Of a DNA stretch of 64,000 bases, positions 1 through 64,000 are shown in pieces. The position numbers and the translations under genes were made by a program. Each line of letters opens with the position of its first letter. Positions within the stretch are counted from its first letter, which is position 1. Below the pieces are notes generated by a model. That model was not told the origin of the DNA. It ran no database searches and saw nothing but the letters and a program-made list of their open reading frames with translations. The DNA is from Vibrio sp. JC009 (GTDB lineage: Bacteria; Pseudomonadota; Gammaproteobacteria; Enterobacterales; Vibrionaceae): contig NZ_CP092106.1 of assembly GCF_029016485.1 (NCBI RefSeq), forward strand, positions 744,001 through 808,000, read 5' to 3'.

Positions 1-14
1 GATTGAACGCCGGA

Positions 15-43
15 TACAAAAACAGCGGCTTAATGCCGCTGTT
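15..43 (-). terminator. Rho-independent terminator after ybeD
   Basis: A 9-bp perfect stem (AACAGCGGC / GCCGCTGTT, 21-29 with 35-43, 5-nt loop) is followed on the minus strand by a run of five T. It lies just past the ybeD stop codon, so ybeD transcription probably ends here. Confidence 0.85.
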
Positions 44-55
44 CTGAACCCGCTT

Positions 56-325
56 TTAAAGAACCATTCGAACAATTTCGATTTCGCCCAGCTCTTTATA
101 AAGTGTTTCAACCTGCTCGATAGAAGTTGCAGTGATAGTAACAGAAACTGAGTTATAAGTTCCTTTACCACTTGGCTTTACAGTCGGGCTGTAATCACCA
201 GGAGCATGTTTCTGAATCACTTCCAGAACCAGCTCTGGAAGTTCAGGTTTTGCATAGCCCATTACCTTGTAGGTGAACTGACAAGGAAATTCTAACAGGT
301 CTTTTAGCTTTGGTTGTTCTTGCAT
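56..325 (-). CDS. ybeD: YbeD family protein (DUF493)
   Basis: This 89-residue protein matches the small, conserved DUF493/YbeD family (E. coli YbeD is 87 residues), which has a ferredoxin-like alpha-beta fold resembling regulatory ACT-type domains. The family's function is not settled. Recognisable segments are the N-terminal [16 protein letters not shown] and the C-terminal [15 protein letters not shown]. In enterobacteria ybeD lies between dacA and lipB, and it follows dacA here on the same strand. It is separated from dacA by a palindromic repeat and followed by its own terminator. The call rests on sequence recognition plus neighbourhood. Confidence 0.9.
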
Positions 326-398
326 GACTTATTCCGGATGGGGATTTGTTGAGGCGGAATATTACTCGGATTAAAATGGGAACTCAAGAGGAAAGGGG

Positions 399-513
399 AT
401 TTGGCCCTGGGAACGGACTTCGTCCTACAGGCCCTGGGCCCTTGGAAGTGCGGTTATTTGACCTAGGGCCCAGCAGGGAGCGAAGCGACCGCTCCCAGGG
501 CCTAGGGCCAAAT
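399..513. repeat. GGCCCTGGG-type palindromic intergenic repeat
   Basis: A GC-rich element between dacA and ybeD is bounded by a 10-bp inverted repeat, ATTTGGCCCT (399-408) and AGGGCCAAAT (504-513). It contains several CCCTGGG/CCCAGGG boxes and the hairpin GGGAGCGAAGCGACCGCTCCC. Related copies lie at 19150, 19868, 24109, 44588 and 52859. It ends one base before the dacA stop codon, so it may serve as the dacA terminator. Confidence 0.75.
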
Positions 514-514
514 A

Positions 515-1687
515 TTAGAACCAGCTCTTAAACAGCAGCACAATATAATCAATCAGACGACTAAACAAACTACCCTGATCAACATCTTCCAGTGCCAGAA
601 GCGGGTATTCTGCGATATCTTCACCGTCAACCTGGTAGTAAAGCGTACCAACTACGTCGCCCTGGGTGATTGGGGCTTCAAGCTCTTTTTCCAGAACGAA
701 GCTTGCTTTCAGGTTTTTAGCCTGGCCGCGTGGAAGGGTTACGTAGGTATCCTGGCTTACGCCCAGTGCAACGGTTTCCTGTGAACCCATCCAGATACGT
801 TCATTTACGAAGGTTTCACCCGCTTTGTGTGGAGCAACGGTTTCGAAGAAACGGAAGCCGTAGTTAAGCAGCTTTTTGCTTTCTGCCTTACGGGCATTTT
901 CGCTCTTGGTTCCCATCACAACTGCAACAAGGCGCATCTTGCCTTCAGTTGCTGAGCTTACCAGGCTATAACCTGCTTTTGATGTGTGACCGGTTTTGAT
1001 GCCGTCCACATTCATGCTCTTATCCCACAGTAGACCGTTACGGTTGTACTGTGTGATGCCGTTATAGGTGAACTGTTTTTCCTTGTAGATAGCATACTCT
1101 TCCGGTACATCGCGGATAAGTGCGCGACCAAGAAGGGCCATATCGTAAGGTGTTGAGTACAGGCTCGCATTATCGAGACCGTGTACGTTGGCAAAATTGG
1201 TATTTGTCATGCCGATGGACTGAGCCCATGCATTCATCAGGTCAACAAACGCATCTTCTGAGCCGGCAACATGTTCTGCCATTGCTACACAAGCGTCATT
1301 ACCCGACTGGATGATGATACCGCGGTTAAGGTCTTCTACTTTTACCGTAGTACCCACTTCAATAAACATCTTAGAAGAGTCAGGGTAGTTCTTAGCCCAG
1401 GCATTTTTACTGATTACAACATCATCCTGAAGAGAGATATTACCGCGAGCCAGTTCCTGACCGATAACATAACTTGTCATCATCTTGGTCAGACTTGCAG
1501 GAGAAAGTTTGGTGTCTTTTTCCTTCTCTGCCAGTACCTTGCCTGAGTTATAGTCAATCAGTACATAGCCTTTAGCTGCGATCTGAGGTGCATCCGGTAC
1601 CACAATCGGTGCCGCCTGAGCTGTGCCGGCAGCAAATACTGAAGTTGTGATAAGTAGAGATTTAAGTAATGTTTTTGACTTATTCAT
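515..1687 (-). CDS. dacA: D-alanyl-D-alanine carboxypeptidase (penicillin-binding protein 5 type)
   Basis: This serine DD-carboxypeptidase trims the terminal D-Ala from peptidoglycan pentapeptides in the periplasm. The 390-residue product has a signal peptide (hydrophobic residues 7-23, cleavage near AQAA). It carries all three penicillin-binding motifs: S65-L-T-K68, SGN around residue 130 and KTG around 230. A C-terminal beta domain follows, then an amphipathic tail ending LIDYIVLLFKSWF that would anchor it to the inner membrane. I chose the ATG at 1687; an in-frame TTG 15 bases upstream also exists, but neither has a clear Shine-Dalgarno. It is the fourth gene of the rod-shape cluster mrdA-rodA-rlpA-dacA. 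Confidence 0.95.
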   Translation of the reverse strand: MNKSKTLLKSLLITTSVFAAGTAQAAPIVVPDAPQIAAKGYVLIDYNSGKVLAEKEKDTKLSPASLTKMMTSYVIGQELARGNISLQDDVVISKNAWAKNYPDSSKMFIEVGTTVKVEDLNRGIIIQSGNDACVAMAEHVAGSEDAFVDLMNAWAQSIGMTNTNFANVHGLDNASLYSTPYDMALLGRALIRDVPEEYAIYKEKQFTYNGITQYNRNGLLWDKSMNVDGIKTGHTSKAGYSLVSSATEGKMRLVAVVMGTKSENARKAESKKLLNYGFRFFETVAPHKAGETFVNERIWMGSQETVALGVSQDTYVTLPRGQAKNLKASFVLEKELEAPITQGDVVGTLYYQVDGEDIAEYPLLALEDVDQGSLFSRLIDYIVLLFKSWF

Positions 1688-1818
1688 TTTGTATGTAATC
1701 AATTTGAATGTTTAAAAGCTTAATGGTCCGTATCTTAGCAGAATCATTCAGATTCGTCAGGATAACTGACTGATGCGATAGCACTATGACAAAAAACGAG
1801 ACGTTACGCCACAATGAT

Positions 1819-2586
1819 TTACTGTGAGACTTTCTTTATAAAAGCCTCCGGGTAGCCCTGTTGCCTGATTTTTTCCAGCGCTGCTTCCGTTTTTAAAAAG
1901 TCATCAAAGGGGCCGACCATCACTCTGAAGTTGTTTTTCTGCTTTTCGATAAAAGTGCTGACAGAAAGCTTAGCAGATAAAGTATCAGCCAGTGACTGTG
2001 TTCTTTGCTGGTGCCCAGATGCTGCAACCTGAATAGCAAATTGCTGCAGTTTTGAGTCATTGGTTTTCTTTACGGAAATATGTTCGATTTCTACATTCGC
2101 TGTGCCTGTAGCTATCACGCCCAGCTTATAGGCAGCGGCATAGCTCAGGTCGATAATTCGCCCTTTATGAAAGGGGCCGCGGTCGTTCAGTCTGACAATG
2201 GCGGTTTTTCCATTATCCAGGTTAGTAACCTTTACGTAGCTTGGAATAGGCAGGGTTTTATGGGCGGCTGACATGGAATACATGTCATACACTTCGCCGT
2301 TTGAGGTCTGGTGGCCGTGGAATTTTTTTCCGTACCAGGAAGCGATACCTTTCTGGCGGAAGCCTTCAGGATTTTTGAGTACGGTATAGGACCCACCTCT
2401 CACGGTATAGCTGCCGTTTCCGCCACGGCTATAAGGCTCGTAAACAGGCTGCACATCTTCGATATGCTCAACGGAAATTGGCTTCTCCGGCGCTTCATCT
2501 TCAGAAAGCGAATAGCGTCCGGAGCCCGAGCATCCGGCAAGAGCAAGAATAACCAGCGCTGTCAGAAAACGGTATCTGTTTATTAT
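1819..2586 (-). CDS. rlpA: RlpA septal/lytic transglycosylase lipoprotein, apparently with an AUA start
   Basis: RlpA is an outer-membrane lipoprotein that binds, and in some species cleaves, denuded glycan strands. The double-psi beta-barrel domain is seen in [17 protein letters not shown] and [20 protein letters not shown]-terminal SPOR domain covers about the last 80 residues ([11 protein letters not shown] to [10 protein letters not shown]). A lipoprotein signal with lipobox LALAGC lies about 22 codons into the frame. No ATG, GTG or TTG precedes that signal. The only plausible initiators at the right distance are two tandem ATA codons (2586 and 2583) overlapping the rodA stop. The first canonical codon, GTG at 2454, would delete the signal and lipobox. 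The product is about 255 residues if ATA is used. Confidence 0.8.
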
Positions 2587-3704
2587 GTGGCTTTTGATAG
2601 CATGCTCCTGTGAGTGTGGATAGACATCAGAATGCCAAAACCTGCCATCAATGTCACCATGGATGTGCCGCCATAACTGATTAGCGGTAGCGGAACCCCC
2701 ACCACCGGCAGAATACCGCTTACCATGCCAATGTTTACAAACACATAAACGAAGAAGCTCAGTACGATACTGCCTGCCATCATACGGCCAAATGCAGTTT
2801 GTGCATTACTGGCCAGGAACAGACCTCTGCCGATTATAAAAAGGTAAAGTGAAAGCAGTACCAGTATGCCCAGCATTCCCCACTCTTCAGCGATAACGGC
2901 GAAAATAAAGTCGGTATGCCGCTCCGGAAGAAATTCCAGCTGTGACTGAGTGCCATGAAGCCAGCCTTTACCGCTTAATCCGCCTGAGCCTATGGCGATT
3001 TTACTCTGAATAATGTGATAACCGGCTCCCAGCGGATCCGACTCAGGATCAAACAGCGTTCTTACCCGGACCTTCTGATATTCCCGCATCAGGAAGAACC
3101 ATAAAATGGGAATAAAGGCACCCACTGCCATTGCTGCTGCAAAGATGATTCTCCAGCTGATACCGGCCAGGAAGATAACAAATATCCCCGAAGCCGCGAT
3201 AAGGATGGAGGTGCCAAGGTCTGGCTGTTTTGCGATCAGTATCGTCGGCACAAAGACCAGAACCAGTGAAATAACCAGAGTGGTCAGGGTTGGTGGCAGC
3301 GGTTTTCTGCCAATAAATCTGGCAACCATCAGTGGCACCGCCAGTTTCAGAAGCTCTGAAGGCTGGAAGCGGACAAAACCCAGATTAAGCCAACGCTGCG
3401 CACCTTTAGAGGCTTCACCGAAGAAGAGCACGCCAAACAACAGGCCAACACCGGCCACAAACAGGATCGGAGCCAGAGCTTCATAGGTTCTGGGAGAGAG
3501 CTGGGCCAGAAATACCATTACGCCAAGTGACAAGCCCATTCTCATGGCCTGGCGGTCCATCATGCCCATATCCTGGCCGCTGGCACTGTACATAATCAGC
3601 AAACCAAAGCCCATCATAAGTATCAGGCCGATAAGCAGCGGCAGGTCAATATGAAGCCGTTCAAAAAAGATTCGACTCTTGCCGGTAGAAGGATCCAGTT
3701 TCAT
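2583..3704 (-). CDS. rodA: Peptidoglycan glycosyltransferase RodA (MrdB)
   Basis: RodA is the SEDS-family glycan polymerase of the elongasome and works with PBP2, encoded immediately upstream. The 373-residue protein has about ten hydrophobic segments and SEDS signatures, including the C-terminal [18 protein letters not shown] stretch. The extracytoplasmic loop with [15 protein letters not shown] is also typical. Its ATG lies 2 bases after the mrdA stop, and its stop overlaps the presumed rlpA start, so mrdA-rodA-rlpA are probably translationally coupled. Confidence 0.95.
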
Positions 3705-3706
3705 CT

Positions 3707-5590
3707 TTACTCAGCCTCGTCTTGGTTTTCTAACAATATGTGGTCAAAAATCTTACGCACCACGGGAGCGGCATTTGAGGAGCCGCCACCGGCGTTTTCC
3801 AGTACCACGGATGCAACGATTTCCGGCTCTTCAAGAGGTGCAAAACCAGTAAACAGAGCGTGGTCATGAAGATGTTCGGCCAGCTCTTCTGCTTTATATT
3901 CTTCATCTTCCTTCAAACCAAAGACTTGCGCAGTACCCGATTTACCACCACTTTTATATTTCAGATTCTGGAAGGCGCGGCGGGCGGTGCCTTTTTTACC
4001 ATGGTTAACCAGATACATGCCCTCAATGGAAATATCCCAGAACTTATCTGGTACACCGGTAATTGGTGGGTAAGTTTCTACCGGTTCAAGCGTATGAAGG
4101 CTTGGTGTCTGCGAAGTATCTATGGTTGAACGCAGAAGATGCGGCGGCATCACTTCACCCCGGTGGATCAGTACAGAGGTTGCCTTGGCAATTTGCAGCG
4201 GAGTGGCAGTCCAGTACCCCTGACCGATACCCACAGGAATCGTATCGCCCTGATACCATGGAGTGCGGTGCCTATCCATTTTCCACTCTCTTGACGGCAT
4301 GTTGGCTCTGCTCTCTTCGTGGATATCTATGCCTGTGTACTCACCAAATCCAAACTTGGTCATCCATTTGGACAGGTTATCGATGCCCATATCGTAGGCA
4401 ACCTGATAGAAGAAGGTATCAACGGACTCTTCAATAGACTGGGTCACATTCACCCGGCCGTGGCCCCATTTTAACCAGTCGCGGAATGGTTTGGTTTTGG
4501 AGTTTGGTATCTTCCAGTAGCCAGGGTCATTTCGTGTTGTATAGGGTGTTATCACCTCTTCCTGAAGTGCTGCGATGGCGATAAATGGCTTAACCGTGGA
4601 TGCAGGAGGGTAGATACCCAGTGTTGTCCTGTTTACCAGAGGTCTGTTGGTATCGTTCAGCAGTGCGCGGTAGTCTTTTCCTGAGATACCATGCACAAAA
4701 TCATTCGGGTCGTAGCTTGGGCTGGATACCATAGCCAGAATGCCGTTGTCAGCAGGATCCAGCACAACGGCCGAGCCTCTTCGGTTGTCAAGCAACTCAT
4801 AGACATACAGCTGCAGGTCAATATCCAGGTTGAGGACAAGATCTTTTCCCGGTACCGGAGGAACATACTTCAGAGTGCGGATAATTCTGCCGCGGCTGTT
4901 TACCTCAACTTCCTGATAGCCGGGCTTGCCGTGCAGAACGTCTTCATAATAACGCTCGATACCCAGCTTACCGATATCGTGAGTGGCCTGATAGTCCGCT
5001 TCCTTCTCTTCTCTGATGAGCTTTTGCATATCCCGGTCGTTAATCCTGGATACATAACCGAGCACATGGGTCAGGGCTTCACCGTATGGATAGAAGCGCT
5101 TCAGAACCGCGGATACTTCCACGCCCGGGAAGCGGTACTGGTGAACAGAGAAAATAGCCACCTGCTCCTCGGTCAGCTGAGTGAGCAGAGGGACAGACTT
5201 AAATCGTCTGGTGCGCCTTCTTTCCTTATGGAAAGATTCTATGCGTTCTGGAGAGATTTCCAGAATTTCCTGAAGACGCAGTATTGTGCCATCAATGTCT
5301 TTGATCTTTTCCGGGATCAGATCCAGCGTATAGACAGGGCGGTTTTCAGCAAGAAGTTTACCGTTTCTGTCGTAAATCAGTCCGCGGTTTGGTGCGATAG
5401 GCACTACTTTAATCCGGTTGTCATTTGAACGGGTTTTGTAGTCCTGATATTGATTGACCTGAATGTTGTAGAGGTTAGCGATAAGAACGCCAACCAGAGC
5501 AACGATTCCCAGGAAAGAAACCACAGCCCGGTTGCGGAACAGTGAGAGCTCCGCTTTATGATCCCTGATTTGAGTACGTCTGCGTCTCAT
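3707..5590 (-). CDS. mrdA: Penicillin-binding protein 2 (peptidoglycan DD-transpeptidase)
   Basis: This class B PBP does the transpeptidation step of lateral-wall synthesis together with RodA. A short basic cytoplasmic tail ([12 protein letters not shown]) is followed by one membrane anchor ([19 protein letters not shown]). A dimerisation/pedestal region comes next, then a transpeptidase domain with STVK (the active-site serine, in PPASTVKPF), SVD and KSGTAQ. The 627-residue length is close to E. coli PBP2 (633). I chose the ATG at 5590, which is preceded by AGGA. A GTG 45 bases upstream inside rlmH is less likely. Confidence 0.95.
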
Positions 5591-5595
5591 TCGTC

Positions 5596-6066
5596 CTATT
5601 CTCTGTGATAAGGATGATTTGCCGTGATACTCCACGCACGGTACAGGCTTTCAGCCATGACGACCCGGACAAGAGGGTGGGGCAGGGTTAGCGGTGACAG
5701 CGACCAGCTTTGATCAGCCGCCGCTTTACAGGCGGGCGCCAGTCCTTCAGGGCCACCAATAAGGATAGATACATCTCTGCCATCCAGTTTCCAGCTGTCA
5801 AGCTGCTGAGCCAGTTGCGGGGTGTCCCAGCGTTTACCCGGAATATCGAGAGTGACGATTCGGTTTCCTTTCGGCACTGCAGCTAACATCAGTTCACCTT
5901 CTTTCTGAAGGATTCTGGCGATATCGGCATTTTTACCACGCTTGCCGGCGGGTATTTCCACAAGCTCAAGCGGCATATCATGCGGGAACCGGCGTTTATA
6001 TTCCTGAAAGCCCTCTTCTACCCATTTGGGCATTTTTGTTCCGACGGCGATTAGCTGGATTTTCAA
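5596..6066 (-). CDS. rlmH: 23S rRNA pseudouridine-1915 N3-methyltransferase RlmH
   Basis: RlmH methylates Psi1915 in helix 69 of 23S rRNA on assembled 70S ribosomes, using SAM. The 156-residue size is that of the SPOUT (alpha/beta knot) family, which acts as a dimer. The knot signature ILIGGPEGL and the C-terminal [14 protein letters not shown] are recognisable. It lies 3 bases after rsfS and just before mrdA, the usual gammaproteobacterial order. Confidence 0.96.
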
Positions 6067-6069
6067 AAC

Positions 6070-6387
6070 TTAGCTCCACAACTTTTCTAGCTGGTATAAC
6101 TCGCGCTGCTCTTCCTGCATAACATGAACCATCACATTGCCCATATCCAGAACAACCCACTCGCCTTCGTTTTCACCATCGATGCCGTATGGTGCAAGTC
6201 CTGCGGTTTTCGCTTCTTTTGCGACATTGTCAGCGATAGAGGCAACATGTCTTTTCGAGGTTCCGGTACAGATAACCATATAGTCTGTGATGCTGGATTT
6301 GCCGGTAACGTCTAAAGTTACGATGTCCAGGGCCTTCATATCATCTGCTTTGTCGACAAGAAAGTCTTTTAGCTCATTAAGTTGCAA
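6070..6387 (-). CDS. rsfS: Ribosome silencing factor RsfS
   Basis: RsfS (Iojap/YbeB family) binds L14 of the 50S subunit and blocks subunit joining during nutrient limitation. The 105-residue protein has the family core [18 protein letters not shown] and the C-terminal [24 protein letters not shown]. It is the first gene of a tight rsfS-rlmH-mrdA run. In E. coli nadD lies between holA and rsfS, but here only 54 bases separate them and nadD is absent from this place. Confidence 0.96.
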
Positions 6388-6441
6388 AGTTTTACCTCTA
6401 ATAAATTACATTGTCTGCGCTTGGGCGAATTATATCACCCT

Positions 6442-7479
6442 TTAGCCAGGAAAAGGGATACTGCTATCTTGCCGGGGCTCGGGAGAGCAAAACTCGACCG
6501 AAAGCTGGGTAAGTTGTGGCCAGCAGGAATCTTCATATTGAGTTTTAGCCAGAATCTCTGCCTGAGCAAGTTGCTTGTACATGGCTTTCAGATTATCTGC
6601 GGATAACCGGGTCAGTGCCGCCTGATACAGCGGGCGTTTGTTTTGCCAGATTCTGTACTGGTCGAACAGGCGTCCCAGGGGTTGAGTCTGACTCTCTTTT
6701 TTCAGTTGCATAAGCTGGCTGAACTCACGCTGCAGTGTGCGCAGTAAGATTACCGGTTCTGTGCCTTCAGTCTGAAGCTGGCGCAGTATTCTCATCGCTC
6801 GTTTGGGCTTTCCTGCCAGCAGGGCATCCATCCAGTGAAAGGGGGTGAAGTGATTGTGCCGGCTCAGGGCCTCTTCCACTCTTACCAGAGTAAGCACTCC
6901 GTCCGGATAGAGCAGGGCCAGTTTTTCCAGACTCTGCACCAGAGCAAGCAGGTTACCCTCATGCCACTGAGCCAGCATCTGAAGTGCTTCCTGATCCGGC
7001 TGTAAACCGAGTTGTCGGCAGCGGGTGTTGATAAATCCCGGTAGTCTTTGGGTGTCCGGCGTTAAGCAGCTTACCCAGGTTCCACGTTGATTTAAGGTCT
7101 TAAACCACTTGGCATTTTCCTGCTGACGGGTAAGTTTTGAGCCGGTGACAATAAGAATAATGTCGCTATGCAGGGATTCACTAAGAGAAACAAGTTCTTT
7201 ACTGATGGTGACATTTACTCCTGACTCAGGGATTTCCAGCTCGATGATCTGTCTGGAAGAGAACAGGCTTAATGCCTGAGTACAGTCGTAAACATCATTC
7301 CAGTTAATGCTGCTATCAACGGAAAAGTAGTGTCGCTCTTCAAATCCGGCGGACCGGGCTGCTTTATAAATCAGATCCCGGCTTTCGGTAATCAGCAGTG
7401 GCTCGTTGCCAAACAGCAGGTATACGCCACTTAGCTGTCTTTTCAGGTTATCCGCAAGTTTGTCAGCAAACAGACGCAT
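6442..7479 (-). CDS. holA: DNA polymerase III subunit delta
   Basis: HolA is the clamp-opening wrench of the clamp loader: it binds the beta clamp and cracks it open so that it can be loaded on primed DNA. The 345-residue length fits the family (E. coli 343). The N-terminal LSGVYLLFGNEPLLITESRD is typical of the delta-subunit N-terminal domain, and the C-terminal helical collar region is present. The ATG overlaps the lptE stop by one base (TAATG), so the two genes are translationally coupled. Confidence 0.94.
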   Translation of the reverse strand: MRLFADKLADNLKRQLSGVYLLFGNEPLLITESRDLIYKAARSAGFEERHYFSVDSSINWNDVYDCTQALSLFSSRQIIELEIPESGVNVTISKELVSLSESLHSDIILIVTGSKLTRQQENAKWFKTLNQRGTWVSCLTPDTQRLPGFINTRCRQLGLQPDQEALQMLAQWHEGNLLALVQSLEKLALLYPDGVLTLVRVEEALSRHNHFTPFHWMDALLAGKPKRAMRILRQLQTEGTEPVILLRTLQREFSQLMQLKKESQTQPLGRLFDQYRIWQNKRPLYQAALTRLSADNLKAMYKQLAQAEILAKTQYEDSCWPQLTQLSVEFCSPEPRQDSSIPFPG

Positions 7480-8072
7480 TAATTGGACTGCTCTTGGGTT
7501 TCTTCTTTCTGCTCAGGTTTGATTTTGATATGTTCAAATTCTTCTTCAGAAATCTGACCCTGTTTGATCTCGTGGTTCAGACGGGCCAACTGGCGCATAA
7601 TCTGGCGTGATGCCTGTTTGATCATCTCTTCTTCCAGCGTATCTTCTTCCACAGACTTAGCCAGAGCGGTCTGAGGGTTGCTCAGGTAGCTTCGGTTTAC
7701 TGTGGTGGAGTATTGCTTGCTGCCAAGCTCAGGAATGGTTACACGGTAAGAGGCAGTGTAGGTCAGCTCTTTTTCCGCTGTTGTCATGCTCTGATACAGA
7801 GAGATAGTACGGGAGCCAAGACTACCGCTCAGCAGGTGAATGTTGGGTACATCTTCAGCAGGCTGAACCATTTCAATATCGTTCATTCTCAGCTGGCTCT
7901 GCACAGAGCGGGTCAGGAATGAGTACTGGTCATAACTGGTGAGTGACACTCTGGAGATCTCTTCCGGTACCAGGTAGCTGCCACGGAAATGAAAACCACA
8001 CGCAGAAAGAGCGCCGGCCAGCAGTAAAACAACGGATAGTTTTATTGAAGATACGGATAAAAGTGTTTTCAC
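7479..8072 (-). CDS. lptE: LPS-assembly lipoprotein LptE
   Basis: LptE plugs the LptD barrel and helps place lipopolysaccharide in the outer leaflet of the outer membrane. A short basic N-terminus and hydrophobic stretch (SVVLLLAGA) end in lipobox LSAC, followed by GFHFRG, the typical start of mature LptE. I chose the GTG at 8072 because it gives a normal lipoprotein signal in 197 residues. The frame stays open upstream to 8189, but that extension reads through the mobile repeat at 8090-8270 and is not credible. That repeat now occupies the region where the lptE promoter or leuS-lptE linkage would be. Confidence 0.92.
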   Translation of the reverse strand: MKTLLSVSSIKLSVVLLLAGALSACGFHFRGSYLVPEEISRVSLTSYDQYSFLTRSVQSQLRMNDIEMVQPAEDVPNIHLLSGSLGSRTISLYQSMTTAEKELTYTASYRVTIPELGSKQYSTTVNRSYLSNPQTALAKSVEEDTLEEEMIKQASRQIMRQLARLNHEIKQGQISEEEFEHIKIKPEQKEETQEQSN

Positions 8073-8089
8073 AAAATGTTCTCTATCTT

Positions 8090-8270
8090 GTTTATGTTTA
8101 TCTAATATGACTTTTTTAGCTCCTCCCCTTTTCAAGGGGAGGCTGGGAGGGGTTATTTCCACAGCAGTTATTGACATCCATAGAAGCATTTAACTTCTGA
8201 GGACTTAACCCCCTCTAACTCCCCCTTGGAAAGGGGGAGAACCGAAAAGCCGTATTAGATAAATATAAAC
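8090..8270. mobile_element. MITE, short variant with its own terminal inverted repeats
   Basis: This element of about 181 bp lies between lptE and leuS. Its ends form an imperfect inverted repeat of about 28 bp (GTTTATGTTTATCTAATA at 8090 against the complement of TATTAGATAAATATAAAC ending at 8270). The interior keeps the hairpin arms seen in the longer elements at 20542, 34955, 37635 and 39849: CTCCCCTTTTCAAGGGGAG, GGGAGGGGTT, AACCCCCTCTAACTCCCCC and AAGGGGGAG. The ends, however, differ from theirs. No transposase is encoded. Confidence 0.75.
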
Positions 8271-8292
8271 AGGGTGAATTAATCCACCCTGT
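8269..8292 (-). terminator. Probable leuS terminator
   Basis: An 8-bp stem ACAGGGTG/CACCCTGT (8269-8276 with 8285-8292) lies 23 bases past the leuS stop codon and is followed on the minus strand by TTTAT. It abuts the right end of the MITE at 8090-8270. Confidence 0.6.
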
Positions 8293-8314
8293 TTAAAGAC
8301 CTGTAAATTGCTAA

Positions 8315-10888
8315 TTAGTTCGCAACAATGTTCAGAAGTTTACCCGGTACGTAGATAACCTTACGTACTGTTTTGCCTTCTGTGAACTTAACTACGTGCT
8401 CGTCAGCAAGACCCAGAGCTTCAACTTCTTCTTTAGAAGCATCCGCTGCAACAGTCAGCTTCGCACGTAGTTTGCCGTTTACCTGAACAACGATAAGTTT
8501 TTCGTCTTCAACCATGGCTTTGTCATCAGCAACCGGCCATGTTGCTGTGTCGATACCGGCTTCACCCAGCGCTTCCCATAGCTCGTATGAGATGTGCGGA
8601 GTGATTGGGTAAAGCATACGAACAACAGCCTTCAGTGCTTCGTCCAGAATGGCGCGATCCTGAACCGATTCCTGAGAAGCTTTAGCCAGCTTGTTCATCA
8701 GCTCCATGATGGCAGCAATTGCTGTGTTGTAGGTCTGGCGACGTTCGATATCGTCAGTTACTTTAGCAATAGTCTTATGTACGTCACGGCGAAGTGCTTT
8801 CTGGTCACCGCTTAGTGCTGAAGCGTCAACGGCTTCTGCTGCGCCTTTTTCAGTGTGCTCTTTTACCAGCTTCCATACACGCTTAAGGAAACGGTTAGCG
8901 CCTTCTACGCCAGACTCCTGCCACTCAAGCGTCATATCAGCCGGAGATGCAAACATCATAAACAGACGAACAGTGTCAGCACCGTACTTGTCTACCATCT
9001 CCTGAGGGTCGATACCGTTGTTCTTAGACTTAGACATCTTAGTCATGCCTGTGTGAACAACGTCGTTACCATCTTTGTCGGTAGCTTTAACGATGCGGCC
9101 TTTTTCGTCACGCTCAACGGTTACATCAGTCGGAGAAACCCAAACTTTAGCGCCTTTCTCGTTGTTGTAGTAGTAAGCATCAGCCAGAACCATGCCCTGA
9201 CAAAGCAGCTTCTTGAAAGGTTCGTCGCTGTTTACCATACCTGCATCACGCAGCAGTTTATGGAAGAAACGGGAGTAAAGCAGGTGCATACATGCGTGCT
9301 CAATACCACCAATGTACTGGTCTACAGGCAGCCAGTAGTTTGCTGCATCAGCATCCAGCATTTCGTCAGCCTGTGGAGAACAGTAACGTGCGTAGTACCA
9401 TGAAGATTCCATAAAGGTATCGAAGGTATCCGTTTCACGTAGTGCCGGTTCGCCGTTGAACGTGGTTTCTGCCCAGCTCTTATCTGCTTTAATCGGGCTT
9501 GTTACGCCGTCCATAACCACATCTTCAGGCAGGATAACCGGTAGCTGATCAGCAGGTACTGGGTGAACTTCACCATCTTCGGTAGTTACCATTGGGATTG
9601 GAGCACCCCAGTAACGCTGACGGGATACACCCCAGTCACGCAGACGGAAGTTTACTGTCTTCTTACCTTTGCCGATCGATTCAAGTTTTGCAGCGATAGC
9701 GTCAAATGCCTGCTGGAATTCCATACCATCGAATTCACCAGAATCAAAACAGATGCCTTTTTCTGTGTAAGCTGCTTCTGAGATATCAAGCTCGCTGCCG
9801 TCAGCTGGCTTGATTACCGGAATGATATCCAGGCCGTACTTAGTTGCGAACTCGTAGTCACGCTGATCGTGGCCAGGAACCGCCATTACCGCACCTGTAC
9901 CGTAATCCATAAGTACAAAGTTAGCCACGTAGATTGGCACTTCACGACCGTTAAGAGGGTGGACAGCCTTAAGGCCGGTATCCATACCTTTCTTTTCCAT
10001 CGTTGCCATGTCAGCTTCAGCAACTTTGTTGTTTTTACATTCGTCGATAAATGCAGCCAGCTCAGTGTTGTTCTCAGCAGCCAGTGCCGCCAGAGGGTGG
10101 CCTGCCGCAATACCAACGTAAGTTACGCCCATTAGCGTGTCAGGACGTGTGGTATAAACTTCAAGATCTTCCTGACCGGCAACAGTGAACTTCAGTTCAA
10201 CACCTTCAGAGCGGCCAATCCAGTTGCGCTGCATGGTCTTAACCATTTCAGGCCAGCCATCCATGTTGTCCAGTTCGTCAAGCAGCTCCTGAGCGTATGC
10301 AGTAATCTTGATAGACCACTGTGGGATCTCTTTTTGCTCAACAGGCGTATCACAGCGCCAGCAGCAGCCGTCTTCAACCTGCTCGTTTGCCAGTACAGTC
10401 TGGTCGTTAGGACACCAGTTCACTGCTGAAGTCTTCTTATAAACCAGGCCTTTTTCGTAAAGCTTGGTGAAGAACTCTTGCTCCCAGCGGTAGTACTCAG
10501 GCGTACATGTTGCGAATTCACGATTCCAGTCGTAGCCAAAACCAAGCAGCTTAAGCTGGTTTTTCATGTACTCGATATTTTCGTAAGTCCATGGTGCTGG
10601 TGCTGTTTTGTTTTTTACCGCTGCGTTTTCAGCAGGAAGGCCGAACGCATCCCAGCCGATAGGCTGCATTACGTTTTTACCCTGCAGACGCTGGAAGCGG
10701 GAAACTACATCACCGATTGTATAGTTACGCACGTGACCCATGTGGAGTCGGCCACTCGGGTAAGGGAACATGGACAGACAGTAGAATTTTTCTTTGTTTG
10801 GGTCTTCACTTACAACGAAGGTTTCGTTGTCATCCCAGTGCTTTTGAACTTTCTGTTCAATATCTTGCGGATTGTATTGCTCTTGCAT
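8315..10888 (-). CDS. leuS: Leucyl-tRNA synthetase
   Basis: LeuS charges tRNA-Leu with leucine in the cytoplasm; it is a class Ia synthetase with a CP1 editing domain. The HIGH-type motif is in [15 protein letters not shown] (residues about 42-56), and the KMSKS loop is [10 protein letters not shown] near residue 617. The editing domain has the conserved TTRPDTLMG. The length of 857 residues matches the bacterial family (E. coli 860). The window also carries five tRNA-Leu(UAG) genes, which are its substrates. Confidence 0.98.
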
Positions 10889-11022
10889 CGATGATTTCCG
10901 GTTATCGTGGAATATGTGAGATCTGTTCGATCAGATAAATATAGATCGGCATAGAATACCTAAAGGAAGCACAAGCAACAAGCTACAATAACTATAAGTA
11001 TGTGAAAAAACGGAGGTCGTAT

Positions 11023-11493
11023 ATGCCGAAGCTTAAAACCGATTATGAGGAGAAGTTCAAAGAGGTTGTCGAAACTCTGAAGCATAGCCCTGAAGAGATG
11101 GATAAAGTCCTTGAAACTTCAAAAGAAGTTGCCCATGCCGCAAGCGATATGACCAAAGATGAGTGGGCTTTGGTTTCCGCCTATATGAAGGAAGATTTAA
11201 AGGAGTTTGCCAGGAACTATAAAGAGAGCACCAAAAGCCCGTTTTCCATCATGATTGCCGACTCCATCTGGCAGGCGCTTTTAGATATCACAGACAAGAC
11301 AAAAATCGAGTGGATTGAAGCCTTCGAGGATCTTGAGCATGAAGGCGTATACAAAGCCGGTGATGTGATTGGCCTTGGGCACCTGGTTTGTGAAAAGTGC
11401 GGACATAAAACGCAGTATATTCATCCGACGGTGATTCCGCCTTGTTCGGAGTGTGGGGGGGAGGAGTTTAGTCGGATAGCATTAAAACCTTAA
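11023..11493 (+). CDS. YbeL-like zinc-ribbon protein (DUF1451)
   Basis: This 156-residue acidic helical protein ends in a zinc ribbon: CEKCGH, then CSECGG 19 residues later. It resembles E. coli YbeL (DUF1451), which lies near leuS there too; its molecular role is unknown. The start is fixed by a strong Shine-Dalgarno, GGAGGT, 5 bases before the ATG at 11023. It is transcribed divergently from leuS across a gap of 134 bases. Confidence 0.85.
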   Translation: MPKLKTDYEEKFKEVVETLKHSPEEMDKVLETSKEVAHAASDMTKDEWALVSAYMKEDLKEFARNYKESTKSPFSIMIADSIWQALLDITDKTKIEWIEAFEDLEHEGVYKAGDVIGLGHLVCEKCGHKTQYIHPTVIPPCSECGGEEFSRIALKP

Positions 11494-11502
11494 AGGTTTT
11501 TT
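11484..11502 (+). terminator. Terminator overlapping the end of the ybeL-like gene
   Basis: AAACC-TTAAA-GGTTT followed by T residues overlaps the stop codon of the zinc-ribbon gene. Confidence 0.55.
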
Positions 11503-11568
11503 AGGGCTATGGGACGGGCTTTGCCCTTGAAGGGGATGGGGCTATAGGGAACAATCCCCCATAGCCCT
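11503..11568. repeat. Inverted repeat between two convergent genes
   Basis: AGGGCTATGGG (11503-11513) and CCCATAGCCCT (11558-11568) form an 11-bp perfect inverted repeat around a GC-rich centre with GACGGGCTTTGCCC. It fills the space between the convergent zinc-ribbon gene and lnt and could terminate both. The centre resembles the GACGGACTTCGTCC hairpins of the GGCCCTGGG repeats. Confidence 0.65.
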
Positions 11569-13082
11569 CAACCTTTCCGTCTATCGATAAGCGCCAACCC
11601 CAGCCCGAGTAACGTAAAGATAATTAACGGCCAACTCCCTATCTTTCTAAATGGCGTAGAACCTACCGTCGAAGTCACCTCCGCCTTCAATACCTGCGTC
11701 TCAAACTGAGGCACCGATTCAGTGACATTTCCTTTATAATCCGTAACCGCTGTTACCCCGTTATTGGTGGCTCTGATCACGGGTTTTGCTGTTTCCAGTG
11801 CGCGCATACGGGCGATTTCCATATGTTGCAGCGGGCCTATGGAGTGACCGAACCAGGCGTCGTTTGAGAGGGTCAGGATAAAATCGGTTTCTTCGGTAAT
11901 ATTCTGCCTTACCTGATTACCGAAGATAATTTCATAGCAAAGCGCTGTGGCAAGGTGGCGTCCTTTGGCAATGATATTGTCCTGAATATAATCGCCTCTG
12001 CTAAATGAAGACATTGGCAGGTTAAAGAAGGGGGCCAGTGGCCGCAGAAGATCTTCAAATGGGACAAACTCACCAAATGGCAGCAGGTGGTGCTTGTTGT
12101 ATCTGTGCTGGCTCAGGTAGTCGTACTCTCCGTCAGGTGTGTCGCCCAGGGTAATTACGCTATTGTAGAACTTACCCATTTCATTTTGAGAGATAACGCC
12201 GGTGATAAGGGCTGACTCATTGAGACGCGCGGCGGCATCCACATTGCTGAGAAAACGCGGTAGCTCCTTTTCTAAAGCAGGGATGGCAGCTTCCGGCCAG
12301 ATGATAATATCGGCGTCCCAGTTTTCACGGCTAAGGTCCATAAACTTCATCAGGGTCGGCCAGCGCTCGCTTGGCAGCCACTTTATCTCCTGGGCGATAT
12401 TCCCCTGAATCAGAGCAAATGACGTTTTGCTTTGCGGGTTTTGCTCCACCCACTCAACTTGCTTAAGGCTGGCGGCAGAGGCAAAAATAATGACAGGAAG
12501 GGCAAGCATGCTCAGCTTTTTGTTTAGCAGACCATAAGCAAGCGCAGAGGCGCACAGGATAACGGCCAGAGTAATTAACTGAACACCTCCAACGGGAGCA
12601 AATCCAGCCAATGGGGTATCAATCTGGCTGTAACCCAGCCATAGCCATGGAAAGCCGGTAAACACCCAGCCACGGGCCCAGTCTGAAATCAGCCAGAGAG
12701 CTGGAATGGCAAGGAAATACTTAGAGGCGCTTGATTTAGTAAAAAATCGGTTGGCTGCACCTGCAAAAAGCGCAGGATAGACGGCAAGATAACTTATTAG
12801 CAGAACCATCAGAAAAATACTGGCTGCTTTAGGCATACCGCCAAAGTTATCTATGCTGACATGAACCCAGCTCAGGCCGGTTGCGTAGTGCCCTATACCC
12901 CAGCAAAACCCGCAAAGCAGTGCTAAGCGTGTAGAGAGCTGATGAATAAGCAGAAAAAGGATAGCAGGGCTGAGTATTGCCAGAGGCCAGATTTGATAAG
13001 GGGCGAAAGCCAGAGTTGTTAAAGCGCCAACAAAAGCGGCCAGTAAAGGCCGCATAAGGCGATGATTCAGATTAGGCATCAT
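11568..13082 (-). CDS. lnt: Apolipoprotein N-acyltransferase
   Basis: Lnt adds the third acyl chain to the N-terminal cysteine of lipoproteins at the periplasmic face of the inner membrane. About six N-terminal membrane segments are followed by a nitrilase-type domain. That domain has the expected Glu ([10 protein letters not shown]), Lys ([11 protein letters not shown]) and Cys ([11 protein letters not shown]). The length of 504 residues compares with 512 in E. coli. Likely substrates encoded in this window include RlpA, LptE, LolB and NutA. It follows corC by 30 bases. Confidence 0.96.
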
Positions 13083-13112
13083 CTTAATTATTGTCCCGGC
13101 AGTGACTGCCGT

Positions 13113-13982
13113 TTATTCTTCTATGTTTGGAAGAGGTTCGGAATCGGGAACCGTAACCTGAAGCTGAACAACGCGTCTGTTATCAGCAGCAGTCACTTTA
13201 AAGCTATATCCCTCAATGTCGACAATCTCACCTCTGGCCGGCAGGTGACCAAAACTGGTCATCACCATACCGCCAATGGTATCGACTTCTTCATCACTGA
13301 AGCTGGTTCCGAATGTCTCGTTAAACTCTTCAATTGTGGTCAGCGCTTTTACTGAGTAGGTGTGCTTGCTGAGTTTACGGATATCCACCTCTTCCTCATC
13401 ATCAAACTCATCTTCGATTTCGCCTACAATCTCTTCAAGAATATCTTCGATGGTAACCAGCCCGGAGACACCGCCAAATTCATCCACCACGATGGACATA
13501 TGGTAGCGCTCTTCACGGAATTCTTTTAAAAGCCGGTCAACCCGCTTACTTTCCGGGACAACGACGGCCGGTCTGATAACCTCGTCAATATTGAAGGGTT
13601 CACTGTCAGAGCCAAGGTATTTTAATAGGTCCTTCGCAAGCAGAATGCCTTCTACATGGTCTTTATCTTCACTGATGACCGGGTAGCGTGAGTGAGACGC
13701 ATCGGTGATCAGGGCAACAAGCTGATCAAGATTATGATCTTTTTCAACAGTGACCATTTGCGAGCGTGGGATCATAATATCCCGGACACGCATTTCAGAA
13801 ATCTCCATAACACCTTCAAGCATGTCTCTGGTGTCGTGGTCGATCAGGTCGTTATTTTCAGAGTCTCTTATGACATCTACCAGTTCCTGGCGATCTTTAA
13901 GCTCTCCCTGAAAAAGCTGACCAAGGCGTTCAAAGAAGGACTTCCTACTCGGACCTTCAGAGGGCGAATTATCTTCGTTCAT
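13113..13982 (-). CDS. corC: CorC/YbeX family CBS-domain protein
   Basis: This cytoplasmic protein is linked to magnesium/cobalt efflux. It has an N-terminal acidic stretch, then two CBS domains starting at [18 protein letters not shown]-terminal CorC_HlyC transporter-associated domain ends [11 protein letters not shown]. The 289 residues compare with 292 in E. coli. The gene order ybeZ-ybeY-corC-lnt is the conserved one. A direct transport role is not established, and it more likely regulates a partner. Confidence 0.93.
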
Positions 13983-14058
13983 GATTTCTCTACAATTAAC
14001 GCTATCAAACGCGTGATAGCTCGCTAAAAAGGGCTTACACTAAGTAACCTGTAACCTG

Positions 14059-14523
14059 TTAACCCTTCTCTGCAATATACGGATCTTCAAACCCCATAGA
14101 CTGCATAATCTCAGTTTCGAGTGACTCCATCTCTTCAGCTTCGTCATCTTCGATATGATCATAACCTAACAGATGTAGTGAGCCGTGTACAACCATATGA
14201 GCCCAATGGGCCATAACTTCTTTATGCTGTTCTTTGGCTTCTTTTTCAACCACCTGTCTGCAAATAATGAGATCTCCCAACAGATTAATCTCAACACCTT
14301 CAGGTACTTCGAACGGGAAAGACAAAACGTTAGTCGGTTTATCTTTACCACGATAGTCGTGGTTTAGCTGCTGGCTCTCTTCTTCATCAACGATGCGGAT
14401 AGTGACTTCAGCATCAGGCTGGAACGCAGAGACGGTTGTAGACAGCCAATGGTTAAAATCTGCCCCGGAAGGCAGATTTTGTTCGTTTTCTACAGCAAGT
14501 TGAAGATCAAGTTCAATACTCAT
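14059..14523 (-). CDS. ybeY: Endoribonuclease YbeY
   Basis: YbeY is a zinc-dependent single-strand endoribonuclease needed for 16S rRNA 3' maturation and 70S ribosome quality control. The metal-binding motif H-x3-H-x5-H is seen in [13 protein letters not shown] near residues 115-127. It is 154 residues long. Its ATG directly follows the ybeZ stop codon, so the two are coupled; YbeZ is a known partner. Confidence 0.97.
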
Positions 14524-15630
14524 TTATTCACCTGGCTTAGTTTTTTCAGACTTTACAGCAGTCAGAATGGCTTTTTGTTCTTCAAGAAGCTTGGCTTCGC
14601 GTTCTTCACGACGGCGCTTTTCTGCTTCTTTACGCTCTCTCTGATCTTTAACTTCCCACTTCTCATAAGCGTTTACGATGCGCGCGACGACTGGGTGACG
14701 CACAACGTCGTCTGCCTGGAAGAAGTTAAAGCTGATTTCATCAACCTCAGAAAGCACTTCGATGGCGTGACGCAGACCAGACTTAGCGCCTCTTGGCAGG
14801 TCAATCTGGGTAACGTCACCGGTAATTACCGCGCGTGAGTTAAAGCCGATACGGGTCAGGAACATCTTCATTTGCTCCACCGTGGTGTTCTGGCTTTCGT
14901 CAAGAATGATAAAGGCATCGTTTAGCGTACGGCCACGCATATAAGCCAGCGGAGCAACTTCTATCACATTACGCTCAATCAGCTTTTCAACACGCTCAAA
15001 GCCCAGCATTTCAAACAGGGCGTCGTATAGCGGACGCAGATAAGGGTCTACTTTCTGACTAAGGTCGCCAGGAAGAAAGCCCAGCTTTTCACCTGCTTCA
15101 ACCGCAGGGCGGGTAAGCAGAATTCTCCGGATTTCCTGACGCTCAAGCGCATCCACTGCAGCTGCAACAGCAAGATAAGTTTTACCTGTACCTGCAGGGC
15201 CAATACCGTAGCTGATATCGTGAGTCACCATATTGACCAGATACTGAGCCTGATTGGGTGTTCTCGGTTTTATGACGCCTTTCTTGGTCTTGATAAACAC
15301 TTCTTTGCCGTGTTCGATATTCGACTCTGTGTTCTGATCTAAAACACCGGACTCTTTAATCGCCAGGTGGATCTGCTCAGGTTCGATATCAACAACTTTG
15401 CCTTTTACAGGTGCCGTTTCAACATAAAGTGTTTTAAGAATATCTAAAGCGGCCGCTGCGGTGTGAGGTTTTCCGACAATGGAGAATGAATTGCCGCGGT
15501 AATTGATTTCAACGCCCAGGCGTCTTTCAAGGTGTTTGATATTATCGTCGAATGGGCCACACAGGCTGGAAAGTCGGTGGTTATCAGCGGGTTCCAGATC
15601 AATATCCAGAGTTACAATTTTATTGCTCAA
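14524..15630 (-). CDS. ybeZ: PhoH-like ATPase YbeZ
   Basis: This cytoplasmic P-loop NTPase belongs to the PhoH family. Walker A is GPAGTGKTYLA (about residue 140), and Walker B-like FIILDESQNT lies near residue 235. An N-terminal KH-like/RNA-binding region precedes the ATPase domain, and a charged lysine/glutamate-rich helix closes the 368-residue protein. It is thought to act with YbeY in RNA processing, and the two genes abut here. Confidence 0.94.
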   Translation of the reverse strand: MSNKIVTLDIDLEPADNHRLSSLCGPFDDNIKHLERRLGVEINYRGNSFSIVGKPHTAAAALDILKTLYVETAPVKGKVVDIEPEQIHLAIKESGVLDQNTESNIEHGKEVFIKTKKGVIKPRTPNQAQYLVNMVTHDISYGIGPAGTGKTYLAVAAAVDALERQEIRRILLTRPAVEAGEKLGFLPGDLSQKVDPYLRPLYDALFEMLGFERVEKLIERNVIEVAPLAYMRGRTLNDAFIILDESQNTTVEQMKMFLTRIGFNSRAVITGDVTQIDLPRGAKSGLRHAIEVLSEVDEISFNFFQADDVVRHPVVARIVNAYEKWEVKDQRERKEAEKRRREEREAKLLEEQKAILTAVKSEKTKPGE

Positions 15631-15697
15631 TTTTGCCTCTCAGTTTAGCCATCATGGAGCCCGATTCTGACCGGGCTCTGGCTATATTATAACAGCT

Positions 15698-17122
15698 CTA
15701 TGGCGTAAAGGTTGCAACGCCAAGTTCATCTTCGCGGCGTGTTTTTTCCATCATTTCGCTTGGAGAAGTCACAACGCGAAGGTTCATTTCTTTTTCCGTG
15801 CGAACCAGCTCACCACGCAGTGAGTTAGGGAATACATCGGTGATCTTCACGTCAACAAACTGGCCGATAAGATCCGCAGAACCTTCAAAGTTAACCACGC
15901 GGTTGTTCTCGGTGCGCGCGCGAAGCTCCATCAGATTCTTCTTAGAAGGGCCTTCTACCAGAACGCGCTGCACTGTATCCAGCATCTGGCGTGAGTAACG
16001 CATAGCCTGGCTGTTAACCTGCTGTTGTAGCTCGTACAGACGCTCTTTCTTTGTCTGCTCCGGCAGATCACAAGGGTAGTCTGCGGCAGGCGTCCCCGGA
16101 CGCGGAGAGAAGATAAAGCTAAAGCTCATATCAAAATCAACGTCCTTAATCAGCTTCATAGTGTCCTGGAAATCTTTGTCTGTTTCACCCGGGAAACCAA
16201 CAATAAAGTCTGAGCTGATATGGATATCAGGGCGAGCCTTGCGCAGCTTACGGATAATGGATTTGTATTCGATAGCTGTGTGTGGACGCTTCATCATAGT
16301 CAGAATACGGTCTGAACCACTCTGTACCGGAAGGTGCAGGAAGCTAACCAGTTCTGGGGTATCTTCATACACAGCGATGATATCGTCAGTGAACTCTACC
16401 GGGTGGCTGGTAGTAAAGCGGATACGGTCAATGCCATCGATTGTCGCCACAAGGCGCAGCAGTTCCGCAAAAGAGCAGATCTCGCCATCATGCATAGGGC
16501 CACGGTAGGCGTTTACGTTCTGGCCAAGCAGGTTTACTTCGCGTACACCTTGCTCTGCAAGCTGTGCGATTTCAAACAGCACATCGTCCATAGGACGGCT
16601 TACTTCTTCACCACGGGTATAAGGCACCACACAGTAAGTACAGTACTTAGAACAGCCTTCCATGATAGAAACAAAAGCGGTTGCGCCTTCTGCGCGAGGT
16701 TCAGGCAGACGGTCAAATTTTTCAATTTCAGGGAAAGAGATATCCATTACAGGCGCTTCATCAGCGCGGGATGATTTGATCATCTCAGGCAGACGGTGAA
16801 GCGTCTGCGGGCCAAAGATAACATCAACAAATGGCGCACGCTCACGGATATGGTCACCCTCCTGAGTCGCAACACAACCACCAACACCAATGATCACATC
16901 TTCTTTTTTATCTTTCAGCGTCTTCCAGCGACCTAGCTGGTGGAATACCTTTTCCTGAGCTTTTTCACGGATCGAACAGGTGTTAAGTAACAGAACATCT
17001 GCTTCATCTGGATTTTCAGTCAGCTCGTAACCATTTGTGGCATTAAGCAGGTCGGCCATTTTTGATGAATCGTATTCGTTCATCTGGCAACCCCAGGTTT
17101 TAATTAGCAGTTTCTTACTCAT
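15698..17122 (-). CDS. miaB: tRNA-2-methylthio-N6-dimethylallyladenosine synthase MiaB
   Basis: MiaB is a radical-SAM methylthiotransferase that completes ms2i6A37 in tRNAs reading U-starting codons. N-terminal cluster cysteines lie in [18 protein letters not shown] and [10 protein letters not shown]. The radical-SAM motif is CSKYCTYC near residue 157, and a C-terminal TRAM domain is present. Starting at the ATG at 17122 gives 474 residues, the same as E. coli; an 18-codon upstream extension is open but unneeded. It is divergent from ubiF, as in E. coli. Confidence 0.97.
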
Positions 17123-17384
17123 CTCACATATCGCTCGTATTAATTCTTCAAATCGTCTGGCTGGTACCAATCGCAATAGACATTGCTATAGTGAACAGTA
17201 ATATAGCCAAATAAGTTATCGCTTCTGAACCGATCTCTTCGCAATATTCAGTTCATACAAAAGCGAGCCGCGTATTGTACTGCTTTAAAAACCACCTGAC
17301 CAGAGTTCATGACGATCTTACTGAAATCAGGCGAATACCCTTATTTTATAAAGGGATTTGGTGGTAAGGAAACGGAGAAAATAA

Positions 17385-18533
17385 GTGTTTGATATAACCG
17401 TAATTGGCGGTGGAATGGTGGGCGCATCGGTTGCCCTGGGAGCGGCGAAGCTTGGTCTTAATGTCGCTTTGGTTGAGGGAATTGAACCAACTCTGTTTTC
17501 ACCTGAACAACCTATGGATATACGTGTTTCAGCGATTTCCTATCAGTCGGTTAAGCTGCTGGAAGAACTGGGAGCCTGGGAGAGGATCCAGGAGAAAAGG
17601 ACCTGTGTTTACCGCCGGCTGGAAACCTGGGAGCATCCTGACTGCAGGGTAAAATTTGATGCTGATTCTCTGGGTATGGACTATCTGGGCTATATCATTG
17701 AAAACCGGGTAATTCAGCTTGGCCTTTGGGAGCAGTTTTCCGGCTATAAAAATCTTACCTTGTTCTGCCCTGACTCGCTTGAGAATATCGAATTTGGCAA
17801 TGAGAGTAATCTTGTAACCCTAAAATCTGGTGAGCAGATAGAATCCAGACTGGTTATCGGTGCAGATGGTGCAAACTCAAAGGTAAGAGCTCTGGCAAAA
17901 ATCGGAGTAACAGCCTGGGATTACCGCCAGCATTGCATGCTGATTAACGTAGAAACCGAAAAGCCACAGCAGGATATTACCTGGCAGTGGTTTACTCCTT
18001 CTGGTCCAAGATCATTTCTTCCTCTGAAAGGGAATCAGGGGTCACTGGTCTGGTATGACTCGCCAAAAAGAATTCGCCAGCTTTCACATATGAGTGGCGA
18101 TGAGTTGAGAGAAGAAGTCTTAGCGTATTTCCCGGCTGAGCTTGGTGATATCCGGGTTCTGCAATCCGGGGCTTTCCCGTTAACCAGAAGACATGCTCAA
18201 AGCTATCACAGCAAACGATGTGTGCTGGTTGGTGACTCTGCCCACACCATTAACCCATTGGCAGGGCAGGGAGTGAATATAGGTTTTAAGGATGTTCAGG
18301 CCCTTCTTAATAATCTGGAACAGGATAACTGGGATAGCGAGCCGCAACTTATTCAATACGAGCGGAAAAGGCGTCCTGATAATTTACTGATGCAGTCGGG
18401 GATGGATTTCTTTTATAAAGGATTTAGTAACGACCTGCTTCCGCTAAAAGTACTTAGAAATATTGGTTTTAAGGTGGCTGAGAATTCTGGGCCGGTTAAG
18501 GAAAGGGTTTTGAGATATGCGTTGGGGGTGTAA
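17385..18533 (+). CDS. ubiF: 3-demethoxyubiquinol 3-hydroxylase UbiF
   Basis: This flavin monooxygenase belongs to the UbiH/UbiF/VisC family and carries out a late ring hydroxylation in ubiquinone synthesis. The N-terminal dinucleotide fold is IGGGMVGASVALGAA. The DG motif is IGADGANSKVRAL near residue 165, and the GD motif is LVGDSAHTINPLAGQGVN near residue 285. It starts with GTG at 17385, preceded by GGAG. The divergent arrangement with miaB supports ubiF rather than ubiH. UbiH-type activity cannot be excluded from sequence reading alone. Confidence 0.88.
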   Translation: MFDITVIGGGMVGASVALGAAKLGLNVALVEGIEPTLFSPEQPMDIRVSAISYQSVKLLEELGAWERIQEKRTCVYRRLETWEHPDCRVKFDADSLGMDYLGYIIENRVIQLGLWEQFSGYKNLTLFCPDSLENIEFGNESNLVTLKSGEQIESRLVIGADGANSKVRALAKIGVTAWDYRQHCMLINVETEKPQQDITWQWFTPSGPRSFLPLKGNQGSLVWYDSPKRIRQLSHMSGDELREEVLAYFPAELGDIRVLQSGAFPLTRRHAQSYHSKRCVLVGDSAHTINPLAGQGVNIGFKDVQALLNNLEQDNWDSEPQLIQYERKRRPDNLLMQSGMDFFYKGFSNDLLPLKVLRNIGFKVAENSGPVKERVLRYALGV

Positions 18534-18610
18534 AGCTGTCAGCTATCGGCTTTCAGCTGTCAGAGGCTTTCTGAGTGCTTCAACCTCTGATGGATTACAA
18601 AGAGTTTCAG

Positions 18611-18641
18611 ATACAAAAAAACCACCTAATATGGTGGTTTT
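18611..18641 (-). terminator. Terminator of the tRNA array
   Basis: A stem AAACCACC/GGTGGTTT with a 6-nt loop is followed on the minus strand by a long T run. It lies just downstream of the last tRNA of the minus-strand array and also downstream of ubiF on the plus strand, so it may serve both. Confidence 0.8.
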
Positions 18642-18642
18642 C

Positions 18643-18671
18643 TGATAGCTGACAGCTAAAAACTGAAAGCT
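18643..18671. repeat. Dispersed TGATAGCTGACAGCT repeat, copy 1
   Basis: The motif TGATAGCTGACAGCT followed by AAAAACTGAAAGCT recurs at 19207-19235 and 19925-19953. Degenerate inverted forms (AGCTGTCAGCT with CTTTCAG) lie at 18534-18563 and 20369-20386. All are in or next to the tRNA array. Confidence 0.8.
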
Positions 18672-18679
18672 AATAAAGA

Positions 18680-18764
18680 TGGTGCGGAAGGAGAGACTTG
18701 AACTCTCACACCTTGCGGCGCCAGAACCTAAATCTGGTGCGTCTACCAATTCCGCCACTTCCGC
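18680..18764 (-). tRNA. tRNA-Leu (UAG)
   Basis: 85 nt including CCA. The anticodon stem CCAGA/TCTGG encloses TTTAGGT (anticodon TAG). A long variable arm is present, and the body closely resembles E. coli leuW. It is the last gene of the array. Confidence 0.97.
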
Positions 18765-18816
18765 ATCAATTTTGTAGCTGATTGAGTAATTGGAGAACTC
18801 AAAAAGCGTTGTGTAA

Positions 18817-18891
18817 TGGCAGGGCTACCTGGATTCGAACCAGGGAATGACGGGATCAAAACCCGTTGCCTTACCGCTTGGCGATAGCCCT
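18817..18891 (-). tRNA. tRNA-Gln (UUG)
   Basis: 75 nt including CCA. The acceptor is AGGGCTA/TAGCCCT, and the anticodon stem ACGGG/CCCGT encloses TTTTGAT (anticodon TTG). Confidence 0.97.
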
Positions 18892-18921
18892 ACAGAAATG
18901 TTCAGTGAACATTCTAAATAA

Positions 18922-19006
18922 TGGTGCGGAAGGAGAGACTTGAACTCTCACACCTTGCGGCGCCAGAACCTAAATCTGGTGCGTCTACCAATTCCGCCAC
19001 TTCCGC
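18922..19006 (-). tRNA. tRNA-Leu (UAG)
   Basis: 85 nt including CCA, identical in body to the other four Leu copies. Its flanks match those of the copies at 19347 and 19458, which points to segmental duplication. Confidence 0.97.
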
Positions 19007-19064
19007 GTCTCAAATTTTCTACAGGTTTATCAGCCAATTGGTAAAAGCTAATAAACAATGTTAA

Positions 19065-19141
19065 TGGTGGCTACGACGGGATTCGAACCTGTGACCCCAT
19101 CATTATGAGTGATGTGCTCTAACCAACTGAGCTACGTAGCC
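19065..19141 (-). tRNA. tRNA-Met (CAU, elongator)
   Basis: 77 nt including CCA. The body begins GGCTACGTAGCTCAG as in E. coli metT, and the anticodon loop TCATAAT reads CAT. It lacks initiator tRNA features. Confidence 0.97.
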
Positions 19142-19149
19142 AACTCTGT

Positions 19150-19180
19150 GGCCCTGGGTTATTAGCCCCTGGGTCCTGGG
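19150..19180. repeat. GGCCCTGGG-type repeat fragment
   Basis: A short piece of the GC-rich palindromic family (GGCCCTGGG, then GGGTCCTGGG) lies in a spacer between tRNA genes. Confidence 0.6.
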
Positions 19181-19206
19181 AATAAAAGCTAATGCATTTT
19201 ATTCTC

Positions 19207-19235
19207 TGATAGCTGACAGCTAAAAACTGAAAGCT
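19207..19235. repeat. Dispersed TGATAGCTGACAGCT repeat, copy 2
   Basis: Identical in sequence to copy 1 at 18643-18671. It sits directly downstream (in transcription) of a tRNA-Gln gene. Confidence 0.8.
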
Positions 19236-19241
19236 TGAAAA

Positions 19242-19316
19242 TGGCAGGGCTACCTGGATTCGAACCAGGGGATGACGGGATCAAAACCCGTTGCCTTACC
19301 GCTTGGCGATAGCCCT
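19242..19316 (-). tRNA. tRNA-Gln (UUG)
   Basis: 75 nt including CCA. It differs from the 18817 copy by one base next to the T arm. The spacer to the following Leu gene is nearly identical in both copies. Confidence 0.97.
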
Positions 19317-19346
19317 GCAGATATGTTCAATGAACAATCTAAATAA

Positions 19347-19431
19347 TGGTGCGGAAGGAGAGACTTGAACTCTCACACCTTGCGGCGCCAGAACCTAAAT
19401 CTGGTGCGTCTACCAATTCCGCCACTTCCGC
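19347..19431 (-). tRNA. tRNA-Leu (UAG)
   Basis: 85 nt including CCA, with the same body as the other Leu copies. Confidence 0.97.
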
Positions 19432-19457
19432 AAAATTTGTTTGTAGATGATTTGAGA

Positions 19458-19542
19458 TGGTGCGGAAGGAGAGACTTGAACTCTCACACCTTGCGGCGCC
19501 AGAACCTAAATCTGGTGCGTCTACCAATTCCGCCACTTCCGC
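19458..19542 (-). tRNA. tRNA-Leu (UAG)
   Basis: 85 nt including CCA. Only 26 bases separate it from the neighbouring Leu gene. Its upstream spacer (about 58 nt) matches that of the 18922 copy. Confidence 0.97.
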
Positions 19543-19600
19543 GTCTCAAATTTTCTACAGGTTTATCAGCTAATTGGTAAAAGCTAATAAACGAAATAAA

Positions 19601-19677
19601 TGGTGGCTACGACGGGATTCGAACCTGTGACCCCATCATTATGAGTGATGTGCTCTAACCAGCTGAGCTACGTAGCC
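19601..19677 (-). tRNA. tRNA-Met (CAU, elongator)
   Basis: 77 nt including CCA. It differs from the 19065 copy by one base in the D loop. Confidence 0.97.
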
Positions 19678-19785
19678 ATTCCGTTTGGGCGAAGTAATAT
19701 AATATAAACTTCATCCGATGAACAGTACTAATTTGTACATATTCAAAAAATAATGACAATTAAATTTAACAGCCATTATAAATAA

Positions 19786-19860
19786 TGGCAGGGCTACCTG
19801 GATTCGAACCAGGGAATGACGGGATCAAAACCCGTTGCCTTACCGCTTGGCGATAGCCCT
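19786..19860 (-). tRNA. tRNA-Gln (UUG)
   Basis: 75 nt including CCA, with the same sequence as the 18817 copy. Confidence 0.97.
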
Positions 19861-19867
19861 ACAAGTT

Positions 19868-19899
19868 GGGTCCTGGGTTATTAGGCCCTGGGCCCTGGG
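19868..19899. repeat. GGCCCTGGG-type repeat fragment
   Basis: GGGTCCTGGG and GGCCCTGGGCCCTGGG lie in a spacer between tRNA-Gln and tRNA-Leu. Confidence 0.6.
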
Positions 19900-19924
19900 A
19901 AGAAAATTAAAATTTTCATTCCTC

Positions 19925-19953
19925 TGATAGCTGACAGCTAAAAACTGAAAGCT
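19925..19953. repeat. Dispersed TGATAGCTGACAGCT repeat, copy 3
   Basis: Same sequence as copies 1 and 2. As in copy 1, it is followed within 10 bases by a tRNA-Leu gene. Confidence 0.8.
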
Positions 19954-19961
19954 AATAAAAA

Positions 19962-20046
19962 TGGTGCGGAAGGAGAGACTTGAACTCTCACACCTTGCGG
20001 CGCCAGAACCTAAATCTGGTGCGTCTACCAATTCCGCCACTTCCGC
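19962..20046 (-). tRNA. tRNA-Leu (UAG)
   Basis: 85 nt including CCA, with the same body as the other Leu copies. Confidence 0.97.
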
Positions 20047-20085
20047 ATTATTTCCTGAAAACTCTTATAAAAAGCTTTTAGGAAA

Positions 20086-20162
20086 TGGTGGCTACGACGG
20101 GATTCGAACCTGTGACCCCATCATTATGAGTGATGTGCTCTAACCAACTGAGCTACGTAGCC
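20086..20162 (-). tRNA. tRNA-Met (CAU, elongator), first gene of the array
   Basis: 77 nt including CCA. It is promoter-proximal: the array promoter lies about 60 bases upstream. Confidence 0.97.
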
Positions 20163-20219
20163 ATTCTTTCTTTTTTCATCAGCGACACTCAGTTACCCTC
20201 TGTGCCGAAGACGGAGCGC

Positions 20220-20248
20220 ATTATGCGTATCTGTAAGAAAACCGTCAA
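20220..20248 (-). promoter_or_regulatory. Strong sigma-70 promoter of the tRNA array
   Basis: On the minus strand TTGACG, a 17-base spacer and CATAAT are followed by a GC-rich discriminator (GCGCTCCG). That discriminator is typical of stable-RNA promoters under stringent control. No other good promoter was seen inside the array, so the 11 tRNAs are probably one transcript. Confidence 0.85.
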
Positions 20249-20433
20249 CTGTTTTTTTGAATAAATTCACATTCTGAGGTTGTTCGAGTCTTTTTTAAGC
20301 AAAACGGTGTATTTGTCAACGAAAAGTAGCCTTAAACGTCTGTACAAGGCGAAGTTATTTTTAGTTGGAGCTGTCAGCTTTCAGTTTTTGTTACCCAGAA
20401 GCTATGTTCGGGTTTATTTTATGCTTTAATCCA

Positions 20434-20472
20434 AAAAAGCTTGTCACCTCTAAATGAAATGACAAGCTTTTT
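20434..20472 (-). terminator. Probable original ychF terminator
   Basis: A 13-bp perfect stem (AAAAAGCTTGTCA/TGACAAGCTTTTT) with a 13-nt loop lies 345 bases past the ychF stop codon. The 7-bp tandem repeat and the 263-bp MITE occupy the gap, which suggests that they separated ychF from its terminator. The stem is symmetrical and could act on either strand. Confidence 0.6.
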
Positions 20473-20541
20473 GATAGCTGATAGCTGATAGCTGATAGCT
20501 GATAGCTGATAGCTGATAGCTGATAGCTGATAGCTGATAGC
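20473..20541. repeat. Tandem array of a 7-bp unit (GATAGCT, about 10 copies)
   Basis: Sixty-nine bases consist of uninterrupted GATAGCT units (9.9 copies). The unit is part of the dispersed repeat TGATAGCTGACAGCT found in the tRNA array, so the array may have grown by slippage from one such copy. The MITE at 20542 is inserted at its edge. Confidence 0.95.
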
Positions 20542-20804
20542 CTAACTTTTATACACAAGTTAAAGGAGCCAAAGAATGCTCCTCCCCTTAGCCTCGAAAG
20601 GCTGGATTTTCGAAGAAGTCACATCGAAGGGGAGGCTGGGAGGGGTTGTTTCTCATGAGCTTAAGTTTTGGTGGTTTAACCATGCATGGCATAACCAACC
20701 CCCTCTAACTCCCCCTTCTATTAGCTTTATCAACCAGTTAGGCTTTTTCACTCAAGGGGGAGAACCCTTCTCTGGTCACTTTAATATTTGTGTATAAGAG
20801 TCAG
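20542..20804. mobile_element. 263-bp MITE with Tn5/IS50-like ends, copy A
   Basis: The right end reads (inverted) CTGACTCTTATACACAA, the outer-end sequence of Tn5/IS50. The left end is CTAACTTTTATACACAAGT, two changes away. The element is flanked by a 9-bp direct repeat, GCTGATAGC (20533-20541 and 20805-20813), matching the 9-bp duplications of the IS50 group. The interior has nested hairpin arms (CTCCCC/GGGGAG, CTCCCCC/GGGGGAG) around a centre AACCATGCATGG. No transposase is encoded. The left repeat lies in the GATAGCT array, but the right copy is outside it. Confidence 0.88.
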
Positions 20805-20816
20805 GCTGATAGCTAA

Positions 20817-21908
20817 TTAAACATTAAAACGGAAATGAACCACATCCCCATCTTTAACAATGTAGTCTTTACCTTCAAGACGCCATTTACCCGCTTCTTT
20901 AGCGCCACTTTCACCGTTATATTCAATAAAGTCGTCATAACCAACAACTTCTGCACGGATAAAGCCTTTTTCGAAGTCAGTGTGGATCTTACCTGCTGAC
21001 TGAGGAGCCGTTGCACCGATTGGAATTGTCCATGCGCGAACCTCTTTTACGCCAGCGGTGAAGTAAGTCTGAAGCGCAAGCAGCTCATAACCGGAACGGA
21101 TAACGCGGTTAAGGCCTGGTTCTTCGATGCCCATATCAGCAAGGAACTCTTCACGGTCTTCGTCGTCAAGTTCTGACAGTTCAGACTCAATGGCTGCACA
21201 AACAGGAACAACAACCGCATTTTCTTTAGAAGCGTGCTCACGAACAAGGTCCAGGTACGGGTTGTCTTCAAAGCCGTCTTCATTCACGTTAGCGATGTAC
21301 ATGGTTGGTTTCAGTGTCAGGAAGTTCAGGTAGCCGATAGCCGCCAGCTCTTCTTTAGCCAGTTCAACACTGCGTGCCATTCCACCTTCTGTCAGTACAG
21401 GAAGCAGTTTTTCCAGAACAGTGATTTCAAATTTCGCATCCTTGTCACCGCCTTTAGCTCGTTTTGCCTGACGCTGAATAGCACGCTCACAGGTATCAAG
21501 GTCAGCAAGAGCAAGCTCAAGGTTGATGATTTCGATATCTTCCAGCGGAGAGATTTTACCTGCAACGTGAACGATGTTTTCGTTCTCAAAGCAGCGAACT
21601 ACGTGACCGATAGCGTCAGTTTCACGGATGTTTGCCAGGAATTTGTTACCCAGGCCTTCACCTTTAGAAGCACCGGCAACCAGACCAGCGATATCAACAA
21701 ATTCCATTGTCGTTGGCAGTACGCGCTGAGGGTTAACGATGTTTGCCAGTGCGTCCAGACGAAGGTCCGGCACAGGAACAACACCTGTGTTTGGCTCGAT
21801 AGTACAGAACGGGAAGTTTGCTGCTTCGATACCCGCTTTTGTCAGTGCGTTAAACAGAGTTGATTTACCTACGTTTGGCAGACCAACGATGCCACATTTA
21901 AAACCCAT
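20817..21908 (-). CDS. ychF: Redox-regulated ATPase YchF
   Basis: YchF is an Obg-related P-loop protein that prefers ATP to GTP, associates with ribosomes and affects the oxidative-stress response. The P-loop [14 protein letters not shown] is at residues 8-21. The switch region [10 protein letters not shown], the G3-like [10 protein letters not shown], a coiled-coil insertion and a C-terminal TGS domain ending [10 protein letters not shown] follow. The 363-residue length matches E. coli. pth lies 11 bases upstream in the same direction, the conserved pth-ychF operon. Confidence 0.97.
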
Positions 21909-21919
21909 GATATAAAACC

Positions 21920-22510
21920 TTATTCTGCTTTGAATGTATGTAAGCGATTCTGTGCTTTAGTTAAGCCATCTTTCAGTAAGATATCGAGACTGCGAACAGA
22001 CTCATCGACGACGGCTTCAATGCATTCTTGCTCTTTGGCAGGAGCTTTGCCTAACACATAACCAGATACTTTGTCTCTGTGTCCCGGATGGCCGATGCCG
22101 ATCCGAAGACGGTAAAATTCTTTGTTGTTTCCAAGTTTGCTGATGGTGTCTTTCAGGCCGTTATGACCACCGTGACCGCCACCTTTTTTAAATTTACCAA
22201 CGCCCGGAGGAAGATCTAACTCATCGTGCGCCACCATGATCTCTTCAGGTTTGATCTGATAGAACTTAGCAAGCGCTGAAATTGCCTTACCTGATAGGTT
22301 CATATAAGTGGTTGGAACAAGCAGACGCAGGTCATGACCATTTGCCAGAATACGGCCAGTCAGACCAAAGAATTTAGGCTCGTTTTTCAGCATCACGTTA
22401 TGAACGCGAGCCAGTTCTTCAACAACCCATGCACCGGCATTGTGGCGGGTTTTCGCATATTCCGGTCCTGGATTTGCAAGACCAACGAGTAGTTTTATCT
22501 CTTGACTCAA
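21920..22510 (-). CDS. pth: Peptidyl-tRNA hydrolase
   Basis: Pth releases peptides from tRNAs that drop off the ribosome. The 196-residue product, read from a TTG at 22510, starts (M)[20 protein letters not shown] and contains the catalytic histidine in TRHNAGAW, plus PTTYMNLSG and HDELDLPPG. The TTG fits the family N-terminus exactly and has AGAGAGA upstream. The frame stays open far upstream, but that extension runs through the palindromic repeat at 22588 and is rejected. Confidence 0.95.
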
Positions 22511-22587
22511 GGCTAGGATCTCTCTTGGAATCATAAAAAGCGCCGTATGGTAGCACAAATTTAAGGCTGCGGGGGAGGGAATTTTCT

Positions 22588-22617
22588 TCGTTCCCATGCT
22601 CCGCGTGGGAATGCATG
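22588..22617. repeat. REP-like palindrome, intact copy
   Basis: TCGTTCCCATGCTCC followed by GCGTGGGAATGCATG forms an imperfect hairpin. Its sister copies are the two IS-interrupted sites (22706-24101 and 44951-46308) and 46402-46436. This copy faces the interrupted one at 22706, making an inverted pair about 90 bp apart. Confidence 0.85.
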
Positions 22618-22787
22618 CGGAACTAAAGGTACCATGCATGATATAACGCTTTTAGCGTGTCTTTACAGGGAAGGAAAAGTTGAGAGAAGTGTTTTTTTGA
22701 ACCGAGGTATGCAATGGCATGGACTCCCTCACCTTCGTCGAAAATATCGGCTAAGGTAAGAGTGTCAACTAAAAAGGAGCCCATGCC

Positions 22788-23810
22788 ATGAACAAGAATA
22801 TCACTATTTCTATCGACCTTGCTAAGACTGTTATTCAAGTTGCGATAATTAATAAGCACGGAAAGCTTTCATCTAATCAAAAAGTATCTCAATCAAAGTT
22901 AATTTCAATGGTGGCTAAGCACCCCAAAGCTGTTATTTGTATGGAAGCTTGTGCAACGGCTCATTATTGGGGTCGAAAGTTCCAGCAGGCAGGACATCAA
23001 GTCTTACTCGTGCCTGCTCAGATCGCCGCTAAGTATCGCTCGGGAAATAAAAATGATCCCAATGATGCTTTGGCTATTTATGAAGCCAGTCAGCGGACAG
23101 ATATTCATTTCGTTCCGGTTAAAACTGTTGAACAGCAAGATCTTGCCTGCTTACTAAGACTGCGGGAAGGTTATATTAAGCAACGAACACAGCTTGCTAA
23201 CCGTATCCGGGGGCTTGCGATGGAATATGGCATCAAATTTCCCATAGGAATCAATTCGCTCAGAAAACAGCTACCGTTTGAGTTGGAAAATGCTGAAAAT
23301 GAATTAACCCATGCTGCTCGGTTTATTCTAAATAATCTTAAAGAACAGTTGCTCGCGCTTGATACCCAAATTGATGATGCCACTCAAGCTCTTACCAATC
23401 AGGCAAAACAAAATGAAGATTGTAAGCTTTTAGCCTCGTTACCGGGTATTTCATGGATTTCAGGCAGTGCTTTGTATGCCAGGTTAGGAAATGCATCGGC
23501 TTATAAGTGTGGTAGGGATGCAAGCGCAAGCATTGGATTAGTGCCTGCTCATACAGGAAGTGGAGGTAGAAATATCAACCTTGGCATTACTAAGCGAGGA
23601 GATCGTTATCTCAGAGCTCTTGTCGTTCATGGTGCCCGAGCTGTAGTTAGTCATGTCAAAGATAAAACTGATCCACTTAGTCAGTGGATACGCTCTCTGT
23701 TAGAGAGAAACCATGTGAATAAAGTCGTTATTGCTCTAGCGAATAAGATAGTCAGGATGGCGTGTGCCATATTGAAATCAAAACAGCCTTACCAGCTTAA
23801 GTTAGCTTAA
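22788..23810 (+). CDS. IS110-family transposase, IS1111 type (element 1)
   Basis: This DEDD-type recombinase has 340 residues. The N-terminal RuvC-like domain carries D10 (ISIDLAK), E53 (ICMEACATAHYW) and D90/D93 (KNDPNDALAI). The C-terminal Tnp20 domain contains LASLPGISWISGSAL and the serine-bearing SIGLVPAHTGSGG. IS110 enzymes recombine the circular element with its target under guidance of an element-encoded RNA. GGAG lies 9 bases before the ATG. The frame is intact with all catalytic residues, so it is probably active. The four acidic residues fall at the same positions in element 2's protein. Confidence 0.95.
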   Translation: MNKNITISIDLAKTVIQVAIINKHGKLSSNQKVSQSKLISMVAKHPKAVICMEACATAHYWGRKFQQAGHQVLLVPAQIAAKYRSGNKNDPNDALAIYEASQRTDIHFVPVKTVEQQDLACLLRLREGYIKQRTQLANRIRGLAMEYGIKFPIGINSLRKQLPFELENAENELTHAARFILNNLKEQLLALDTQIDDATQALTNQAKQNEDCKLLASLPGISWISGSALYARLGNASAYKCGRDASASIGLVPAHTGSGGRNINLGITKRGDRYLRALVVHGARAVVSHVKDKTDPLSQWIRSLLERNHVNKVVIALANKIVRMACAILKSKQPYQLKLA

Positions 23811-23813
23811 CTG

Positions 23814-24056
23814 AAATAAGGTAAAGCTGAATTTGGAGCAAACGACAAACCAGCGTAATAGCAAGTAATTAAGATAAAGTGTTAGCACAGCACACAAGGC
23901 AAACTCTGTGTGGGAATGAGGCAATAAATGCCTGGACTGCGATTAGAAGCCTTGTTAGTGGATTTAGCCATAAAGGTTCGGGGTAGCGCCCCATGATGAA
24001 ACCGAATATACGTGCACTTGCATAAACTCTTATTATCTTAAACCACTTGTGTTACA
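23814..24056 (+). ncRNA. Candidate bridge/seek RNA of IS element 1
   Basis: Two stem-loops can be drawn. The first (23895-23954) has outer stem CAAGGC/GCCTTG and inner hairpin AGGCA-ATAAA-TGCCT. Its 5' internal strand contains GTGGGAATG (23910-23918), the exact complement of CATTCCCAC at the element's right-hand target junction. The second has inner hairpin GGGG-TAGCG-CCCC (23980-23992). On its 5' side GCCAT (23967-23971) complements the left end ATGGC, and on its 3' side ATATAC (24006-24011) equals the right end plus junction base. Placement downstream of the gene is usual for the IS1111 group. RNA boundaries are not resolved. Confidence 0.75.
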
Positions 24057-24071
24057 GGGGGAGTCCATATA

Positions 24072-24101
24072 CATTCCCACGCAGAGCGCGGGAACGAGAG
24101 G
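24072..24101. repeat. REP-like palindrome, right part of the copy split by IS element 1
   Basis: CATTCCCACGCAGAGCG followed by CGGGAACGAGAGG is the inverse orientation of the copy at 22588. The missing outer arm GGTATGCA lies on the other side of the element (22706-22713). Confidence 0.8.
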
Positions 24102-24108
24102 CGGTTTT

Positions 24109-24155
24109 CCCAGGGCCCAGTACCCAGCAGGGCGAAGCCCGACCCCAGGACCCAA
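24109..24155. repeat. GGCCCTGGG-type palindromic repeat
   Basis: CCCAGGGCCCAGTACCCAG and a GGGCGAAGCCCGACCCC hairpin lie immediately downstream of prs. They may act as its terminator. Confidence 0.65.
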
Positions 24156-24159
24156 GATC

Positions 24160-25110
24160 TTATTTCTGATTAAACATAGCAGAAATAGACTCTTCATTGC
24201 TGATACGACGAATCGCTTCAGCCAGCATGCTTGATAGTGTTAACTGAGTAACTTTACCCGTTGCTGCCATCTCTTTAGTCAGAGTGATTGAGTCCGTTAT
24301 GATAACCTGGTCCAGTACAGAACCTTTGATGTTCTTCGCTGCGTTACCAGAGAATACGGCGTGAGTCGCGTATGCAAATACTCGCTTAGCGCCACGCTCT
24401 TTCAGAGCTTCAGCTGCTTTACACAGAGTACCGCCGGTGTCGATCATGTCATCAACGATGATGCAGTCACGGCCTTCAACTTCACCGATAAGGTTCATCA
24501 CTTCAGAAACATTCGCGCGAGGACGACGCTTGTCAACGATAGCGATATCAACGTTGTTCAGCGCTTTTGCTGTAGCACGTGCACGTACAACACCGCCAAG
24601 GTCCGGAGATACAACCACTGGATCTTCAAGGCCACGGGAAAGCATATCTTCAAGAAGTACCGGAGTACCGAAGATGTTATCTACAGGAACATCGAAGAAG
24701 CCCTGGATCTGCTCAGCGTGAAGGTCGATAGTCAGAACGCGGTCAACACCAACGTTAGAAAGGAAGTCTGCAACAACTTTTGCAGTGATTGGCACACGGG
24801 CAGAACGTACACGACGATCCTGACGCGCATAACCGAAATACGGAATAACAGCAGTAATACGGCCCGCTGAAGCACGGCGCATAGCATCAATCATTACCAC
24901 CAACTCCATTAGGTTGTCGTTGGTTGGTGCACAGGTAGATTGGATGATGAAAACATCGCTACCACGAACATTTTCGTTGATTTGAACAGCGATTTCGCCG
25001 TCAGAGAATCGGTCGACAGTAGCATCACCTAGGGAAATGTATAGGCGATCAGCAATGCGTTGGGCTAGTTCAGGTGTTGCGTTACCAGCAAATAGCTTCA
25101 TATCAGGCAC
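24160..25110 (-). CDS. prs: Ribose-phosphate pyrophosphokinase
   Basis: Prs makes PRPP from ribose 5-phosphate and ATP, feeding nucleotide, histidine, tryptophan and NAD synthesis. The GTG start (25110) gives the family N-terminus [19 protein letters not shown]. Signature segments are [23 protein letters not shown] and the PRPP loop [11 protein letters not shown]. The 316 residues compare with 315 in E. coli. It lies 30 bases downstream of ispE in the conserved lolB-ispE-prs order. Confidence 0.98.
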
Positions 25111-25140
25111 GGTGGAAACCTCAAGGTTGCGTCCAGTTTT

Positions 25141-26013
25141 TTAAAAAGATCGGATGTTGTCTGATTTATACTCAGACAGTCTCTGAATTAAGGGTGAAAT
25201 ATTTTTACCCTGAGCGACAAATGCAGAGACATTGTCAGAAAGCTTAGCACGGATATTTTCTGCTTCTTTTTTGCTCGAAAATTCGGCAAAAACGCAGGAT
25301 CCGGTGCCGGTCAATCTTGACGGCGCGTATTGTAGCAGCCATGAAAGTTGCTTATCAACCTCTGGATAGGTCAAACGGACGATTTTTTCGCAATCGTTTT
25401 CGTATGATCCGGTTAACAATTTGTTACTTGTGCGCTTTGGCGTGTTTCTGGTGAGATCCGGATGGTTAAAAATTTCTGCGGTGGAAATGGCCACATCGGG
25501 GCGAACGACCAGATACCATTTTTCTTCAGGGCTCACTTTTTCAAGTTTTTCGCCTACTCCTTCAGCAAAAGCAGAGAAACCCCGGACAAACACAGGAACA
25601 TCAGCACCAAGTTTCAGACCAATTTCAGCTAATTCATCTTCGCTAAGATTGGTCTGCCATAAATAGTTAAGTGCAACCAGCGCAGTTGCAGCATTGGAAG
25701 ATCCGCCGCCGATCCCGCCACCCATTGGGAGAATTTTATTAAGCCGGATTTCTGCCCCGTAATGGCAGCCCGCTTTTTCCTGAAGCGCCTTTGCTGCTTT
25801 CCAGATAAGGTTATCTTCTTTCTTCAGCCCTTCTATTTCAGGTGAGATATTGATTTCCCCGCCTTCCGTTGCCTGAATAGTGAGTTCATCACCATGGTCA
25901 AGAAACTGAAACAGGGTCTGCAGATCGTGATAACCGTTTTCTCTTCTGCCGGTAATATAGAGGAACAGGTTTAGCTTGGCAGGAGACGGCCAGGAAGTGA
26001 TATCTGAAATCAT
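25141..26013 (-). CDS. ispE: 4-diphosphocytidyl-2-C-methyl-D-erythritol kinase
   Basis: IspE is the GHMP-family kinase of the non-mevalonate isoprenoid pathway. The N-terminal [22 protein letters not shown] and the ATP-binding loop [17 protein letters not shown] identify it. I chose the ATG at 26013, giving 290 residues. An in-frame ATG at 26028 overlaps the end of lolB and is also possible; neither has an ideal Shine-Dalgarno. It is tightly linked to lolB upstream, and the products feed ubiquinone and undecaprenyl synthesis. Confidence 0.95.
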
Positions 26014-26015
26014 GG

Positions 26016-26618
26016 TTAAATTTTCCATTTGGATACAACAATTTTAAGGCTGGTATCAGAGTGTTCAAGATTCATGGAATAAGGCAGAGGAATCCTATCC
26101 ACGGTTTGGTAGCTTACATAGTTTAACTGCCAGTCCTGTGTCCCTAGCTGTTTTGCCAGTGACGAAAGCGTATTGGTTTCGGTATTGAGCTGAAAACTGT
26201 CTGCATCCGTAGGCAGTCCTTTAATCCAGTCCTGCATGTAGTTTACCGGGATGACAAGACCGGTAAGACGATAAACCAGATGAGTGGCATTGCTGTCAGT
26301 AAATATATTGCCGTCTCTGTCAGTGACTTTGGCCTCTTTCTGGTTTATCTCCAGATTAAGTACAGTTTGACCGAGGAATGTGGTGAGACGTAACTGGCTC
26401 TTATCTTTTGAATGTGTCCAGATGAAATTAAGGCTCTGCTTTATTTCCGGGCTTTTATAACCCAGTTTTCCGGTGGCCTGATACTGTTCGATTTGTGCCA
26501 GCAGGCTTTTGTGGTTTTCCCATTCAACGCTCTGTTTAGACTCTTCCGGAACGGAGCTACAGGCGGCAAGAAAAACAGCCGACATAAATAGTAAGAAGGT
26601 TTGGAATATGGTTTTCAT
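26016..26618 (-). CDS. lolB: Outer-membrane lipoprotein LolB
   Basis: LolB receives lipoproteins from the periplasmic carrier LolA and inserts them into the outer membrane. The signal peptide [20 protein letters not shown] ends in lipobox LAAC (cysteine 20). The body has the LolA/LolB-type open barrel features, such as [18 protein letters not shown] and the final [10 protein letters not shown]. It is 200 residues long. It is divergent from hemA, as in enterobacteria. Confidence 0.94.
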
Positions 26619-26876
26619 CAGTACATTAGGATTTCAGACTTTTGGTGCCGAACTATAGCATTTAAAAGGGAATAAGTCTCAGTTAAGCGGCTTGTTTACC
26701 GCGAGCGCCATACCCCTTTGTGGGTAAATGTTGGATTCTGTGCTGTTTAGATGGCGTATGTATGCTGGTTTAAGTCACGAAGTCAGTAAAACTGTAGACT
26801 TGCGCACTTTTCTTACACTGAGCCATCAAGTAAAATTCCTTCTTTGTCAGTTTTCCTAATCGAGAAACCGTTATTC

Positions 26877-28142
26877 ATGTCTTTGCTTGCTATAGGTATC
26901 AATCACAATACAGCGTCGGTTGAATTGCGAGAAAAGGTTGCTTTTTCACCAGAGAAGTTAACTGAAGCGCATAAACAATTTGAATCCAACGGTAACGTCA
27001 ATGGTGGCGTGATCGTTTCTACCTGTAACAGAACCGAGATTTACTGCGATGTAAAGCAAGCCTGTAAGAACAAAATTATTGAATGGTTGACCCATTTTCA
27101 TCAGGTTGCGCCTGAGGACTTGATGTCCAGTCTTTATATTCATGAAGAGCAGGCTGCAATAAAGCATCTGATGCGTGTTTCCTGCGGGCTTGACTCACTG
27201 GTTTTGGGTGAGCCTCAGATCCTTGGGCAGGTAAAGCAGGCCTTTTCCAGTGCCCGCGAGCATAAAGCGGTCGACGCGACCATGGAAAAACTGTTTCAAA
27301 AAGCTTTTTCTGTTGCTAAGCGAGTGCGTACCGAAACGGAGATAGGCGGAAATGCGGTATCTGTTGCTTACGCGGCATGTACACTGGCAAAACACATTTT
27401 TGAATCCCTTCAGGAATCCACGGTTCTCCTTGTTGGTGCAGGAGAAACCATAGAGCTTGTTGCAAAACATCTTGCAGACAACGGTTGTACGAGTATGATT
27501 GTCGCCAACCGGACACGGGAACGTGCGCTGGGTCTTGCGAAAGAGTTCAACGCTGAGGTGATCAGCCTTTCAGAAATCCCTGAACATCTGCATCGCGCTG
27601 ATATCGTTATCAGTTCTACTGCAAGTCCTTTACCTATTATTGGTAAAGGTATGGTAGAGTCCGCTATCGAGCAGAGAAGAAGACAGCCAATGCTGATCGT
27701 TGATATTGCGGTTCCACGCGATGTTGAGCAGCAGGTGGGCGACCTCAGAGATATCTATCTGTACACGGTTGATGATCTGCAGTCGATAGTGAACCAGAAT
27801 ATCGAGCAGAGAAAAGTCGAAGCGATAGAGGCTGAAGCTATTGTCACCGAAGAGAGCGCCGCATTTATGAGCTGGATGCGTTCACTGCAGGCAGTGGACA
27901 GTATTCGCGAATACCGTACCGCTGCAAATGAAGTGAAAGAAGAGCTTCTGGCTAAGAGTCTGCAAAGCTTACAGGCAGGCGGTGACCCGGAAAAAGTGCT
28001 GCTAGAATTGAGCAATAAATTAACCAACAAGCTTATCCATGCCCCGACCAGAGCGCTGCAAAGTGCCGCTGAAGAAGGTGAGCCGGAGAAGCTCTCTGTT
28101 ATCAGACAGAGCTTAGGTCTTGAAGACCTGCAACAGAATTAA
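26877..28142 (+). CDS. hemA: Glutamyl-tRNA reductase
   Basis: HemA reduces glutamyl-tRNA to glutamate-1-semialdehyde, the committed step of tetrapyrrole synthesis by the C5 pathway. The N-terminal [20 protein letters not shown], the catalytic cysteine in [11 protein letters not shown], the NADPH fold [16 protein letters not shown] and the C-terminal dimerisation helix are present. The ATG at 26877 gives 421 residues; an upstream in-frame TTG is weaker. It is the first gene of hemA-prfA-prmC-sirB2-sirB1-kdsA. Confidence 0.97.
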
Positions 28143-28150
28143 AGAAGATT

Positions 28151-29239
28151 ATGAAACCGTCCATACTAACTAAGCTGGAAACCCTTGTAGAAAGATACGA
28201 AGAGGTTCAGCACCTTCTTGGTGATCCTGATGTAATCGGAGACCAGGACAAATTCAGAGCCCTGTCAAAAGAATACTCTCAGCTGGAAGAAGTGACTAAG
28301 TGCTTCCAGGCATACCAGCAGGCGCAGGAAGACCTGGCTGCTGCGCAAGAGATGGCAAACGAAGACGATGAAGAGATGCGCGAAATGGCGCAGGAAGAGA
28401 TCAAGGAAGCAAAAGAAGCCATTGAACGACTGACCGATGAGCTGCAGATCCTGCTTCTGCCAAAAGATCCTAACGATGAGCGTAACTGCTTCCTTGAAAT
28501 TCGAGCCGGTGCTGGTGGCGATGAAGCGGGTATCTTTGCCGGTGATCTTTTCCGTATGTACAGCAAATATGCAGAAAAGCAGGGCTGGCGCATTGAAGTA
28601 ATGAGTGCCAACGAGTCAGAGCAGGGCGGTTATAAAGAGATGATCGCGAAAGTAAATGGCGATGGCGCATACGGTATTCTGAAGTTTGAATCCGGCGGTC
28701 ACCGTGTACAGCGTGTTCCTGCAACTGAATCTCAGGGGCGTGTTCATACCTCTGCCTGTACCGTTGCGGTTATGGCTGAAATTCCGGAAGCCGATCTTCC
28801 AGAAATTAAAGCGGCTGATCTGAAAATTGATACCTTCCGTGCATCGGGTGCCGGTGGTCAGCACGTAAACACCACCGACTCTGCAATCCGTATTACCCAC
28901 CTTCCAACGGGTACAGTGGTTGAGTGTCAGGATGAGCGTTCACAGCACAAGAACAAGGCGAAAGCCATGTCTGTTCTGGCTGCGCGTATTATCCAGGCAG
29001 AAGAAGCGCGCCGCGCGGCAGAAGTTTCTGATACCCGCCGTAACCTGCTGGGCAGTGGCGACCGCAGTGACCGTATCCGTACATACAACTATCCTCAGGG
29101 CCGGGTGTCTGATCACCGTATCAACCTGACGCTTTACCGTCTGAACGAAGTGATGGAAGGCGATCTGCAGAGTCTTGTTGACCCTGTACTTCAGGAGCAT
29201 CAGGCTGATCAGCTGGCGGCACTGGCTGAACAAAACTAA
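28151..29239 (+). CDS. prfA: Peptide chain release factor 1
   Basis: RF1 recognises UAA and UAG and triggers hydrolysis of peptidyl-tRNA. The codon-recognition tripeptide PAT lies in [16 protein letters not shown], and the catalytic GGQ in [16 protein letters not shown]. The 362 residues compare with 360 in E. coli. It lies 8 bases after hemA. The GGQ glutamine is the substrate of PrmC, encoded 4 bases downstream. Confidence 0.98.
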
Positions 29240-29243
29240 TTGA

Positions 29244-30101
29244 ATGGACAATCACTCAATTCATTCCATTGAACAGACCTTAAAAGCGGCAATATCAGTT
29301 CTGCAGGAGAGTGGAACTGATTCGCCGTCTTTGGATGCGGCGGTACTTCTTTGCCACGTTCTGGATAAACCACGCAGTTACCTTCTTACCTGGCCGGAAA
29401 AAGAGCTGGACGACGATCAGCAAAAAGCTTTCCAGGCCTTGCTGGAGCGCCGGATCAATGGCGAACCTGTGGCTTATATTACGGGTGAGCGTGAGTTCTG
29501 GTCCCTTCCGCTGAAAGTTGCCCCTTCAACTCTTATCCCAAGGCCGGACACAGAAAGGCTGGTGGAGCTTGCGCTGGATAAAGCCCTGTTTATTCAGGGG
29601 CCTGTGCTTGATCTGGGCACCGGAACCGGGGCAATTGCGCTGGCATTAGCGTCAGAGCTGCCTGAGCGTCAAATTATTGGTGTTGATCTGCGTGAAGAGG
29701 CGAAGCAGCTTGCCACGGAAAATGGCAAGAGACTTAAGCTGTTGAATTGTAAATTCTATCAGGGAAGCTGGTTTGAACCGCTGGAAGATGGAACAAAGTT
29801 TGCTTTAATTGTGTCGAACCCGCCATATATCGAAAAAGACGACCCGCACCTGACACAGGGCGATGTTCGTTTTGAACCCATTTCGGCACTGGTTGCTGAA
29901 GAAAAAGGCCTGGCGGATATCAGGCATATTGCCACTCATGCTAAAAGCCACCTCCAAAATCAGGGATGGCTGCTGTTTGAGCATGGATTTGAGCAGGGTG
30001 CTGCAGTTCGTCAGTTGATGACAGAACTGGGTTACACCAATGTCTGTACAGAACAAGATTATGCGGGGAATGACAGGGTTACCCTCGGGCAGTTAGTGTA
30101 A
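29244..30101 (+). CDS. prmC: Release factor glutamine methyltransferase PrmC
   Basis: PrmC uses SAM to N5-methylate the GGQ glutamine of release factors. It has an N-terminal helical domain, a SAM-binding LDLGTGTGAIALALA near residue 115 and the catalytic SNPPYIEKDD near residue 190. It is 285 residues long. The prfA-prmC pairing is the usual enzyme-substrate operon. Confidence 0.97.
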   Translation: MDNHSIHSIEQTLKAAISVLQESGTDSPSLDAAVLLCHVLDKPRSYLLTWPEKELDDDQQKAFQALLERRINGEPVAYITGEREFWSLPLKVAPSTLIPRPDTERLVELALDKALFIQGPVLDLGTGTGAIALALASELPERQIIGVDLREEAKQLATENGKRLKLLNCKFYQGSWFEPLEDGTKFALIVSNPPYIEKDDPHLTQGDVRFEPISALVAEEKGLADIRHIATHAKSHLQNQGWLLFEHGFEQGAAVRQLMTELGYTNVCTEQDYAGNDRVTLGQLV

Positions 30102-30142
30102 TTGTTCATCTCCGTATACTAAAAAAGAATAAGCGAGAAATA

Positions 30143-30526
30143 ATGTATTTTGCTCTGAAACATATTCACCTTTTATCCATTGCCCTGAGTGCAATATTAC
30201 TCTCTGTCCGCTATGCGCTTATCACCATGGAGTCGGACAAACTCAATGCAAAAATTCTCAAAATTGCTCCCCATGTTGTAGATACGGTTCTGATCCTGTC
30301 AGGTGTCGGCCTGGTTATTAGCATGGGCTTTGTTCCTTTTACACCGGGTACAGAGTGGTTTACTGAAAAAGTAACCTGCATCTTAGCCTATTTCGCACTG
30401 ACTCTTTTTGTTGTGAAAATTGCCAAAGGCAAGCTGATCCGCGCATTCGCATTCTTCGGCGCACTAGGCTGGCTGTTTATGGCAGGCAATGTTGCAGTAT
30501 CAAAAGTTCCCGCATTAATGGGGTAA
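30143..30526 (+). CDS. SirB2 family membrane protein
   Basis: This 127-residue protein has four hydrophobic segments and resembles the SirB2/YchQ family found between prmC and sirB1 in enterobacteria. SirB2 was named as a regulator of invasion genes in Salmonella, but its biochemical role is unknown. It is the only membrane protein of this operon. It ends 3 bases before the sirB1 ATG. Confidence 0.88.
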   Translation: MYFALKHIHLLSIALSAILLSVRYALITMESDKLNAKILKIAPHVVDTVLILSGVGLVISMGFVPFTPGTEWFTEKVTCILAYFALTLFVVKIAKGKLIRAFAFFGALGWLFMAGNVAVSKVPALMG

Positions 30527-30529
30527 AAG

Positions 30530-31339
30530 ATGTTTAATTTAGTCGATGAAGATTTAGATAATATGGAGCTGGTGGAAGGCGCACTGGCTTTGAATGTATC
30601 CATTAATCCTGAAACCAATCATCACTGGGTAGAGCAGGAACTAAAGCGTCTGCTGAGCGAAGCTGAACTGGCTCTGGTTTCAGAGCAGAATGAAAAGCAG
30701 AGATTTGAATCTTTTCTTCGCCTTTTCTACCACGAGTGGAATTTTCAGGGAGACACGGAGGCGTACTTTGCGTCAGATAATGTCTTTATGGATAAAGTGT
30801 TAGAGAGAAGAAAAGGGATCCCGGTCAGCCTGGGTTCGCTGCTGCTCTACTTTGGCCGTCAGCTTGGATTTCCTGTTGAGGGCGTCACTTTCCCTACACA
30901 ATTTATTGTTAAAGTCAGCTGGTATGAAGAGAAGCCGGTCTATATCAATCCCTTTAATGGTGAGTATGTGCCGGAAAAAGTCCTTCAGGCGTGGCTGATT
31001 GGTCATGACGGGCCGCTGGCGAAGCTGGAGCCTTCTCATCTGGAGTCTGCTGATAACCCGACGGTTATCGGTCGCTGGCTTGCCATTATTAAGAGCGCAC
31101 TTTTAAGAGAAGAGCGTTATACTCTTGCTTTAAGGTGTACGAATCTGGCGCTGACCTTTGTACCTGATGATCCATATGAAATCCGCGATCGCGGCTTTAT
31201 CTATCAGCAGCTTGACTGCCATCAGATAGCCATCACGGATTATGAGTTTTTCATTGATCAATGCCCTGAAGATCCGGCAGCCGATCTGCTTAAAGCGCAG
31301 CTTAAAGCAATGAATGAAAGCTCGGTAACCATACATTAA
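30530..31339 (+). CDS. SirB1 family protein (YchA-like, transglutaminase-like fold)
   Basis: This 269-residue cytoplasmic protein has an N-terminal SirB1/transglutaminase-like domain (RKGIPVSLGSLLLYFGRQLG, then FPTQFIVK). A C-terminal tetratricopeptide-like helical pair (YTLALRCTNLALTF, then IRDRGFIYQQLDCHQIAITDYEFF) follows. Its function is unknown. The gene order prmC-sirB2-sirB1-kdsA is the conserved one. Confidence 0.88.
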   Translation: MFNLVDEDLDNMELVEGALALNVSINPETNHHWVEQELKRLLSEAELALVSEQNEKQRFESFLRLFYHEWNFQGDTEAYFASDNVFMDKVLERRKGIPVSLGSLLLYFGRQLGFPVEGVTFPTQFIVKVSWYEEKPVYINPFNGEYVPEKVLQAWLIGHDGPLAKLEPSHLESADNPTVIGRWLAIIKSALLREERYTLALRCTNLALTFVPDDPYEIRDRGFIYQQLDCHQIAITDYEFFIDQCPEDPAADLLKAQLKAMNESSVTIH

Positions 31340-31352
31340 TTAATCAATCTGA

Positions 31353-32213
<861 letters not shown>

Positions 32214-32237
32214 TTTTTACTGCAAAACTATAGATTG

Positions 32238-32263
32238 AAAAACCGGCGCTCGCCGGTTTTTTT
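32238..32263 (+). terminator. kdsA operon terminator
   Basis: AAAACCGGCG and CGCCGGTTTT form a stem with a 2-4 nt loop, followed by seven T. It lies 25 bases after the kdsA stop. Confidence 0.92.
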
Positions 32264-32535
32264 GTGCCAAAAAAATGTGTTACACAGCATAGAATAAACA
32301 CATACTGAAACATATTCAGGTTCAGCCCCATTTCCGGATGCTTTTTTGCAGGCAGTCACAGTTTGTTTGTCATATATCTGTAATATTCGCAACACAAATA
32401 CTTCATCCGTCTGATGTTGAAATTCTTTTGTTTCTATAGCAATACTAGAAATATAACGAATGTATTGGTTGGATGAATTATAACTTAAGTATTCGAAAGA
32501 GTGCTTTAACAGATCGATAAATAAAGGTAATGACA

Positions 32536-34191
32536 ATGAAGGAACGCCTGATTCTTAAAACTGCATTAAGTGCAGCTATTCTTGCGACGCTAGCCGGTTG
32601 TGCTTCTGGTCCTCAGTGGGAAGAAGATCAGACTTATAAGCTAACCATTCTGCATACTAACGACCATCATGGCCGCTTCTGGCACAACAAGTATGGTGAG
32701 TACGGTATGGCTGCTCGTAAGACTCTGGTGGATGACCTGCGTGAAGAGATTCGTGCGGAAGGCGGCAGTGTATTACTGCTTTCTGGTGGTGATATTAATA
32801 CGGGAGTTCCAGAGTCTGACCTTCAGGACGCAGAGCCGGATTTCAAAGGCATGAACATGCTTGGTTATGATGCAATGGCTCTGGGTAACCATGAATTTGA
32901 TAACCCGCTCGAGGTGCTTGAGCAGCAGATGGATTGGGCTAACTTCCCTATGCTTTCTGCGAATATTTATGATAAGGAAACCGGCAAGCGTAAGTATCAG
33001 GCTTATCAGATGTTTGAAAAGCAGGGTATTAAGATTGCACTTATCGGTCTGACAACTGAAGACACAATGAAGATCGGTAACCCAGAGTACATCAGTTCAC
33101 TGGACTTCCGTGATCCGAAGGAAGAAGCGAAGAAGCTGATTGCTGAGATCAAGAAGACGGAAAAACCAGATCTGATTTTCGCGGTAACTCATATGGGTCA
33201 CTACGCTAACGCGATGAGCGGCGTAAACGCACCGGGTGATGTTGCTCTTGCCCGTTACCTTGATGAAGGTGACCTGGACATGATTGTGGGTGGTCACTCA
33301 CAGGAGCCTGTCTGTATGGAAGGCCCTAACATGTACAATAAGAACTTTAAGCCGGGCGAATCTTGTGAACCGGATAACCAGAACGGTACCTGGATTGTAC
33401 AGGCGCATGAGTGGGGTAAATATGTTGGCCGTGCTGACTTTGAATTTATCAATGGTGAACTGGAGATGGTTAGCTATAACCTGATCCCGGTTAACCTGAA
33501 GAAGAAGATCAAGGTTGATGGTAAGAAGAAGCGCGTATTTATTCAGGATGAGATTGCACAAGATGCTGAAATGAAGGCATTCCTGCAGCCTTATCAGGAT
33601 AAGGGTCAGGAGAAGCTTGGTATCAAGGTAGCAGAGACGAATGGCCGTCTTGAAGGTGAGCGTAATATCGTTCGCTTTAACCAGACTAACCTTGGCCGTC
33701 TGATTGCGACAGCTCAGATGGAGAGCGCAAAAGCTGACTTTGGTGTGATGAACTCTGGTGGTGTGCGTGCGTCAATGGATGCTGGTGATATTACTTACAA
33801 AGACGTTCTGACTGTTCAGCCGTTTGGTAATGCGATTACCTTTACTGATATGAAGGGTAGCGAAGTTATTGATTATCTGAATGTTGTAGCGACTAAGCCG
33901 GTGGATTCTGGTGCTTACGCTCAGTTTGCAGGTATTTCTATGACGGTTGCTGACGGTAAGGTGAGTGATGTCCTGATCGGTGGTAAGCCGGTTGATATGA
34001 ATAAGATTTACCGCTTCACTGTACCAAGCTTTAACGCTGCTGGTGGTGACGGTTATCCTAAGCTGACTGGCCACCCAGGCTATGTAAACACTGGCTTTGT
34101 TGATGCAGGCGTGCTGAAAGATTACCTGGAGAAAAACTCTCCGATTGATGTTAGCAAGTACGAGCCTAAGGGTGAGATGGTTTATAAGTAA
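32536..34191 (+). CDS. nutA: Lipoprotein 5'-nucleotidase (NutA/UshA type)
   Basis: This surface or periplasmic 5'-nucleotidase of the UshA family lets vibrios use extracellular nucleotides. It has a lipoprotein signal with lipobox LAGC, unlike the soluble enterobacterial UshA. The metallophosphatase motifs are ILHTNDHHGRFW, LLSGGDINTG, ALGNHEFDN and VGGHSQEPVC. The substrate-binding C-terminal domain holds MNSGGVRASMDAG and PSFNAAGGDGYPK. I chose the ATG at 32536 because AAAGG lies 8 bases upstream; the ATG at 32530 is too close. The product has 551 residues, and NutA of other vibrios looks very similar. Confidence 0.94.
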   Translation: MKERLILKTALSAAILATLAGCASGPQWEEDQTYKLTILHTNDHHGRFWHNKYGEYGMAARKTLVDDLREEIRAEGGSVLLLSGGDINTGVPESDLQDAEPDFKGMNMLGYDAMALGNHEFDNPLEVLEQQMDWANFPMLSANIYDKETGKRKYQAYQMFEKQGIKIALIGLTTEDTMKIGNPEYISSLDFRDPKEEAKKLIAEIKKTEKPDLIFAVTHMGHYANAMSGVNAPGDVALARYLDEGDLDMIVGGHSQEPVCMEGPNMYNKNFKPGESCEPDNQNGTWIVQAHEWGKYVGRADFEFINGELEMVSYNLIPVNLKKKIKVDGKKKRVFIQDEIAQDAEMKAFLQPYQDKGQEKLGIKVAETNGRLEGERNIVRFNQTNLGRLIATAQMESAKADFGVMNSGGVRASMDAGDITYKDVLTVQPFGNAITFTDMKGSEVIDYLNVVATKPVDSGAYAQFAGISMTVADGKVSDVLIGGKPVDMNKIYRFTVPSFNAAGGDGYPKLTGHPGYVNTGFVDAGVLKDYLEKNSPIDVSKYEPKGEMVYK

Positions 34192-34224
34192 GCTTGACCA
34201 TTAAAGCTGAAAAAACGTAAATTA

Positions 34225-34257
34225 AAGCGGTCAGAGTTTTCTCTGGCCGTTTTTTTT
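34225..34257 (+). terminator. nutA terminator
   Basis: GCGGTCAGAG and CTCTGGCCGT (34227-34236, 34241-34250) pair, with one G-T, and are followed by seven or more T. Confidence 0.9.
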
Positions 34258-34333
34258 GGGCGCTTATGGTTTCGTGGGTGCAGGACAACATGTAGGAATT
34301 AAACATAAATACGTGACCCATTTTAGTCCGTCA

Positions 34334-34440
34334 CTGACTAAATGTACTTGATTCCACAAACCGCTCAAGACATCCATGTTCGCTTAAACTTGGCCATCCA
34401 TGGCCCAAGTATGTTTGTTCCATCAAGTACATTCAGTCAG
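34334..34440. repeat. Long inverted-repeat element between nutA and ybaK
   Basis: CTGACTAAATGTACTTGAT (34334-34352) and ATCAAGTACATTCAGTCAG (34422-34440) pair at 18 of 19 positions across a 69-nt interior. The interior has its own hairpin (ACTTGGCCAT against ATGGCCCAAGT). The compact palindromic layout resembles a MITE or REP-type element. It is the only copy seen in this window. It lies in the leader of ybaK, ending 30 bases before the ATG. Confidence 0.75.
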
Positions 34441-34470
34441 TAAAGCGCTAAGAAAGAAGAGTAATAACAA

Positions 34471-34944
34471 ATGACTCCGGCAATAAATCTATTAAAAAAG
34501 AAAAAAATCTCTCACGTACTACGCCAGTATCAGCATGATCCAAACTGTCAGAGCTATGGTATGGAAGCGGCTGAAGCTTTAGGGATGGATCCGAAGCAGG
34601 TGTTTAAAACTCTGCTGTTTAGCGTTAATGGTGAAGCAAGAAATCTGGCGGTGGCAATTATTCCGGTGGATGAGAAGCTGAATCTGAAGCAGGCGGCTAA
34701 GGCGATGAAAGCGAAAAAAGCGGATATGGCGGATCCGGATATCGCTCAGAAGGTGACGGGATATATTGTTGGTGGCATAAGCCCTCTGGGACAAAAGAAA
34801 GCACTGCCGACGTTTATAGACAGCAGCGCTGAAGCTCAGGAGACGATTTTGATTTCAGGAGGAAAGCGGGGACTGGATATTGAGCTTGCCCCGCAGGATC
34901 TGATTGTGGTTACGCGTGGAGTATATTGTCAGTTAACCGCATAG
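34471..34944 (+). CDS. ybaK: Cys-tRNA(Pro)/Cys-tRNA(Cys) deacylase YbaK
   Basis: YbaK is a trans-editing factor that hydrolyses Cys-tRNA-Pro formed by prolyl-tRNA synthetase. The 157 residues match the family. MTPAINLLKKKKISH at the N-terminus and PKQVFKTLLFSVNG, GYIVGGISPLGQKK and ISGGKRGLDIELAPQDL are characteristic. A MITE begins 11 bases after the stop codon. Confidence 0.95.
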   Translation: MTPAINLLKKKKISHVLRQYQHDPNCQSYGMEAAEALGMDPKQVFKTLLFSVNGEARNLAVAIIPVDEKLNLKQAAKAMKAKKADMADPDIAQKVTGYIVGGISPLGQKKALPTFIDSSAEAQETILISGGKRGLDIELAPQDLIVVTRGVYCQLTA

Positions 34945-34954
34945 AAGTCTGCTT

Positions 34955-35218
34955 GTGACTTCCGAACTAAAAGCGAGCTCTAAACCGTTCTCCCCCTTTG
35001 ACCCGATAGCTAAGAGATCGGTGATGTTGATAGAAGGGGGAGTTAGAGGGGGTTGGTTATGCCATGCATGGTTAAACCACCAAAACTTAAACCCATGAGA
35101 AACAACCCCTCCCAGCCTCCCCTTCGATGTTACTTCTTCGAAAATCCGGCCTTTCGAGACTAAGGGGAGGAGCATTCTCTGTCCCCTCAGATATGTGCGC
35201 TCTAATCTAGAAAGTCAC
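34955..35218. mobile_element. MITE of the same core family with divergent ends, copy B
   Basis: The interior matches copy A in reverse orientation, apart from one replaced loop near 35000-35025. The ends lack the IS50-like outer end. Instead GTGACTTCCGAACTAAAAGC at 34955 pairs imperfectly (about 16 of 24) with the complement of the segment ending at 35218. The length of 264 bp matches copies A and C. No target duplication was found. The right end overlaps the rluF stop codon. Confidence 0.75.
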
Positions 35219-36231
35219 TTTTTCAGGGATAAAGTACCGGTCACTCTTTTTGCAGGCCTTTTAGCAGGCTTTGAGCCTGAAGAGGGCTTGGAATCCGATC
35301 TTGCCGGTTTTCCGGAAGAACGCTTCTGTTCGTTACGTTTTTTCGGAGAGTGCCTGAATTCATCTGCACCTTTACCGCTGTACGTACGATGCTTTGGTTT
35401 CTGGTTGCGTCTTGCTGTTGAAGTCTGGTTCTCATCGCGGCTGTCGAAAAGCTTGGCATCGGTAGCTTTTCGGATTCTTCGTCCTTCACCGTCCACTTTA
35501 GATGCCTCTTCGGTTCCCACTGAGTCTTCACTCATGCGCAGTATTTCTGCCACTTCCTCATCGCTCAGGTAGCGCCATTGACCGTTTGGAATGCCGTCAA
35601 TGGTGATGTTCATAATGCGTACCCGGCGAAGTTTATAGACTTCATAGCCCAGAGCTTCACACATACGGCGGATCTGGCGGTTAAGTCCCTGAGTCAGAAC
35701 GATGCGGAATGAGAATTTGGTTTCCTGAGTGACTTTACATGGCAGCGTCACTGTATCCAGAATTTTAACTCCGGAAGACATCTGCTTGATAAATTCTTTG
35801 GTGATCGGTTTATCTACACGAACCACGTACTCTTTTTCGTGGTTGTTGCCTGCGCGCAGAATCTTATTGACGATATCACCGTCGTTGGTCAGGAAGATCA
35901 GGCCGTCTGATGGCTTATCCAGTCTGCCGATAGGAAAGATGCGTTGTTTGTGCCCGATAAAGTCAACGATATTACCCTGAACATCGCGTTCTGTTGTGCA
36001 GGTGATACCGGTTGGTTTGTTCAGGGCGATATAGATTGGTTTCTCTTTTTTCTTCAGAGGGTTGCCGTCTACCAGTACGTCATCGCCAGGCTGTACTTTG
36101 GTGCCCATTTCAGGCACTGAGCCGTTGATGGTGACCCGGCCCTGATCGATTAAGCGGTCGGCTTCGCGGCGGGAGCAATACCCTGTTTCACTAATAAATT
36201 TATTCAGGCGTTTAGCAGTATCTTGTGACAT
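35215..36231 (-). CDS. rluF: 23S rRNA pseudouridine-2604 synthase RluF
   Basis: RluF isomerises U2604 of 23S rRNA; it can also act on tRNA-Tyr in E. coli. An N-terminal S4 RNA-binding domain ([24 protein letters not shown]) is followed by the RluB/E/F-type catalytic domain with the aspartate in [19 protein letters not shown] and [19 protein letters not shown] lysine/arginine/serine-rich, low-complexity tail of about 100 residues makes it longer (338) than E. coli RluF (290). The stop codon lies within the end of the MITE at 34955-35218, so the last residues may have been altered by that insertion. Confidence 0.93.
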
Positions 36232-36276
36232 GTTTTTTCTCTCTAACGTTTCACAACGGTGAAATCTCTAAAATGG

Positions 36277-36858
36277 TTAACCCATACGTTTTTGGTGGCG
36301 TTCTCTGTTTTCCAGCTTTTTCTCATCGCTTTTACGCAGCATAACGTACACAGCACCGCTGCCACCGTGATGCCTCTGAGCGCTGTGAACACACATGACA
36401 TCCTTAATCTGGCGAAGCCAGTCGGCGGCGTAGCTTTTCATTAAAGCAGGCGGATTTGAACGTTCGCCTTTGCCATGGACTATGATTACGGTCCGGATAT
36501 CCATTCTCAGGCACTGTTTCAGAAACTTAACCACTTCGTCTCTGGCTTGCTCAAGTGTTTTCCTGTGCAGGTCGAGCTTCGCCTGAATAGGGTATTTCCC
36601 TAAGCGTAACTTGCGGTATACGCCATCCTGAACACCATCTCTTTTAAACTCGATGATGTCCTCAGGCTTAAGCATTGGAGCATTGTCAAGCGACAGGTAT
36701 TCAGGATCCTGTTCACTGAGCCAGACGGCGGCTTCCCTTCTTGCTATGTGGGCTTCAGTAACTTTGTGTTTTTTCTGGTGTTCAGCAGTATCTTGCGTCA
36801 GGGGTTTGACATCCCCCATCATTTGCTGAAATAAATCTAGATCATCTTCGTGAGACAT
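36277..36858 (-). CDS. smrA: Smr-domain nuclease SmrA
   Basis: This 193-residue protein has a C-terminal Smr (MutS2-related) domain: LDLHRKTLEQARDEV, IIVHGKGERSNPP and HGGSGAVYVMLR. An N-terminal conserved region (DDLDLFQQMMGDVKPL) precedes it. Smr domains cut branched DNA or RNA; the role of stand-alone SmrA is unclear. The start at 36858 is supported by GAGATGA just upstream, and an upstream extension is not needed. It lies 45 bases upstream of rluF on the same strand. Confidence 0.88.
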   Translation of the reverse strand: MSHEDDLDLFQQMMGDVKPLTQDTAEHQKKHKVTEAHIARREAAVWLSEQDPEYLSLDNAPMLKPEDIIEFKRDGVQDGVYRKLRLGKYPIQAKLDLHRKTLEQARDEVVKFLKQCLRMDIRTVIIVHGKGERSNPPALMKSYAADWLRQIKDVMCVHSAQRHHGGSGAVYVMLRKSDEKKLENRERHQKRMG

Positions 36859-36923
36859 AACTTCATCTCGAAACAGAACGGCTTTGGCAGAGTATACCAA
36901 GATATTTTAAATTCGGCGCATAG

Positions 36924-37160
36924 AAAAACCGGAGTAAATATTTAAATTTACTCCGGAGCAATAGCTATAATTGCTAAGCGATCTAGTGAGGAGATTTGTC
37001 ACTCACGCCCTCGCATATGAACAAACACAGGAAATAGCATCAAACTAAGAGCGCTTATAACTATCGTTCATGATGGCTATCGGCATATCCCAAAAAGGAG
37101 TGCGAGCTAACGTTCCATGTTATCCTTCAGCAAAGAATGTGAAGACAGGTATTAACTTAG
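36924..37160 (-). ncRNA. Candidate small RNA upstream of smrA
   Basis: On the minus strand, about 200 bases with no credible reading frame end in a strong terminator: an 11-bp perfect stem CCGGAGTAAAT/ATTTACTCCGG (36929-36956) followed by TTTTT. No annotated minus-strand gene lies upstream to explain this terminator. An FNR-like site precedes the region. The 5' end is a guess. An attenuated smrA leader is an alternative. Confidence 0.4.
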
Positions 37161-37181
37161 AGCGAGTTAGCGTGTTTAGTC

Positions 37182-37195
37182 ATGATCTGGATCAA
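37182..37195 (-). promoter_or_regulatory. FNR-like site (TTGAT-N4-ATCAT)
   Basis: The minus strand reads TTGATCCAGATCAT, one base from the FNR consensus TTGAT-N4-ATCAA. It lies upstream of the candidate small RNA on that strand and about 110 bases upstream of the tRNA-Pro promoter on the other. A good -10 at the class II distance is not evident. Confidence 0.4.
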
Positions 37196-37302
37196 GTGGC
37201 TAGAATAGGTTAATAAATTGTTTTTATTGTTGTGTTTTTAGTCACGTTTTGGGTGCAAAATGACCGATAAAACTTTTTTGTAAAAAAACTGACGAAAAGG
37301 GC

Positions 37303-37330
37303 TTGCGTCTCTGTCAAGAATCCGTAATAT
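37303..37330 (+). promoter_or_regulatory. Promoter of the tRNA-Pro locus
   Basis: TTGCGT, a 16-base spacer and TAATAT lie upstream of the tRNA-Pro fragment and gene. Confidence 0.7.
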
Positions 37331-37358
37331 ACGCATCCGTTCCAACGAACAACACATT

Positions 37359-37441
37359 ATCGGTGAATAGCGCAGTTTGATAGCGCATCTCCGGCTTTTA
37401 GGAATAGCGGACCAGAGGGCGACCCTCTAGCGAGCTCCTAA
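37359..37441 (+). pseudogene. tRNA-Pro 5' half fused to a hairpin
   Basis: The first 30 bases (CGGTGAATAGCGCAGTTTGA, then TAGCGCATCT) equal the 5' part of the intact tRNA-Pro at 37458 apart from one base. The rest is replaced by an inverted repeat of about 50 bp (TTTAGGA...TCCTAA, with inner AGAGGG-CGA-CCCTCT). No T arm or CCA end exists. It lies between the promoter and the intact gene, so it is probably transcribed with it. Confidence 0.75.
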
Positions 37442-37457
37442 GCAAAACAGACATTAT

Positions 37458-37534
<77 letters not shown>

Positions 37535-37542
37535 TATTTAAG

Positions 37543-37569
37543 ACCTCGTCATATGACGGGGTTTTTTTA
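37543..37569 (+). terminator. tRNA-Pro terminator
   Basis: ACCTCGTCA and TGACGGGGT form a stem with one G-T pair and a 2-4 nt loop, followed by seven T. It begins 9 bases after the tRNA. Confidence 0.88.
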
Positions 37570-37634
37570 TATCTGTAATAACTGGTTCAGGATCAGAGGG
37601 TCGGGGACGGGCTTTGCCCTATAGCGTAATAGGG

Positions 37635-37897
37635 TTAACTCTTATACACAAATATTAAAGTGACCAGAGAACGGTTCTCCCCCTTGAGTGAAAAGCCTAA
37701 CTGGTTGATAAAGCTAACAGAAGGGGGAGTTAGAGGGGGTTGGTTATGCCATGCATGGTTAAACCACCAAAACTTAAGCTCATGAGAAACAACCCCTCCC
37801 TGCCTCCCCTTCGATGTTACTTTTTCGAAAATCCGGCCTTTCGAGGCTAAGGGGAGGAGCATTCTTTGGCTCCTTAAACTTGTGTATAAGAGTCAGG
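37635..37897. mobile_element. 263-bp MITE with Tn5/IS50-like ends, copy C
   Basis: This copy is nearly identical to copy A in reverse orientation and has exactly the same length. The ends carry CTCTTATACACAAATATTA on the left and ACTTGTGTATAAGAGTCAGG on the right. The 9-bp direct repeat GTAATAGGG (37626-37634 and 37898-37906) flanks it. The high identity of two copies with intact duplications suggests recent movement. Confidence 0.9.
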
Positions 37898-37922
37898 GTA
37901 ATAGGGCTATAGGTATGAGCCC

Positions 37923-38267
37923 CTAAACCTGCAAATAGGCAAAAAATCCCATCCAGCTAATAACCAAAAGTGCCCAAGGCAACATACTATTCGACGTCCC
38001 GGTTGATGCCTTTGTTTCCACCGTCTCAACCTGACTTTCTTCCGTCACTTGCTGCCGGATCTTATCTTTGCGCTCTTTCTTTTTCGCTTTATCAGCCAGT
38101 CTGGCTCTCTCTTTCTGCTGCTTTTTGTATTGGGCGATCCCTTTTTCGATGCCCTGCGCGATAAGTTTGGTCTGCTCTTTTGTCTGCCCCGGTTTTTGTG
38201 TGGCTTTAGCTATTTTCATCGCTTCGGTTTGTGTTTCTGCGGATATTGGAGTTTTGTTTTTGGCCAT
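37923..38267 (-). CDS. DUF2956 family protein
   Basis: This 114-residue protein has a lysine/glutamine-rich charged N-terminal two-thirds (KAKKKERKDKIRQQ) and one C-terminal membrane segment (MLPWALLVISWMGFFAYL). It looks like the small DUF2956 family common in Vibrio and relatives; no function is known. It is divergent from the DUF2919 gene. The MITE at 37635 ends 25 bases after its stop. Confidence 0.75.
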   Translation of the reverse strand: MAKNKTPISAETQTEAMKIAKATQKPGQTKEQTKLIAQGIEKGIAQYKKQQKERARLADKAKKKERKDKIRQQVTEESQVETVETKASTGTSNSMLPWALLVISWMGFFAYLQV

Positions 38268-38353
38268 ACTTAATTATTTTTTATCTGATAGAAGGAATGT
38301 AAACTTGCGCTATCATAGCGCATCAAAGCCTAACAAGCATCAGGGTGTATTAA

Positions 38354-38812
38354 GTGCAGTATTCAATTGAGCAGTATGACAAGCATGGCTTTCTTCAGGT
38401 GCCGGTATGGTTATCGCTAAGCTGGTTTTTTCTGGCTAAGGCCTGGGTGGTTTTTATTATGGCCGGAGTCAGCCGTGATGCCGGGGTTAAGGTGCTGGAA
38501 GTGATTTATCCGGTAACCTCCACTTTGTATATAGGTTTGATAGTTGGAGCTCCGGTGTTGATTTTATTTTGGCTGCTTGGTCTTCGGCATCCGGACCGGA
38601 AGTGGGTTTTGAAGGTGATTCATTACGGCAGGGCTTTAACGATAAGCGTGACACTGGCCCAGATTGGGCTTTCGGCTTATCAGGTCTATCTGGATGGCGG
38701 ACGCTTTAGCTGGGCAAATGCATTATCCCTGCTTATGCTGTTCTGGATTCTTATTTTTGTGATGAGAAGTCGGAGGGTAAGGGATTGTTTTCGCTCACCT
38801 TTGCTTAACTAA
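38354..38812 (+). CDS. DUF2919 (YfeZ-like) membrane protein
   Basis: This 152-residue protein has four hydrophobic segments. Its N-terminal YDKHGFLQVPVWLSLSWFFLAKAWVVF is typical of DUF2919 (E. coli YfeZ). It starts with GTG at 38354. In E. coli yfeZ lies near yfeX, a DyP-type peroxidase gene, and a DyP gene follows here too. The function is unknown. Confidence 0.78.
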   Translation: MQYSIEQYDKHGFLQVPVWLSLSWFFLAKAWVVFIMAGVSRDAGVKVLEVIYPVTSTLYIGLIVGAPVLILFWLLGLRHPDRKWVLKVIHYGRALTISVTLAQIGLSAYQVYLDGGRFSWANALSLLMLFWILIFVMRSRRVRDCFRSPLLN

Positions 38813-38915
38813 GAATGTCTATTGTATGACTAAAATCAATGTGATCCGGGCTTTGCGGTATACACTAGAACCTTAAACAAACGTTTACCCCCTTAATAAT
38901 AAAGAGAGAAAGAGT

Positions 38916-39818
38916 ATGTCAGTTTATCAATCTGCAATTGTCCCGGAAGCAGGGCCATTTGCATTATATGTTCAACTAAAAGTTCGTTCAGAAGCAGCAA
39001 AGGTGCTTGCTCAGGTTAAGTTGCTTCCGCAGTTAGTAAAAGAGCTGAACGATACTCAGCCAGGCGCAGACCTTACGGTTTCCGTCGCTTTTGATCATGG
39101 CTTCTGGTCTCAGACAAACCAGGCAATGCCTGAGGAGTTAATTCCTTTTGCTCCTTTAGGTGAGGGCGAGATCACCGCTCCGGCAACCGATGTGGATATG
39201 ATTATTCACTGCCATTCAAACCGTCATGATCTGCACTTCTATCTGCTTCGCAAGCTAATGGCTGAGATTTCTGAATTTGTCGATGTGGTGGATGAGACCT
39301 ACGGCTATCGCTACCTTGATGCCCGCGATATGACGGACTTTATTGATGGTACAGAAAATCCGGAAGGAGATGAGCGTGCAGAGGTAGCCATTATCCCTGA
39401 AGGTGAGTTCGCTGGTGGCAGCTATGTTCTGGCTCAGCGTTTTATTCACAATCTTCCGGCATGGAACCGCCTGTCTGTTTCTGCTCAGGAGAAGGTGATT
39501 GGCCGTACTAAGCCTGATTCTGTTGAGCTTGATGATGTTCCTGCTGCGTCGCATGTGGGCCGGGTGGATATCAAGGAAGAAGGTGTTGGCCTTAAGATTG
39601 TACGTCACAGCCTGCCATATGGCTCTGTTTCCGGCGATCACGGTCTGCTGTTTATCGCTTACTGTAATACGCTGCACAATATCAAAACCATGCTGGAAAG
39701 CATGTACGGTGTAACAGACGGTAAGACGGACCAGATGCTGCGCTTTACCAAAGCGGTGACGGGCGCTTATTTCTTTGCTCCGTGTGAAGAGATGCTGCAA
39801 AAGGTTGAAATCGCTTAA
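38916..39818 (+). CDS. DyP-type haem peroxidase (YfeX-like)
   Basis: This 300-residue protein has the DyP signature GXXDG (FIDGTENPEGDE, near residues 146-152), the distal aspartate and the proximal histidine region (ASHVGRVDIKEEG). It is the size of E. coli YfeX (299), a cytoplasmic porphyrin/haem peroxidase. GAGAGAAAG precedes the ATG. The physiological substrate is not known. Confidence 0.9.
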   Translation: MSVYQSAIVPEAGPFALYVQLKVRSEAAKVLAQVKLLPQLVKELNDTQPGADLTVSVAFDHGFWSQTNQAMPEELIPFAPLGEGEITAPATDVDMIIHCHSNRHDLHFYLLRKLMAEISEFVDVVDETYGYRYLDARDMTDFIDGTENPEGDERAEVAIIPEGEFAGGSYVLAQRFIHNLPAWNRLSVSAQEKVIGRTKPDSVELDDVPAASHVGRVDIKEEGVGLKIVRHSLPYGSVSGDHGLLFIAYCNTLHNIKTMLESMYGVTDGKTDQMLRFTKAVTGAYFFAPCEEMLQKVEIA

Positions 39819-39848
39819 TCCATTTACTGTTGTCATCCCCGCGGAGGC

Positions 39849-40106
39849 CTGACTCTTATACATAAGTTAAGGAGTCAAAGAACGCTCCTCCCCTTAGCCT
39901 CGGAAGGTTGGGTGTTCGAGGAAGTAGCATCGAAGGGGAGGTTGGGAGGGGTTGTTTCTCATGAGTTTAAGCTTTTGTGATTTAACCATGCATAGCATAA
40001 TCAACCCCCTCTAACTTCCCCTTCTATTAGCTTTATCAATCAGTTAGGCTTTTTCACTCAAGGGGGAGAACTGTTCTCTGGCCTCTCCATCAAATTGTTA
40101 TGCTCT
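39849..40106. mobile_element. MITE with Tn5/IS50-like ends, copy D (decayed right end)
   Basis: The left end CTGACTCTTATACATAAGT is one base from the Tn5 outer end. The core is in the same orientation as copy A. The right end is degraded (ATTGTTATGCTCTG), and no 9-bp duplication remains. It fills the gap between the DyP gene and the flagellin promoter at 40130. Confidence 0.85.
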
Positions 40107-40129
40107 GTTCCTGCAATATAAAAATCCTC

Positions 40130-40156
40130 TAAAGTTTCCCCACTTTCCGCCGATAC
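40130..40156 (+). promoter_or_regulatory. Sigma-28 (FliA) promoter of the first flagellin gene
   Basis: TAAAGTTT, 11 bases, GCCGATAC: a near-perfect match to the FliA consensus TAAAGTTT-N11-GCCGATAA. It lies 45 bases upstream of the ATG. Confidence 0.93.
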
Positions 40157-40200
40157 CAGCCTGAAAACCCATTTTTTATTGTTTTGTTTAAAAGGCATCC

Positions 40201-41334
40201 ATGGCTGTTACCGTTAATACCAATGTTCCTGCATTGATAGCACAACGTAACTTAGGATTGGCATCACATAAGCTGAGCCAGTCCCTTGAGCGTTTGTCTT
40301 CAGGAAACCGTATTAACAGTGCAAAAGATGACGCTGCCGGATTGCAGATCTCCAATCGTTTAGAGTCTCAGATGAGCGGCCTGGATATGGCGGTGAGAAA
40401 TGCCAACGATGGCATTTCCATTATGCAGACGGCGGAAGGGGCAATGAAAGAGACAACCAGCATACTTCAGCGTATGCGGGATCTTTCTCTGCAGTCGGCC
40501 AATGGTTCTAACAGTAAAGCGGACAGGGTTGCGCTTCAGGAAGAGATGTCAGCGCTGGACGATGAACTGAACCGGATTGCTGAAACCACCTCCTTTGGCG
40601 GAAGAAAGCTTCTTAATGGTAATTTTGCCAGTGCTTCTTTCCAGATAGGAGCGGGCTCTGGTGAAGCGGTTCAGGTTGGCCTGAAGAATATGCGTTCTGA
40701 TACCCGTGATATGGGCGGTATCTCCTATGTGGCAGAAGGGATGGCTGATAAGAGCTGGAAAGTGAAGGACGGAAAGAATACGTTCAATATGTCATTTACT
40801 AATGCTCAGGGCCGGGAAGAGAACATTCAGATTAAAGCTAAAGCGGGCGATGATATTGAAGAGCTGGCTACTTATATCAATGGTCAGACGGATGCGGTTT
40901 CTGCTTCGGTTAATGAAGACGGGCAGCTGCAGATATTTATGGCCGGAGATCGTGCCGGTGGCGCTATCAGTTTTAGTGGTGGCTTGGCAAGCGAGCTCTC
41001 CATGGCCGGTCCCGTGTATGAAACGGTGCATGATTTAGATATCACTAGCGTGGGTGGTTCGCAAAGGGCGGTATCGGTTATTGATAGCGCGCTGAAATTT
41101 GTAGATAGCCACCGTTCTGAGCTCGGTGCATATCAGAACCGTTTTGATCATGCGATTAATAATCTGAGCAATATCCACGAAAACTTAGCCAGCTCCAAGA
41201 GCCGGATAAAAGATACCGACTTTGCCAAAGAAACCACCGCCATGATCAGGCAACAGATACTTCAGCAAGTAAGCACTTCGGTTCTGGCACAGGCAAAACA
41301 GACGCCTAACCTTGCTTTGAGCTTGCTTGGGTAG
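40201..41334 (+). CDS. Flagellin (paralogue 1)
   Basis: This filament subunit has 377 residues. The conserved D0/D1 N-terminal region is [20 protein letters not shown] to [18 protein letters not shown] variable centre follows, then a C-terminal D1/D0 region ending [23 protein letters not shown]. It is closely related to the next gene. Codon use is less biased than in paralogue 2 (more GCC, CTT and AGC), which hints at lower expression. It lies upstream of glnS like the flaCDE-type locus of other vibrios, but I cannot assign the exact fla letter. Confidence 0.95.
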
Positions 41335-41468
41335 TTTTTACAGGTTCCTCCTTTCGACAACAATCAGCAAAACTTTAGTTATTATTTATCCTTTTTTATC
41401 GGTTTTCTGCTGTTTCTCACGATAAATACCCCAAACGGATTTTTTTATAAAAAATCGAAAAAAAAACC

Positions 41469-41495
41469 TAAAGGAATTCTGAACCGAGCCGTTAA
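41469..41495 (+). promoter_or_regulatory. Sigma-28 (FliA) promoter of the second flagellin gene
   Basis: TAAAG, 14 bases, GCCGTTAA fits the FliA consensus spacing, 82 bases upstream of the ATG. The preceding intergenic DNA is A/T-rich, with A and T runs. Confidence 0.88.
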
Positions 41496-41576
41496 TGAAA
41501 GTATCTTTGAGAGAACTACTTGGTTTTCCGAGACGTCGGAAACCGCTAAACCGGAAAATCAATTGGAGAAATCACC

Positions 41577-42707
41577 ATGGCAGTTAATGTAAATACCAAC
41601 GTAGCAGCAATGACAGCTCAACGACACCTGAACAGTGCAGCTAACAACCTGAATGGTTCAATGGAACGTTTGTCTTCTGGCTTCAAAATCAACAGCGCAA
41701 AAGACGACGCAGCGGGTCTTCAAATCTCTAACCGTTTGAACGTACAGAGTCGCGGTCTGGATGTAGCGGTACGAAATGCAAACGACGGCATCTCGATTGC
41801 TCAGACAGCAGAAGGTGCGATGAAAGAGACCACCAACATCCTGCAACGTATGCGTGACCTTTCACTACAATCAGCGAATGGCTCTAACACTAAGGCAGAC
41901 CGTGTAGCGATTCAGGAAGAGGTTGTGGCACTGAATGACGAACTGAACCGTATCGCAGAAACCACATCTTTCGGTGGTAACCGTCTGCTAAACGGTACTC
42001 ACGGTACTAAGTCATTCCAGATTGGCGCAGACAACGGTGAAGCGGTAATGCTTCAGCTAAAAGACATGCGCTCTGATAACGCAATGATGGGTGGCGAAAG
42101 CTACAAAGCAGAAAATGGTCAGGGTAAAGACTGGAAAGTATCCCAGGACTCTACTTTCACCATGAGCATGACTGACAAGTTCGGTGACCTTCAGGAAATC
42201 ACAGTAAACGCGAAAGCGGGTGACGATATTGAAGAGCTTGCGACTTACATCAACGGTCAGCAGGATCTGGTAAAAGCTTCAGTCGATGAAGAAGGCCGTC
42301 TGCAGGTATTTGCAGGTAACAACAAGGTTGAAGGCGATGTATCCTTCGGTGGCGATATTGCCGGTGAATTGGGCATGGGTGGTCCGACAGCAGTAACGGT
42401 TGATACTATCGATGTAACATCAGTAGGTGGTTCACAGGAAGCGGTAGCGATTGTGGATGCGGCCCTGAAATATGTAGACCAGCACCGTTCAGAGCTGGGT
42501 GCATTCCAGAACCGATTCGACCATGCGATTAACAACTTAGACAACATCAACGAAAACGTGAATGCGTCTAAGAGCCGAATCAAGGATACAGACTTCGCGA
42601 AGGAAACCACTTCGATGACCAAGTCTCAGATTCTGCAGCAGGCTTCTACTTCTGTGCTGGCACAGGCGAAGCAGGCACCAAACTCAGCACTAAGCCTGCT
42701 AGGTTAA
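41577..42707 (+). CDS. Flagellin (paralogue 2)
   Basis: This 376-residue flagellin begins [20 protein letters not shown] and ends [20 protein letters not shown]. Its D0/D1 regions are nearly the same as those of paralogue 1, while the central region ([20 protein letters not shown] and after) differs. Codon use is strongly biased to major codons, as expected of an abundant protein. GGAG lies 9 bases before the ATG, and a strong terminator follows. The tandem arrangement fits a locus encoding a multi-flagellin filament. Confidence 0.96.
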
Positions 42708-42763
42708 TAGCCGGAAATAGTGCAAGGCGGACATTAACGCCATCCTGCGAAAGCAGGAACTCT

Positions 42764-42789
42764 AAAAGCCCGGGCCGCCGGGCTTTTTT
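42764..42789 (+). terminator. Flagellin terminator
   Basis: AAAAGCCCGG-GCCG-CCGGGCTTTTTT, a 9-10 bp GC-rich stem with a T run. Confidence 0.92.
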
Positions 42790-42915
42790 CTTGCGTATAA
42801 TTTATCCAACCAGTAAGAAATAAAGCAGAATTTCACACTTTATATTGTTTAATGACTCAGAATATTGGATCATTAGCGATTATTTCTGACAATCCCAAAA
42901 AACTGAGGTGTTTAG

Positions 42916-44586
42916 ATGAGTGAAGCTGAGGCTAGACCATCGAATTTTATCCGCCAGATTATTGATAAAGACCTGGCTGATGGTACACATACCAGCGTGC
43001 ATACTCGATTCCCGCCGGAGCCAAATGGCTACCTGCATATCGGTCACGCTAAATCTATCTGTTTAAACTTTGGAATTGCTCAGGACTATCAGGGACAATG
43101 TAATCTGCGTTTTGATGATACAAACCCTGAAAAAGAAGATGTCGAGTACGTTGAGTCGATTAAAAACGATGTGCACTGGTTGGGCTTTGAGTGGTCGGAT
43201 GAAATTTGCTATTCATCTAACTACTTCGACAAGCTATATGATTATGCAGTTGAATTAATTAACAAAGGCTTAGCGTATGTTGAAGAGCTAAGTCCAGAGC
43301 AAATTCGTGAATACCGCGGTACGCTAAAAGAGCCGGGTAAGCACAGCCCATACCGTGACCGTAGTGTTGAAGAGAACCTGGCGCTGTTTGAAAAGATGCG
43401 CGCAGGTGAGTTCGAAGAGGGTAAAGCCTGTCTTCGCGCCAAGATCGATATGGCGTCACCCTTTATGGTTATGCGTGATCCGGTGCTTTACCGTGTCCGT
43501 TTTGCTGAGCACCATCAGACAGGTGACAAGTGGTGCATCTACCCGATGTACGACTTTACTCACTGTATTTCCGATGCGCTGGAAGGCATTACCCACTCTA
43601 TCTGTACGCTGGAGTTCCAGGATAACCGTCGTCTGTACGACTGGGTTCTGGATAATATCACTATCGATTGCCAGCCTCGTCAGTACGAGTTCAGCCGCCT
43701 GAATCTTGAATACACAGTGATGTCTAAGCGTAAGCTAAACCAGCTTGTGACTGACAACCTGGTTAACGGCTGGGATGACCCTCGTATGCCGACCATTTCA
43801 GGCCTGCGTCGCCGTGGCTTTACTCCTGCTTCTATCCGTGAGTTCTGTAAGCGTATTGGTGTAACCAAGCAGGAAAACATGATCGAGTTTGGATCTCTTG
43901 AATCCTGTATCCGTGACGATCTGAACGAGAATGCTGCGCGTGCAATGGCGGTTCTTGAGCCGGTGAAAATCGTGATTGAAAACTTCGCTGAAGGTGAAGT
44001 TGAGACACTAAACATCGCAAACCACCCGAACAAGCCAGAAATGGGTACCCGTGAAGTGCCGTTCAGCCGTGAAATCTGGATTGAACGCGAAGACTTCCGC
44101 GAAGAAGCGAACAAGAAATACAAGCGTCTGGTACTTGGAAAAGAAGTTCGTCTGCGTGGTGCTTATGTGATTAAGGCTGAGCGTATTGAAAAAGACGCTG
44201 AAGGCAATATCACCACTATCTTCTGTACTTATGATGCGGATACTCTGGGCAAAAACCCGGCTGACGGCCGTAAAGTAAAAGGTGTAATCCACTGGGTTTC
44301 AGCGGATAAAGGTGTTCCGGCTGAAATTCGTCTGTATGACCGCCTGTTCACTGTGCCAAACCCGGCAGCAGCAGAAGACTTTACTTCAGTAATCAACCCT
44401 GAATCTCTGGTTGTAATGAATGGCTTTGTTGAGCCAAGCCTGAAAGAAGCACAAGCAGAAGTGGGTTATCAGTTTGAGCGTACAGGTTACTTCTGTTCGG
44501 ATGTTAAAGACTCTCAGCCTGAGGCGCTGGTGTTTAACCGTACTGTCGGTCTGCGTGATACCTGGGCGAAGATCGAAGCTAATTAA
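42916..44586 (+). CDS. glnS: Glutaminyl-tRNA synthetase
   Basis: GlnS charges tRNA-Gln; it is a class Ib synthetase that acts in the cytoplasm. The HIGH motif is in [17 protein letters not shown] near residue 40, and the KMSKS-type motif in [13 protein letters not shown] near residue 270. Two C-terminal beta-barrel anticodon-binding domains are present. The 556 residues compare with 554 in E. coli. Its substrates are encoded by the three tRNA-Gln(UUG) genes at 18.8-19.9 kb. Confidence 0.98.
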
Positions 44587-44587
44587 G

Positions 44588-44634
44588 GCTCTGGGGGCCT
44601 GGGGGCGGTCGCTTCGCTCCCAGGACTCTGGGAA
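44588..44634. repeat. GGCCCTGGG-type palindromic repeat
   Basis: CTCTGGGGGCCTGGG and the hairpin GGCGGTCGCTTCGCTCCC, then CCCAGGACTCTGGG, lie directly after the glnS stop codon. They may serve as its terminator. Confidence 0.65.
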
Positions 44635-44950
44635 GCAGGCATAAAAAAGCAGCATCCAGGTGCAAGCCATAGCCAGCATCCGCAACCGCGTTAACTTAGT
44701 CCACCCAACTTGTACGGATCACTGTAGGATAGGACTAAAGTTTCATACTTAGCTTACTCGTTTTTGGACAAAAGCGACTTGGGCGTTCTGGCCTAAATCT
44801 ACCCTTCTAATAACTTCCGGTGTCCCCAAATGATGAACGGCACCACTTTTCGTGATGCTGAACCTGAAAGCTTTTGGACAAAAACGAGCATTGCTATTTG
44901 AAATGGCACGCTTTCTTTATGCAATAATATTGTTAAATTAGTCACCGTTC
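44635..44950. other. Intergenic DNA without a recognised gene
   Basis: No convincing reading frame or RNA was seen between glnS and IS element 2. The only regularity is a 12-bp direct repeat, TTTTGGACAAAA, at 44762-44773 and 44872-44883, each followed by a related GCGAC or ACGAG. Its meaning is unknown. Confidence 0.5.
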
Positions 44951-44965
44951 TCTCGTTCCCATGCT
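44951..44965. repeat. REP-like palindrome, left part of the copy split by IS element 2
   Basis: TCTCGTTCCCATGCT is continued after the IS by CTCCAGCGTGGGAATGCATA (from 46292). Rejoined, the two halves form the same palindrome as the intact copy at 22588. Confidence 0.85.
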
Positions 44966-44980
44966 TATATGGACTCCCGG

Positions 44981-45183
44981 GTGTTGTCAAAAAGTTTATT
45001 AGAACAGAGGTCAGATGCTTGCTTATATACGGGCTCTAACTGAGGAGCTACCTCGGCCTCTTCGATGTATTCGCACCTTCATGACTTTATCTCCCGCACG
45101 GTAGTTTCTACCTGAGCATGGGCCAGTCTCTTGAAGGTTGGTCTTACCTGTTTGTTCTTACGTTCTTTTTGACTAACCTGGTA
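44981..45183 (-). ncRNA. Candidate bridge/seek RNA of IS element 2
   Basis: Read on the minus strand, the first stem-loop (45075-45138) has outer stem ACCTTCA/TGAAGGT and inner hairpin GGTAG-AAA-CTACC. Its 5' internal strand contains CCCATGCTC (45114-45122), complementary to GAGCATGGG at the target junction. Its 3' strand contains GCGGGAG, 6 of 7 identical to GCTGGAG on the left target side. The second has inner hairpin GAGG-TAGCT-CCTC. On its 5' side ATACATC (45064-45070) complements the left end GATGTAT, and on its 3' side ATATAAG equals the right end plus junction. The architecture matches the candidate RNA of element 1, including the TAGC loop. Confidence 0.78.
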
Positions 45184-46221
45184 TTAAGCCACAAGTGGTT
45201 GTGGCTTATATTCCTCATCACTTTTTATCATGGCAAGAGCCGTTCTCACCGTTTTATTTGCCAAAGCAATAGCTGCAACTTTTTTGCCTCGCCTTGTGGT
45301 CAGATCTTTAAGCCATTGCTCTTTTCCTGTCCGGGCTTCTCGTTTTTCCAGTTTACACACAACTGTTAAGGCTCCTCGAAAGAGTGCACTACGCAACATG
45401 TTGTGACCACACTTTTTAGCGATAGAACCTATTTTCTGTTTACCACCACTACTGTGTTGAACGGGTGTTAACCCCAGACAAGCTGAAGCTTCTCTACCCT
45501 TACTAAAATGCTCTGCCTGGCCTAACGCTACTTTTAATAAAACTGAGCATACTGGGCCAACCCCCTCCAGAGCTTGTAACCGCCTGCACACTTTATCTTG
45601 CGCTATTGACTGCTGTAGTTGTTGTGTAAAAGCTTCTACTTGCTCTATCAAATTTATAAACTGCTCATACATCTGACTCAGGCAAGCTCTAAACTGGCCG
45701 GTTAATCCGTTATCAGCGTCCTCAAGAACATAAGGAATGGCTTCTCTCAATGCTTTATCACCTTTAGTGATCGGAATGCCAAACTCCAGTAAATAGGAAC
45801 GCAGTTGATTACTTATACTTACCTTCTGCCTAACCAGTAGATCTCGCATATGAACGATGGATTGCTGACACTGCTCTTCAACGGTTGGTATGCGACAGGA
45901 TTTTATTTGAGATTGCGTAGCTGCGATAGCAATGGCAATAGCGTCATTGGCATCGGTTTTTTGGCCCTGCCTGAATGCAGCTGCCCGACGTGGGGCAATA
46001 GCCTTCACTTCATGCCCTTGCTCTTTAGCATATCGAGCCCAATAGTTGGTTGTACTGCATGACTCCATTGCTACCAGTGTTGCTTTTTCCCTGGCTAAAA
46101 ATTCCAGCAGTTTCTTACGGCTCATTTCTCGATTAAAAATAATCTTGCCATCGAAATTCATCTTACAGACCTGAAAAACACTCTTTGCAAGGTCAATAGC
46201 AATAACGGTAGAATATTTCAT
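45184..46221 (-). CDS. IS110-family transposase, IS1111 type (element 2)
   Basis: This DEDD recombinase has 345 residues. D10 (VIAIDLAKS), E53 (LVAMESCSTTNYW) and D90/D93 (QKTDANDAIAIA) lie at the same positions as in element 1's protein. The C-terminal Tnp20 domain contains LQALEGVGPVCSVLL and LGLTPVQHSSGGKQ with the expected serine. It is intact and probably active. Overall similarity to element 1's transposase is limited outside the motifs, so these are two distinct IS species of one group. Confidence 0.95.
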   Translation of the reverse strand: MKYSTVIAIDLAKSVFQVCKMNFDGKIIFNREMSRKKLLEFLAREKATLVAMESCSTTNYWARYAKEQGHEVKAIAPRRAAAFRQGQKTDANDAIAIAIAATQSQIKSCRIPTVEEQCQQSIVHMRDLLVRQKVSISNQLRSYLLEFGIPITKGDKALREAIPYVLEDADNGLTGQFRACLSQMYEQFINLIEQVEAFTQQLQQSIAQDKVCRRLQALEGVGPVCSVLLKVALGQAEHFSKGREASACLGLTPVQHSSGGKQKIGSIAKKCGHNMLRSALFRGALTVVCKLEKREARTGKEQWLKDLTTRRGKKVAAIALANKTVRTALAMIKSDEEYKPQPLVA

Positions 46222-46291
46222 GTATGGACTCCTTTTGTAAAAGTTTGGTCGCTTATTACGCTACTCCTGAGGGAGCCGGGAGTCCATACAT

Positions 46292-46436
46292 CTCCAGCGT
46301 GGGAATGCATACCACGGCTGGAGGTATTCTCGTAAACCACTAAAAGTAGAGAAAATAAGTCCAGTGGCAGTTTATACTCTGGCTGGTAGTTTTGAGTCTG
46401 ACATGCATTCCCACGGAGGACCATGGGAACGAGTGG
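46292..46436. repeat. REP-like pair: right part of the split copy and an intact inverted copy
   Basis: The right half of the split palindrome (46292-46312, CTCCAGCGTGGGAATGCATA) is followed about 90 bp later by an inverted copy (46402-46436, ACATGCATTCCCACGGAGG then CCATGGGAACGAG). The same inverted-pair layout, with similar spacing, occurs around IS element 1. The rest of the gap to the fur terminator (46437-46583) shows nothing recognisable. Confidence 0.8.
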
Positions 46437-46583
46437 TCTGCATAATTATTCAGATTTAAATCTAATGCTTTAAGTCCTGAAACTGCTAACTTCCGGCAGG
46501 ATTTATCTTATAAGAAGACTGTATTTGATTGCGGGCGCGGACGTTAAGTAGACCAAATCGACAGACAGAAAACTGTCCAATAT

Positions 46584-46616
46584 AAAACCCCCATAGGGTT
46601 GACTCTATGGGGGTTT
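46584..46616 (-). terminator. fur terminator
   Basis: AAACCCCCATAG and CTATGGGGGTTT form a 12-bp stem with a 7-nt loop, followed on the minus strand by TTTTATA, about 70 bases past the fur stop. Confidence 0.88.
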
Positions 46617-46688
46617 CTTCATTACTTAACCACAGAAAACGTAGTGGCTTGATCCAGGTGCTGGTTTTTCTTTATCCGCAATTCACAC

Positions 46689-47135
46689 TTATTTCTTATC
46701 GTGTGCCTTAGGGTCTTCTTTGCACTTGCCGCCAACACAGTTGCCGTAAAGGTACAGGCTGTGGTTGGTTAGCTCAATATTGTGCTCAAGGGCGATCTCT
46801 TTCTGGCGCTTTTCGATCATTTCGTCAGAAAATTCGATTACTGTGCCGCAGTCCAGACAAACCAGGTGATCGTGGTGGTGCTGAGTTGCCAGTTCGAATA
46901 CAGATTTTCCACCCTCAAAGTGGTGACGGGTGACGATGCCGGCATCATCAAACTGGTTTAGTACACGGTATACTGTCGCCAGGCCGATCTCTTCCCCAAG
47001 ATCGATCAACTTTTTATACAATTCTTCAGCACTGATATGCTGGCAACTTGGCTGTTGCAGAATTTCTAAAATCTTTAGCCGGGGCAGGGTAACTTTTAGT
47101 CCTGCGTCCTTTAGTGCTTTATTGTTGTCTGACAT
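46689..47135 (-). CDS. fur: Ferric uptake regulator Fur
   Basis: Fur is the Fe(II)-dependent repressor of iron-uptake genes. The 148-residue protein has an N-terminal winged helix (LPRLKILEILQQPSCQHISAEELYKKL, then GLATVYRVLNQFDDAGIV). A C-terminal dimerisation and metal-binding domain carries ATQHHHDHLVCLDCGTVIEF and a CVGGKC motif. It follows fldA on the same strand, the usual fldA-fur order. A Fur-box-like sequence lies about 100 bases upstream. Confidence 0.97.
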   Translation of the reverse strand: MSDNNKALKDAGLKVTLPRLKILEILQQPSCQHISAEELYKKLIDLGEEIGLATVYRVLNQFDDAGIVTRHHFEGGKSVFELATQHHHDHLVCLDCGTVIEFSDEMIEKRQKEIALEHNIELTNHSLYLYGNCVGGKCKEDPKAHDKK

Positions 47136-47233
47136 ACTCTTTCCTGTAGATGAACTGTATAAAACGTTTCGACAGTCTTAATTGGTTTATTATAGGTTAC
47201 TGAGCGGTAACAATAAACCACAATCTTATGAAG

Positions 47234-47252
47234 GATAAGAATTATTACTATT
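47234..47252 (-). promoter_or_regulatory. Fur-box-like site upstream of fur
   Basis: GATAAGAATTATTACTATT matches the 19-bp Fur box GATAATGATAATCATTATC at about 13 positions. Its location upstream of fur suits autoregulation. This is inferred from sequence only. Confidence 0.45.
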
Positions 47253-47253
47253 C

Positions 47254-47282
47254 AAAAAACGCCTCATTAAGAGGCGTTTTAT
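47254..47282 (-). terminator. fldA terminator
   Basis: AAAACGCCTC and GAGGCGTTTT form a stem with a 4-6 nt loop, followed on the minus strand by TTTTTT. It lies 28 bases past the fldA stop and separates fldA from fur. Confidence 0.9.
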
Positions 47283-47309
47283 CAATCAGATGTCGGGAAA
47301 TGGAAAGGA

Positions 47310-47837
47310 TTAGTCTTCCAGTTCAGCCAGGCACATTTCGTCGTAGATCTGGTTAACCCACTTGTTTACACGCTCTTCTGTCAGTTCCGGCTGGCGGTCT
47401 TCGTCGATGCACAGACCAACAAAAGTGCTGTCATCAACCAGTGCCTTAGAAGCTTCGAATTCATAACCTTCAGTAGGCCAGTTACCCAGAATGGTACCGC
47501 CTTTGTTTTCTACGATGTCACGGATATCACCCATCGCATCACAGAAGTACTCAGCGTAGTCTTCCTGATCACCACAGCCAAAAATAGCAACAAGCTTTGT
47601 TGAAAAATCAATTGCTTCCAGTTCAGGGAAGAAATCATCCCAGTCACACTGAGCTTCGCCGTAGTACCAGGTTGGGATACCCAGGATAAGAAGATCGAAG
47701 TTATCTACATCTTCTTTGCTGCTTTTTGCAATATCCTGCACCTGTACTAATTTACTGCTTAGTTGTTTTTGGATCATCTTTGCGACAGCTTCTGTATTGC
47801 CTGTGTCGCTGCCAAAGAAGAGACCTACGCTTGCCAT
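47310..47837 (-). CDS. fldA: Flavodoxin FldA
   Basis: FldA is an FMN-containing electron carrier that serves ribonucleotide reductase activation, MetH reactivation and IspG/IspH. The FMN phosphate loop GLFFGSDTGNTEAVAKM is at residues 4-20. The flavin-flanking aromatic loops are in GIPTWYYGEAQCDWDDF and FGCGDQEDYAEYF. The 175 residues compare with 176 in E. coli. Four genes (ybfF, DUF2788, fldA and fur) lie in one direction here. Confidence 0.97.
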   Translation of the reverse strand: MASVGLFFGSDTGNTEAVAKMIQKQLSSKLVQVQDIAKSSKEDVDNFDLLILGIPTWYYGEAQCDWDDFFPELEAIDFSTKLVAIFGCGDQEDYAEYFCDAMGDIRDIVENKGGTILGNWPTEGYEFEASKALVDDSTFVGLCIDEDRQPELTEERVNKWVNQIYDEMCLAELED

Positions 47838-47888
47838 ATATGATTACCTATCTATTATTTTGTTAACGTTGGCGAAAGAGGGAGTTGA

Positions 47889-48110
47889 TTAGCCCAAGCC
47901 TGTGCCTTCCCAGCTCAGCTGAATAATTCCTTTTACCACAAAGCCGGCACACCCTAAAAAAAGAACCAGCCATACGATTCGTCTACCGAAAACCGGAACA
48001 TTGCCTTGCTTAAGAACATCTTTTATCGCCATGCCTATCAGAAAAAAGACAGAGGCGAAAAGAAGATCAAGCCCAATGGATTCCAGAATATCGATGTAGT
48101 CGTAAAGCAT
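47889..48110 (-). CDS. DUF2788 family membrane protein
   Basis: This 73-residue protein has two membrane segments (LDLLFASVFFLIGMAI and IVWLVLFLGCAGFVVKGII) joined by a short basic loop. It resembles the small DUF2788 family found upstream of fldA in vibrios; the function is unknown. I chose the ATG at 48110 because AAGGAG lies 4 bases upstream. A start six codons earlier exists but would bury that ribosome site in the coding sequence. Confidence 0.8.
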   Translation of the reverse strand: MLYDYIDILESIGLDLLFASVFFLIGMAIKDVLKQGNVPVFGRRIVWLVLFLGCAGFVVKGIIQLSWEGTGLG

Positions 48111-48179
48111 ATCGCTCCTTGGTGCCATTTGAGTGCCTGCACTATACCACCGTTATTGGGTAAAGTTAATGCAGAAGAG

Positions 48180-48962
48180 TCATTGAGAATTAGAATTGTT
48201 GATGATAAATCTTCTGATTGCTCTTATGACTTCCTGTGGCTTTTCAGCATGCAGCCAGTGCCCGGTATTCGCTATTATATGGGCTTTAGAATTAGGGAAC
48301 TGGTCTCTTATCAAATTTTGATATTCCGGCAGAAGGTAATCTGAGTTTGCACCTTTGAGGAAAAGAGTCGGAATGGTGCACTCAGGTACGGGAGCCCAGC
48401 CGAGGATATTGCGGTAGTTTTCCTTTATGGCTGCCACATTGAAGCGCCAGGTAAAATAGCCTTCGGTTTTATAAAGAGACTTGCCTAAAAACTGTCTTAC
48501 GCCCTCAATTTCCACATGCTGAGCCAAAACAGCCAGTGCTTCTGAGCGGTGGGCAGGCTTTTCTGCCAAAACCGCTGCCAGCCCGGCAAAAACATTATCA
48601 TGTCTGTTTTGCGGATAATTAACCGGAGCCATATCCATAACAGTAAGACCGGCTAAATTTTCAGGGTGGTCTGCGGCATATTTCATGGCAACCTTTCCGC
48701 CCATGGAGTGGCCGATAATATGGATACCGGATAGCTTCAGAGAGTCAATGATCTTATGCAGATCTTCTGCCATCACATCATAGGTATGCACGTCCGAGTG
48801 GAAAGAGTGGCCGTGATTTCTCAAATCAACACTAAGTACCTGATAGTCAGAAGATAAGTCTCTGGCAAGCCTGCCAAGGTTATCCAGACTGCCAAACAGA
48901 CCGTGAATAAGCACTATGGTCTGTCCCTCTCCCTGTAGTGTGTAATTTAGACGTTCAGACAT
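48180..48962 (-). CDS. ybfF: Alpha/beta-hydrolase YbfF (acyl-CoA esterase type)
   Basis: This esterase of 260 residues has the N-terminal LNYTLQGEGQTIVLIHGLFGSLDNL, the nucleophile elbow GHSMGGKVAM, an aspartate in LKGANSDYLLPEY and the catalytic histidine in NTGHWLHAEKP. E. coli YbfF hydrolyses acyl-CoA and other esters; its physiological role is uncertain. It is divergent from seqA, as in E. coli. Confidence 0.92.
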   Translation of the reverse strand: MSERLNYTLQGEGQTIVLIHGLFGSLDNLGRLARDLSSDYQVLSVDLRNHGHSFHSDVHTYDVMAEDLHKIIDSLKLSGIHIIGHSMGGKVAMKYAADHPENLAGLTVMDMAPVNYPQNRHDNVFAGLAAVLAEKPAHRSEALAVLAQHVEIEGVRQFLGKSLYKTEGYFTWRFNVAAIKENYRNILGWAPVPECTIPTLFLKGANSDYLLPEYQNLIRDQFPNSKAHIIANTGHWLHAEKPQEVIRAIRRFIINNSNSQ

Positions 48963-49055
48963 TTTCTCTTATTCGTGATGGGTTTGGCGTAGAGTATCAC
49001 GGAAGTTCTGGTTATAATCACCGGAATAGTAAAAACAGTGAGATTGTGAAAGCGA

Positions 49056-49643
49056 ATGAAGACAATTGAGGTTGATGAGGATCTTTACCGTTACATTGCC
49101 AGCCAAACCGAACATATTGGTGAGAGTGCTTCCGATATTCTGAGAAGACTACTGGGCTTTAGCGCAGTTGGTGAGCCGGTGACACAAAAGGTCGCCCCGT
49201 CAGAACCAGAAGAAGTAGTTCCTGTCGCGCAAGAAAAGCAGCCAGAACCGCAAGTTGGTATCGTAGTAAGTAAAGATGCAGGTAAAGAGACCAGTATCGA
49301 TGGCGTGAAAGAGATGCGTTCTCTGCTGATTTCTGATGAGTTTGCGGGAAGCAAAAAAGCCATTGACCGATTTATGCTGGTGCTTTCATCTCTGTACAGA
49401 GTTGACGGCGAAAGTTTTGCTGAAGCGACTCAGGTGAAAGGCCGTACCCGCGTCTACTTTGCAGACAATGAGCAGGTGCTGCTTGAAAGCGGTAAGACCA
49501 CAAAACCTAAGGCAATTCCGGCAACGCCATTCTGGGTAATTACCAATACAAATACCAATCGAAAACGCCAAATGGTGGATCAATTGATGACCAGAATGGG
49601 TTTTCAGGCTGATTTAATTGAAAAAGTGTGTGCTGCAATATAA
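49056..49643 (+). CDS. seqA: Replication initiation negative regulator SeqA
   Basis: SeqA binds hemimethylated GATC sites and sequesters oriC and newly replicated DNA. The N-terminal oligomerisation part is MKTIEVDEDLYRYIASQTEHIGESASDILRRLL. A 50-residue Pro/Glu/Val-rich linker follows, then a C-terminal DNA-binding domain with RVYFADNEQVLLESG and TNTNRKRQMVDQLM. The 195 residues compare with 181 in E. coli; the extra length is in the linker. pgm follows in the same direction. Confidence 0.96.
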   Translation: MKTIEVDEDLYRYIASQTEHIGESASDILRRLLGFSAVGEPVTQKVAPSEPEEVVPVAQEKQPEPQVGIVVSKDAGKETSIDGVKEMRSLLISDEFAGSKKAIDRFMLVLSSLYRVDGESFAEATQVKGRTRVYFADNEQVLLESGKTTKPKAIPATPFWVITNTNTNRKRQMVDQLMTRMGFQADLIEKVCAAI

Positions 49644-49677
49644 TTTTTAACACATACCGTAGCTTTAAGACTGGCTT

Positions 49678-49723
49678 AAGCCTCATAATGACCTGTCCTC
49701 AGACGTCGTTGTGAGGCTTTTTT
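49678..49723 (+). terminator. Possible terminator between seqA and pgm
   Basis: AAGCCTCA and TGAGGCTT form a stem with a 26-nt loop, followed by a T run. The long loop leaves open that some transcription continues into pgm. Confidence 0.6.
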
Positions 49724-49836
49724 CTTATAAGCCTGTTTATTTTTTAAGTTTTCCTAGCTGCCCCCTTGCAGGATAGTGCTTAAAAAGGTATTCAGTCTTA
49801 AGGCTTTAAGTAGAGAAATAATGAAGGGAAACTATA

Positions 49837-51483
49837 ATGGCTATGCACCCTCGTGCCGGACAAAAGGCACAACAAGAAGATTTACATAATATTCCTGCGC
49901 TAGTTGCTAACTACTTCTTACTCCAACCAGATCCGGCTAACCCTGCTCATAAGGTTCAGTTTGGTACTTCTGGTCACCGTGGTACAGCAGACAAATCCTC
50001 TTTCAACGAAACACATATTCTGGCGATTGCTCAGGCAACAGCTGAAGTACGTGCAGAAAAGGGTACAACTGGCCCTGTATTTGTTGGTAAAGATACTCAT
50101 GCTCTTTCAGAAGCAGCAATTTACTCAGTGATTGAAGTTCTGATTGCAAATGGCATTGAAGTGATCGTTCAGGAAGATAACGGCTATACACCAACTCCGG
50201 GTGTTTCGCACGCAATCCTGACTTACAACCTGAAAAACGAAGCAAAAGCAGATGGTATTGTCATCACTCCATCTCATAACCCACCACAGGACGGTGGTAT
50301 CAAGTACAACCCGCCACACGGTGGTCCGGCAGAAGCTGACCTGACTCAGGCAATTGAAGACCGTGCAAATGAGCTGGTTGCTGCAGGCCTTGAAGGCGTT
50401 AAGCGTATGCCTCTGGCAGAAGCGAAAGCAAGCCCTCTTCTGAAAGAGATGGAACTGGTTCAGCCATATGTTGATGACCTGGTAAATGTTATCGATATGG
50501 AAGCAATCCAGAAAGCGGGTCTGAAAATCGGTGTTGATCCACTAGGTGGCTCTGGTATCGAGTACTGGAGAACTATCGCTAAGACTTACGATCTTGACCT
50601 GACGCTGGTAAGTGAAGCTGTTGACCCGTCTTTCCAGTTTATGTCTCTGGATAAAGATGGCGTGGTTCGTATGGACTGTTCTTCTCCTTACGCAATGGCT
50701 GGCCTTCTGGCTCTTAAAGATGACTACACTCTGGCATTTGGTAACGACCCTGACTACGACCGCCACGGTATCGTAACGCCTAAGGGCCTGATGAATCCAA
50801 ACCATTACCTGGCTGTATGTATCGACTACCTGTACCGCCACCGTGAAGGCTGGGCAAGCGATGTTGCTGTTGGTAAGACTCTGGTATCAAGTGCACTTAT
50901 CGACCGTGTTGTTGCTGACCTTGGCCGCGAGCTATGCGAAGTACCGGTTGGCTTTAAGTGGTTTGTAGACGGTCTTTACAACGGTTCATTTGGTTTCGGT
51001 GGTGAAGAGAGTGCGGGTGCATCATTCCTGCGTAAAGACGGTACGCCTTGGTCTACTGATAAAGACGGCATCATCCTGTGTCTTCTTGCAGCAGAAATCA
51101 CAGCGGTTACCGGTAAGAACCCTCAGGAATACTACGAAGAACTTGCTGCTAAGCACGGCGAATCTGCATACAACCGTATTCAGGCTGTTGCAAATGCTGA
51201 TCAGAAAAATGTTCTTAAGAAGATGTCTCCTGAAATGGTTTCAGCTGATACGCTTGCAGGCGAGACAATCACTGCTCGTCTTACAAATGCTCCGGGTAAC
51301 GGCGCAGCTATCGGTGGCCTGAAAGTGACCACTGAAAACGGCTGGTTTGCTGCTCGTCCTTCTGGCACAGAAGATATCTACAAGATCTACTGTGAAAGCT
51401 TTAAAGGCGAAGAGCATCTGAAGATGATTGAGAAAGAAGCTCAGGACATCGTTAACCAGGTATTTGCTGACGCTGGCTTATAA
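49837..51483 (+). CDS. pgm: Alpha-D-glucose phosphoglucomutase
   Basis: Pgm interconverts glucose 1-phosphate and glucose 6-phosphate, supplying UDP-glucose for LPS and periplasmic glucans. The catalytic phosphoserine loop is [11 protein letters not shown] (about residue 145). The metal loop is [11 protein letters not shown], the sugar loop [12 protein letters not shown] and the phosphate-binding loop [12 protein letters not shown]. The 548 residues compare with 546 in E. coli. seqA-pgm is the conserved pair. Confidence 0.97.
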
Positions 51484-51537
51484 GGTAGCAGGCTACAGGC
51501 GGCAGGTGAGGGAACCCTTGTCTGCCGACTGAAATAA

Positions 51538-51568
51538 GAAACCCCGGAGATTGCTCTTCGGGGTTTTT
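51538..51568 (+). terminator. pgm terminator
   Basis: AACCCCG and CGGGGTT form a stem around a 12-nt loop, followed by a T run. It could also serve the convergent DUF5062 gene. Confidence 0.8.
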
Positions 51569-51576
51569 GTTTGTCT

Positions 51577-51837
51577 TTATTTTAACGGATCATCATCAGG
51601 CAGCGCGTTGTGCATCCATATTGCCAGGCGTTTTTTTATATTTGCTCCGTCCAGCTTATCTTCGGGCAGAGGGGTGATTTGTTTCACTTCGACCAAAAAC
51701 AGATATACGGCCTTAATTTTTATTGGTTGGGAGGAAGTAGGTAAGTCGAATCCCTGCATTTTTGCCAACTTGAAACCGACTTCTAATGCCTTTTTAACCA
51801 GCTTATCTTCGTTGAGGAGCTTTGTAGATTTCGACAT
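51577..51837 (-). CDS. Small protein, DUF5062 type
   Basis: This 86-residue basic helical protein (MSKSTKLLNEDKLVKKALEVG, then IKIKAVYLFLVEVKQITPLPED) resembles the DUF5062 family of vibrios. No catalytic motif or signal peptide is visible. The function is unknown. It is convergent with pgm. Confidence 0.7.
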   Translation of the reverse strand: MSKSTKLLNEDKLVKKALEVGFKLAKMQGFDLPTSSQPIKIKAVYLFLVEVKQITPLPEDKLDGANIKKRLAIWMHNALPDDDPLK

Positions 51838-52098
51838 ATTATGACCAGCCTTTGTTTTGATTGAAGAATTAGTATATCAAACAGGAGGTTTTGCATGTTT
51901 ATCTTGATCTCAAGTTGGAGAAACAGGCGCGATAATTGTTGTGTATCCCGAGCTGAGGTTAATTAGGCCAGCTAGCCGGCACCACAATCCAGAACCGGGC
52001 TGTTTGCTTATCCATTGTGCAATTTGAGTTAGTGAGTCGGCCTTCATGTGCTATTCTTTTTAATCACCTGAGCGCTAATAAACTGGGTATAACACATA

Positions 52099-52854
52099 AT
52101 GAACAACTTGCAATTAGAAACACTGCTAAATCAGAAGCTTTCCCCTGAGTTAATTAAAGATTACTGTCCTAATGGCCTGCAGATAGAGGGCAAGGAAGAG
52201 GTCAGAAAAATCGTTACAGGAGTAACTGCTTCCAAAGCCTTGATAGAGAAAGCTATTGAACACAAAGCAGATGCGATTCTGGTTCATCACGGTTATTTCT
52301 GGAAAGGCGAAGCAGAGCCTATTCGCGGTATGAAGGGGGCAAGAATTAAGGCTCTGATACAAAACGATATCAATATGTACGCGTATCATCTTCCTCTGGA
52401 TATTCACCCTGAGCTGGGTAACAACGTCAAACTGGCAGAATTGCTGGATATCAAAATAGAAGGCGGACTGGAGCCGACACCTCAGTCAGTTGCACTTCAC
52501 GGTTCACTGGCAGAACCTATTATGGCCGATGAGCTGGCCAGCCGGATCACCACAGCGCTGGATCGCGAGCCGTTATACATTGCTCCTGAATTCGATAAAC
52601 CAATCAAAAAAGTAGGCTGGTGCACTGGCGGCGGTCAGGATTATATTGAACTCGCCGCACAACAGGGCCTGGATGCCTTTATCTCCGGCGAGATTTCAGA
52701 AAGAACTACACACATAGCCCGCGAGCTGGGTATTCATTACTTTAGCGCAGGGCATCATGCAACCGAACGTTACGGTGTTAAAGCGCTGGGGGAATGGCTG
52801 GCGAAAGAGCATGGGGTTTATGTGGAGTTTGTGGATGTGGGGAATCCGGTTTAA
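52099..52854 (+). CDS. ybgI: Nif3-like dinuclear metal protein YbgI
   Basis: This is the NIF3/YbgI family: hexameric toroids with a two-metal site at each subunit. Metal ligands are probably in ILVHHGYFWKG, YHLPLDIHPELG and FSAGHHATERYG. The N-terminal LNQKLSPELIKDYCPNGLQIEG is also typical. The 251 residues compare with 247 in E. coli. The role is uncertain; a GTP cyclohydrolase-type activity has been suggested for relatives. The 260 bases upstream show nothing recognisable. Confidence 0.93.
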   Translation: MNNLQLETLLNQKLSPELIKDYCPNGLQIEGKEEVRKIVTGVTASKALIEKAIEHKADAILVHHGYFWKGEAEPIRGMKGARIKALIQNDINMYAYHLPLDIHPELGNNVKLAELLDIKIEGGLEPTPQSVALHGSLAEPIMADELASRITTALDREPLYIAPEFDKPIKKVGWCTGGGQDYIELAAQQGLDAFISGEISERTTHIARELGIHYFSAGHHATERYGVKALGEWLAKEHGVYVEFVDVGNPV

Positions 52855-52858
52855 ATAA

Positions 52859-52966
52859 GGGCCTGGGGCTCTGGGTTTCTGGGCCCTCGGCCCTGGGAAA
52901 ATACTAATTATACCCACTTTCCCAGGACCTATAGGACGAAGTCCGTTCCCAGGGCCTAGGGCCCTG
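52859..52966. repeat. GGCCCTGGG-type palindromic repeat
   Basis: The left half carries CTGGGCCCTCGGCCCTGGG and the right half CCCAGGACC, GGACGAAGTCC and CCCAGGGCCTAGGGCCC. It is a long, imperfect palindrome between the convergent ybgI and gltA, closely related in layout to the copy at 399-513. Confidence 0.8.
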
Positions 52967-52998
52967 AAAAAAGAAACCCCGCATTCCCAGCGAGGTTC
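52966..52998 (-). terminator. gltA terminator
   Basis: AACCTCGC and GCGGGGTT pair (one G-T) around a 7-nt loop and are followed on the minus strand by TCTTTTTT, about 30 bases past the gltA stop. Confidence 0.82.
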
Positions 52999-53027
52999 TT
53001 ATCCAATTTACGTAACTAACCTTATAG

Positions 53028-54317
53028 CTACTCGCGCTCATGCAACGGCTTAAAATCCCTCATTGGCTGACCAGTATAAAGCTGACGTGGGCGGCCGATG
53101 CGGTTGTCCGGGCTGCTGTGCATTTCGCTCCAGTGGGCTATCCAGCCTACTGTGCGTGATAGGGCGAAGATTACGGTGAACATGGAAACCGGGATACCGA
53201 TAGCTTTCAGGATGATACCTGAGTAGAAGTCTACGTTCGGGTACAGTTTCTTCTCAACGAAGTATTCATCGGAAAGTGCGATACGCTCAAGTTCCATGGC
53301 TACTGCCAGTAGCGGATCTTCGATATTCAGCTCTTTCAGAACTTCGTGACACGCTTCGCGCATTACGGTTGCGCGCGGGTCGTAGTTTCTGTAAACACGG
53401 TGACCGAAGCCCATTAGACGGAACGGGTCATCCTTGTCTTTTGCACGTGCAACGTACTCAGGGATCTTATCAACATCACCGATCTCTTCCAGCATCTTCA
53501 GACAGGCTTCGTTTGCACCGCCGTGTGCAGGCCCCCAAAGAGACGCGATACCGGCAGAGATACAGGCGAACGGGTTAGCGCCCGAAGAGCCTGCAAGACG
53601 AACAGTTGAAGTTGAAGCATTCTGTTCATGGTCGGCATGAAGGGTAAAGATCTTATCCATAGCGCGAGCAATAACCGGGTTGACTTCGTACTCTTCACAT
53701 GGGTTAGCAAACATCATGTGAAGGAAGTTTTCCGCGTAGCTAAGGTCGTTTCTAGGATAGATAAACGGCTGGCCAATGGAATATTTGTAACACATTGCAG
53801 CCAGAGTCGGCATTTTAGACAACAGGCGGAATGCTGCGATCTCACGGTGGCTATCGTTATTGATATCCAGAGAATCGTGATAGAAAGCTGCAAGGGCACC
53901 TACAACCCCCACCATAATCGCCATTGGGTGTGCGTCACGACGGAAGCCATGGAAGAAGCTGGCAATCTGCTCATGAACCATGGTGTGGCGCGTAACAATT
54001 TTCTTGAACTCGTCGTACTCTTTGCGGTTTGGAGCTTCTCCATAAAGCAGGATATAGCAAACTTCCAGATAATCCGCATTATTAGCAAGTTGGTCGATAG
54101 GGAAACCACGGTGCAGCAAGACACCTTTTCCGCCGTCGATAAAAGTGATTTGGGATTCACAAGATGCAGTGGCAAGAAAACCAGGGTCAAAAGTAAAGTA
54201 ACCATTGGCACCCAGTTTACGAACGTCAATTACTTCCGGACCTAATGTTCCGTCCATAATTGGCAGCTCGATTGGAGCTTTACCTTCTACATGAAGGGTC
54301 GCTTTCTTATCTGCCAT
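53028..54317 (-). CDS. gltA: Citrate synthase
   Basis: GltA condenses oxaloacetate with acetyl-CoA, the entry step of the TCA cycle. The 429-residue protein is the hexameric, NADH-sensitive type of Gram-negative bacteria. Catalytic residues lie in [16 protein letters not shown] (His), [14 protein letters not shown] (His) and [10 protein letters not shown] (Asp). It is divergent from the sdh-suc operon across a 380-base control region. Confidence 0.98.
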
Positions 54318-54438
54318 AACAATCTCCTTTGTATATTATTTAGTCCATCCGGGACATTTGTGAGTCATTTTTTTACTCATGATCGGGCTTAAAGTCAATT
54401 TTTCTCCTGTTTTGTGTGCACTTTTACACGCTTTGTAA

Positions 54439-54452
54439 GTTAAAAATATGTT
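54439..54452. promoter_or_regulatory. ArcA-like site in the gltA-sdhC region
   Basis: GTTAAAAATATGTT has the two GTTA/TGTT half-sites spaced as in the ArcA consensus GTTAATTAAATGTTA. Both flanking operons are classic ArcA targets in E. coli; binding here is inferred. Confidence 0.45.
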
Positions 54453-54643
54453 CCAAGTAACAAAAAATGTTACATCTGTTGTATTAATGTGTTGCTACTC
54501 TTATAGTGAGCCTGAACTCAACACTAACCCCTTATAAATTCAAGGCTTGAAAGAAATATAGATAATGATAACTTTGAGCTTAATATAACATTTACTTTAC
54601 ATTTTGGCCTGTCAATAATGGCGTATTAGCGTGCAAATGTAAA

Positions 54644-54656
54644 GTTAATGTTAAAT
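54644..54656. promoter_or_regulatory. Second GTTA-type element upstream of sdhC
   Basis: GTTAATGTTAAAT lies 42 bases before the sdhC start, in the likely promoter. The remaining 54318-54697 region is A/T-rich and shows no reading frame. Confidence 0.35.
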
Positions 54657-54697
54657 TGCAGGGGTTTAAACATAACTACAATGCTCAATGGAGCTGA

Positions 54698-55090
54698 GTG
54701 AGCAAGCCCGTGAAAGAAAGTAAGTCAAGACCTGTAAATCTGGATCTGCAGACCATACGCTTTCCGATTACTGCAATTGCATCCATCCTGCACCGAGTGT
54801 CCGGGGTGATCACTTTTGTAGCTGTCGGGATTCTGCTTTGGCTGCTGTCCCTCTCCCTCTCTTCCCCTGTCGGCTTTTCTCAGGCTGCGGATTTAGTGGA
54901 CAACTTTTTTGTGAAACTAATTCTGTGGGGGATTGTAACCGCACTTGCCTATCATATCGTTGGTGGTATCCGGCATCTGATAATGGACTCAGGCCGTTAT
55001 GAAGATCTGGAATCCGGCGAGATGACCGCTAAGGTTTCGTTTGGCGCGACAGTGGTTCTGTCATTACTCGGAGGTATCCTGGTATGGTAA
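54698..55090 (+). CDS. sdhC: Succinate dehydrogenase cytochrome b556 subunit
   Basis: SdhC is an inner-membrane anchor that binds haem b and ubiquinone in complex II. The 130-residue protein has three membrane helices. The family segment is [26 protein letters not shown], with the haem histidine in [16 protein letters not shown]. The GTG start (54698) is preceded by GGAG; a GTG four codons later is possible. The end overlaps sdhD by 7 bases. Confidence 0.95.
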
Positions 55091-55428
55091 GACATGTCTC
55101 CTCTGTTGGACGAAATGGTGTGCACGATTTCCTGCTGATTCGTGCCACTGCGATTATTTTAACTCTGTACACCATCTATTTAGTCGGTTTTTTTACCTTT
55201 AATGATATCGATTACAATATCTGGATGGCATTTTTCTCCGGCACCTTTACCAGAGCATTTTCAATGCTGGCACTGACCTCAATCCTTATCCATGGCTGGA
55301 TAGGCTTGTGGCAGGTACTGACCGATTACGTTAAGCCCACCTTGTTACGTGGTGCCTTACAGTTGGTTATTGTGGCTGTTTTGTTGATCTACTTCTTCTC
55401 TGGTCTGTTTATATTGTGGGGTGCTTAA
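55084..55428 (+). CDS. sdhD: Succinate dehydrogenase membrane anchor subunit
   Basis: SdhD is the second inner-membrane anchor of complex II, with 114 residues and three helices. The second haem histidine is in [19 protein letters not shown]. It starts 7 bases inside sdhC and is followed directly by sdhA, which points to coupled translation and balanced subunits. Confidence 0.95.
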
Positions 55429-57195
55429 GTGACTATTCCAGTTCGTGAATTCGATGCCGTGGTGATCGGCGCGGGCGGTGCGGGTATGCGCGCAGCTCTT
55501 CAGATATCTGAGCAGGGCCTGACATGTGCACTGCTTTCTAAAGTTTTTCCAACCCGTTCTCATACTGTGTCTGCGCAGGGAGGGATTACCGTCGCTCTGG
55601 GTAATTCCCATAAAGATGACTGGCAGTGGCATATGTACGATACCGTAAAGGGCTCCGACTATATCGGGGATCAGGACGCTATCGAATATATGTGTAAAAA
55701 CGGTCCTGAGTCGGTTATTGAGTTAGAGAAAATGGGGCTGCCATTCTCTCGTTTTGACAACGGCACCATTTACCAGCGCCCTTTCGGCGGGCAGTCAAAA
55801 GAGTTTGGCGGTGAGCAGGCAGCAAGAACAGCCGCTGCCGCAGACCGGACGGGGCATGCGCTGCTTCATACCCTCTACCAGCAGAACATCAAACACAAGA
55901 CCACCATATTTTCTGAGTGGTATGCACTGGATTTGGTGAAGAATCAGGATGGCGCCATCCTTGGTTGTACTGCCATCTGCATGGAGTCCGGTGAGATTTT
56001 CTATTTCAAAGCCAAGGCAACGATTCTGGCAACCGGTGGCGCAGGCCGTATTTACGCTTCAACCACCAATGCCCATATCAATACCGGAGACGGTGTAGGA
56101 ATGGCGCTTCGGGCCGGTGTTCCTATGCAGGATATGGAGATGTGGCAGTTCCATCCGACAGGTATTGCCGGAGCCGGTGTATTGGTTACCGAAGGCTGTC
56201 GTGGGGAAGGGGGCTATCTTCTTAATAAAGGTGGCGAGCGCTTTATGGAACGTTATGCACCGAATGCCAAAGACCTGGCCGGCCGTGATGTGGTCGCCCG
56301 CTCTATGATGATAGAGATTCGTGAAGGCCGCGGATGCGACGGGCCATGGGGACCGCACATTAAACTGAAACTGGATCATCTTGGTAAAGATGTGCTTGAG
56401 TCCCGCCTGCCGGGTATCTGCGAGCTGTCGCGAACCTTCGCGCATGTGGATCCGGTTAAAGAGCCAATTCCGGTGATCCCAACTTGCCACTACATGATGG
56501 GCGGGGTGCCGACTCAGGTTTCGGGTCAGGCCATCAAACAGGACGAAAGTGGCGCAGATGCAGAAGTGCAGGGTTTGTTTGCCTGCGGTGAAATTGCTTC
56601 TGTATCGGTTCATGGTGCCAACAGACTGGGTGGTAACTCGCTGCTCGACCTTGTGGTGTTCGGCAGGGCAACAGGGCTGCATCTGGGTGAAACACTGGCT
56701 GCGCAGGCGGAAGCGCGTCCGGCTACTGAGTCGGACATTGAAGCTTCGCTTGCCCGTACCATGCGCTGGGAAAACAGCAGTGGCGGTGAAGATCCGGTGC
56801 AAATCCGCAAAGATCTGCAAACCTGCATGCAAAACAGCTTCTCGGTATTCCGTGAAGGGGATGCTATGGCAACCGGGCTGGAAGAGCTGAAAGTGATTCG
56901 CGACAGACTGAAAGAGGCTCACCTTTCTGATAAGTCTTCAGAGTTCAATACACAGCGAATCGAGTGTCTGGAGCTGGATAACCTGATGGAAACGGCGTTT
57001 GCGACAGCTGTTGCGGCAAACTATCGTACCGAGAGCCGTGGTGCACACGCCCGCTTTGACTACCCTGACCGTGATGATGAACAGTGGCTGTGCCATTCCA
57101 TCTATGATCCGGTATCAGAAGATATGTCGAAACGTGATGTAAATATGGAGCCCGTCCATCGTGATGCGTTCCCGCCAAAAGTTCGTACATACTAA
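55429..57195 (+). CDS. sdhA: Succinate dehydrogenase flavoprotein subunit
   Basis: SdhA oxidises succinate to fumarate at a covalently bound FAD on the cytoplasmic face. The FAD fold [15 protein letters not shown] is at the N-terminus. The FAD-linking histidine is in [11 protein letters not shown]. Active-site segments are QFHPTGI, THYMMGG-type [12 protein letters not shown] and [18 protein letters not shown]. The 588 residues match E. coli. The GTG start follows the sdhD stop without a gap. Confidence 0.98.
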
Positions 57196-57210
57196 GGGGA
57201 GGACATAAAC

Positions 57211-57924
57211 ATGAAACTGAATTTCTCTCTTTACCGCTACAATCCGGATGTGGACAAAAAGCCGCATATGAAGGATTACGTTCTGGAAGTGGAAGAAGGC
57301 TCGGATATGATGGTGCTGGATGCACTTATCTTACTGAAAGAGCAGGATCCTTCCATTTCGTTTCGCCGTTCCTGCCGGGAGGGGGTATGCGGCTCTGACG
57401 GCCTGAATATGAACGGAAAAAACGGGCTAGCATGTATCACTCCGTTATCTGAACTTACACAGCAGAATCCTATAGTAATCAGACCATTACCAGGATTACC
57501 TGTTGTTCGCGATTTAATCGTGGACATGACGCAATTTTATGATAATTATGCGAAAGTCAGACCTTACTTAATAACCGATGGAAGCTTACCTCCATCAAGA
57601 GAAAATCTGCAGTCGCCAGACGAGCGGGCCCATCTTGACGGTTTATATGAGTGCATTATGTGCGCATGCTGTACGACTTCATGTCCGTCATTCTGGTGGA
57701 ATCCGGATAAATTTATCGGCCCTGCCGGTCTTCTCGCAGCGTACCGCTGGCTGGTGGATAGCCGGGATACCGCGACAGATGAACGTCTGTCAGATCTTGA
57801 CGACGCATTTAGCGTTTTTCGTTGCCATGGCATTATGAATTGTGTAAGTGTTTGTCCTAAGGGATTAAATCCAACAAAAGCGATAGGCCATATCAAAACG
57901 ATGCTGGTGAAGCGTTCGGTATAA
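57211..57924 (+). CDS. sdhB: Succinate dehydrogenase iron-sulfur subunit
   Basis: SdhB passes electrons from FAD to ubiquinone through three clusters. [2Fe-2S] ligands are in CREGVCGSDGLNMNGKNGLAC. [4Fe-4S] ligands are in CIMCACCTTSCPSF, and [3Fe-4S] and remaining ligands in CHGIMNCVSVCPKGLNP. The 237 residues compare with 238 in E. coli. A GC-rich hairpin (GCCGGC/GCCGGC, 57940-57959) without a T run follows and may mark processing between sdh and suc. Confidence 0.98.
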   Translation: MKLNFSLYRYNPDVDKKPHMKDYVLEVEEGSDMMVLDALILLKEQDPSISFRRSCREGVCGSDGLNMNGKNGLACITPLSELTQQNPIVIRPLPGLPVVRDLIVDMTQFYDNYAKVRPYLITDGSLPPSRENLQSPDERAHLDGLYECIMCACCTTSCPSFWWNPDKFIGPAGLLAAYRWLVDSRDTATDERLSDLDDAFSVFRCHGIMNCVSVCPKGLNPTKAIGHIKTMLVKRSV

Positions 57925-58016
57925 AACAGATAAAAATTGCCGGCTCTGAGGGGCCGGCTCTTGTCGCTCAGGCAAAATGAGCGTAGCAATAACAATACAA
58001 CTGATTAAGGGAAAAT

Positions 58017-60833
58017 ATGCACAACGGCGTGATGAAGGCATGGCTCGAGTCTTCACACTTGGCTGGCGCCAATGCAACCTACGTAGAAGATCTCTACGAA
58101 CTGTATCTAAGTGACCCCGATCAGGTAAGTGAAGAGTGGAAACGTGTATTTGATGGTCTGCCGACGCAGCCATCAGAAGTGGAAGAACAACCACATTCAC
58201 GGGTCCGTGATTACTTCCGGCGACTCGCTAAAGAAACAAAGCATTACAGTGTCCAGGTGAGTGATCCTGATGTCGATGCTAAGCAAGTAAGAGTTCTGCA
58301 GTTAATCAATGCCTACCGCTTCCGTGGGCATCAGGCTGCAAATCTGGATCCTTTGGGAATCTGGAAGCGGGATGCTGGTCCCGATCTGGATCCTGCCTTT
58401 CATAATCTGACAGAAGATGACTTTGAACAGACCTTTAACGTGGGTTCTTTTGCTGTTCCGCAAGAGACCATGCAACTTGGCGATCTGTTTGATGCTCTGA
58501 AAAAAACCTACTGTGGCTCCATCGGTGCAGAATATATGCACATGACCAATACCGAACAGAAGCGCTGGGTTCAGCAGCGTCTGGAATCTGTGCTTGGTCA
58601 GCCCTCCTTTACTCTTGATGAGAAGAAAACCTTTCTTGATGAGCTAACAGCTGCGGAAGGCCTTGAACGCTATCTGGGGGCAAAATTCCCGGGTGCCAAG
58701 CGATTCTCACTGGAAGGTGGTGATGCACTTATTCCGATGACAAAAGAGCTTATCCGCCACGCAGGCCGAAGCGATATGCGCGAAGTCGTTATCGGAATGG
58801 CGCACCGTGGCCGTCTGAATATGCTGGTTAACGTACTGGGTAAAAAACCGGCGGGCCTGTTTGATGAGTTTGCCGGTAAACACGATGAAACCTGGGGTAC
58901 AGGTGACGTTAAGTACCATCAGGGCTTCTCTGCTGACTTTGCAACACCGGGCGGTGATGTTCACCTGGTACTGGCGTTTAACCCGTCTCACCTTGAGATC
59001 GTTAATCCTGTGGTTATGGGTTCGGTTCGGGCAAGACAGGACCGGCTGGGTGATAAAATCGGCAGCAAGGTGCTTCCGATTACCATCCACGGTGACTCAG
59101 CCATCGCCGGGCAGGGCGTGGTCCAGGAGACCTTTAATATGTCTCAGACCCGCGGCTTTAAGGTTGGCGGTACCGTCCGGATTGTGGTGAACAATCAGGT
59201 TGGCTTTACCACATCCAACCCGAGAGACACCCGCTCAACCATGTACTGTACTGACATCGCTAAGATGGTGCAGGCACCGATTTTCCACGTTAATGCAGAT
59301 GATCCGGAAGCGGTCGCTTTTGTTGCTCAGATAGCTCTGGATTTCCGTAACACCTTTAAACGTGATGTGGTTATCGATCTGGTTTGCTACCGCAGGCACG
59401 GTCACAATGAGGCGGATGAGCCAAATGCTACCCAGCCTCTGATGTACCAGAAAATCAAAAAACATCCGACTCCGCGCAAGCTTTATGCTGACGTTCTGAT
59501 GGAGCGGGAAGAGGTGGGCATTGATATCGCCACTGAGATGGTCAACAACTACCGCGATGCACTGGACCACGGTGAAGTTGTGGTGAAAGAGTGGCGTCCG
59601 ATGGAGATGCACTCGGTGGACTGGAATCCGTATCTGGGCCGCGACTGGAACGAAGAGTGGGATTCTCAGTTTGATATTGAGCGCTTAAAAGAGCTGGGCG
59701 AACGAATTTGCCAGTATCCGGAAAGCCATAAGCTGCAAAGTCGGGTAAATAAGATTTACGAAGACAGAAAGGCAATGGTCAAAGGCGAAAAAGCGTTGGA
59801 CTGGGGTATGGCAGAAGTGCTGGCCTATGCGACGCTGGTGGATGACAGCAAGCGCATCCGGATCTCCGGTCAGGACTCAGGGCGCGGTACTTTCTTCCAC
59901 AGACACTCAGTTCTGCACAATCAGGACGATGCCAGTGTCTATGTGCCGCTACAGAAGGTGCATGATAAGCAGGGACCATTCCAGGTCTTTGACTCCGTGC
60001 TTTCTGAAGAGGCGGTGCTGGCCTTTGAGTACGGCTATGCAACGGCAGAGCCGGGCGGACTTTCTATCTGGGAAGCGCAGTTTGGTGATTTTGCCAATGG
60101 CGCTCAGGTGGTGATTGACCAGTTTATCTCATCCGGTGAGCAGAAGTGGGGACGCCTTTGCGGACTGACCATGCTGCTGCCTCACGGCTATGAGGGCCAG
60201 GGGCCAGAGCACTCATCAGCCCGTCTGGAAAGATATCTCCAGCTGTGTGCTGAGCAGAATATGCAGGTGGTGGTGCCATCTACACCGGCTCAGGTTTATC
60301 ACATGCTGCGCCGTCAGGTGGTTCGTCCTATGCGTCGTCCGCTGGTGGTGATGTCGCCGAAATCGTTGCTGCGTCATCCGCTTTGTACTTCTTCACTGGA
60401 AGAGCTTGCCGAAGGCACCTTCCAGCCGGCTATCGACGAAATAGACGATCTGGATCCGAAGAAAGTGAAACGGATTGTGTTCTGCTCCGGCAAGGTTTAC
60501 TACGATCTGCTTGAGCAGCGCCGCAAGAATGAACAGGAAGATGTGGCGATTATCCGCTTTGAACAGCTCTATCCGTTCCCGCTGTTTGAAGTGAGGGAGC
60601 TTATCGAGAAGTATGTGAATGCTGATGACTTTGTCTGGTGTCAGGAAGAGCCGCAAAACCAGGGAGCCTGGTGGTGTAGTCAGCATAATTTCCGCAATGC
60701 CATTCGTGGCGCGGATCTGAAGTATGCGGGACGTCCGGCCTCAGCCTCACCGGCTGTGGGTTATATGTCCGTCCACCTGAAACAGCAAAAACAACTGGTA
60801 GAAGACGCTTTAAACCTGAATTTTTTAGGCTGA
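58017..60833 (+). CDS. sucA: 2-oxoglutarate dehydrogenase E1 component
   Basis: SucA is the thiamine-diphosphate decarboxylase of the 2-oxoglutarate dehydrogenase complex. The N-terminal lipoyl-domain-docking segment (LAGANATYVEDLYELYLSDP) is present. ThDP-binding and active-site parts are in GMAHRGRLNMLVNVLGK and HGDSAIAGQGVVQETFNM, and the transketolase-like C-terminal domain contains RGTFFHRHSVLHNQ. The 938 residues compare with 933 in E. coli. Confidence 0.98.
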   Translation: MHNGVMKAWLESSHLAGANATYVEDLYELYLSDPDQVSEEWKRVFDGLPTQPSEVEEQPHSRVRDYFRRLAKETKHYSVQVSDPDVDAKQVRVLQLINAYRFRGHQAANLDPLGIWKRDAGPDLDPAFHNLTEDDFEQTFNVGSFAVPQETMQLGDLFDALKKTYCGSIGAEYMHMTNTEQKRWVQQRLESVLGQPSFTLDEKKTFLDELTAAEGLERYLGAKFPGAKRFSLEGGDALIPMTKELIRHAGRSDMREVVIGMAHRGRLNMLVNVLGKKPAGLFDEFAGKHDETWGTGDVKYHQGFSADFATPGGDVHLVLAFNPSHLEIVNPVVMGSVRARQDRLGDKIGSKVLPITIHGDSAIAGQGVVQETFNMSQTRGFKVGGTVRIVVNNQVGFTTSNPRDTRSTMYCTDIAKMVQAPIFHVNADDPEAVAFVAQIALDFRNTFKRDVVIDLVCYRRHGHNEADEPNATQPLMYQKIKKHPTPRKLYADVLMEREEVGIDIATEMVNNYRDALDHGEVVVKEWRPMEMHSVDWNPYLGRDWNEEWDSQFDIERLKELGERICQYPESHKLQSRVNKIYEDRKAMVKGEKALDWGMAEVLAYATLVDDSKRIRISGQDSGRGTFFHRHSVLHNQDDASVYVPLQKVHDKQGPFQVFDSVLSEEAVLAFEYGYATAEPGGLSIWEAQFGDFANGAQVVIDQFISSGEQKWGRLCGLTMLLPHGYEGQGPEHSSARLERYLQLCAEQNMQVVVPSTPAQVYHMLRRQVVRPMRRPLVVMSPKSLLRHPLCTSSLEELAEGTFQPAIDEIDDLDPKKVKRIVFCSGKVYYDLLEQRRKNEQEDVAIIRFEQLYPFPLFEVRELIEKYVNADDFVWCQEEPQNQGAWWCSQHNFRNAIRGADLKYAGRPASASPAVGYMSVHLKQQKQLVEDALNLNFLG

Positions 60834-60886
60834 GTGATTTTTGATACTGACTAATTATTAGAACTAGAAGTAAAGGAAGAAAAGAT

Positions 60887-62116
60887 ATGACAATTGAAAT
60901 TCTGGTTCCAGATTTGCCTGAATCCGTAGCCGACGCAACGGTTGCCACATGGCACAAGCAGCCAGGTGAAGCCGTTGCCCGGGACGAAGTCATCGTTGAT
61001 ATTGAAACAGATAAAGTGGTGCTGGAAGTACCTGCGCCGGAAGCGGGTGTACTGGAAGCCATTATTGAACAAGAGGGGGCCACCGTACTTGCTAAGCAGG
61101 TGATCGGTAAGCTGAAAACCGATGTTGTGGCCGGCGAACCAACCAGAGACACAACAGAAACCACCGAAGCTTCACCGGACAAACGCCATAAAGCCTCTCT
61201 GACAGAAGAGACCAACGACTGGCTTAGCCCGGCAGTACGCCGCCTGATTGATGAGCATGGTCTGGATCCTCATCAGATTAAGGGAACCGGCGTTGGCGGA
61301 CGTATTATCCGCGAAGACGTGGAAAACTTTCTGGCAAGTAAACCAGTTGAAGAACCGGCGCCAGCTCCGGCCCCTGTGGCAGAGCAGGCTGCGACTCCTG
61401 AAGCTCCGGCTGATGCCCGCAGTCAGAAGCGCGTTCCTATGACACGTCTGCGTAAGCGTGTTGCAGAGCGTCTGCTGGAAGCGAAGAACAGCACAGCCAT
61501 GCTGACCACCTTTAACGAAGTGAACATGAGGCCAATCATGGATCTTCGCAAGCAGTATAAGGACCAGTTTGAAGAGCGCCATGGTGTGCGTCTGGGCTTT
61601 ATGTCCTTCTATGTGAAGGCGGTAACTGAAGCGCTGAAGCGTTTCCCTGAGGTAAATGCGTCCATTGATGGTGAAGATATTGTTTACCACAACTTCTTCG
61701 ATATCAGCATGGCGGTGTCTACTCCGCGTGGTCTGGTCACGCCGGTTCTTAAGGATTGTGACACTTTAGGCATGGCAGATATAGAAAAAGGCATTAAAGA
61801 TCTTGCAATTAAGGGCCGTGACGGTAAGTTAACGGTAGAAGAACTAACAGGTGGTAACTTCACCATTACAAATGGTGGTGTTTTTGGTTCATTGATGTCG
61901 ACACCGATCATCAACCCTCCTCAGGCAGCGATACTTGGTATGCATAAAATCCAGGACCGTCCAATGGCGGTGGATGGCAAAGTAGAAATTCTGCCGATGA
62001 TGTATCTGGCGCTTTCTTACGATCACCGTTTAATCGATGGCCGTGAGTCAGTGAGCTTCTTGGTTACCATCAAAGAATTACTGGAAGATCCAGCTCGTTT
62101 ATTACTGGATGTGTAA
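60887..62116 (+). CDS. sucB: Dihydrolipoyl succinyltransferase E2 component
   Basis: SucB forms the core of the 2-oxoglutarate dehydrogenase complex and moves the succinyl group to CoA. The N-terminal lipoyl domain has the lipoylated lysine in [12 protein letters not shown] peripheral-subunit-binding domain ([22 protein letters not shown]) follows, then an Ala/Pro linker. The catalytic domain has the active-site histidine in [14 protein letters not shown]. It is 409 residues long. A gap of 189 bases with a weak hairpin separates it from sucC. Confidence 0.98.
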
Positions 62117-62305
62117 GCGTTCTGATACCTGAGAAATCAAGGGTCAGACGGCTCGACATCTGACTCTTTACAAATGCCTGCTTTATGCAGGTGTTTGTTA
62201 AAGTAGTACCCTATAACGTGAAGGCGATTAGCTAATTAACGGAATTGGCATAAAGCCTTAGAGATATAATAAATCCCTGAAGGGATAAACTAACGGAATA
62301 GCACA

Positions 62306-63472
62306 ATGAATTTGCATGAATATCAAGCCAAGCAGCTCTTTGCTGAATTCGGTTTGCCGGTACCGGAAGGTTACGCTTGTGATACGCCACAGGAAGCTTT
62401 CGAGGCAGCCGGCCGCATCAGCTCGGAAAAGAAAGTCGTTAAGTGTCAGGTTCACGCTGGCGGACGCGGTAAAGCTGGTGGCGTAGAACTGCATGAAACC
62501 AAAGAAGGCGTGAAAGAGTTTGCGCAAAAGTGGCTGGGTAAAAACCTGGTAACTTATCAGACAGATGCGAATGGTCAGCCTGTATCGAAAATCCTTGTGG
62601 AAGAAGCATCCGACATCGCCAGTGAGCTTTATCTTGGCGCAGTGGTTGATCGCTCTTCTCAGCGTATTGTCTTTATGGCCTCTACCGAAGGTGGTGTAGA
62701 AATTGAGAAGGTTGCGGAAGAGACGCCGGAGCTTATTCATAAAGCCGCTATCGACCCTTTATGTGGTCCTCAGGCATTCCAGGGACGTGAGCTTGCCTTT
62801 AAGCTTGGCCTGGAAGGTGATCAGATCAAACAGTTTACGAAAATCTTTATGGGACTGGGCAATATGTTTGCTCAGTACGATCTGGCGCTGCTTGAAATCA
62901 ACCCGCTGGTGATTACCGGCGAGGGTAACCTGCTTTGTCTGGACGGTAAGATCAACATTGATTCCAATGCGCTTTACCGTCAGCCAAAACTGCGTGAAAT
63001 GCACGATCCTTCGCAGGAAGATGAGCGTGAAGCACATGCGGCTCAGTGGGAGCTGAACTATGTGGCTCTGGATGGAAGCATCGGCTGTATGGTGAACGGT
63101 GCAGGCCTTGCAATGGGTACCATGGACATTGTTAACACGCACGGCGGCAGCCCGGCGAACTTCCTTGATGTTGGTGGCGGCGCAACCAAAGAGCGTGTCA
63201 CCGAAGCCTTTAAGATCATCCTTTCCGATGAAAATGTGAAAGCAGTACTGGTGAATATCTTTGGCGGTATTGTTCGCTGTGACCTGATTGCTGAAGGTAT
63301 TATCGGTGCCGTTGAAGAAGTGGGCGTAAAAGTGCCTGTAGTGGTTCGCCTTGAAGGTAATAATGCTCCACTTGGCTCTCAGAAGCTGGCAGAAAGTGGC
63401 CTTAATATCATAGCTGCGAACTCGCTAACTGAAGCAGCGGAAAAAGTAGTTGCAGCAGCGGAGGGTAAATAA
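62306..63472 (+). CDS. sucC: Succinyl-CoA synthetase beta subunit
   Basis: SucC carries the nucleotide-binding ATP-grasp domain of succinyl-CoA synthetase, which makes ATP or GTP from succinyl-CoA. Family segments are [42 protein letters not shown] and [14 protein letters not shown]. The 388 residues match E. coli. Its stop overlaps the sucD start by one base (TAATG). Confidence 0.98.
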
Positions 63473-64000
63473 TGTCTGTATTAATCGATAAGAACACCAA
63501 GGTAATCTGTCAGGGTTTCACCGGTGGTCAGGGGACATTCCACTCTGAGCAGGCTATTGAATACGGCACGCAGATGGTTGGTGGTGTCTCTCCGGGTAAA
63601 GGCGGACAGATGCATCTGGGCCTTCCGGTATTTAACACTGTGCGTGAAGCGGTAGAAGCAACGGGTGCAACTGCATCGGTTATCTATGTTCCGGCTCCTT
63701 TCTGTAAAGATGCCATTCTTGAAGCTATTGATGCGGGTATCAAGATTATTGTTACCATCACCGAAGGTATTCCGACTCTGGATCTTCTGGATGTGAAAGT
63801 GCGTCTGGATGCAGAAGGCGTGGTTATGATTGGTCCTAACTGTCCGGGTATAATTACTCCGGACGAGTGTAAGATCGGCATTATGCCGGGCCATATCCAT
63901 AAGCGAGGCAAGGTGGGCATTGTTTCCCGCTCCGGTACTCTGACTTATGAAGCGGTTAAGCAGACCACAGATGAAGGCTTTGGCCAGTCAACCTGTGTTG
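63472..64000 (+). CDS. sucD: Succinyl-CoA synthetase alpha subunit (cut by window end)
   Basis: The first 176 codons are present: [20 protein letters not shown], the CoA-binding segment [15 protein letters not shown], and [19 protein letters not shown]. The phosphohistidine site lies beyond the window. It overlaps sucC by one base and is the last visible gene of sdhCDAB-sucABCD. Confidence 0.97.

Follow-up and report, generated by a model that had tools for sequence, protein, structure and literature searches.

The question raised by this locus is how an insertion sequence finds one and the same point in a REP, and whether an RNA encoded in its own non-coding DNA reads that point and the ends of the element as well. 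The window, by which we mean the whole stretch of 64,000 nucleotides of Vibrio sp. JC009 analysed here, contains two elements of this kind, referred to as element 1 and element 2 (Table 1). RNA-guided target reading by IS1111 elements was published in 2024 under the names seekRNA and bridge RNA (PMC11187229, PMC11208160), and element 2 belongs to the IS1111 group of the IS110 family by every feature that can be tested. Specifically, both domains of its transposase (PF01548, the DEDD domain, and PF02371) exceed curated cut-offs; its translation reads GLTPVQHSSG at the GL-P----SG motif, described as GL-P----S(T)G for the C-terminal domain of IS1111 transposases in PMC11187229; and about 220 bp of non-coding DNA lie downstream of the gene as against 70 bp upstream. 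In size, too, its 345-aa transposase and 13-bp subterminal repeats fall in the ranges that characterise the group (about 330–350 aa and 7–17 bp). Alignment of the transposase with the solved chains of ISCro4 and IS621 is confined to residues about 213–335. The host genome (5.2 Mb, three contigs) holds nine copies of element 2 with zero internal differences, and this provides a natural multi-copy example in which one RNA faces many intact targets, and which allows guide, target and ends to be read off with no experiment needed.

Table 1. Positions in the window of element 2, its interrupted REP and the parts of its predicted RNA, with element 1.
Feature	Position	Strand	Remark
Element 2, complete IS1111-type insertion sequence, 1328 bp	44964..46291	-	one of nine internally identical genome copies
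Transposase/recombinase gene, 345 aa	45184..46221	-	PF01548 (1e-16), PF02371 (4e-16)
Left half of interrupted REP, ATGCATTCCCACGCTGGAG	46292..46310	-	
Right half of interrupted REP, CATGGGAACGAG	44952..44963	-	
Left subterminal inverted repeat TATGGACTCCCGG, 13 bp	46276..46288	-	100% complementary to right repeat
Right subterminal inverted repeat CCGGGAGTCCATA, 13 bp	44968..44980	-	inverted-repeat pair just inside element 2 ends
Core dinucleotide AG, right end of element 2	44964..44965	-	occupied and intact REP sites compared
TTGACA close to right end of element 2	44985..44990	-	junction sequence
Non-coding stretch 3′ of transposase gene	44981..45183	-	predicted guide RNA source
Target-loop outer stem, 5′ arm ACCTTCA	45132..45138	-	outer stem: 5/6 tested pairs change both sides in relatives
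Right-target and core guide CCCATGCTC	45114..45122	-	complement of GAGCATGGG, 9/9
Hairpin GGTAG-AAA-CTACC between the two target guides	45100..45112	-	
Left-target and core guide GCGGGAG	45091..45097	-	against GCNGGAG; 6/7 here
Target-loop outer stem, 3′ arm TGAAGGT	45075..45081	-	
Left-end guide ATACATC	45064..45070	-	complement of GATGTAT, 7/7
Donor-loop hairpin GAGG-TAGCT-CCTC	45042..45054	-	4/4 pairs change both sides; 89.6% of cells paired
Right-end and core guide ATATAAG	45022..45028	-	7/7
Element 1, second IS1111-type element	22788-23810	+	16 copies, L119-L134

All nine copies of element 2 interrupt a REP at one point, with the junctions GGAG/ATGTATGG ... CCATATAAG/CATGGGAACGAG. GCNGGAG stands to the left of the element in eight of them; the ninth (L009) has GGAGGAG, and there the left guide fits at only 5 of 7 positions. 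The empty site, GCNGGAG^CATGGG, is seen in intact REPs of the host genome, where the 18-base pattern CGCNGGAGCATGGGAACG has 24 exact intact-REP matches and the reversed control pattern has none. Comparison of occupied and intact REPs in this same genome shows that insertion of element 2 leaves no target duplication. The dinucleotide AG, which acts as the core of the insertion, is common to the right end of the element and the left half of the target (46292-46293), and because it belongs to both, the exact point of exchange can be placed no more finely than this dinucleotide. Intact REPs elsewhere in the host genome served for the empty-site comparison; no same-site empty locus lacking element 2 was found among 41 genomes, 30 of them with matches, and these matches, own genome aside, either run no further than the end of the glnS coding part (query positions 1 to about 311) or are short repeats. 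Downstream of glnS, the segment 44764-44960 matches about a dozen places in the same genome (70–92% identity) and, in pieces, other genomes; this is another repeat family beyond REP, with an inverted repeat at 44757-44775/44870-44888. Likewise, 46293-46433 holds an inverted pair of REP-like units (TCCAGCGTGGGAATGCAT / ATGCATTCCCACGGAGGA), the outer of which is the one interrupted by element 2.

It is informative to examine which REPs are occupied in light of those that are available. By hand count, the intact REPs of the host genome comprise 31 of the variant GCNGGAGCATGGG (CAT), 34 of GCNGGAGCGTGGG (CGT) and 13 of CGGAGGACCATGGG. Element 2 lies in the GAG^CATGGG variant in nine of nine copies (Fisher p 0.003 against the availability of the CGT variant, 31 CAT to 34 CGT). 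Element 1 was found in GGAG+CATGGG REPs in only 3 of its 16 copies and in other variants in 13, and the two elements differ in their use of the CAT variant (Fisher p 1.1e-4); two of these three CAT-variant REPs also contain element 2. All 16 copies of element 1 follow TATGC inside the REP, about 14–15 bp further left than the insertion point of element 2 (GGTATG/CA/TTCCC), and the CAT/CGT position is not read by element 1, whose RNA fits its right target at 8/8 and its left target at 5/8. The preference for the CAT variant fits the guide of element 2, which spells CAT, and the presence of two element families at neighbouring REP points, one of them choosing among letter variants, amounts to a natural test of specificity. 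At two loci (L006 and L008, the same as L134 and L129), element 2 lies in a REP whose left side already holds element 1, such that one REP is shared by two mobile elements at neighbouring points; as a targeting rule this stacking concerns only two of nine copies, a small number.

The first-pass annotation, made from the letters of this stretch, had described on the minus strand an outer stem enclosing two target guides, and a second loop matching the ends of the element. The strings it named are all present, and CCCATGCTC complements GAGCATGGG, which spans the junction, at every letter. Its figure of 6 of 7 for GCGGGAG against the left target GCTGGAG is correct, and in the second loop ATACATC complements the left end GATGTAT while ATATAAG equals the right end plus junction, both at 7 of 7. 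When the 201-nt stretch was subjected to 100000 mononucleotide shuffles, the 9-mer recurred in 0.026%, ATACATC in 1.6%, ATATAAG in 2.6% and both 7-mers together in 0.04%; all three matches occurred in none. A search of Rfam at gathering score returned nothing within the non-coding stretch, and the 12 matches in the window are all tRNA. Elsewhere in the window, eleven tRNA genes in repeated units occupy about 1.5 kb of the minus strand (18683-20162).

Evidence for the fold comes from comparison among relatives. Taken by itself, the RNA of element 2 has ordinary stability (z -1.43; 21 of 200 shuffles equally stable), and its minimum-energy fold recovers the outer stem and both the guide and TAGC hairpins but lacks the second-loop base. 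RNAalifold on the 25-row alignment returned only a few pairs, since there is no fold in the guides and the second-loop base is misaligned. The named stems were counted directly in the alignment, the base stem GGC/GCC of the second loop being left out: standard pairs fill 82.9% of cells in the 25 relatives against 66.1% in shuffled alignments, and 14 of 18 named-stem pairs change on both sides. The covariation score of these stems is 0.443 against 0.167 (sd 0.017) in shuffled data, none of 500 reaching it, and sliding the stem columns by 1–3 lowered the score every time. The closing GCG/CGC of the second loop is nearly invariant, so covariation tests it weakly.

If the RNA reads its target, guide letters and target letters should change together. 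Relatives were drawn from 196 genomes of the same genus, 89 of which matched with an E value of at most 1e-30, and 90 loci were taken, namely the best 30 and 60 places chosen by hand among the matches listed. From 142 loci, 23 with REP matches only and no transposase hit were dropped, as were 8 of 119 that had no repeats under the set rule (L030, L056, L057, L059, L087, L091, L094 and L098); removal of near-identical RNAs left 25 elements in the element-2 clade. A contig pattern scan with the element 2 transposase gave seven stretches and no confirmed relative. Across the 25 elements, and in permutations that take relatedness as it comes, each guide matches its own site better than those of other elements: the right-target guide scores 6.80/8 (permuted 4.51) and the left-target guide 6.08/7 (4.29), neither value being reached in 20000 permutations, and the left-end guide scores 6.04/7 (5.30; 1 of 20000) and the right-end guide 6.56/7 (5.72; 0 of 20000). 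The guides occupy one place in the aligned RNA, and pairs such as AGTGCGGA with CTCCGCACTA (L033), AACGAGTA with TACTCGTT (L042) and CGAAGTAG with CTACTTCG (L045) serve as examples of the matches. End letters change too: ACATAAG replaces ATATAAG, the guide following, in L034, L037, L041, L060 and L061.

The same holds when insertions are counted one by one and when the other clade is examined. Among 48 insertions of the element-2 clade (excluding L043, for which the wrong right repeat was picked, and the re-fetched copies L029, L125, L129 and L134), the right-target guide fits at 8/8 in 21, nine of which are the host's own copies, at 7 in 12, at 6 in 10 and at 5 in 5; the left guide fits at 7/7 in 16, at 6 in 19, at 5 in 11 and at 4 in 2. 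A right-target fit of 7 or 8 of 8 is thereby found in 33 of 48 insertions, or in 24 of 39 when the nine own copies are set aside, as against 2.6% of 2140 cross-pairings with the targets of other elements that reach 7 or more. For 24 non-redundant elements of the element-1-like clade, whose guides were searched across the whole stretch, the own and permuted scores, again with relatedness uncontrolled, are 7.21 and 5.94 (right target), 6.00 and 5.27 (left target), 6.42 and 6.01 (left end) and 6.79 and 6.20 (right end), with 0, 0, 2 and 0 of 20000 permutations reaching the own score. Within narrower groups, the right-target permutation gives 0 of 20000 in the closely related 12-member GGAATCC subfamily, where the end guides are invariant; the 9-member GATAATT group gives 1 of 20000 for the right target and 560 of 20000 for the right end. 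With 1383 and 2097 of 20000, the TAACAAG set of five members reaches significance in neither test.

These comparisons bear out what had been claimed for the locus before any relatives were compared. Relatives with changed guide letters do sit at correspondingly changed targets, and where one RNA is found at several targets these are similar and not unrelated (L046/47/66/67; L069-71). The idea that the RNA of element 2 guides the element to its own target is supported by the sequence tests and by the position of all nine copies in REPs of the variant spelled out in the guide. Furthermore, the proposal that element 1 shares the layout holds throughout its 24-element clade, with right-target, left-target, left-end and right-end guides in that order. 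Elements 1 and 2 are alike in guide order, in the hairpin with a TAGC loop, in their TGGACTCCC repeats and in the use of a REP as target; they differ in guide letters and in the left end, which is one base longer in element 1. Some GGAATCC-repeat relatives depart from the pattern at the core. In L044, L046, L047, L049-L054 and L065-L074 the left junction ends in TG, and at the right junction the dinucleotide that follows TATA varies between copies (CG, TG and AG in L051, L072 and L073, which have one RNA); both junctions of L045, L048 and L055 read CG. The strict shared core seems to be relaxed in the TG-junction relatives.

Eight plasmid loci, chosen from 30 listed rows among at least 5000 records, were scored later under a rule fixed beforehand. 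Their right-target fit is 8/8 in L155, L157, L158 and L160, 7/8 in L161 and L162 and 5/8 in L156 and L159, and the left target fits at 6 or 7 of 7 in all eight; L160 is not independent because its RNA is nearly equal to that of L048, already used, and a score of 7/8 is not unusual for L161 or L162 taken singly (shuffle fractions 0.08 and 0.14). The right end fits at 7/7 in seven and at 6/7 in L158, the left end at 7/7 in two, 6/7 in four and 5/7 in two. The clearest changed ends among these loci are those of Rahnella L161, with left end ATGTTAT, guide ATAACAT and a changed right end ATATATG, and of Rhizobium L162, where the right end ACACACG is met by the guide ACACACG. The two poor right-target fits are both from Pseudoalteromonas, and the best 5/8 of L156 lies off the guide position. 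L156 (Pseudoalteromonas sp. HL-AS1 plasmid) has the target-guide letters of L155, which fits its own site at 8/8 and 7/7, and the misfit is a possible off-target insertion or a possible later change.

The reading that we regard as very probable makes element 2 an insertion sequence of the IS1111 group with a two-loop bridge/seek RNA that reads both its REP target and its own ends. The stretch 3′ of the transposase gene would produce this RNA. Its first loop would pair with both strands of the REP, CCCATG-CT with the top and GCGGG-AG with the bottom, sharing the core AG/CT, and its second loop would pair with the two strands of the joined ends, ATACATC with the left and ATATAAG with the right. 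The DEDD recombinase would hold the two DNAs side by side and exchange them at the core, and the circular element would thus be inserted at one fixed REP point, in one orientation and without target duplication. Transcription, binding, circle formation and the chemistry of exchange are inferred here from published systems. In a circle with abutted ends, TTGACA would lie 17 bp from a TAAGAT that spans the junction, a possible circle promoter.

In an AT-rich spacer single 7-mers do arise by chance, as the shuffles show. Nonetheless, the joint absence of the three exact matches from every shuffle, the permutations in two clades and the eight loci scored later make chance an exceedingly improbable source of the guides of element 2; for the family as a whole, the permutation tests in both clades refute it. 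A different account would have the non-coding stretch carry accidental REP fragments, from a captured flank or an old insertion, with the protein reading the fold of the REP. Both elements of the host genome do lie in REPs, but relatives at quite different targets carry guides for those targets, the guides stand at one place in the aligned RNA, and the nine copies prefer one letter variant over a similarly abundant one; we hold this account to be very improbable.

Support for the second loop bears on a point left open between the two 2024 descriptions of IS1111 elements, namely whether RNA or protein recognises the ends. The first loop might pick the target while the protein recognises the subterminal repeats and the end extensions, the second loop serving as a scaffold that resembles the ends for some other reason, such as a motif for protein binding common to RNA and DNA. 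An 82-nt seekRNA with only the described target matches sufficed for movement of ISEc11, in work whose account leaves end recognition open (PMC11187229), and conservation is much higher in the ends than in the targets, which makes the second-loop signal the weaker one; given that seekRNA, some members may do without the second loop. However, the second-loop letters track both strands as a donor loop needs, antisense to the left end on one side of the loop and sense to the right end on the other, and they change with the ends in the ACATAAG set, in Rahnella and in Rhizobium; donor-binding nucleotides are predicted for IS1111 members in PMC11208160 as well. We consider a purely target-reading RNA unlikely. 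Beyond element 2, it is probable that IS1111-group RNAs are true bridge RNAs, in which target and own ends are both read by base pairing and both sites should be open to re-programming, and that a REP is divided between two co-resident elements, each of which reads its own point. Were this so, the seekRNA picture of a guide for the target only would be incomplete for the IS1111 group.

The predicted bridge RNA of element 2 can be set beside the published ones. Titles and the openings of abstracts yielded no report of a donor-loop covariation test in IS1111 elements, or of element 2 in Vibrio, in a search that had most subscription journals and bioRxiv outside its range. A bridge RNA was predicted in 93.0% of IS1111 elements (PMC11208160), and donor pairing was inspected there by hand in six elements, three per group; the second loop with its end matches, which had been put forward as a prediction made by manual inspection, now has comparative evidence behind it in the element-2 clade. 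PMC11208160 predicts for many IS1111 members that the donor nucleotides lie in a multi-loop, whereas in element 2 they fit an internal loop closed by the short, weakly tested GCG/CGC stem.

According to PMC11187229, IS1111 elements have a downstream RNA in which the top-strand match lies 5′ of the bottom-strand match, their seekRNAs of about 80 and 150 nt are bound by the transposase, and ISPa11 uses a REP of P. aeruginosa. Element 2 resembles the elements described there (ISEc11, ISKpn4, ISPa11 and ISPst6) in its DEDD transposase, its subterminal repeats and its long downstream non-coding stretch, and in the placement of the top-strand match, here CCCATGCTC, 5′ of the bottom-strand match, GCGGGAG. 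It differs from them in the REP and insertion point used and in that an end-matching second loop is also seen; production of the RNA was demonstrated for those elements, and for element 2 it is predicted from sequence. The bridge RNA of IS621, of the IS110 group (PMC11208160), likewise devotes one loop to the strand pair of the target and another to that of the donor. It is unlike that of element 2 in that it is encoded upstream of the gene, in an element that has subterminal repeats of only 2–3 bp and whose orientation with respect to the guides is reversed. In both, the guides overlap on a core dinucleotide, which is CT in IS621 and AG, or CT on the other strand, in element 2.
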